Of a stretch of DNA of 23,375 nucleotides, positions 1-23,375 are shown one piece after another. Location of the stretch: positions 1 through 23,375 of the IMG/VR virus record IMGVR_UViG_3300031702_000049. The stretch is one strand, 5' to 3'. The notes below the pieces were generated by a model. That model saw only the letters and a list, made by a program, of their open reading frames with translations. It was not told where the DNA came from and ran no database searches. The stretch comes from a virus. The translations under genes and the position numbers were made by a program. The first letter of the stretch is position 1, and each line of letters begins with the position of its first letter.

Positions 1-38
1 ACTCTAGTTCCCTCTATATATAGCTGTATAAATTGCAT
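1..38 (-). CDS. start of next tail gene, cut by the window edge
   Basis: An ATG at 38-36 follows directly after the stop codon (41-39) of the 456-residue tail protein, with no spacer, as is usual in this operon. The 12 visible codons read MQFIQLYIEGTR and stay open to the edge. In flavobacterial phages the gene after this kind of tail protein often starts with a similar hydrophobic strand, so I infer another tail-tip or tail-fibre base protein. Too little is present to name it. Confidence 0.55.
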   Translation of the reverse strand, partial: MQFIQLYIEGTR

Positions 39-1409
39 TTATCTAATGTTGTTTATTGCATCAAAGGCATATTTAAAGTCTATTGAATAATTAATTAATC
101 TATCATTTACAGACTTTTTAAATGTTAAAGATTTAGTATTCATGTTAATAGGTAAAACAGAGCTGCCATCGTCTATCCAGATTTGCTCTGAAAGCATCAT
201 TTGCTTTATAACTTCATTAAAGCTTTCTTCTATGTATCCAGTATTAACTGTAATTTTTTCATTTCCATTAACTCCTAGACTAGAAATAGCGTGCTTTGAT
301 ATATCATAACTTGGAGCTGATGTAAAGTCCATAGTATTTCTCTGAAATTCTTTGTTATTTGTACTGATAGAAGTTTCTGACCTTTTAAAGAATGGCATAA
401 TTTGAAGTGCTCCAAACTTATTGTAGAATATAACTTGCATCTGCTCATATTTAGGTTCACATACAGCCTCTAATGTTATTGTAAAACTTTGTTCATATCC
501 AACCCTAGTAGAGACTACAGAAATAGTGTCTCCACTTTGTAGTGTTAGTGTAGGAGTTACTCTTATATAAACTATTTTTTCAGTTGAGTTTGTACTATCT
601 GGAACTATAATAGGATTTAAAATAGAACCCCAATAATTTTGATATAAATTCCAGAACTCATCTGTCATTTCCCATTTAATATTCGCTCCTCCTCCACTTA
701 CAAAAGTTGCAGTCGGCTCAGCTTCTGCAAAAACTGGAAATACAATGTCTGTGCCTTGTTTAAAATAGATAGTCGTGTTACTCTGCATTAAAGCAGGCGT
801 GTAATTAGGCTGAGAGATTATGTTATAGTTATCTGGAGTTGAAACCATTATATCTCCCTTTAAAGCTAGAGAAGTGTTACTCTCTATAGCTGTTACTGTT
901 GTAGTTCCTCCTTCGCTTAAATTATTAACAGTGTCTCCTAGATTAACACTATTTAAAAAGCTTTGTGTAGAGTCTTGTAATTTAAAAGCTACAGTCACTC
1001 CATCTGTTGATCCTGTTGTTAAAATATTAATAGGGTTTGTAGATTGTCTAGGATTAACTCCATTTTTAAAATAGCCAAAGCCTTCAAAACCTAATTTATC
1101 AAAAGACTGTGTTTCAGGAGCTGCTCCAGTTGTAGTTAAAACAGAATCACCCTCCACCCATACTCCATCTGTAGAAAAGTTTCCGTATTCAGTATCTAAA
1201 TAGTCTTTAACCAAACCAGAGATTTCATAGATCACAAAGTTATTTCCAGTTATTGGTGTCTTAGTTAAAGTATATTGAGCAGTTGCAGGTTTGTCTGTTG
1301 TGAATACTCCTGAATATATATATAGACTTAAAGTAACTGAGGTTACTGTATTGGCAGCAGGTGTTATTTTAATATAGTATGGACTTCTAGCGTTTAATAT
1401 AGTACTCAT
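39..1409 (-). CDS. structural tail protein, Bacteroidetes-phage type (456 aa)
   Basis: A 456-residue protein rich in Thr, Ser, Asn and Val and poor in Cys, with the beta-strand pattern of a virion protein. The last third (about residues 330-456) holds a run of short motifs, VNGNEKITVNTGYI, EVIKQMMLSEQIWI and a closing INYSIDFKYAFDAINNIR, that I recognise from tail proteins of flavobacterial phages; no enzyme motif is seen. It lies downstream of the tail chaperone pair, a terminator-like protein and a gp10-like protein, so a role in the distal tail or tail tube is inferred from order. One base separates it from the gp10-like gene. The exact tail part it forms cannot be read from sequence. Confidence 0.7.
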   Translation of the reverse strand: MSTILNARSPYYIKITPAANTVTSVTLSLYIYSGVFTTDKPATAQYTLTKTPITGNNFVIYEISGLVKDYLDTEYGNFSTDGVWVEGDSVLTTTGAAPETQSFDKLGFEGFGYFKNGVNPRQSTNPINILTTGSTDGVTVAFKLQDSTQSFLNSVNLGDTVNNLSEGGTTTVTAIESNTSLALKGDIMVSTPDNYNIISQPNYTPALMQSNTTIYFKQGTDIVFPVFAEAEPTATFVSGGGANIKWEMTDEFWNLYQNYWGSILNPIIVPDSTNSTEKIVYIRVTPTLTLQSGDTISVVSTRVGYEQSFTITLEAVCEPKYEQMQVIFYNKFGALQIMPFFKRSETSISTNNKEFQRNTMDFTSAPSYDISKHAISSLGVNGNEKITVNTGYIEESFNEVIKQMMLSEQIWIDDGSSVLPINMNTKSLTFKKSVNDRLINYSIDFKYAFDAINNIR

Positions 1410-1410
1410 T

Positions 1411-1896
1411 TTAAATGTTTTCTGTTATATCTTTAATTAAAGAATTTGCAATTTCTTCAGGCAGTCTTTCAAAAGCTTTGTCAAATGGTTTAGTAAAAAA
1501 CATAGAAGGCTTTATTCCTTTATAGTAGATACTTCTAGCAAGTGCAAAATCTAAACCTTTACGTTTCTCAAATTGACCTCCCTTTCCTCTTGGAGCTATT
1601 CCTCTTTTTATTCCCCACTTATCAAATGCTTTAGCAGGAGGCATTTTGTTAGTATATTTAAAAGGTGTATTGTATTTTACTTTTATACCGCTGACTCCTT
1701 GATCTTGAAACTTTCCATAATCCTCCATTTCAAATGATAAAACAAAACTATTAGCAGTTTCTTCTATTTTGTAACCAATAGAATTATATAAAGTTTTATT
1801 AACATTCTTTTTCTGTTTTGTTAAATTACTTCTTGACTGTTGGACTACATACTTTCCAAATCTATTTAACTCCTTTTGTAATTCTTTAAACTCCAT
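1411..1896 (-). CDS. HK97 gp10-like tail/neck completion protein (161 aa)
   Basis: The protein has the features of the HK97 gp10 family: a basic N-terminal helix (ELQKELNRFGKYVVQQSR), a central strand region and a C-terminal block with the FFTKPFDKAFERLPEEI helix. Family members act at the head-tail joint or in completing the tail tube. I chose the ATG at 1896, which overlaps the stop codon of the upstream gene as TAATG; a TTG two codons earlier (1902) would add only two residues. A Gly/Arg/Lys-rich loop (GIAPRGKGGQFEKRKG) lies near residue 100. Family assignment is by pattern recognition only. Confidence 0.7.
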   Translation of the reverse strand: MEFKELQKELNRFGKYVVQQSRSNLTKQKKNVNKTLYNSIGYKIEETANSFVLSFEMEDYGKFQDQGVSGIKVKYNTPFKYTNKMPPAKAFDKWGIKRGIAPRGKGGQFEKRKGLDFALARSIYYKGIKPSMFFTKPFDKAFERLPEEIANSLIKDITENI

Positions 1897-2351
1897 TAGC
1901 AAACAGTCATAGTATTAGGAACTATTAAATCAAAAGTAACCGCCCACCCAGTTAAAGAGTTTTCAAATCTTTCATTAAATGGCTCACAGCTTGCAGTGCC
2001 ATCTAATTGATATAAATCACTAAATAAATCACCTCTTAATAGTTTGCTTACTATTCTAGAGGCTACGTTAAGCTGAGTATTTAATATATCCTGCTCATTA
2101 GAATTACCTAGAAATACATTTGTTATTTCAGTCTTAGGATCGTCTACAATATCCATGCACATAATAGTTACATTAAATGTTATTACTGGAGCGGCTATAG
2201 TAGCCTGATTAACCATTATATGAGATAAGGGAAAAATAGTCTGCTTTGAAAGATCAATATCATAGATGTTACCATAGCTTACAGTATTAACGAATGGCTC
2301 TGCTGCTAAGGCTGTTTTTAATGTTTCTAGTATGTTGTAGTATGCTGTCAT
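1896..2351 (-). CDS. tail terminator/completion-like protein (151 aa)
   Basis: The protein starts with the helix YYNILETLKTALAAEPFVNTVSYG and continues with alternating strands (FPLSHIMVNQATI, ITFNVTIMCMDIVDD) and a final strand (GWAVTFDLIVPNTMTVC). This helix-plus-sheet pattern and its place next to a gp10-like gene fit tail terminator or tail completion proteins that cap the tail tube before it joins the head. It overlaps the upstream gene by 4 bases (ATGA) and the downstream gene by 1 base (TAATG), so translation is probably coupled through the block. The family call is inference from size, pattern and order. Confidence 0.55.
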   Translation of the reverse strand: MTAYYNILETLKTALAAEPFVNTVSYGNIYDIDLSKQTIFPLSHIMVNQATIAAPVITFNVTIMCMDIVDDPKTEITNVFLGNSNEQDILNTQLNVASRIVSKLLRGDLFSDLYQLDGTASCEPFNERFENSLTGWAVTFDLIVPNTMTVC

Positions 2352-2635
2352 ATTGTTTTTATAAATATTGGAGTAAAGGAATTTATATCGCTATCATTGG
2401 CTTCTTTTATATAATCGTCTAACCACTCTAAAGCAGCGTCAAATTCAAAAACCTCATCGTTAACTTTTGCTTGTATTAAACAGTCTAAGCATTTCCAATA
2501 GCTATAAACAGCTCTCTTGGGTGCTGTAGTGCTTACTCCTAACATAGCATCTTCAAAGCCTTCAGCTAGAACTATACTTTCATCATAAGGAATAAGTCCT
2601 CTTTCATAAAGTTCCTCTATTAAAAACTCTTTCAT
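2348..2635 (-). CDS. conserved phage protein of the tail operon (95 aa)
   Basis: A small acidic protein. Its middle, EGFEDAMLGVSTTAPKRAVYSYWKCLDCLI, and its end, NSFTPIFIKTI, resemble a widespread small phage protein whose members carry a similar E-x-A-LG core and a closing TPIF. No catalytic motif is visible. The start ATG overlaps the stop of the -1 frame tail chaperone extension by one base (TAATG at 2637-2633), which ties its translation to that frame and not to the frame ending at 2703. Function unknown; its place between the chaperones and the tail completion genes suggests a tail assembly role. Confidence 0.65.
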   Translation of the reverse strand: MKEFLIEELYERGLIPYDESIVLAEGFEDAMLGVSTTAPKRAVYSYWKCLDCLIQAKVNDEVFEFDAALEWLDDYIKEANDSDINSFTPIFIKTI

Positions 2636-2892
2636 TATCTTATCTTACTCTTTATTATTCTAGTTTCAGTTTCATTCTTATCCTTTTCAAAACTTAAAAA
2701 CATCAGGCATTGATGTAATGGCAATCTGGTAACATTGTCAATTTCTGAGATGTTTCCCTTACTAAGTCCATAAATGCTAGAATACCAACCCCACTTTCTT
2801 CCAAAGTTTGCTTTTGCTGAGAGGTCAGACTCTCCATTTGATGTAAGAAATAGCTCGGTATATGATTTATTAATTCTTTGCTTAAATTCCAA
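2635..2892 (-). CDS. tail assembly chaperone -1 frame extension (gpT-like)
   Basis: This 85-codon frame overlaps the end of the 223-residue gene and has no ATG; its first possible start is the TTG at 2892, inside a run of nine T's. It holds a conserved-looking core (FGRKWGWYSSIYGLSKGNI, then LPLHQCLMFLSFEKDKNE) of the kind found in second-frame tail chaperones next to tape-measure systems. The zero frame at the T run reads GTT TTT TTT TGG, so a one-base backward slip on U-UUU-UUU enters this frame as TTG GAA TTT. That would give a fusion of 161 upstream residues plus these 85, 246 in all. Its stop overlaps the next ATG as TAATG, which supports real translation. Separate initiation at TTG is the alternative. 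Confidence 0.6.
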   Translation of the reverse strand: MEFKQRINKSYTELFLTSNGESDLSAKANFGRKWGWYSSIYGLSKGNISEIDNVTRLPLHQCLMFLSFEKDKNETETRIIKSKIR

Positions 2893-3374
2893 AAAAAAAC
2901 TAGTGAACCTAAAACTACATCTAATGGCATTTTTTGCATATCATAACTATCATAATTGTCATAGGGCTCTATTAAATATTTATGTTTATGTCTTTGAGTT
3001 TCTGGTCTAAATAAAACACCCATAGCTTTATCCATTGTTTCCCAGTCTGTAAGAGTAGTATCTAAGTCAACAAATTCACCGAAGCTCATATCGTCTAATG
3101 AGGGAATAAAAGAGAATTTCTTTTTATCTTTTATAAATGTTTCTATAAATTTTGGCTTTTGTTCAAATAGATTATTTAAATGTGTGGTTATTTTCTTAAT
3201 AGAGTTGTATTTAATATTCATAACACTTTTTAAATCTATGCTACAAAATATCTCTACCATTTTCTGCTGAAGAAATAAGCTGTCTTCATTATCTTTTGAA
3301 ATCTTTAAAAACTTTTGATATTGCTCCAGTGTAATTTCTGACAAACTTTCAGGAACTAAGATTTTAACTTTCAT
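2703..3374 (-). CDS. tail assembly chaperone (gpG-like, 223 aa)
   Basis: The protein starts KVKILVPESLSEITLEQYQKFLKI, is largely helical and acidic in the middle, and ends with a helix pair (LVFFWNLSKELINHIPSYF, then QKQTLEESGVGILAFMDLVRE) that resembles tail assembly chaperones I know from flavobacterial phages. In lambda the counterpart gpG binds the tape-measure protein while the tail tube forms, and a fraction of ribosomes shift -1 to make gpGT. The same design is seen here: nine T's at codons 159-162 and an overlapping -1 frame. The gene lies about 150 bases after the terminator that closes the small-gene island. The long second-frame overlap (190 bases) is unusual. Confidence 0.65.
   Translation of the reverse strand: MKVKILVPESLSEITLEQYQKFLKISKDNEDSLFLQQKMVEIFCSIDLKSVMNIKYNSIKKITTHLNNLFEQKPKFIETFIKDKKKFSFIPSLDDMSFGEFVDLDTTLTDWETMDKAMGVLFRPETQRHKHKYLIEPYDNYDSYDMQKMPLDVVLGSLVFFWNLSKELINHIPSYFLHQMESLTSQQKQTLEESGVGILAFMDLVRETSQKLTMLPDCHYINA
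2891..2900 (-). promoter_or_regulatory. candidate -1 ribosomal frameshift slippery site
   Basis: On the minus strand one G followed by nine T's and GG reads in the zero frame as GTT TTT TTT TGG. The heptamer T-TTT-TTT keeps full codon pairing for tRNA-Phe in both P and A sites after a -1 slip. The slip joins the 223-residue frame to the open frame ending at 2635. No stimulatory stem was identified by eye. Confidence 0.55.
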
Positions 3375-3426
3375 ACTATATGTACGATAAAATTAAAAAC
3401 TGTACTTCACCCTATTAAATAAAAAA

Positions 3427-3454
3427 CCCTTAACCAGTGTTATCCAGTTAAGGG
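3427..3454 (-). terminator. rho-independent terminator closing the small-gene island
   Basis: On the minus strand CCCTTAAC, a 12-base loop and GTTAAGGG form a perfect 8-bp stem followed by TTTTTTATTT. It lies 70 bases after the stop of the ribbon-helix-helix gene and about 50 bases before the tail chaperone start. Confidence 0.7.
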
Positions 3455-3494
3455 AGGTTAAGGGAGTTTAAGGGAGTTTAAGGGAGTTTAAGCT
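3447..3494. repeat. 10-bp tandem repeat next to the terminator
   Basis: Four full units of 10 bp (GTTAAGGGAG twice, then TTTAAGGGAG twice) and a partial fifth (TTTAAGCT) run from 3447 to 3494. The unit length is close to one DNA turn. The first unit doubles as one arm of the terminator stem, and each further unit could pair with the same opposite arm. Confidence 0.85.
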
Positions 3495-3524
3495 ACCCTG
3501 CCCTATATTGTTTTTATTGATAAT

Positions 3525-3656
3525 TTATAAATTGTTTTTAAGTATTGTTTCTACTGTATTGTTTATAGACCTGTTTTCTTTTTCAGCTTTGAGCTTTACT
3601 TTGTCTAGAATCTCTTTGTCAAATCTAAAGCTTATAGGTATTTTTTTTTCTTTCAT
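3525..3656 (-). CDS. small ribbon-helix-helix DNA-binding protein (43 aa)
   Basis: A 43-residue ORF, MKEKKIPISFRFDKEILDKV followed by KLKAEKENRSINNTVETILKNNL. This is the Arc/CopG pattern: a basic strand with alternating residues (IPISFRF), a first helix (DKEILDKVKLKAEKE), the N-R-S turn and a second helix (INNTVETILKNN). Such proteins form intertwined dimers and bind short direct or inverted repeats as repressors. It follows the 74-residue gene, separated by one of the two duplicated hairpins, and precedes a 10-bp tandem repeat that is a possible, unproven, binding site. The ATG at 3656 is the only sensible start. Confidence 0.7.
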   Translation of the reverse strand: MKEKKIPISFRFDKEILDKVKLKAEKENRSINNTVETILKNNL

Positions 3657-3677
3657 ATTATAAATATATTAAATTTT

Positions 3678-3698
3678 AAAGGGAGCTGTTACACCCCC
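3678..3698 (-). repeat. duplicated intergenic hairpin, copy 2
   Basis: Bases 3678-3694 match 3944-3960 exactly for 17 bases. On the minus-strand RNA the stem is GGGGG, loop UGUAACAG, then CUCCC, keeping five pairs through one G-U wobble; on the plus strand the same base change would break the stem. A short T-rich stretch follows. It separates the 74-residue and 43-residue genes. Confidence 0.6.
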
Positions 3699-3705
3699 AA
3701 TGTTA

Positions 3706-3930
3706 TTAATTGTTGAAATGGTAACTTGTTAATCCATTAGGATATTCACTTTCAAATATTAAATCTTTTTTTATTAAAGAACCTATAATACCTTTTAATT
3801 GATTTTTGTTACCATTAAAGCTATCCATTATATTATCAAAACATTCTGTAGGTGTTTCTTCATAATCATCACCATAAGAAATAATCTCTAATACTGTTTT
3901 TTCTAATTCTGTAATGTTTAAATTTTTCAT
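3706..3930 (-). CDS. small winged-helix-like phage protein (74 aa)
   Basis: A 74-residue acidic protein. It matches a widespread phage pattern: an opening helix (ELEKTVLEIIS), an acidic loop with the D-D-Y-E-E-x-P-T-E core, then QLKGIIGSLIKKDLIFE, which looks like the recognition helix and wing of a MarR-like fold. Family members are uncharacterised as far as I know. It is the middle gene of a three-gene island and is bracketed by two copies of the same hairpin, which suggests regulated or attenuated expression. DNA binding is inferred from the helix pattern and not shown by a basic surface. Confidence 0.65.
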   Translation of the reverse strand: MKNLNITELEKTVLEIISYGDDYEETPTECFDNIMDSFNGNKNQLKGIIGSLIKKDLIFESEYPNGLTSYHFNN

Positions 3931-3943
3931 ATTGTTTGTTTTA

Positions 3944-3964
3944 AAAGGGAGCTGTTACACTCCC
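3944..3964 (-). repeat. duplicated intergenic hairpin, copy 1
   Basis: GGGAG at 3947-3951 and CTCCC at 3960-3964 form a 5-bp stem around an 8-base loop, followed on the minus strand by TTTT. The element sits between the 55-residue and 74-residue genes, 14 bases before the ATG of the latter. It could act as a weak terminator, an attenuator or an RNA processing signal. Confidence 0.6.
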
Positions 3965-3971
3965 ATTTTTA

Positions 3972-4139
3972 TTAGTTAATAATCTCAAAGTTTTTTTCTA
4001 TCATTTTTTTTTCTAATTGATGTTGAAATACAAAGTATGTTGCATATCCAAAAGATGTCTCCTCTCGTAATTGTAACAAAGTATTTCCTGATTTGTTAAG
4101 TGTTGATTTTGCTACTTTGTATTGTCTTTTTTTTGTCAT
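3972..4139 (-). CDS. small basic protein of unknown function (55 aa)
   Basis: A 55-residue ORF starting MTKKRQYKVAKSTLNKSGNT and ending KKMIEKNFEIIN. It is rich in Lys near both ends with an aromatic centre (FGYATYFVFQHQ), and may form a strand-helix unit. I do not recognise the family. It is the first gene after the strongest promoter in the window (4162-4192), with an A-rich leader before its ATG. The promoter, start and clean stop ahead of a hairpin support it as a real gene; its job is open. Confidence 0.55.
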   Translation of the reverse strand: MTKKRQYKVAKSTLNKSGNTLLQLREETSFGYATYFVFQHQLEKKMIEKNFEIIN

Positions 4140-4161
4140 AGTGTTTGTTTTAAATTATACT

Positions 4162-4192
4162 CAAATATATAACCTTTTGCAATACTATGCAA
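4162..4192 (-). promoter_or_regulatory. Bacteroidetes-type promoter for the small-gene island
   Basis: Read on the minus strand, TTG at 4192-4190 is followed after exactly 20 bases by TATATTTG (4169-4162). This matches the -33 TTG and -7 TAnnTTTG consensus of the Bacteroidetes primary sigma factor. A second TTG lies 10 bases closer. Transcription would start about 15-20 bases before the ATG at 4139. Confidence 0.65.
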
Positions 4193-4209
4193 TACTTTTA
4201 GTCTTTATT

Positions 4210-5379
4210 TTAATATATATGATATTCTCCTCTGTTGGGGTTTTCTAGTTGCATCATAAGAGCGTACCTAGCAGCATCAATGCAGTCAGGATGTGCGCCT
4301 GTTGGCTTCTGTAGATCGTTACCTTCTTTGTCTTTTGCCCATATATAACCTTGCAGCTCTTTGATAAGATTCTTACTTCTGCTAGTTACATAGATTTCAT
4401 TTTGGTTCATTAAGTTCAAACCATAGATTATAGAATCTCTTCCTTTTGTTACTCCATACACTGAGTGTCCGTAGTTATTTAATTCTGATATTGATTTAGG
4501 CTCAGCAGAATCTGCATAAATATTCTCTTTTACATTTTGATTAGTAAGAAATAAACTAATATCTCTATTATGCATTCCTTTTCTATAAAGCATTTCATCG
4601 TAGATATAAGCTTTGTTCCATTTATATAATCTTATGTAGGTTGAAGGATCAACAGAATAGCCAAAGTCCATGCCTCCGCAGAGTAGCCTAGCATCTACTG
4701 GAATCTTATCAATCTCTTTCCAGTCTGAAATACATACTCCCTCTAAGCTTCCTATTTGCCCTAAGCCGTATACTTGCCACCAATTTGACCAATAGGTAGA
4801 AGTCTTAGCTTTTACTTTTGCTTTCTCTATTTCTTTTACTATTGATTCAGGAAGGCTCTGGTTATCTTTATAGGTTAAGGTTACAAAGTCAGTTTCTTCT
4901 TGACCTATTAATTCCTTATCCACCCAGAATAGATTTGCAGGATTGTAGTCTAGCCAAATCATTCCAGATGTTCTAACTGCTAATTGTTGGTAGGCATCAA
5001 ATGGAACATTATTACATTCGTTAATATAAAGATCAGTTCTTCTAGCTCCTCTAAGTTTATCTGGTTGATCTGTGGAAAAGAACTCAATATAAGAACCATT
5101 ACTAAATTCATATTTTAAGGTACTTCTATTGAACTTTTTTTCTTCATATCTATTCAGACTCTTTAAGATACTTAGAAAGTCTTTTAAAGCTCCTCTACGC
5201 AAGTGAGGAATAGACTCAGAAACTACGCTTATTTCTTTGCCTTTGTTTTTAATAGCATAGTCAATCAGGATTAACAATATAGCTACTGTCTTTCCTGCTG
5301 AACTCCCTCCTCTAACAATCTTAGTTCTACTGTTTAGGTTTCGCAGTTTATCTAAGGCTAAGGTTTTCTTAACTTGCAT
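4210..5379 (-). CDS. terL: terminase large subunit
   Basis: The motor that cuts and pumps phage DNA into the prohead through the portal. The ATPase half shows Walker A GGSSAGKT at residues 24-31, Walker B DLYINE at 116-121 with Glu121 as the likely catalytic residue, and a coupling-type TSG near 137. The nuclease half shows the RNase H-like acidic residues: Asp238 in GGMDFGYSVD, Asp290 in IYADSAEP and Asp365/368 in HPDCIDAARYA. The length of 389 residues suits the PBSX/Terminase_3 type. It follows the small subunit gene by one base. Unusually, the portal gene is not next but far away at 20926-22935. Confidence 0.95.
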   Translation of the reverse strand: MQVKKTLALDKLRNLNSRTKIVRGGSSAGKTVAILLILIDYAIKNKGKEISVVSESIPHLRRGALKDFLSILKSLNRYEEKKFNRSTLKYEFSNGSYIEFFSTDQPDKLRGARRTDLYINECNNVPFDAYQQLAVRTSGMIWLDYNPANLFWVDKELIGQEETDFVTLTYKDNQSLPESIVKEIEKAKVKAKTSTYWSNWWQVYGLGQIGSLEGVCISDWKEIDKIPVDARLLCGGMDFGYSVDPSTYIRLYKWNKAYIYDEMLYRKGMHNRDISLFLTNQNVKENIYADSAEPKSISELNNYGHSVYGVTKGRDSIIYGLNLMNQNEIYVTSRSKNLIKELQGYIWAKDKEGNDLQKPTGAHPDCIDAARYALMMQLENPNRGEYHIY

Positions 5380-5380
5380 A

Positions 5381-5623
5381 TTAATCTATAAACAAAGGCA
5401 TATCTTCATTAATGGTTATGTCTTTTGTTTCTCTTGGTTTGCCTGCATAATAGTTGTAATACAATTGTACGAATCTAAAGTCCTGATCTTTTAGACCTTG
5501 CTCCAAAGCTTTAAAAGCTAAGGGTTCTAAAGGGGTTAACTTTTCTATAAGTTGCACTTCTTCTATCTTAGGCTTTCGCCCTGAGTTATCTCTTTTGCCT
5601 CCATTTTTTTTTCTATTATCCAT
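5381..5623 (-). CDS. terS: terminase small subunit-like protein (80 aa)
   Basis: A short basic protein beginning MDNRKKNGGKRDNSGRKPKI, the Gly/Arg/Lys motif common at the start of phage small terminase and other DNA-binding phage proteins, followed by two helices (PLEPLAFKALEQGLK and FRFVQLYYNYYAGKP). The last part, YYAGKPRET, is typical of small terminase subunits just before the large subunit. It would recognise the packaging site. I prefer the ATG at 5623; the alternative TTG at 5647 would overlap the previous gene by 8 bases. At 80 residues it is short for the family, so a missing or reduced HTH domain is possible. Confidence 0.65.
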   Translation of the reverse strand: MDNRKKNGGKRDNSGRKPKIEEVQLIEKLTPLEPLAFKALEQGLKDQDFRFVQLYYNYYAGKPRETKDITINEDMPLFID

Positions 5624-5639
5624 AATTGAAAAAGATTGA

Positions 5640-6071
5640 TTAATCAATTTTTATATTATCATTTGGCAGTGGCACTTCTACATTGAACCACTCCCTTAAA
5701 AACTCTACACATTTTAAATGATACTCCTCTTGTTCTATTGTAGAGTTATCAGTTGTAGACTTAGGTATCTGTATTATCTCCGCAGTCTGCTCATTTACTC
5801 TTTCTTCAAATAGAAATCTATTTCTGAAGAAATCATGTGTTTTACTTTTAGACCATACTTCACCCCACTCATCACTAATGGCTTTTACAGCTAAGGGTAT
5901 TATTACTCCAAAATAGTAAGAGTTTTGTTTCAAACTTCTAAATTTTCTTCTAAGCTTTATAACTAACACTACCTCTTTACCTTCAAAGTGTTTAACTGCA
6001 TTGGCTATCATACCATGATTTCTCACAAACCTTCCAGAGGAGACTTTAGATATGACAGCAATGCTCTTCAT
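5640..6071 (-). CDS. NinB-like recombination protein (143 aa)
   Basis: The centre RRKFRSLKQNSYYFGVIIPL matches the R-S-x-x-Q-N-x-Y/W motif of NinB/YbcN-type proteins, which in lambda assist RecF-type recombination and bind single-stranded DNA. After it come KTHDFFRNRFLFEER, the Ser/Thr-rich PKSTTDNSTIEQEEYHLKC segment and a last helix with FLREWFNVEVPLPN, an order often seen in phage members. The gene starts directly after the stop of the 47-residue gene (TAA then ATG) and ends 16 bases before the small terminase. The family call is from motif recognition; another recombination mediator fold is possible. Confidence 0.6.
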   Translation of the reverse strand: MKSIAVISKVSSGRFVRNHGMIANAVKHFEGKEVVLVIKLRRKFRSLKQNSYYFGVIIPLAVKAISDEWGEVWSKSKTHDFFRNRFLFEERVNEQTAEIIQIPKSTTDNSTIEQEEYHLKCVEFLREWFNVEVPLPNDNIKID

Positions 6072-6215
6072 TTAATCTCTATATATTACCAGCTTATCTT
6101 TTTTCTCATATACAGAAAAGCCTCTTTTTTTAAGTACACTAATTGCGCTATTAATTTCTTTTTCTTGCTTTCTGAAATGTTCAAATATTTCGTTACTTAT
6201 TGATTCATGTGCCAT
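6072..6215 (-). CDS. small hypothetical protein (47 aa)
   Basis: A 47-residue ORF: MAHESISNEIFEHFRKQEKE followed by a Leu/Ile helix and a short beta hairpin, KKRGFSVYEKKDKLVIYRD. The G-F-x-V-Y-E-K-x-D-K-L-V-I-Y end looks like a two-strand wing, so a small winged-helix or helix-hairpin fold is likely. Its stop codon touches the ATG of the NinB-like gene without a gap, the same coupling used elsewhere in this operon. Family and function unknown. Confidence 0.55.
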   Translation of the reverse strand: MAHESISNEIFEHFRKQEKEINSAISVLKKRGFSVYEKKDKLVIYRD

Positions 6216-6224
6216 AATTTTTTT

Positions 6225-6482
6225 TTAAATTATACTTCTATTTATTTTTAAATTGTGAATTGATATTTCTATACTTTGGATTTCTTTTAATAAACCTGTC
6301 ATTTCATAGTGTGTTATATGTATTCTGTTATCATGTTTTCTTACGTTTTTATTAGAACTATAAGCAACCATATAACAGCAATTATTTATAATAAACTGAC
6401 ATAATTTTTTTTTATAATCTTCAAAGTATTTAATATCATTATCAAAACTTTTAACTAAACTATCATGTTCACAAATCTGCAT
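6225..6482 (-). CDS. hypothetical early protein (85 aa)
   Basis: The protein reads MQICEHDSLVKSFDNDIKYF onward with three Cys and five His residues (including KHDNRIHITHYEM) and a final helix LLKEIQSIEISIHNLKI. The start is the ATG at 6482; a TTG one codon earlier is less likely. Cys and His are not spaced like a classic zinc finger (C5, C28, C35, C36, H50, H55, H58 by my count). It sits between the Lys-rich protein and the 47-residue gene, 14 bases after the former. I do not recognise a family. Confidence 0.5.
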   Translation of the reverse strand: MQICEHDSLVKSFDNDIKYFEDYKKKLCQFIINNCCYMVAYSSNKNVRKHDNRIHITHYEMTGLLKEIQSIEISIHNLKINRSII

Positions 6483-6496
6483 CAAACTATGTACTC

Positions 6497-6925
6497 TTAT
6501 TTTTTATATTCTAGATATAATCTTTTCATTACGTTTACTAAATCAATAACACATGAGCCACAAGAACTAACTTCTCTTCTTGATGCTAGAACCCTGTTAT
6601 GTATTGCTATCATTTTCACCTGCTCCTCATAAGTTAGCTTAGCTTTTCTACTTAAATAGAAAGCATCTAACCAGTTAAACTCTTCATCTGTTAAACATTC
6701 TGTATTTCTATAAGGAAACATTTTATTTAGTAGGCTTTTTCTTTCATCACATCCACAGTCATCCATGCCTACTGCTTCCGCTACTTTCTCCACTACTTTT
6801 TTTATTCCTGTTGCTTTAGTGAATTTTTCAATTGTATCTCCTAGACCTTTTGATTTAGGAACAGCTACCTTTTTTGGTGCTGCTTTTTTTCTTGTTGCTT
6901 TTTTAGCTTTAACCTGTTTTCCCAT
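6497..6925 (-). CDS. Lys-rich conserved phage protein with CGC motif (142 aa)
   Basis: The first 25 residues are Lys/Ala/Pro rich like a histone H1 tail (QVKAKKATRKKAAPKK). Then follows GLGDTIEKFTKATGIKKVV, the DDCGCDERKSLLNKMFPY motif and an acidic CLTDEEFNWLDAFY helix. I recognise this order from many phages of marine and Bacteroidetes hosts, where function is unknown. A second Cys pair (SCGSC near residue 122) could bind a metal together with CGC. It overlaps the sigma-like gene by 17 bases. The basic tail suggests DNA or RNA contact, which is inference. Confidence 0.65.
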   Translation of the reverse strand: MGKQVKAKKATRKKAAPKKVAVPKSKGLGDTIEKFTKATGIKKVVEKVAEAVGMDDCGCDERKSLLNKMFPYRNTECLTDEEFNWLDAFYLSRKAKLTYEEQVKMIAIHNRVLASRREVSSCGSCVIDLVNVMKRLYLEYKK

Positions 6926-7442
6926 AATAATATTCTTTAGCTACTTCTTTTTTAATTGTTAGTTTACACCTCTTAAGTGTTTTAAATATATTTGTACTAC
7001 TTATAGTAGTTGCAGTAGAAATCTTTCTTATACTAGGAATGTGATAAACATATAGATTCAGCATTTTTTTATCATACCAATACATCTTATCTATAGTCTT
7101 TTCTATCTTATTAAAGATAACCTCCATGTGGTTTTTTACTTCTTTAACCTCTGGAACATTTATATTTTCATTGAGTGTGATTGTTATTAAAGCTTTCTTT
7201 TTAAAGTCATCTATTAATAAACTCTTTAAAGTTCTAAAGAAATACTTCTTATTGAGTTTACCATCATAAGCATAGTACTTTACTGGATCAAATGAAGGGA
7301 GTTTAAGAATCCTTAAATAAGCCTCCTGAACAAAATCTTCAGGGTTTCTTTTTTGATTTAAGCTTAATGAGTTTTTAGAAACATATCTAACCCACTCAAA
7401 GTGGAATCTAGCTATGTCTTTTATTACTTGATTTTTATTCAT
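6909..7442 (-). CDS. sigma factor-like transcription protein (177 aa)
   Basis: The layout is that of a small sigma-70 family protein. Residues 35-47 (EDFVQEAYLRILK) match region 2.2, the core polymerase contact; residues 65-83 (KKYFFRTLKSLLIDDFKKK) match region 2.3-2.4, which opens and reads the -10 element. Residues about 130-168 form an HTH (SIRKISTATTISSTNIFKTL then KRCKLTIKKEV) in the place of region 4. The gene sits just before the terminase, where late-gene activators usually lie, so I infer a switch of the host polymerase to late promoters. It overlaps the nuclease gene by ATGA. Confidence 0.65.
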   Translation of the reverse strand: MNKNQVIKDIARFHFEWVRYVSKNSLSLNQKRNPEDFVQEAYLRILKLPSFDPVKYYAYDGKLNKKYFFRTLKSLLIDDFKKKALITITLNENINVPEVKEVKNHMEVIFNKIEKTIDKMYWYDKKMLNLYVYHIPSIRKISTATTISSTNIFKTLKRCKLTIKKEVAKEYYYGKTG

Positions 7443-7789
7443 TTAACTAGTACTAATGTTGCATTAGGTTCTAGTTCATCAAGTAGTGCTTCGGTTAGTT
7501 TCCATTTAAGCCTCCAGACATCAGTCTCGAAACCTTTGACCTCAACAAGTTCTATTGAGCCATCTGGATATATTACTTTAAAATCTATAAAGTAGTTACA
7601 TATTTTCTTTCCATTCACATACATTCTTAACGGATGCTGAGGTATGTACTCAGCTATCTCACCTGCTTTAAGTCTCCATTCTAACTCCGCAGCATATTGA
7701 GCCTCTTTCTTACTATGGTAGGTTCGACCATTAAAGCTCTGCTTAACTGCATTGTATTTATTTCGAGTTTGATATTTCTTAGTGTACAT
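7439..7789 (-). CDS. DUF1064 phage nuclease-like protein (116 aa)
   Basis: The segment NKYNAVKQSFNGRTYHSKKEA, the central PLRMYVNGKKICNYFIDFKV and the VEVKG motif are the DUF1064 family. The residues expected of a PD-(D/E)xK nuclease are present: Glu29, Asp69 and Glu83-x-Lys85. Members are thought to be phage resolvases or endonucleases acting in DNA processing; the activity here is inferred. I set the start at the ATG at 7789, which gives the family's usual N-terminus; another ATG lies at 7804. A 10-bp repeat lies just upstream. Confidence 0.8.
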   Translation of the reverse strand: MYTKKYQTRNKYNAVKQSFNGRTYHSKKEAQYAAELEWRLKAGEIAEYIPQHPLRMYVNGKKICNYFIDFKVIYPDGSIELVEVKGFETDVWRLKWKLTEALLDELEPNATLVLVK

Positions 7790-7818
7790 GCCTAAGCAGT
7801 ACATTATACAAAATAAAT

Positions 7819-7844
7819 CAATACAAAACAATACAAAACAATAC
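7819..7844. repeat. short 10-bp direct repeat upstream of the nuclease gene
   Basis: CAATACAAAA is present twice head to tail (7819-7828, 7829-7838) with a partial third copy CAATAC (7839-7844). It lies between the 58-residue gene stop and the nuclease start, so it could be a leader or binding site; low complexity is the plain alternative. Confidence 0.7.
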
Positions 7845-7852
7845 TTTTTTAA

Positions 7853-8029
7853 TTACTCCTCTATTTTTATTTCATCATTGAGCAAATTCCATGCTGCATT
7901 CATTCTGTTAAGTTTTTCATCCATATTTTTAGCTTTTAGCTCAAAGCGCATAATAGCTACATGAGGATTAAAAAAGTCTTTAAGGTATTCGCCTAATATT
8001 CTCATAGGTCTAGATTTACTTACTTTCAT
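7853..8029 (-). CDS. small helical phage protein (58 aa)
   Basis: The 58-residue ORF starts MKVSKSRPMRILGEYLKDFF and continues with a long amphipathic helix (VAIMRFELKAKNMDEKLNRM) and an acidic end (NDEIKIEE). No family is recognised. The ATG at 8029 lies one base after the stop of the 46-residue FPD-type gene, so the two are translated together. The clean start and stop and codon use like that of the neighbours support a real gene. Confidence 0.55.
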   Translation of the reverse strand: MKVSKSRPMRILGEYLKDFFNPHVAIMRFELKAKNMDEKLNRMNAAWNLLNDEIKIEE

Positions 8030-8030
8030 G

Positions 8031-8171
8031 TTACTTATTTTTAAATTGGGTTGAACATACTGCTAGTCTTTGATCTTGATCTGGAAACTCGCTTGATGTT
8101 TTGGAGTCAGCCATACATCTAGCTATAAAGTTTTTTCTACTTTCTAAAGGGGTTGGTTTTGGTAGTGGCAT
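8031..8171 (-). CDS. conserved small phage protein, EFPDxxQRxAVC type (46 aa)
   Basis: The 46-residue ORF holds FIARCMAD, then EFPDQDQRLAVCSTQF. This pair of motifs (a Cys-containing helix, then E-F-P-D-x-x-Q-R-x-A-V-C) is common in phages, either as a small separate protein or as a part of head proteins. Its role is unknown to me. It is the first gene after the 118-base intergenic region with palindromes, so that region is likely its control region. It is followed after one base by the 58-residue gene. Confidence 0.7.
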   Translation of the reverse strand: MPLPKPTPLESRKNFIARCMADSKTSSEFPDQDQRLAVCSTQFKNK

Positions 8172-8289
8172 AATTATAATTTTGATTAATATATTTTATT
8201 TATTTATAGGGCATAGGTATGCTATACCATAATGGTTGGTATGCTATGTTTAATTATAAGTTTTGTCATAGTGTTTTAACTATTTTAGG
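8172..8289. promoter_or_regulatory. intergenic control region with palindromes and a 22-bp-spaced repeat
   Basis: GGTATGCTAT occurs at 8216-8225 and 8238-8247, exactly 22 bp apart. Overlapping small palindromes are GCATA-GG-TATGC (8211-8222), GGTAT-GCT-ATACC (8216-8228) and ACCAT-A-ATGGT (8226-8236). The flanks are almost pure A and T. No clear TAnnTTTG promoter is seen on either strand. An operator or a replication origin are both possible. Confidence 0.5.
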
Positions 8290-8430
8290 TTATATATTTT
8301 TTGATTTATATATTTTATTTTTTAAACTATTTTCTAGTATAAACTCACACCATTCTTTACAGTCTGAGCATCTACCATAGTCTGTGCTGTTTAGATATGG
8401 ACTTGCGCTACAACATTCTGAAACGTACAT
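8290..8430 (-). CDS. small Cys-rich, zinc ribbon-like protein (46 aa)
   Basis: A 46-residue ORF: MYVSECCSASPYLNSTDYGR, then CSDCKEWCEF and a Lys/Asn-rich tail. The spacing C-C-(x13)-C-x-x-C-x-x-x-C fits a small zinc ribbon of the kind seen in many phages (CC-A near the start, then GRC-x-x-C-x-E-W-C). It could bind DNA, RNA or a protein partner. The ATG at 8430 follows the stop of the preceding replication gene by two bases. Function unknown. Confidence 0.65.
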   Translation of the reverse strand: MYVSECCSASPYLNSTDYGRCSDCKEWCEFILENSLKNKIYKSKNI

Positions 8431-8432
8431 AA

Positions 8433-8924
8433 TTAAATATCTGATTTATAAATTTCCTCTTTGTGATCTCTTCTTGAATTTTCTCCTGCTAGATTAAGCC
8501 TGTCATCTGTATAAGTTCTAAAAAAAGTCATCACTTTATCTATAGACAATCTTTCATAAAACTCTCCATATTGTCCTGAAATAATTCTTTTAAACAGTAG
8601 AGTTAAGTCAGATATTTTAAGCATAGAATATTCTTCTAAGACCATACTAGAACATAGCTTTATTTGGTCCTCACTCATGGGCTTATTTAGATTTAATATT
8701 TTATTTAAGTACAGTAGCCAAAAAGTAATTAAACCCTCTGTAAAGTCTTTACCATGACCACCAACAAAAGAAGCTATGCTAGGTGCTTTGCTATTGATAG
8801 CATCCTCTATAGTTGCTACTTTGCCAGCATAAAGCATACAGTTATCAGGACTGAATCTTTCTAGCAAGTTCTTTCTGGAACTCATTTGAATAGCTGAGTC
8901 CATTTTTATTATTTTGTTTTCCAT
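8433..8924 (-). CDS. probable phage replication accessory protein (163 aa)
   Basis: A helical protein whose second half (MVLEEYSMLKISDLTLLFKR, then GQYGEFYERLSIDKVMTFFR) resembles Bacteroidetes phage and mobile-element proteins found beside replication initiators (DUF6633-like by my recognition). A role as a helicase loader partner or initiator accessory factor is inferred only from position. The ATG at 8924 places its first 80 bases inside the end of the DUF1376 gene in another frame; an internal ATG at 8903 would shorten the overlap to 59 bases. Confidence 0.5.
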   Translation of the reverse strand: MENKIIKMDSAIQMSSRKNLLERFSPDNCMLYAGKVATIEDAINSKAPSIASFVGGHGKDFTEGLITFWLLYLNKILNLNKPMSEDQIKLCSSMVLEEYSMLKISDLTLLFKRIISGQYGEFYERLSIDKVMTFFRTYTDDRLNLAGENSRRDHKEEIYKSDI

Positions 8925-9546
8925 TTGTTATAATTTTTTGAGGGTATATTCCTTTCCATCCATTAGCCATGGCAGCCTCTATAGATTCTACTGCATGAGC
9001 TAGATTATCACTTTCATTAGATAGTTTTTTTAAAGCAGCCTGTTCGCTTTGTAATGAGGAGTAATAAAATTTAAATTCTTTAGACTTATATATTTTCCAG
9101 TTTTCCCAAGAATTAAGAAAATCTTTGGATGTATAAGGATATATTAACTCTTCTTTTTCTTCTTCTATCTTCTTACTTCTATCTTCTATCTTCTTAGAAG
9201 AGGTTAATTTGGGTTTAGTTTGGGTTTTAGGTCTCCCTCCTTTTAGTCCATTAATACTCTGTTTTTTTCTAAAAGCATTTTGATCTATTACAATTTGTAA
9301 AAGTCTTTTATTAAAGAAGTAATCACCATTATCTATAAACTTTTCTTTTACCATTTCAGGGAGGGTTTCCCAGTCATAACCCAGAAATAAGGCTAGCCTT
9401 TTTTTGGGTATTCCATTTTCGTTATTTATACTCCATTGCTTACATAAAAGAGTTATATACAAGCCTCTTTCATCCATAGTTAAGTCCATAACTCCAGTTA
9501 AAAAATCCTGTGCATATAATTGAAAAGCTGGTGCTTTATTGGACAT
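8845..9546 (-). CDS. DUF1376 (YdaU-like) replication protein (233 aa)
   Basis: The first 90 residues are a DUF1376 domain, with the typical AFQLYAQDFLTGVMDLTMDE, GLYITLLCKQW and the winged-helix-like FLGYDWETLP block. A basic linker GLKGGRPKTQTKPK and a Lys/Glu-rich hinge lead to a C-terminal helical part (about 140-233) with FLNSWENWKIYK and AMANGWKGIYPQ, the kind of domain often found in phage replication proteins of the O type. The likely role is origin recognition and recruiting a helicase. It lies next to a DnaA-like gene, overlapping it by 11 bases. Confidence 0.75.
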   Translation of the reverse strand: MSNKAPAFQLYAQDFLTGVMDLTMDERGLYITLLCKQWSINNENGIPKKRLALFLGYDWETLPEMVKEKFIDNGDYFFNKRLLQIVIDQNAFRKKQSINGLKGGRPKTQTKPKLTSSKKIEDRSKKIEEEKEELIYPYTSKDFLNSWENWKIYKSKEFKFYYSSLQSEQAALKKLSNESDNLAHAVESIEAAMANGWKGIYPQKIITNGKQNNKNGLSYSNEFQKELARKIQS

Positions 9547-10003
9547 AGTTAATTTCTTCTTTTAGGTTTTTTAAATCTGAATTAAAAGCATACATTTCAG
9601 TAGCTTTTATATATAGCTCCTCCTGTTGGCTGTTGCTTAGTTTAGTAAAGACTACATCTATCTTATTCTTATAAGTAGTAGTTTTTTTATTTAAAATGTT
9701 AGCACTTCTTTGAAGACAAAATCTAACTCTTTGCCTGAAGTCATTGTCTACGCCCATTAACTCATCGCACCTTTTAATAGCTACAGTTACTGTGCAATGA
9801 TCTCTATTAATATATTTACCTATTATTCGTCTGCTATATTTATTTCTAAATTTCAAAGCTGAATCATTTTTTAAGCACTTATTAGCTATGTAACAATAGA
9901 CTTTAACTGCATCTGGATAAGGCATCTTTCTAGTTTTGGATGAAATATTTATTCCTCCATATGAATCCTCTACCACTTCTTTAATTTGAATTAAATCCTC
10001 CAT
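9536..10003 (-). CDS. stand-alone DnaA domain IV-like DNA-binding protein (155 aa)
   Basis: Residues about 24-82 resemble the C-terminal DnaA-box-binding domain: a first helix (PYPDAVKVYCYIANKCL), a helix with YSRRIIGKYI and then NRDHCTVTVAIKRCDEL. RDHCTV at 67-72 stands for the DnaA signature RDHTTV, whose residues contact the DnaA box. No AAA+ ATPase part exists, so the protein could bind an origin or act as a competitor of host DnaA, but cannot load helicase by itself. The remaining half (83-155) is helical without a recognised domain. It starts one base after the previous gene ends. Confidence 0.65.
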   Translation of the reverse strand: MEDLIQIKEVVEDSYGGINISSKTRKMPYPDAVKVYCYIANKCLKNDSALKFRNKYSRRIIGKYINRDHCTVTVAIKRCDELMGVDNDFRQRVRFCLQRSANILNKKTTTYKNKIDVVFTKLSNSQQEELYIKATEMYAFNSDLKNLKEEINYVQ

Positions 10004-10435
10004 CTATAATAAGTTTAGTTTTTTATGTTCTAACCTTTCTATTTCTTTATCAATAGAGTTGAGCCTTTCATCAATTAACTTATATTTAAAATAGTTTTCT
10101 ATTAATAGATCATGCTCAGCTACTAAAGAAATTAGTTTATTTTCTATAAGATTTAAGCTTTCACTTTTTTCTAAGGTGCAGTAGGTACTATTAACCTTAC
10201 CTGTTTTAGGATTTCTAGCTGAACCTTTAACTCTAATAAGGCAGTCATTAAGCAGCTCATTAAGCCTAGACCTTGAAGATATTAAGCTTACTCTTTTATT
10301 ACTTAAGTCTGTTATTTGCTGAGCTGTTAATCCGTTTGGATTCTTTCTTAGAGATTGCCAGACATAATTTCTATGATCTTTTATTATTGGTTGATGTGAT
10401 ATAAAAGAAGCGTTTCTGTGTTGTAGTGTTTCCAT
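10004..10435 (-). CDS. winged-helix protein with C-terminal coiled coil (143 aa)
   Basis: Residues about 20-90 read as a winged HTH: YVWQSLRKNPNGLTAQQITDL, then RVSLISSRSRLNELLND and a wing (CLIRVKGSARNPKTGKVNST) ending in a strand YCTL. Residues 95-143 form a Leu-rich coiled coil (LIENKLISLVAEHDLLIENY, then RLNSIDKEIERLEHKKLNLL), so a dimer is likely. The gene sits between the SSB-like and the DnaA-like genes with spacers of only two and zero bases. It could be a replication or early transcription regulator. Confidence 0.6.
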   Translation of the reverse strand: METLQHRNASFISHQPIIKDHRNYVWQSLRKNPNGLTAQQITDLSNKRVSLISSRSRLNELLNDCLIRVKGSARNPKTGKVNSTYCTLEKSESLNLIENKLISLVAEHDLLIENYFKYKLIDERLNSIDKEIERLEHKKLNLL

Positions 10436-10437
10436 AA

Positions 10438-11073
10438 TTAAAAAGGTAAATCGTTAGGTTCGCTGTCATCTATGTCATTATCTGAAATCATAGAATCGTT
10501 ATTTCCGTTTTTCATTCTCCACTCTGAAGAAGATTTTATAGTTTCTTGTAACCAAGAAGGTATCATGTCACTATCTGAAGTAACTGCTGACTCTTTAAAA
10601 TGATCTTGATAATCCCATATAAAGCTGTGGTTAAATTGTTTAGGACATTCAAGACCTTTAGGTAGTGTAGAAATCCCTCCTATATTGGCATAGGTTTTCT
10701 CTCCTACAGAGTTATGAACTATTGAAAGCATACACTCAGCCTCTAATAATTTACTTAAATCAAAAGACCTGCATTCATCTTCTGACAATGATTTCCCTCT
10801 CCAGTTATTTAAAAAAGGAAGTAGAGCTGACTTCTCATGTAATGACTTTGTAAATTGTCTTTCTATGACATATGGCTGCTCACCCTTATCAGTATTAAAT
10901 ACCTTTGTTAAGGTTGGCAGTTCAAACTTTAATCTTATTAAGGTTCTGCTTTTCTTTTCGCCTTGCCATTCTGTAGGAATAGTTCCTATGTCGATCATAG
11001 AAATACATCTTGCTGGGTAGCTCCCTGAAGGAATAATCTCTCTCTTTGGAGAATTTGAATTAGATAGAATCAT
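10438..11073 (-). CDS. phage single-stranded DNA-binding-like protein (211 aa)
   Basis: The N-terminal 160 residues start with IPSGSYPARCISMIDIGTIP and continue with beta strands (TLIRLKFELPT, PYVIERQFTKSLHEKSALLP, then WRGKSLSEDECRSFDLSKLL), a pattern I know from phage genes annotated as SSB or DUF669-like. The last 12 residues, DIDDSEPNDLPF, copy the acidic tip of bacterial SSB (the D-D-D-I-P-F end), the site where replication and repair partners dock. The tail is preceded by a polar linker. It stands next to the replication genes, which fits coating of single-stranded DNA. Confidence 0.65.
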   Translation of the reverse strand: MILSNSNSPKREIIPSGSYPARCISMIDIGTIPTEWQGEKKSRTLIRLKFELPTLTKVFNTDKGEQPYVIERQFTKSLHEKSALLPFLNNWRGKSLSEDECRSFDLSKLLEAECMLSIVHNSVGEKTYANIGGISTLPKGLECPKQFNHSFIWDYQDHFKESAVTSDSDMIPSWLQETIKSSSEWRMKNGNNDSMISDNDIDDSEPNDLPF

Positions 11074-11083
11074 ATTTATATAT

Positions 11084-11326
11084 TTAGTGTTTAGGTTTAT
11101 AAAATTTTATTATGTAGTCATAGCCTCCGTAAACAGTACGCTCATAAGAAGCAGGCTCTCCTATTTCAAAAGGAAAGAAATCAATTTTTGTGAAATAATA
11201 ACCATGATGATTATTATCAAAGAAAACATCAAACTTAAAATTCCCTTGTTTAGTTTTTACACTCTTACTTATACTAGAAATCTTGTTAGTATAAATAACT
11301 TTTAAATCTGTTTTTTGTTTAATCAT
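11084..11326 (-). CDS. hypothetical early protein (80 aa)
   Basis: An 80-residue protein of mainly beta character: KTDLKVIYTNKISSISKSVK, then FKFDVFFDNNHHGYYFTKID and YGGYDYIIKFYKPKH. Aromatic residues are frequent (14 Tyr and Phe in the second half by eye). No known motif is seen. It starts 8 bases inside the end of the excisionase-like gene and ends 10 bases before the SSB-like gene, so it belongs to the early operon. Function unknown. Confidence 0.5.
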   Translation of the reverse strand: MIKQKTDLKVIYTNKISSISKSVKTKQGNFKFDVFFDNNHHGYYFTKIDFFPFEIGEPASYERTVYGGYDYIIKFYKPKH

Positions 11327-11501
11327 GAAACTGAGCTTTTAAGATTCTAAACTGCTTTCCATAAATAGTAGCTTTTATTTTTCCTTGTCTTATTCTTTTT
11401 CTTACTGATTGAGTACTGACATTTAAATACAAAGCAGTTTCATTAAGTGTCATCTGCTTATCTAAAGAAATTGCTTTTATTATTTGCTCGGATACTGTCA
11501 T
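11319..11501 (-). CDS. excisionase-like HTH protein (60 aa)
   Basis: A 60-residue protein with a MerR/excisionase-type HTH: MTLNETALYLNVSTQSVRKR, then RQGKIKATIYGKQFRILKAQF. The basic segment between helix and wing is the part that reads DNA in Xis and HTH_17 proteins. It lies in the leftward early operon, so it would be made after repression is lifted, which fits a role in excision together with the integrase. A plain early regulator is the alternative. It ends in an 8-base overlap with the next gene and begins at the stop of the preceding one. Confidence 0.6.
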   Translation of the reverse strand: MTVSEQIIKAISLDKQMTLNETALYLNVSTQSVRKRIRQGKIKATIYGKQFRILKAQFHD

Positions 11502-11755
11502 TATATATATTTTTTTGCATCAGTTACTTTTTCTTTTAACTTTTTAAAAAAATAGTTATCTAGTCTTTCACTCTTTAAATTTTCTATTGTGCCATTGTTA
11601 TAATTAATAAAATTTTGAGCTGCAAAAGCCACTCTAAAGAGAGCTATATAATTTTCTTTAGTAAGAGTTAAAGAAGGCTCTTCTTCCTTTGTTTCTTGAT
11701 TTGAAAAATCTATTCCAAATTCTTTTAAAAATCTTGTGTCAAAGTTTGATTCCAT
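11501..11755 (-). CDS. hypothetical early protein (84 aa)
   Basis: An 84-residue protein starting MESNFDTRFLKEFGIDFSNQ, acidic in the middle (ETKEEEP), then helical: NYIALFRVAFAAQNFINYNN and RLDNYFFKKLKEKVTDAKKYI. I do not recognise it. Both ends share one base with the neighbouring genes, so it is translated as part of a coupled block of four small early genes behind the divergent control region. A regulatory or host-takeover role would fit the place but is not supported by motifs. Confidence 0.5.
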   Translation of the reverse strand: MESNFDTRFLKEFGIDFSNQETKEEEPSLTLTKENYIALFRVAFAAQNFINYNNGTIENLKSERLDNYFFKKLKEKVTDAKKYI

Positions 11756-11970
11756 TATAGTTGAGGTGTTAGGTTTTTGATTAAAATGCCGTTTTGAAGT
11801 ATTTTTAAAACTTCATCATGATACTGATCAGGAATTTGCTTATAGCCAGAAAACCAGTTATTTCTAATTGATAAAGGTTTTTTATTGTAATGCCTAGCTA
11901 GAGTAGTGACTACTTCTTTTTGTTGGCTGCTGTCAAAAAGATTAAATAATTCTTGAATATTTTGATCCAT
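11755..11970 (-). CDS. small HTH-like early protein, Cro candidate (71 aa)
   Basis: A 71-residue protein: FNLFDSSQQKEVVTTLARHY, then KKPLSIRNNWFSGYKQIPDQ and YHDEVLKILQNG. The helix VVTTLARHYN, the turn KK and the next helix SIRNNWFSG read as a compact HTH like those in Cro-size proteins. It is the second gene of the leftward early operon facing the repressor, the usual place for cro. Its ATG overlaps the stop of the 48-residue gene by one base. The Cro role is inference from position. Confidence 0.5.
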   Translation of the reverse strand: MDQNIQELFNLFDSSQQKEVVTTLARHYNKKPLSIRNNWFSGYKQIPDQYHDEVLKILQNGILIKNLTPQL

Positions 11971-12116
11971 TATATATTAGTTTTTTTTTTAGTAAAATAT
12001 GGGGTACTATAATAAGCTGCTAAAGTTTCTGGATAAGTCATTTCTGAAACTTGTTCAAAAGAATACATTCCTGTATTTATAATCTCTTTTTGGATATGTT
12101 CAAATAATAAACTCAT
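11970..12116 (-). CDS. small first gene of the early operon (48 aa)
   Basis: A 48-residue ORF: MSLLFEHIQKEIINTGMYSF, then EQVSEMTYPETLAAYYSTPY and a basic end FTKKKTNI. It is the first gene after the divergent control region, and its stop overlaps the next ATG as TAATG, the junction seen throughout this operon. No family is recognised. The C-terminal lysines follow a run of ten A's, so the exact end depends on that run being read correctly. Confidence 0.55.
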   Translation of the reverse strand: MSLLFEHIQKEIINTGMYSFEQVSEMTYPETLAAYYSTPYFTKKKTNI

Positions 12117-12319
12117 GCTTATAATTTTAGGATTTTAACTGGTTTTTTTGTAAATTGAATGCTTGTCATAGATACTTAATTAGCTATTATTATTATTATT
12201 ATGATACAAACATATACAATTTTAGCCAAATAAAAAAGAATAAGCTAATAAAGTATAAATAAAGTTAAGTCTACTGAATACAAATTAAGCTTTTTTTAAC
12301 CTAAACAATTTAAAAAAAA
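12117..12319. promoter_or_regulatory. divergent lysis-lysogeny control region
   Basis: A 203-bp stretch without genes lies between the leftward early operon and the rightward repressor. On the minus strand TATGTTTG (12214-12207) fits the -7 element TAnnTTTG, with only a T run at the -33 place. Six TAT triplets form a microsatellite at 12185-12202 in the leftward leader. The repressor ATG follows a run of nine A's, usual for Bacteroidetes starts. No clear repeated operator was found. Confidence 0.5.
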
Positions 12320-12925
12320 ATGTTATTAAGTGAAAGATTAAGTCAGATAGTCGCACATTATGGAATTAATTTAACAGAGTTTTCTAAAAAACTTGGATTA
12401 AATAATAGTGTTACTATTTCTAAAATTATTAATCAAAACAGAAAGCCTTCATCTAAAACAATAGGCAGGATTATTAAAGCCTATCCTGAGATTAATTATG
12501 ACTGGTTAATAAATGGAAAAGGTGAAATGTTAAAAACTACTCAAACTAACTACTCTGATTCAGATGACTTAACAGCTACAGCTAAACAGGTAATCGATTA
12601 TTTACAAAGTATGTATAAAAGTGGTTCAGAAGATCGAACAGGTAAAACTATAAAAGAAATGGAGCAGAAGTTCATGGCTTTTTTATATGAAGGGAAAGAA
12701 GACCTTAATAAGGCTGCTGAAGCAAGGGAGCAAAGACTTATAGATTATACAGAAAAAGGACATAAAGTGCTAGATAAAAAAATAGATTATTTAAACAAGA
12801 AACTTGAAAATATAGATTTTACTATTGAAGAAATTGAGAAATATAATTTAATTGAAGAAGTAAGGAAAGAAGATAAACTAACTAAAAAATTAAAAAAAGA
12901 TTTAAAAAATGGAAAAAATATCTAA
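12320..12925 (+). CDS. CI-like phage repressor without S24 domain (201 aa)
   Basis: Residues 1-70 form an HTH_3 domain, with ERLSQIVAHYGINLTEFSKK, LGLNNSVTISKIINQNRKPS and the Bacteroidetes-typical closing INYDWLINGKGEML. It is the only large plus-strand gene and faces the early operon, so it should keep the prophage silent. The C-terminal half lacks the S24/LexA Ser-Lys peptidase; instead residues about 110-201 are a charged coiled coil (KKIDYLNKKLENIDFTIEEI, then a Lys-rich tail). Release of repression by RecA-driven self-cleavage is therefore unlikely. A small gene overlaps its 3' end. Confidence 0.8.
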   Translation: MLLSERLSQIVAHYGINLTEFSKKLGLNNSVTISKIINQNRKPSSKTIGRIIKAYPEINYDWLINGKGEMLKTTQTNYSDSDDLTATAKQVIDYLQSMYKSGSEDRTGKTIKEMEQKFMAFLYEGKEDLNKAAEAREQRLIDYTEKGHKVLDKKIDYLNKKLENIDFTIEEIEKYNLIEEVRKEDKLTKKLKKDLKNGKNI

Positions 12926-13064
12926 AAACTTTACTAAATCTTTAAATGAAGCTCACCTTCTACCAAAAAAAGACAGGTTTAAAATCTTCAAAATTTGGAG
13001 GACTGATTATGTAGCTAAATTAAAAAAGAAATATAATTTTAGTAAAATTAAGACAGAAATTTAA
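12909..13064 (+). CDS. small basic partner gene of the repressor (51 aa)
   Basis: A 51-residue ORF whose ATG lies 17 bases before the repressor's stop, in another frame: MEKISKNFTKSLNEAHLLPK, then DRFKIFKIWRTDYVAKLKKK and YNFSKIKTEI. It is very basic and helical. Its stop overlaps the integrase stop by four bases in convergent direction, so it fills the gap between the two genes. Co-transcription with the repressor suggests an immunity role. Family unknown. Confidence 0.45.
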   Translation: MEKISKNFTKSLNEAHLLPKKDRFKIFKIWRTDYVAKLKKKYNFSKIKTEI

Positions 13065-14266
13065 CTCCAAAATTTAACAGTAGTATCTATTAAGGTTTCC
13101 ATGTTTATCTTCTTATAACCCTTTAAAGTTTTTGCATCTTTTATTCCAGTAATTTTCATAATCTGGTGATCTGAAACTCCTCCCTCACTCATTAAAGTTA
13201 TAAAGGTTCTTCTTGCAGTATGGCTTCCTATCATTTGCCACTTAGGATAAATAGAAATATTTTTAAACTTTCCTTTTTCTCTTTCTTCTTTTATTTCATT
13301 ATTTAAACCTATTTTTTTACATATTTTCTGAATCCTCTTATTAAATTTTTGCGAACTTATCTTTGGCAGTCTCCATTCATACTTATCAAGTAAGGCTTTA
13401 AGCTTAGGATGTAAAGGAATATAAGAAATTGTATTAGTTTTTTTTGCCTTTTTTACTATAGCATCTCCTTTGCTGCTAATATCTGCCTTTTCAAATATAG
13501 AATAATCCGAAAACCTTTGACCAGTATAAGCTCCTATTAAAAATAAATCTCTTGCTGAATCATCTGCCTTATTTAAATCAACTTCCTCTAGTAGTTTTAA
13601 CTCTTTTTTTGTTAAGTGTGGATGATTAGTCTCATGTCTTTTAATACTTATGTTTTTATAGTCCTCATTAATTTTATACCCTTTTCTAGCGCACCAAATT
13701 AAACAAGTCTTAAAAAAATTTATATATCTATGCAAAGTATTATCGTAAAGATTATGTTCAATTCTTAAAAAAGCTATAAAATCCTGAAAAAAGGTATCGT
13801 CAAAATCTGTAAGTAGATATTTTTTATTTGTATATTCTTGAAAAGATAAAATTTTAGATAATACTACTTTATATTTTTGTATTGCTGGTTTACCTACTTG
13901 CTGAACTTTAATTTTTTCATCAATAAAAGCAGTAAAATAATCTTCTATATAAACATATTTATTTTCGCTTTCTTTATTAGGATTAAAATATTCTTTTAAA
14001 TGCCCTATAGTTAAATTATTGCCATGAGTATCTATAACATGCTGTAATTTGTTATTTATCTCAATAAGCTTATCTGTGATCCTTCTATTTTTATAGCTGT
14101 CTCCTCCTCTTTTAGATTTAGGAAGCCTGTTTTCTTTAGACCAGTCTATAGGGTTTATTTTTAGTTGTGTACTTAATTTAAATTTTTTATTTTCACTCTT
14201 AACAAAATACTGAATAATAATTAAACTTTCTTTATTTGAGTTAGGTTCTTTTAAATAATAATACAT
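13061..14266 (-). CDS. int: tyrosine integrase
   Basis: The enzyme that joins attP to a host tRNA gene. Residues 1-95 are the arm-binding part (FKLSTQLKINPIDWSKENRL is typical of Bacteroidetes integrases), about 105-200 the core-binding SAM-like domain, and 215-401 the catalytic domain. Catalytic residues: Arg251 (TGQR), a Lys near 275, His349 and Arg352 (SHTARR) and Tyr384 (LKGYKK). The place of the second histidine in TGHxxxxT is Ile375 (TGIKDAKT), a known variable position. Its ATG touches the first base of a repeated arm-type site, so integrase could block its own promoter. Confidence 0.93.
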   Translation of the reverse strand: MYYYLKEPNSNKESLIIIQYFVKSENKKFKLSTQLKINPIDWSKENRLPKSKRGGDSYKNRRITDKLIEINNKLQHVIDTHGNNLTIGHLKEYFNPNKESENKYVYIEDYFTAFIDEKIKVQQVGKPAIQKYKVVLSKILSFQEYTNKKYLLTDFDDTFFQDFIAFLRIEHNLYDNTLHRYINFFKTCLIWCARKGYKINEDYKNISIKRHETNHPHLTKKELKLLEEVDLNKADDSARDLFLIGAYTGQRFSDYSIFEKADISSKGDAIVKKAKKTNTISYIPLHPKLKALLDKYEWRLPKISSQKFNKRIQKICKKIGLNNEIKEEREKGKFKNISIYPKWQMIGSHTARRTFITLMSEGGVSDHQIMKITGIKDAKTLKGYKKINMETLIDTTVKFWS

Positions 14267-14288
14267 AGTGGTAAATATAGTGGTAAGT
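14266..14288 (+). repeat. attP arm repeat, integrase side
   Basis: Two copies of TAGTGGTAA separated by ATA and followed by GT; identical over 23 bases to 14462-14484 and in the same orientation. It starts at the first base of the integrase start codon. Likely arm-type binding site of the integrase N-terminal domain. Confidence 0.75.
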
Positions 14289-14396
14289 AAATGTATAACT
14301 AAATATTATTAATAGTAATATCTAGATATATAAAAATATTTTATAAGAGAATATATATGAGTAGATATAACCAAAAGTTATATTTAGTGTTAATAA

Positions 14397-14417
14397 GTTC
14401 GAGTCCCTTCTTCTCCG
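14397..14417 (+). tRNA. 3' end of a tRNA gene (probable tRNA-Ser), fragment at attP
   Basis: GTTCGAGT at 14397-14404 is G53 and the T loop; CCCTT (14405-14409) is the 3' strand of the T stem; CTTCTCC (14410-14416) is the 3' strand of the acceptor stem; G14417 is the discriminator base. The 5' strand of the T stem (expected AAGGG) is not present upstream, so only the last 21 bases exist. The implied acceptor GGAGAAG with G73 fits tRNA-Ser; another type cannot be excluded. CCA is not encoded. Confidence 0.75.
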
Positions 14418-14421
14418 CTAT

Positions 14422-14460
14422 AATCCCTGTAAGTCATTGATTTACAGGGGTTTTCTTTTT
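14422..14460 (+). terminator. host-type tRNA terminator carried in attP
   Basis: CCCTGTAA (14425-14432), a 9-base loop and TTACAGGG (14442-14449) form a perfect 8-bp stem, extended to 11 by a T-G wobble and two A-T pairs, followed by TTTTCTTTTT. It lies five bases after the tRNA end and on the same strand, so it terminates the tRNA transcript once integrated. Confidence 0.85.
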
Positions 14461-14461
14461 G

Positions 14462-14484
14462 TAGTGGTAAATATAGTGGTAAGT
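14462..14484 (+). repeat. attP arm repeat, lytic-gene side
   Basis: Exact second copy of the 23-base repeat at 14266-14288, same orientation, 196 bp away. It begins one base after the terminator's T run. Four TAGTGGTAA units thus flank the core in two pairs. Confidence 0.75.
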
Positions 14485-14501
14485 TTGTTGATAATTAGCA
14501 G

Positions 14502-15212
14502 TTATAAGTCCATCATAACATTAATGGCAGTATGCCCACCTATAACAATTCCGCAGCCTATAGCTTGTCTTCTAAAGTTTTTAGCATAAGCAGCGGCATA
14601 AGTTTTCTCATCTACTCCGCATCCTACTTGCATTCCAAAGACTTTGTATTTTTTACCTACATAAAATTGAGTTCCTGCTTTTGTATGGGTATGTCCACAG
14701 ACTGAACTCTGCATATTTTGCTGAGCCTTTCTATAAGCGTCTCCTCCTTCTCCATGCTCATAGCATACGTTGTCATATGTAACATTTTCTACCCAGTTCC
14801 ATTCAGTGCCTAAGACTTCGTTATAGTCTCTGATCCATTCTTTAGGAATATCACTATCAAAAGCTCTGCGCATACATAACCTGTCATGATTTCCTATGCA
14901 GACATCCGCTACAGGATATTTATTATTCCATTTTTCTATCTGGTCTATTGCGTGCTGTAACTCTTCACCTCCTCCATAGCCATTAGGATCAGTAGCATGA
15001 AAGGAGCTATAGTGTGAGTCTATAATATCACCTATAAATACTACTTGATTACAGTTATATTTAGAATAGGTTTCATTACAGAAATCAAAATAACCATCTA
15101 ACTCAAAAGGACAGTGCAAATCGCCAATAATAAGAATACGTGATTCATTTCTTGTAATGTTATCATAAGCAGTTTTTTTATTTCCTTTAAGTCTAGGTCT
15201 AAAGTCTTTCAT
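14502..15212 (-). CDS. calcineurin-like metallophosphoesterase (236 aa)
   Basis: All motifs of the two-metal phosphoesterase fold are seen in order: GDLH at 30-33, GDIID at 61-65, GNHD at 107-110, a His in YEHG at 151-154 and GHTH at 173-176. Such enzymes hydrolyse phosphomono- or diesters; the substrate cannot be read here. The length and the long N-terminal RPRLKGNKKTAYDNITRNES leader fit small phage members. It is the last gene of the rightward-to-leftward late operon before attP and overlaps the holin gene by ATGA. After integration it would sit beside the restored tRNA. A DNA- or nucleotide-processing job, or a lysogenic moron, are both possible. Confidence 0.85.
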   Translation of the reverse strand: MKDFRPRLKGNKKTAYDNITRNESRILIIGDLHCPFELDGYFDFCNETYSKYNCNQVVFIGDIIDSHYSSFHATDPNGYGGGEELQHAIDQIEKWNNKYPVADVCIGNHDRLCMRRAFDSDIPKEWIRDYNEVLGTEWNWVENVTYDNVCYEHGEGGDAYRKAQQNMQSSVCGHTHTKAGTQFYVGKKYKVFGMQVGCGVDEKTYAAAYAKNFRRQAIGCGIVIGGHTAINVMMDL

Positions 15213-15604
15213 TTTTTAACTTTTTCAATTGACCTGCCTCCAAAATATGCTCCAATTGTAGTAAGTAAAACAATCTGTAAAAGATCGGAATGAGAGTCTT
15301 TTAAATCAAAGCTTATTAAACCTCCATCTATAAAGACCATTAAAATAGTAGAGATTACTAAAAATATTAATACCATTGGTCTAACATTTTTACTAAGCCA
15401 TGAATCAGAATTTGCGTCTGAGAGCCATCTTTCAGTAATGTTCTTTTGAATATCCGCTTCAGCATCTATAAAAACTTGACTCATTTCTTTTTGCATTTGA
15501 GCCTTTTCAACTTTGCTAAAGGTATGTCTGTCTATTATATCACTAATCTTATTTGCTACTCCTGCTCCTGCTTGACCAAATAATTTTAATAATATTTTAC
15601 CCAT
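15209..15604 (-). CDS. holin, 3TM/GTA type candidate (131 aa)
   Basis: Residues 1-70 are an amphipathic, charged cytoplasmic part (FSKVEKAQMQKEMSQVFIDA). A short linker WLSDANSDSWLSKNVRPM follows, then two clear membrane spans: VLIFLVISTILMVFIDG and LLQIVLLTTIGAYFGGRS, with a basic end KVKK. The order matches the holin family first described for gene transfer agents (3TM holin, PF11351 by recognition), where the N-terminal helix is the third span. It would permeabilise the inner membrane and release the amidase. The gene is one base from the lipoprotein gene. Confidence 0.75.
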   Translation of the reverse strand: MGKILLKLFGQAGAGVANKISDIIDRHTFSKVEKAQMQKEMSQVFIDAEADIQKNITERWLSDANSDSWLSKNVRPMVLIFLVISTILMVFIDGGLISFDLKDSHSDLLQIVLLTTIGAYFGGRSIEKVKK

Positions 15605-15988
15605 TTATTTTTTTCCTTTTAATAACACTGCTCCAGATGGTCTAGTAGTAATGTCTGGAGATACTGGAGGCTTTTCAGATTTGTTTTTAGAAATAACAGT
15701 TGAACTACTTCCTCTATTGTCATTATATCTCCATTGATAGTTGTAATTTCTATAGTTGTAATTATTATAATAAGGACTAGAATAAATAGGATAATAAGAA
15801 TAATTTATGCTCGGTCTTATCTTATCTATAGCTATTAAAATAGTATCACCTTCTAATGTAACTGCTAAAACATGAGAAGCTGTAGGCGGCTTAGTATAAT
15901 CTGCGCAGCCTAACAACATAACAGAAAAAATAGCTAGAAATAATATAAATACAACAGGCTTTAAAAATGATATAATTACTTTTTTCAT
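15605..15988 (-). CDS. phage lipoprotein of the lysis block (127 aa)
   Basis: The N-terminus is a lipoprotein signal: basic MKKVIISFLKPV, hydrophobic FILFLAIFSVML, and a lipobox LLGC with Cys27 or nearby as the lipid site. The mature part has a short beta region (VLAVTLEGDTILIAIDKI), then a striking Tyr/Asn-rich stretch (YPIYSSPYYNNYNYRNYNY) and a Pro/Lys tail. Its place after a single-span coiled-coil protein and before the holin suggests an outer spanin role, but it is longer than typical Rz1 and not especially Pro-rich. Its ATG overlaps the previous stop by one base. Confidence 0.6.
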   Translation of the reverse strand: MKKVIISFLKPVVFILFLAIFSVMLLGCADYTKPPTASHVLAVTLEGDTILIAIDKIRPSINYSYYPIYSSPYYNNYNYRNYNYQWRYNDNRGSSSTVISKNKSEKPPVSPDITTRPSGAVLLKGKK

Positions 15989-16290
15989 TATTTAAAAACT
16001 TTTTTTTCTAGATTATCTATTCTTTTATTATGTTGATCTTCGAGTTTAGCTATGTAATCTTCTAAATACATGATCTTTTGCTCTATTATATCATGAGACT
16101 TAGCAGGAGGCAATTTTTTAGCTACTTCTATCTGCTGTTTATTAATTTCAATTTGCTTAGTTAAGGTAGAATAGGTCATGGTTATGCTAATTAACCCTCC
16201 TAATATTAAAATAATTGTTTTTAAATCTAGATTAAAATCAGTCTTTCCGTCTCCATCAATATCAAGGTTTACTTTTTTATTTAATGCCAT
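15988..16290 (-). CDS. single-span coiled-coil protein, inner spanin candidate (100 aa)
   Basis: The short N-terminus carries an Asp-rich loop DIDGDGKTDFNLD (residues 10-22), like a dockerin or EF-hand calcium site. One membrane span follows (TIILILGGLISITMTYSTL, about 25-43), then a charged coiled coil to the end (EINKQQIEVAKKLPPAKSHD, then LEDYIAKLEDQHNKRIDNLE). A membrane anchor plus periplasmic coiled coil is the i-spanin design, and the lipoprotein after it could be the outer partner. The Asp-rich loop is not usual for spanins. The gene overlaps the amidase by 14 bases. Confidence 0.6.
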   Translation of the reverse strand: MALNKKVNLDIDGDGKTDFNLDLKTIILILGGLISITMTYSTLTKQIEINKQQIEVAKKLPPAKSHDIIEQKIMYLEDYIAKLEDQHNKRIDNLEKKVFK

Positions 16291-16705
16291 TATTTAAATC
16301 TTTATATTCATCTTTAGCGTTAAAACATGGACATACTTTTTTATCTGTAAAGTCATTGTGTCCAAATATTTTGGCTTTTGGATGTTCTATTTTTAATGCG
16401 CTTAATACTTTTATTAAGGCTTTTTTTTGTTTATCGGTTCTAGTGTCTATCCACTTATCCATGTTTCGGTCCATGCCGCCAATATAACATACATGAATAG
16501 AGGCTCTATTATGACCATAAACTCCTGCGCCTGCTCTAGACATAGGTCTACCAGTCTCTACAGTGCCATCTAATTTAATTACTAAATGATAGCCACAGTC
16601 TGACCACCCTCTAGCAAGATGCCACTCTGTAATGTCATCTACATCAAACTCTTTAAATTCTGGAGTAGCTGAACAGTGAACTATAAGCTTATCTATTATT
16701 CTCAA
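16277..16705 (-). CDS. N-acetylmuramoyl-L-alanine amidase (endolysin, T7 lysozyme type)
   Basis: It cleaves the amide bond between muramic acid and the peptide stem, opening the host wall. Zinc ligands expected for the amidase_2 fold are His10 (LIVHCSAT), His116 (FGHNDF) and Cys127 (CPCF); Tyr39 or the GYH motif and Lys122/123 fit the active site of T7 lysozyme. No signal peptide exists, so a holin must release it. At 142 residues it is a bare catalytic domain. Translation starts at TTG (16705), since a stop lies three codons upstream; this TTG overlaps the stop of the small membrane protein as TTGA, so it is probably coupled. Confidence 0.9.
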   Translation of the reverse strand: MRIIDKLIVHCSATPEFKEFDVDDITEWHLARGWSDCGYHLVIKLDGTVETGRPMSRAGAGVYGHNRASIHVCYIGGMDRNMDKWIDTRTDKQKKALIKVLSALKIEHPKAKIFGHNDFTDKKVCPCFNAKDEYKDLNNGIK

Positions 16706-16842
16706 AGCTTTTTAGTTTTCATTACTGTATAAACTATAGTACAGATAAGAAGAATTACTTTTAACCAAGTTTCTATCTCAGTCATGGTTATCATAAAAGC
16801 CATTGTATTTATAGCGTAAATCTTCAAATCTGTAAAATCCAT
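16702..16842 (-). CDS. 46-residue membrane protein, holin or antiholin candidate
   Basis: A 46-residue ORF: MDFTDLKIYAINTMAFMITM, then TEIETWLKVILLICTIVYTV and a basic tail MKTKKL. The strand has one certain membrane span (WLKVILLICTIVYTVM) and perhaps a second weaker one (IYAINTMAFMITM) before it, the size and charge pattern of small phage holins. It stands directly ahead of the endolysin and its stop overlaps the endolysin's TTG start. The other holin candidate lies downstream at 15209-15604, so one may be an antiholin. Confidence 0.6.
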   Translation of the reverse strand: MDFTDLKIYAINTMAFMITMTEIETWLKVILLICTIVYTVMKTKKL

Positions 16843-16857
16843 AGATATTAAACTTAA

Positions 16858-17145
16858 CTACTTTATATATTCGTCTAATGCATCCATTGAATTGGCAGCT
16901 CCTTCTCCATCTTGCTTTTCTGGAATAGGTTCATAAGTTCCGTCTTGTAGTGAAACATTAACTTTTCCATAATTTGCCTCTAGCTCTTTTTTAAAGCCTT
17001 CATTTTTTTCCATTAAAGAAACTAAACCATGAAGTAGTTCATGTTTCTGTGCTTCTAGTACTCCTAGATCATGTAAAACTTTTGCTTGTTCTTGAGAGTG
17101 TTTTTGTAGGTTTTCTAGTTCTTCGTCTTTGATCTTGTTTATCAT
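16858..17145 (-). CDS. coiled-coil protein after the tail fibre (95 aa)
   Basis: The protein is a charged helix over most of its length (KDEELENLQKHSQEQAKVLH, then ALEAQKHELLHGLVSLMEKN-like heptads), with a short mixed segment NYGKVNVSLQDGTYEPIPE and an acidic end ALDEYIK. Proteins of this kind occur near tail-fibre genes of marine phages. A fibre chaperone or structural role is possible; no motif decides. The gene begins 31 bases after the fibre stop. Confidence 0.6.
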   Translation of the reverse strand: MINKIKDEELENLQKHSQEQAKVLHDLGVLEAQKHELLHGLVSLMEKNEGFKKELEANYGKVNVSLQDGTYEPIPEKQDGEGAANSMDALDEYIK

Positions 17146-17176
17146 CTTATTTATTAAGGGTTAATTTTTATAAGGT

Positions 17177-20100
17177 TTATTTACATTTACATTCTTGTTC
17201 TAATCTTTCTACTTTTGCAGTTAGCTCTTGTATTGCTTTTACTAAAGTTGGAATCATATCTCCCATCTTTAAAGATTTCTTTGTTTCTTCATCCGTATAT
17301 TTTGATTCACTAACTAAATCAGGTAAAACTTGTTCAACTTCTTGAGCAATAAAGCCTGCAATATTTTTTCCATCTCCATTTTTCCAATCAAACCTTTTTG
17401 GTTTTAACTTCATTACATCATCTAAACCTGTTTCTAAAGGTTTTATATTTTCTTTTAAAGTAATATCTGATAATCCACTAATAGAAGTGCTTGTGGCATA
17501 TATTTGACCTGCTGCACTAACATAGAATCTATAAGCGTTATTTGTCATATCATAAACATGCCAAGTATTTGCTCCAGTAGAGGGAATAGATGCAAAAGCT
17601 TCCCCATTTGGATCAAACCTAAAACCATCTGATATAGAGATATCTAATTCAGTTTTGCCAATTAAAAGCTTTCCCCCACTTGAAATCCTCATTCTTTCTA
17701 CAGAATTAGTATTAAATGCCATAAATTCATCTCCATGTTTATACGTTATTTGACCAGTATAAGAAGCAGCTCCATCTCCATCTCCAAATAATAAATATCC
17801 ATACCCTGTATTTGAACTTAAAATATTTATACCTGATTGAGTTGCTGAATAACTCCCTGTATGTAATAGAGTACCCGAATAACCTGTATCAGTTCCTCCT
17901 ATTTTTACAATACCATTACTGAATATAGACATTACTACACCTGTTCCTGACCCACCTTGTATTATATCTAAACCATAACTATTAGTTCCACTTGTCGGGT
18001 TTGACCTTAATCTCCATGTCGCCCCACTTGAAATATCTATTTCTGCCGCTGCTGAACCTGCTGTGTTTTTTGCTCTGATGTTTCCCTCTACATCTAATTT
18101 TTTAGCAGGCGAAACAGTTCCGATTCCGACGTTTCCAGTATAATCAATAGTAAAAGTTGCAGCTCCAGCCCCAGTCAGAGGATCACCTCCTAGTGTTGCA
18201 CTTCTCATAATATGAAAATTACCAATAGCTGTGTCTGCAGGACCAATTGCCCAGTTTCTAACATTAGTAGTAGTGGAAGTTGAATCAAATCTAATTATAG
18301 GGGCTGTAGCAAAATTGTTACTGTTACCAGATAAAGTTAAAAGACTACCAGGAGTTTGACCTACAGTAGCATTTGTTCCAATACCTACATTGCCATTTGC
18401 TTTTACAACCATCCTATTTGAAGGCTGTGTATCTGTTGTAACACTTCTTGTTGCAAAATATAAATCCCCTTTAGTATTTCCACTTCCACTTGTTGAACTA
18501 TATCCAATATATGCAGGAATATTAGTTCCTCCATTATACCCAAATCCAATTAAATTATTTTCACCATCATTACCTTCAAAACCAAGATGTAAATTCATAT
18601 CAGCTTTTGCAGCTCCAGTAATTCCAGTTCTTTTTATAGTAGTTAATCCAGAACTATCTATACGCATTTTTTCTGTGCCTGCTGTAGAAAATCCTAATAT
18701 ATTTGGATTAATATTAAACATACCGGTATCAGCGTCATCGTGAAAAGAATGTGCTGGTGCTGCTGCATCTTCTCTACCAGCTAAAAAAGCAGAATTTTCT
18801 GCTCTTATACTTCCATCTACTTGTAACTTACTATTAGGCCCAGTCGTTCCGATCCCGACGTTTCCTCCACCTGGATTAATTATAAAACTATCACCATTTT
18901 TAGTTTGTATTCCAGTGTTGTTAAGCGTATCATTTACATAAACTTGAAATCCATTTGTTCCGCTCGGCCCTTCAAACTGTGCAACATTGTTATCTCCTCC
19001 AGTTGCATCAGATGAAGGCCCTCTAACTACTAATCTATTTCCAGGCGAATCCGCTCCGATTCCTACATTTCCTGCAAAAGTTGCAGTTGTTCCTATTAAA
19101 GCACCTATAAGAGTTCCCCCTGTAAGTGGTAAATATAAACCTGCTGAAGTATCTACATAAGCAGTCGTGGCTACCTTTGTAGAATTGTTGTTTGCTGTTT
19201 GCGTAGTAGCAGTTACACCATTAGCTAAAACTCCTGAGATAGTTCCTGAAACTGTTAAATCTCCTGAAGCAATATCAACACTTGTTTGATTAAAGCGAAC
19301 TAGGGTGTTGCTGGGAGACGTTATGTAGGCGTTAGCTCCAAAGGTCAATTCATTAATATCGGTAATACTGTTACCGCCCATATCTAGTTCACCTGACATT
19401 GTTCCACCTGCTAAACGTAAAAATAGCCCTAAGTTCGGTGTTAGCCCATCAACATATGATTTAGTAGTAAAATTTGCTGCAGCAGTCGGTGTAATTCCAC
19501 TTACTAAACCTGTAAAAAATGCAGCTCCTGTTGCTGCACTAACTGTAAATTTATCTGTATTGACTGCTAAGTCTCCTGTTACATCTAAATCGCTGTTAAA
19601 AATGGCATTTTGACTCGCATCTATTGACATTGCTGGAGTTGATGCTGTATTAAAAGCAAGACCTCCTTGTTTGCTAGTAATTCCTAAAGTATTACTAGTT
19701 AGTGAAATAATAGCTCTTTGACTTGCTGCGCTATCTATCCAAACTATATCTCCTGAAGTTGCTGAGCCTGAGCTATTACTATCTGAAAGAGTAATAACTG
19801 GTAAAACATCATTTATAAAAATATCTTTTGTGAATACTAATTTTGTAGAAGCTTCTGAAATTGCTGAATCAGATAAAGTTGAGCTTGCTCCTACTCCAGT
19901 CCAAATAGGTAGTTTTCCACCTGTTCCTGAGCCAGTTACTTGTCCTGTATTTGCAGAATCTACATAATTTTTTACAGCCGCTGAAGTTGGTAGTGTTGTA
20001 TCATTGTTGTTCGATGCTATGCCCTGTGCTTCTGTAATAAATTCTCCAATAGTTGCGCCTGTGGCTAAATTGCTTTTTAAAGTTCCAAACGTAGTAAGAC

Positions 20101-20323
20101 CAGTTATATTTAGAGTACCTGTTCCTATAATATTTCCGCTTACATGAAGAGCTTCAGTTGGAGTTATTCCTATTCCTATTTGAGTTGTAGAGATATATAA
20201 TGGTGTAACATTTCCTAGACCATCTGTAATCTGTTTAGCTACTGAGCCAAGTGGATCGTTATCAATGCTTTTTAAAATAGCATCATAAGTCGCTGAAATT
20301 AATTGTCCTGTAAATGTTGCCAA
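17177..20323 (-). CDS. tail fibre/tailspike with S74 self-cleaving chaperone domain (1048 aa)
   Basis: A host-recognition fibre. The N-terminus (FTGQLISATYDAILKSIDND, then KQITDGLGNVTPLYISTTQI) is the virion-attachment pattern common in flavobacterial phages. The middle holds many short beta modules closing in NVGIGT-like motifs (GNVGIGT, GNIRAKN). The last 99 residues are an intramolecular chaperone of the Peptidase_S74 family: GLSDITLKENI gives the catalytic Ser952 with Lys957, followed by FIAQEVEQVLPDLV and a coiled coil ending in CKCK. It trimerises the fibre, then cuts itself off. Start is TTG at 20323; upstream in frame a stop lies five codons before it. Confidence 0.88.
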   Translation of the reverse strand: MATFTGQLISATYDAILKSIDNDPLGSVAKQITDGLGNVTPLYISTTQIGIGITPTEALHVSGNIIGTGTLNITGLTTFGTLKSNLATGATIGEFITEAQGIASNNNDTTLPTSAAVKNYVDSANTGQVTGSGTGGKLPIWTGVGASSTLSDSAISEASTKLVFTKDIFINDVLPVITLSDSNSSGSATSGDIVWIDSAASQRAIISLTSNTLGITSKQGGLAFNTASTPAMSIDASQNAIFNSDLDVTGDLAVNTDKFTVSAATGAAFFTGLVSGITPTAAANFTTKSYVDGLTPNLGLFLRLAGGTMSGELDMGGNSITDINELTFGANAYITSPSNTLVRFNQTSVDIASGDLTVSGTISGVLANGVTATTQTANNNSTKVATTAYVDTSAGLYLPLTGGTLIGALIGTTATFAGNVGIGADSPGNRLVVRGPSSDATGGDNNVAQFEGPSGTNGFQVYVNDTLNNTGIQTKNGDSFIINPGGGNVGIGTTGPNSKLQVDGSIRAENSAFLAGREDAAAPAHSFHDDADTGMFNINPNILGFSTAGTEKMRIDSSGLTTIKRTGITGAAKADMNLHLGFEGNDGENNLIGFGYNGGTNIPAYIGYSSTSGSGNTKGDLYFATRSVTTDTQPSNRMVVKANGNVGIGTNATVGQTPGSLLTLSGNSNNFATAPIIRFDSTSTTTNVRNWAIGPADTAIGNFHIMRSATLGGDPLTGAGAATFTIDYTGNVGIGTVSPAKKLDVEGNIRAKNTAGSAAAEIDISSGATWRLRSNPTSGTNSYGLDIIQGGSGTGVVMSIFSNGIVKIGGTDTGYSGTLLHTGSYSATQSGINILSSNTGYGYLLFGDGDGAASYTGQITYKHGDEFMAFNTNSVERMRISSGGKLLIGKTELDISISDGFRFDPNGEAFASIPSTGANTWHVYDMTNNAYRFYVSAAGQIYATSTSISGLSDITLKENIKPLETGLDDVMKLKPKRFDWKNGDGKNIAGFIAQEVEQVLPDLVSESKYTDEETKKSLKMGDMIPTLVKAIQELTAKVERLEQECKCK

Positions 20324-20424
20324 TTTGTTATATTTTTAATTGATTCTACTTTATTCTTTAAATATTTTTTAAGCAAGATTTCGTTTTTCTCTTGCTCATT
20401 TGTTTTATCTAACTTAACTGCCAT
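20299..20424 (-). CDS. possible tiny gene overlapping the fibre start (41 aa)
   Basis: A 41-residue ORF, MAVKLDKTNEQEKNEILLKK followed by YLKNKVESIKNITNWQHLQDN. The ATG lies 14 bases before the stop of the connector-like gene and the ORF ends 25 bases inside the fibre gene, in a different frame. It is charged and helical. Bridging between two genes with no spacer and the TTG start of the fibre inside it suggest translational coupling. It may also be chance; no family supports it. Confidence 0.4.
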   Translation of the reverse strand: MAVKLDKTNEQEKNEILLKKYLKNKVESIKNITNWQHLQDN

Positions 20425-20915
20425 CCTCCGAAACTACTTTGGTCATCTGGATATATATCTGGATAAGTATTTGAGTAATACTCAGGGAAATGTGCAGCGG
20501 CTTGATCCTGTAAATAGTCTATTAATCTATTACTAAAATATTGTGCAGTTGTTCTTTCTTTTTCTATTAAAAAATCTACTTCATTTTTATCTGCATTAAC
20601 TGCATTTTCTGAGGTGTTTTTAAAAATTCCTTGATTAGAAATAGAATAAGCATGAAATGGTAAAAATTCTACCATTGCCCAATGTGTCAAGGCAGGTTTT
20701 ATATAATCAGTTACTAGAGTTAAGTAATGACCTGTTAAAGTGTTTGCTGTAATTTTTGCTTCTAGCTGCTCATAAAGTTCAGTTCCTAAAAATCTTTGAA
20801 TTTGAATTTCCTGCGCTATAAAAATATACTGAATAAATGAATCTGTATTTATATTCCCATTAGCAGAAGTGAATCTGACTAGATCGTCTCTATTTATAAA
20901 TAATACTTGTGCCAT
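20409..20915 (-). CDS. head-tail connector-like protein (DUF6712-like, 168 aa)
   Basis: A helical protein with VLFINRDDLVRFTSANGNIN, then FIFIAQEIQIQRFLGTELYE and the TDYIKPALTHWAMVEFLPFH helix. The pattern (A-x-x-x-x-x-x-x-L-G-x-x-L-Y-x-x-L, then D-Y-I-x-P-x-x-x-x-W-x) is one I know from head-tail connector proteins of Bacteroidetes phages (DUF6712 by recognition) and is analogous to HK97 gp6. It follows the portal gene by 10 bases, as connectors usually do. It likely forms the ring below the portal. Confidence 0.6.
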   Translation of the reverse strand: MAQVLFINRDDLVRFTSANGNINTDSFIQYIFIAQEIQIQRFLGTELYEQLEAKITANTLTGHYLTLVTDYIKPALTHWAMVEFLPFHAYSISNQGIFKNTSENAVNADKNEVDFLIEKERTTAQYFSNRLIDYLQDQAAAHFPEYYSNTYPDIYPDDQSSFGGWQLS

Positions 20916-20925
20916 AGTTTAAATT

Positions 20926-22935
20926 TTAATTAGGGTATGCTCCTCGATTAGGCATATTTTCTGGTGCTGTTGCTGCTTGTTTTGATCCTCTAGGTTTTCT
21001 ATTATAAGATTTAGGAATACTTCTAACTTTCTTATAATTATCTAAATTCTTTGAAGGTTCAGTGTTACTCTCAAGTCTAAAAAGAACTTTTTTGAAAATA
21101 TGTCTGCAATAGATGCCGCCTTTAAATTTGAATAAATTGAAAGCTTTGCCATTATGTCCTAGCTCTCTATTAACTCCTTCTCTAGAGGCTCTGTCAATAT
21201 CTTCTAAAGTCCAGACTATTCCTGCATTAGCCATGTTCATCATATTTCTACAGAAGTCTCTTTGTGTTTTACTTGGCTTTCTTGATCCTATAGCATAAGT
21301 GTAGCGTATTTTATAAAGTCCGTTGTTAGAATCTAAATCACTATAAGAACTACCTTTATTTTTTGACTTAACTTCATCTGCTAAACCAAGCAAACCTCTT
21401 ATTTTAGAAAGCGCACTTTTCTTTTCATCAATCAAGTAATTTGCCCAGTCTTCATTGTCAATATCGTCATCCGCATCTATTTCGTCAACAAAAACATAGT
21501 CTTCTGACATTTTATGTCCTGTTTCTGCTAGTGATCCAAGTATCTCTTTACTTTCATTTTCACTTAACTCATCTTCTGACATATACATAGACTTCGGCAT
21601 TTTGTCATGAGACTTACAAGGCATAAACCAAATTGTTCCATTTTCATTATGCTCATGATGTCCTTTACAGCCTAATTTCTTTGCTTGAGCTTCAGCTTCT
21701 GCAACTGTCTTATAAGCTAAATTTCCGTCTATAGTTTTTAAATCTACTTCTACTTTTTGCTCCTCTATATCTTCTTGCTTAATTCCTGTCTCTTCTTCAA
21801 TTTGGTCATCAGTTAAGTCAGTTTCTTCATTCATAAAATCAAGCGGCTTAAGCGTTTTAAAGTAAAGATTAAGTGCTATGTCATTAACTGATAAAAGATC
21901 GTCTAAAGCATCTATAACGATGTCCTGAGATGGCTTAATAACTATATTTAAAAATAAATCTGTTGCTGTCTGGATTTCATCTGCATTATTTCCTAAACCT
22001 CCTCCAGATTCTCTTATTCCCAGTAATAAAGGAGAGGTGATTCTATGCCCTACCATCAATTTTTTTACGCACTCTTCAGATAGGTAAGCATAATGCTCTG
22101 GAGCGTTGTTTAATGAAATATCTTCTACAGTTGTAGCAGATTCTTGATTAGAATTAAATGCTACGATCACTTTATCACCAATTGAACCTGTCAATTTGTT
22201 TAAAATATCGTTTTTAATCTGCATTTGCTTCTCCTTATCTGGTACTCCGTTATTGAAATTGACCACTTTAGTTCCTGAAAAACCATTCTGTGTCTCATTA
22301 ATTAAATACTCAGAGACCGATTCTTCTAAAAGTGCGTAAGGCATTGATGCAGCGTAACTAGGTAAACTATAATAATGGAATCCTACTACATATTTTTTAA
22401 CTATATACAGCTCATTTTGCTCTTTTGATGTTCCAAAAACAGGTATTCTCTTAAGTTTGTCTCTTTTTGTGTACTCAGTCCAGTCATTATGGTAATAATA
22501 AGCCTCTATTTCTCCTTTATCATTGCATTTTTCAGCTCTTAAAGTCTGTCTTGGAAAGTATGTAAGCTTAGAAATCTTTCTATTGGAGTCATAAGTAACC
22601 TGAAAAGCTCCTTCTCCTAAAATTATAAAGTCCTGAACTACTCTAAACAGGTCTTTTTTCTTTAATATAGACATCATTTGAGCGTATTGCTCTGGCTTTT
22701 TATTAGAATCAGTTGCATCTAAGCCATGCCCATATGTAAAATTAGTTACTCCATTTAAAATAGAGTGATTGGTTGTAGATCCTACATAACGATCTATAAT
22801 ATATTGATAGTAATTATTGTCTTCTCCTATAGAAACAAAATCTTGATTTCTTTCTTCATATACTCTCGGAGCTGTATAGGTATTAAGCTCTAAAATATGA
22901 ATGTTACTTTTATGCTTCATAGAATAAAAATTCAT
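20926..22935 (-). CDS. portal protein with C-terminal Cys/His extension (669 aa)
   Basis: Residues 1-360 are a portal of the PBSX-like type: ITSPLLLGIRESGGGLGNNA is the classic stem segment, with FRVVQDFIILGEGAFQVTYD and YAASMPYALLEE before it. The portal ring forms the DNA entry and tail attachment point. A second segment (about 395-450) holds LGCKGHHEHNENGTIWFMPC, a His/Cys cluster. The last part, 541-620, has RDFCRNM at 559-565 and FKGGIYCRHIF, reminiscent of the Cys/His motifs of MuF-like minor head proteins. Normal portals end near 450-500 residues. Starts at 22935 or the ATG at 22920 are both possible; the former overlaps the previous gene by 26 bases. Confidence 0.85.
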   Translation of the reverse strand: MNFYSMKHKSNIHILELNTYTAPRVYEERNQDFVSIGEDNNYYQYIIDRYVGSTTNHSILNGVTNFTYGHGLDATDSNKKPEQYAQMMSILKKKDLFRVVQDFIILGEGAFQVTYDSNRKISKLTYFPRQTLRAEKCNDKGEIEAYYYHNDWTEYTKRDKLKRIPVFGTSKEQNELYIVKKYVVGFHYYSLPSYAASMPYALLEESVSEYLINETQNGFSGTKVVNFNNGVPDKEKQMQIKNDILNKLTGSIGDKVIVAFNSNQESATTVEDISLNNAPEHYAYLSEECVKKLMVGHRITSPLLLGIRESGGGLGNNADEIQTATDLFLNIVIKPSQDIVIDALDDLLSVNDIALNLYFKTLKPLDFMNEETDLTDDQIEEETGIKQEDIEEQKVEVDLKTIDGNLAYKTVAEAEAQAKKLGCKGHHEHNENGTIWFMPCKSHDKMPKSMYMSEDELSENESKEILGSLAETGHKMSEDYVFVDEIDADDDIDNEDWANYLIDEKKSALSKIRGLLGLADEVKSKNKGSSYSDLDSNNGLYKIRYTYAIGSRKPSKTQRDFCRNMMNMANAGIVWTLEDIDRASREGVNRELGHNGKAFNLFKFKGGIYCRHIFKKVLFRLESNTEPSKNLDNYKKVRSIPKSYNRKPRGSKQAATAPENMPNRGAYPN

Positions 22936-23266
22936 TTGTTGATGTGGTTGTAGTGTACTCTCCTTGATTTACGCTATAATCACTTAATGTCTGGTTAGTG
23001 CAAAATATGCGACCTCTAAAAACTTCTTTAGTGGCTGCATCTGTTATTATTAGGGTATAGAAATTGTCTTGTTCTAAATTTGGAATAGATGCTGGCACAT
23101 TATACCAGTATCTATCTACGGTAAATTGGTTAGTATAAGCTGCTGAATAAATATTTTTATTCTCAGAATCGCTAGTAATATTTACGTTATAAGTTGTAGT
23201 TATAGCGTATTCTCTAGGAATTATTCTTAGGGTTTGCGAAGCTGCTGTCTCTTGTAATATTATCAT
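22910..23266 (-). CDS. small beta-rich structural protein (118 aa)
   Basis: The start ATG at 23266 gives MIILQETAASQTLRIIPREY, followed by alternating beta strands (YSAAYTNQFTVDRYWYNVPA) and TKEVFRGRIFCTNQ near the end. This small all-beta protein is of a kind found in structural operons of flavobacterial phages; I cannot assign its virion part. An earlier start at 23305 would reach into the terminator stem and add a hydrophobic leader (VTLFYFIIIMII), which is probably not real. It overlaps the portal start. Confidence 0.55.
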   Translation of the reverse strand: MIILQETAASQTLRIIPREYAITTTYNVNITSDSENKNIYSAAYTNQFTVDRYWYNVPASIPNLEQDNFYTLIITDAATKEVFRGRIFCTNQTLSDYSVNQGEYTTTTSTNEFLFYEA

Positions 23267-23276
23267 AATAATTATA

Positions 23277-23310
23277 AAATAAAAGAGGGTAACTCGTAAA
23301 AGCACCCTCT
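23277..23310 (-). terminator. terminator upstream of the small structural gene
   Basis: On the minus strand AGAGGGT, a 13-base loop and ACCCTCT form a 7-bp stem, then TTTATTTTAT. It ends the transcript of a gene entering from the right edge; the frame read from 23375 gives IVVGTNS and a stop at 23354-23352, possibly the end of that gene. It lies just 11 bases before the ATG at 23266, so it may also act as an attenuator for the genes that follow. Confidence 0.65.
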
Positions 23311-23375
23311 CCTAACCTAAACAAAACTTAATGAAAAGAAACCTATCGTTTTTAACTGTTTGTACCTACTACTAT

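Follow-up and report, generated by a model that had tools for sequence, protein, structure and literature searches.

A candidate phage attachment site with two pairs of integrase arm sites, and covariation of their bases with residues of the integrase N-terminal domain

The integrase gene and the repeats at its start

The window, by which we mean the whole 23,375-base virus record analysed here, carries terminase, portal, tail fibre and lysis genes as well as a gene for a tyrosine integrase (Int). The catalytic and SAM-like core-binding domains of tyrosine recombinases are both present in this protein (PF00589 at 34.7 bits, cut-off 27.1; PF13102 at 31.9 bits, cut-off 22.3), which also matches integrase in PHROG (1.8e-25). 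Residues 1-95, scanned alone, match the N-terminal arm DNA-binding domain PF17293 at 25.2 bits (cut-off 22.6), the whole protein scoring 20.3 bits, below the cut-off; 19 of 20 relatives match the same family. The predicted fold of this N-domain is a beta-sheet plus helix (pLDDT 90.9); compared with solved arm domains, HPI integrase 3jtz ranks first as a weak match (Z 2.7, 3.1 A over 54 residues), and Foldseek with the N-domain alone gave no match at E 0.001. An HTH gene at 12320-12925 is a phage repressor candidate, and small HTH proteins are encoded near the putative attP. The features considered below are:

13061..14266, minus strand: tyrosine integrase, 401 aa (Arm-DNA-bind_5, Phage_int_SAM_5, Phage_integrase)
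13982..14266, minus strand: arm-binding N-terminal domain, residues 1-95 (PF17293; strands 3-5, 14-22 and 27-37, then a helix)
14266..14288, plus strand: putative left (int-side) arm pair, AGTGGTAAA at 14267-14275 and AGTGGTAAG at 14279-14287, 12-bp period, abutting the int start codon
14289..14396, no strand assigned: AT-rich spacer from left arm to core, the presumed place of host-protein bending and of an int promoter
14397..14419, plus strand: putative attP core, a 23-nt tRNA 3' end recognised by its sequence anatomy, replaced by other tRNA 3' ends in relatives
14422..14452, plus strand: intrinsic terminator (14-bp hairpin, T tail), placed to follow the restored tRNA gene after integration
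14462..14484, plus strand: putative right arm pair, AGTGGTAAA at 14463-14471 and AGTGGTAAG at 14475-14483, oriented as the left pair
14502..15212, minus strand: gene for a calcineurin-like phosphoesterase, beyond attP, there in close relatives too

The initial annotation had described a 23-base repeat of two units, present twice 196 bp apart around a tRNA fragment and terminator, and a search of the window confirms it: TAGTGGTAAATATAGTGGTAAGT stands exactly at 14266-14288 and 14462-14484, on the plus strand and in the same orientation, with 196 bp from start to start. Its placing of the repeat's first base at the integrase start codon is also borne out, position 14266 pairing with the A of the ATG (Int 13061..14266, minus). 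Beyond the exact 23-mer, the likeness of the two copies reaches 36 nt at 83%. Exact TAGTGGTAA occurs at only four places in the window, all within the two TAGTGGTAAATATAGTGGTAAGT copies, and the window has one other short-period repeat, at 3458; any exact 18-mer repeat appeared in only 4 of 200 first-order Markov surrogates of the window. Comparison with relatives refines the unit to AGTGGTAAR, 9 nt long with a 12-bp period and starting one base later, which puts the unit starts at 14267, 14279, 14463 and 14475.

Between the pairs, the core comprises a T-loop (TTCGAGT), the 3' strands of the T-stem (CCCTT) and acceptor stem (CTTCTCC) and a discriminator G. Among viral contigs it is matched exactly in one only, inside tRNA-like sequence with anticodon GTT, and the exact 22-nt core had no match in 249 Flavobacteriaceae genomes; ARAGORN found no whole tRNA in the window, as expected of a fragment. 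The terminator that follows folds at an MFE of -18 kcal/mol (z -5.9 for 14422-14452). Its core, GTAAGTCATTGATTTACAGGGG (window 14427-14451), recurs in L065, L102 and L103 and is thus common to phages whose tRNA ends differ, and therefore appears to be phage-borne rather than host-derived with the tRNA. Matches to sigma-70-type promoters in the attP region were no more frequent than chance, and an Rfam scan returned sub-threshold chance matches only.

Pairs in the same places in viral relatives and integrated elements

When viral contigs were searched with the window Int as a single protein, no relative was found. Scanning them for pairs of TAGTGGTAA yielded four loci (L065, L063, L066, L044) with integrases 52-63% identical to the window Int, each with one pair near the int start and another past the tRNA end and terminator, and an alignment-based search added L102, L103, L106-L110, L113 and others. 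Across related integrases of 42-63% identity, repeat pairs of 12-bp period lie in the same two places as in the window, with other units (AGGTGCAAG, AGTAGAATG, AGTTGACAG, AGGGGACGA); the TAGTGGTAA sequence itself is not conserved. Specifically, L102 carries AGGTGCAAG, L103 CGTTGAATG, L106 CGTTGTAAG, L107 and L108 AGTAGAATG, and L110 and L113 AGGGGAAAG. Each of the 11 close viral loci inspected had a pair in either place (the window, L063, L065, L066, L102, L103, L106-L108, L110 and L113). Counterparts of the left pair occur in every close viral relative and on the int side of integrated elements, those of the right pair past the tRNA 3' end and terminator and at the far end of integrated elements, and the two sides are normally alike within one phage or element.

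The initial annotation had proposed looking for TAGTGGTAA pairs beside related integrases and had taken their absence as grounds for refutation. Many relatives lack TAGTGGTAA and have another pair in its place, so that absence of TAGTGGTAA would have misled as a refuting test. As a way to relatives, a search with TAGTGGTAA alone was discarded; it would miss most of them.

Three loci share one tRNA end and differ in the kind of arms (L065, L102, L103), and shared arms accompany four tRNA ends (the window, L065, L063, L066); core and arms evidently assort separately. Over most of int, L066 and L108 agree at 87-100% identity, with nearly identical C-terminal parts; their identity drops at both arms and over int codons 1-30, and hardly elsewhere.

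Some viral and chromosomal loci depart from this arrangement. In L225 the left pair (AGGTGAATG, about 0-25 nt upstream of int) has T at base 4 of the unit and the right pair (AGGGGAATG, about 214-235 nt upstream) has G; by analogy with the proposal made for Adephagia, these unlike pairs possibly represent a transitional state of arm specificity. On a Kordia contig (L115/L119) the int-side pair GTGGTAAG fits its own Int, and a different pair, GGGAATG, about 190 bp further on perhaps belongs to a neighbouring element in the same site. Seven loci with related N-domains (L227, L229, L242, L228, L223, L238, L258) have 12-bp pairs of another type (TTCGGTA, TTGTGTA, ACGGAAAG, GCGGTCG, GGTGACG), which in most cases flank the core; they stand outside the residue-base rules given below.

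About 80 more integrases came from a search of 396 genomes akin to that of a Kordia MAG; when this family was drawn on a second time, most of the genomes were already in the set. An exact tandem 9-mer lies within the 135 nt at the int start in 58 of 99 integrase loci, with a period of 12 in 47 and of 11 in 11, compared with 9 of 1,980 shuffled 135-nt stretches. Stretches further upstream held 11 tandem 9-mers, mostly of period 12, partly because viral attP regions hold the right pair there. The tandem 9-mer search found no pair at about six loci of the same N-domain class (L131, L152, L156, L160, L164, L167).

In 7 of the 12 genomes searched with their own pattern (G399, G232, G102, G158, G175, G291, G228), the pattern occurs at the int start and again 7-24 kb off; in the remaining five, the strict pattern matched at the int-side copy only. 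The far site of all seven elements reads tRNA or tmRNA 3' end, terminator, pair, and in five of them ARAGORN called a complete gene there (tRNA-Ser(TGA) in four, tmRNA in one). The int site reads int start, pair, AT-rich spacer and 3' fragment of the same gene. This two-ended placement is that expected of P and P' arms after integration. As in lambda-like attPs, the core is the 3' part of a tRNA or tmRNA gene, both by the window's own anatomy and in the integrated relatives, and repeated arms lie on both sides of it, one set at each prophage end.

Five of these elements (in G399, G232, G175, G228 and G291) measure only 7-10 kb between the pairs, too small for most phages, and are likely to be satellites or islands. 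The element of L425 in G291 sits in a tmRNA gene, and its integrase is closely related to those of tRNA-Ser users. Another clade (L175, L176, L179, L181, L185, L189, L192 and others) combines a different N-domain with tandem repeats of 11-bp period by the int start (units TTTGCCGAA, ATCCCCACA), in which the same device probably takes another spacing.

Covariation of arm bases with N-domain residues

Numbering the unit A1 G2 T3 G4 G5 T6 A7 A8 G9, we computed the mutual information (MI) between every variable N-domain column and every unit base at 53 loci. G2 and G5 are nearly constant across units, partly by construction, as the pair finder demands both. The best correlates of the variable bases correspond to four codons of the window int:

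14216..14218, minus strand: Ile17, covarying with arm base 3 (I/L/M/V with T; Y/F/R with G)
14177..14179, minus strand: Lys30, covarying with arm base 4 (K/R with G; V/I/T with T; Q with A)
14210..14212, minus strand: Gln19, best correlate of arm base 6 (partial)
14183..14185, minus strand: Lys28, best correlate of arm base 8 (partial)

Residue 17 and base 3 reach a normalised MI of 1.00, their rule holding at 53 of 53 loci; residue 30 and base 4 reach 0.96 (52 of 53); and the next combinations, residue 19 with base 6 and residue 28 with base 8, fall to 0.64. Units were set by hand at about ten of the 53 loci, since no automatic pair was found at L119, L127 and L145 and G-runs caused register slips at L155, L173 and L174; at the others, setting by hand made no substantive difference. 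When every unit was taken automatically, the two rules held in 94 and 91 of 100 copies, the misses being those three slips of register, L151 and a single copy of L148 (the base-4 rule fails in L151 and L148, entirely or in one copy), and residues 17, 30, 19 and 28 are still the best correlates of their bases. Residue 31 had been considered as the setter of base 3; this guess did not survive the chromosomal set, and residue 17 took its place.

The rules, which leave out the subclass L227-L229 and L242 and the 11-bp clade, were fixed before new loci were drawn, and were scored on N-domains of the same class with an automatically found pair. Among these held-out loci the base 3 rule holds in 12 of 12 and the base 4 rule in 12 of 13, the sole exception being the left pair of L225, whose right pair fits. 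On a tree built from the protein without its N-domain, 15 changes are counted for base 3 and as many for residue 17. All independent pairs (11 of 11, p 0.001) show base 3 following residue 17, about 7.4 of 8 (p about 0.016) show base 4 following residue 30, and the crossed pairings show no association. It is thus most likely that residue 17 sets the choice at base 3 and residue 30 that at base 4, and we propose that residues 19 and 28 influence bases 6-8. By their alternation on adjacent strands, the four residues would share one face of the predicted hairpin, from which residues 17 and 30 may read bases 3 and 4 by direct contact.

Interpretation, alternatives and known systems

We interpret 14266-14484 as a phage attP in which two direct pairs of arm sites flank a tRNA 3'-end core and a terminator, and give this reading a probability of roughly 0.9 on the comparative sequence evidence. 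The P and P' arm-site function suggested by the initial annotation is strongly supported by the pairs' conserved place in relatives, their presence at both element ends and their covariation with N-domain residues. Int would physically bind the pairs, its N-domain docking on the paired units and bridging to the tRNA core, as lambda Int does, and a DNA-bending protein of the host presumably bends the spacer (14289..14396) within the intasome. Integration would leave the whole tRNA gene, the terminator and the right pair at one prophage end, the restored tRNA gene being followed by the terminator; the int end would keep the left pair, the spacer and a 3' fragment of the tRNA.

The left pair may additionally be an operator through which Int represses transcription or translation of its own gene, an addition to the attP reading rather than an alternative to it. 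At 50 loci this pair lies 0-42 nt (median 12) from the ATG, and the site overlaps the int start; Int bound there could therefore hinder int expression. Furthermore, across the family the 170 nt upstream of int hold the Bacteroidota -7 box TANNTTTG more often than expected (33 of 53, against 8.7), and intS of KplE1, among other integrase genes, is autorepressed from an att site that overlaps its promoter (PMC2951348). However, the window has no exact TANNTTTG upstream of int, and the closeness of the pair may merely reflect an attP that abuts int. Autorepression is plausible, and we put its chances at about even.

The residue-base association could instead reflect block transfer of hairpin and arms together, in which case any hairpin residue would correlate with the arms in the absence of direct contact. 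The differences between L066 and L108, clustered in the arms and codons 1-30, agree with such transfer; nevertheless, other variable hairpin residues are far worse correlates (for base 3, an MI of 0.56 for residue 19 as opposed to 1.00 for residue 17), and each of 11 independent pairs repeats the switch of this residue together with its base. The rule for base 4, moreover, joins K or R to G and Q to A, in keeping with common side-chain preferences. We consider transfer without contact unlikely.

Still less probable, and in our estimate very unlikely, is that the repeats are operators for another DNA-binding protein (such as an excisionase or the phage repressor, for which the HTH gene at 12320-12925 is the candidate) rather than for Int. 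Direct repeats spaced by one turn would also suit excisionases and repressors, and small HTH proteins are encoded near them, but the bases of the repeats follow integrase residues, a single base with a single residue, in independent lineages, little nearby except the arms and the first 30 int codons distinguishes L066 from L108, and the operators of another protein are not expected at both element ends every time. That the 23-mer arose by chance or by a recent local duplication and has no function, as the AT-richness of the region and its mere two copies might suggest, has a negligible probability, given that surrogates rarely produce even an 18-mer repeat and that place and pairing are conserved in relatives with different repeat sequences, comparative data that contradict such an origin.

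Returning to arm sites read by Int, we lean towards a simple, reusable residue-to-base code, by which arm specificity would diversify through concerted changes in a few residues of the hairpin and in all four (or five) sites, largely independently of the targeted tRNA. If so, on 16 units AGNNGTAAG, I17Y should shift preference from T3 to G3, K30V from G4 to T4 and K30Q from G4 to A4, and Int K30V combined with all units changed to AGTTGTAAG is predicted to restore activity lost by either change alone. Such a code would keep co-resident elements in one tRNA gene off each other's sites, and arm specificity would diversify much like repressors and operators in phage immunity. Arm specificity has so far been solved phage by phage, in few phages; here dozens of natural specificities are readable from sequence, because each element has two copies of the answer beside its integrase gene. 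Arm sites can thereby be predicted from a protein and element ends located in genomes, and single substitutions can serve to test recognition. The fast turnover of arm specificity, which the tRNA target does not require, is a further question raised by these data.

The window attP belongs to the lambda-like attPs with paired arms, the kind known from CrimD and L5. In mycobacteriophages CrimD, Anaya and Adephagia (cluster K), L5 and Giles, two pairs of short arm repeats surround a tmRNA or tRNA 3'-end core, and CrimD has a terminator between the core and the distal pair (PMC3203893), much as in the window; the CrimD pairs are mutually inverted, whereas those of the window are all direct, as in L5 and Giles. 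Lambda Int is heterobivalent, with its N-domain on arm sites and its other domains at the core, arms on both sides and a bent spacer (PMC4880445). The division into arm-binding, core-binding and catalytic domains and the flanking arms are common to both systems, but lambda has five unequal arm sites, with IHF, Xis and Fis sites known experimentally, and the window two equal pairs.

Prophages of Oenococcus oeni carry direct repeats in both arms around a tRNA core, and their repeats and Int N-termini differ together, for which coevolution was proposed (PMC8074189). These attPs have two to four copies per arm, without a residue-to-base assignment, in contrast to the pairs of the window. CTnDOT and NBU1, the latter targeting a tRNA gene, are conjugative or mobilizable elements, and the window is a phage. 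Their integrases, from Bacteroidota and of the IntCTnDOT subgroup, place an arm-binding N-domain on subterminal arm sites (PMC8138268). KplE1 likewise has att arm sites beside the int start, and repression of intS by its integrase was seen in E. coli reporter assays and predicted for most tRNA-associated integrases (PMC2951348); for the window, such repression is only presumed.

Mycobacteriophages that differ at arm base 7, which is T or G, differ at Int residues 17 and 19 too, and a transitional state has been proposed for them (PMC3203893). Coevolution of arms and N-domain thus has precedents as a proposal, for mycobacteriophages and for Oenococcus phages. A residue-base correspondence that recurs across a family was not found in the literature searched, which is weak evidence of novelty as subscription papers lay mostly outside the search. 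The mycobacteriophage case concerns few phages and one base, whereas here the correspondence recurs throughout a whole family.
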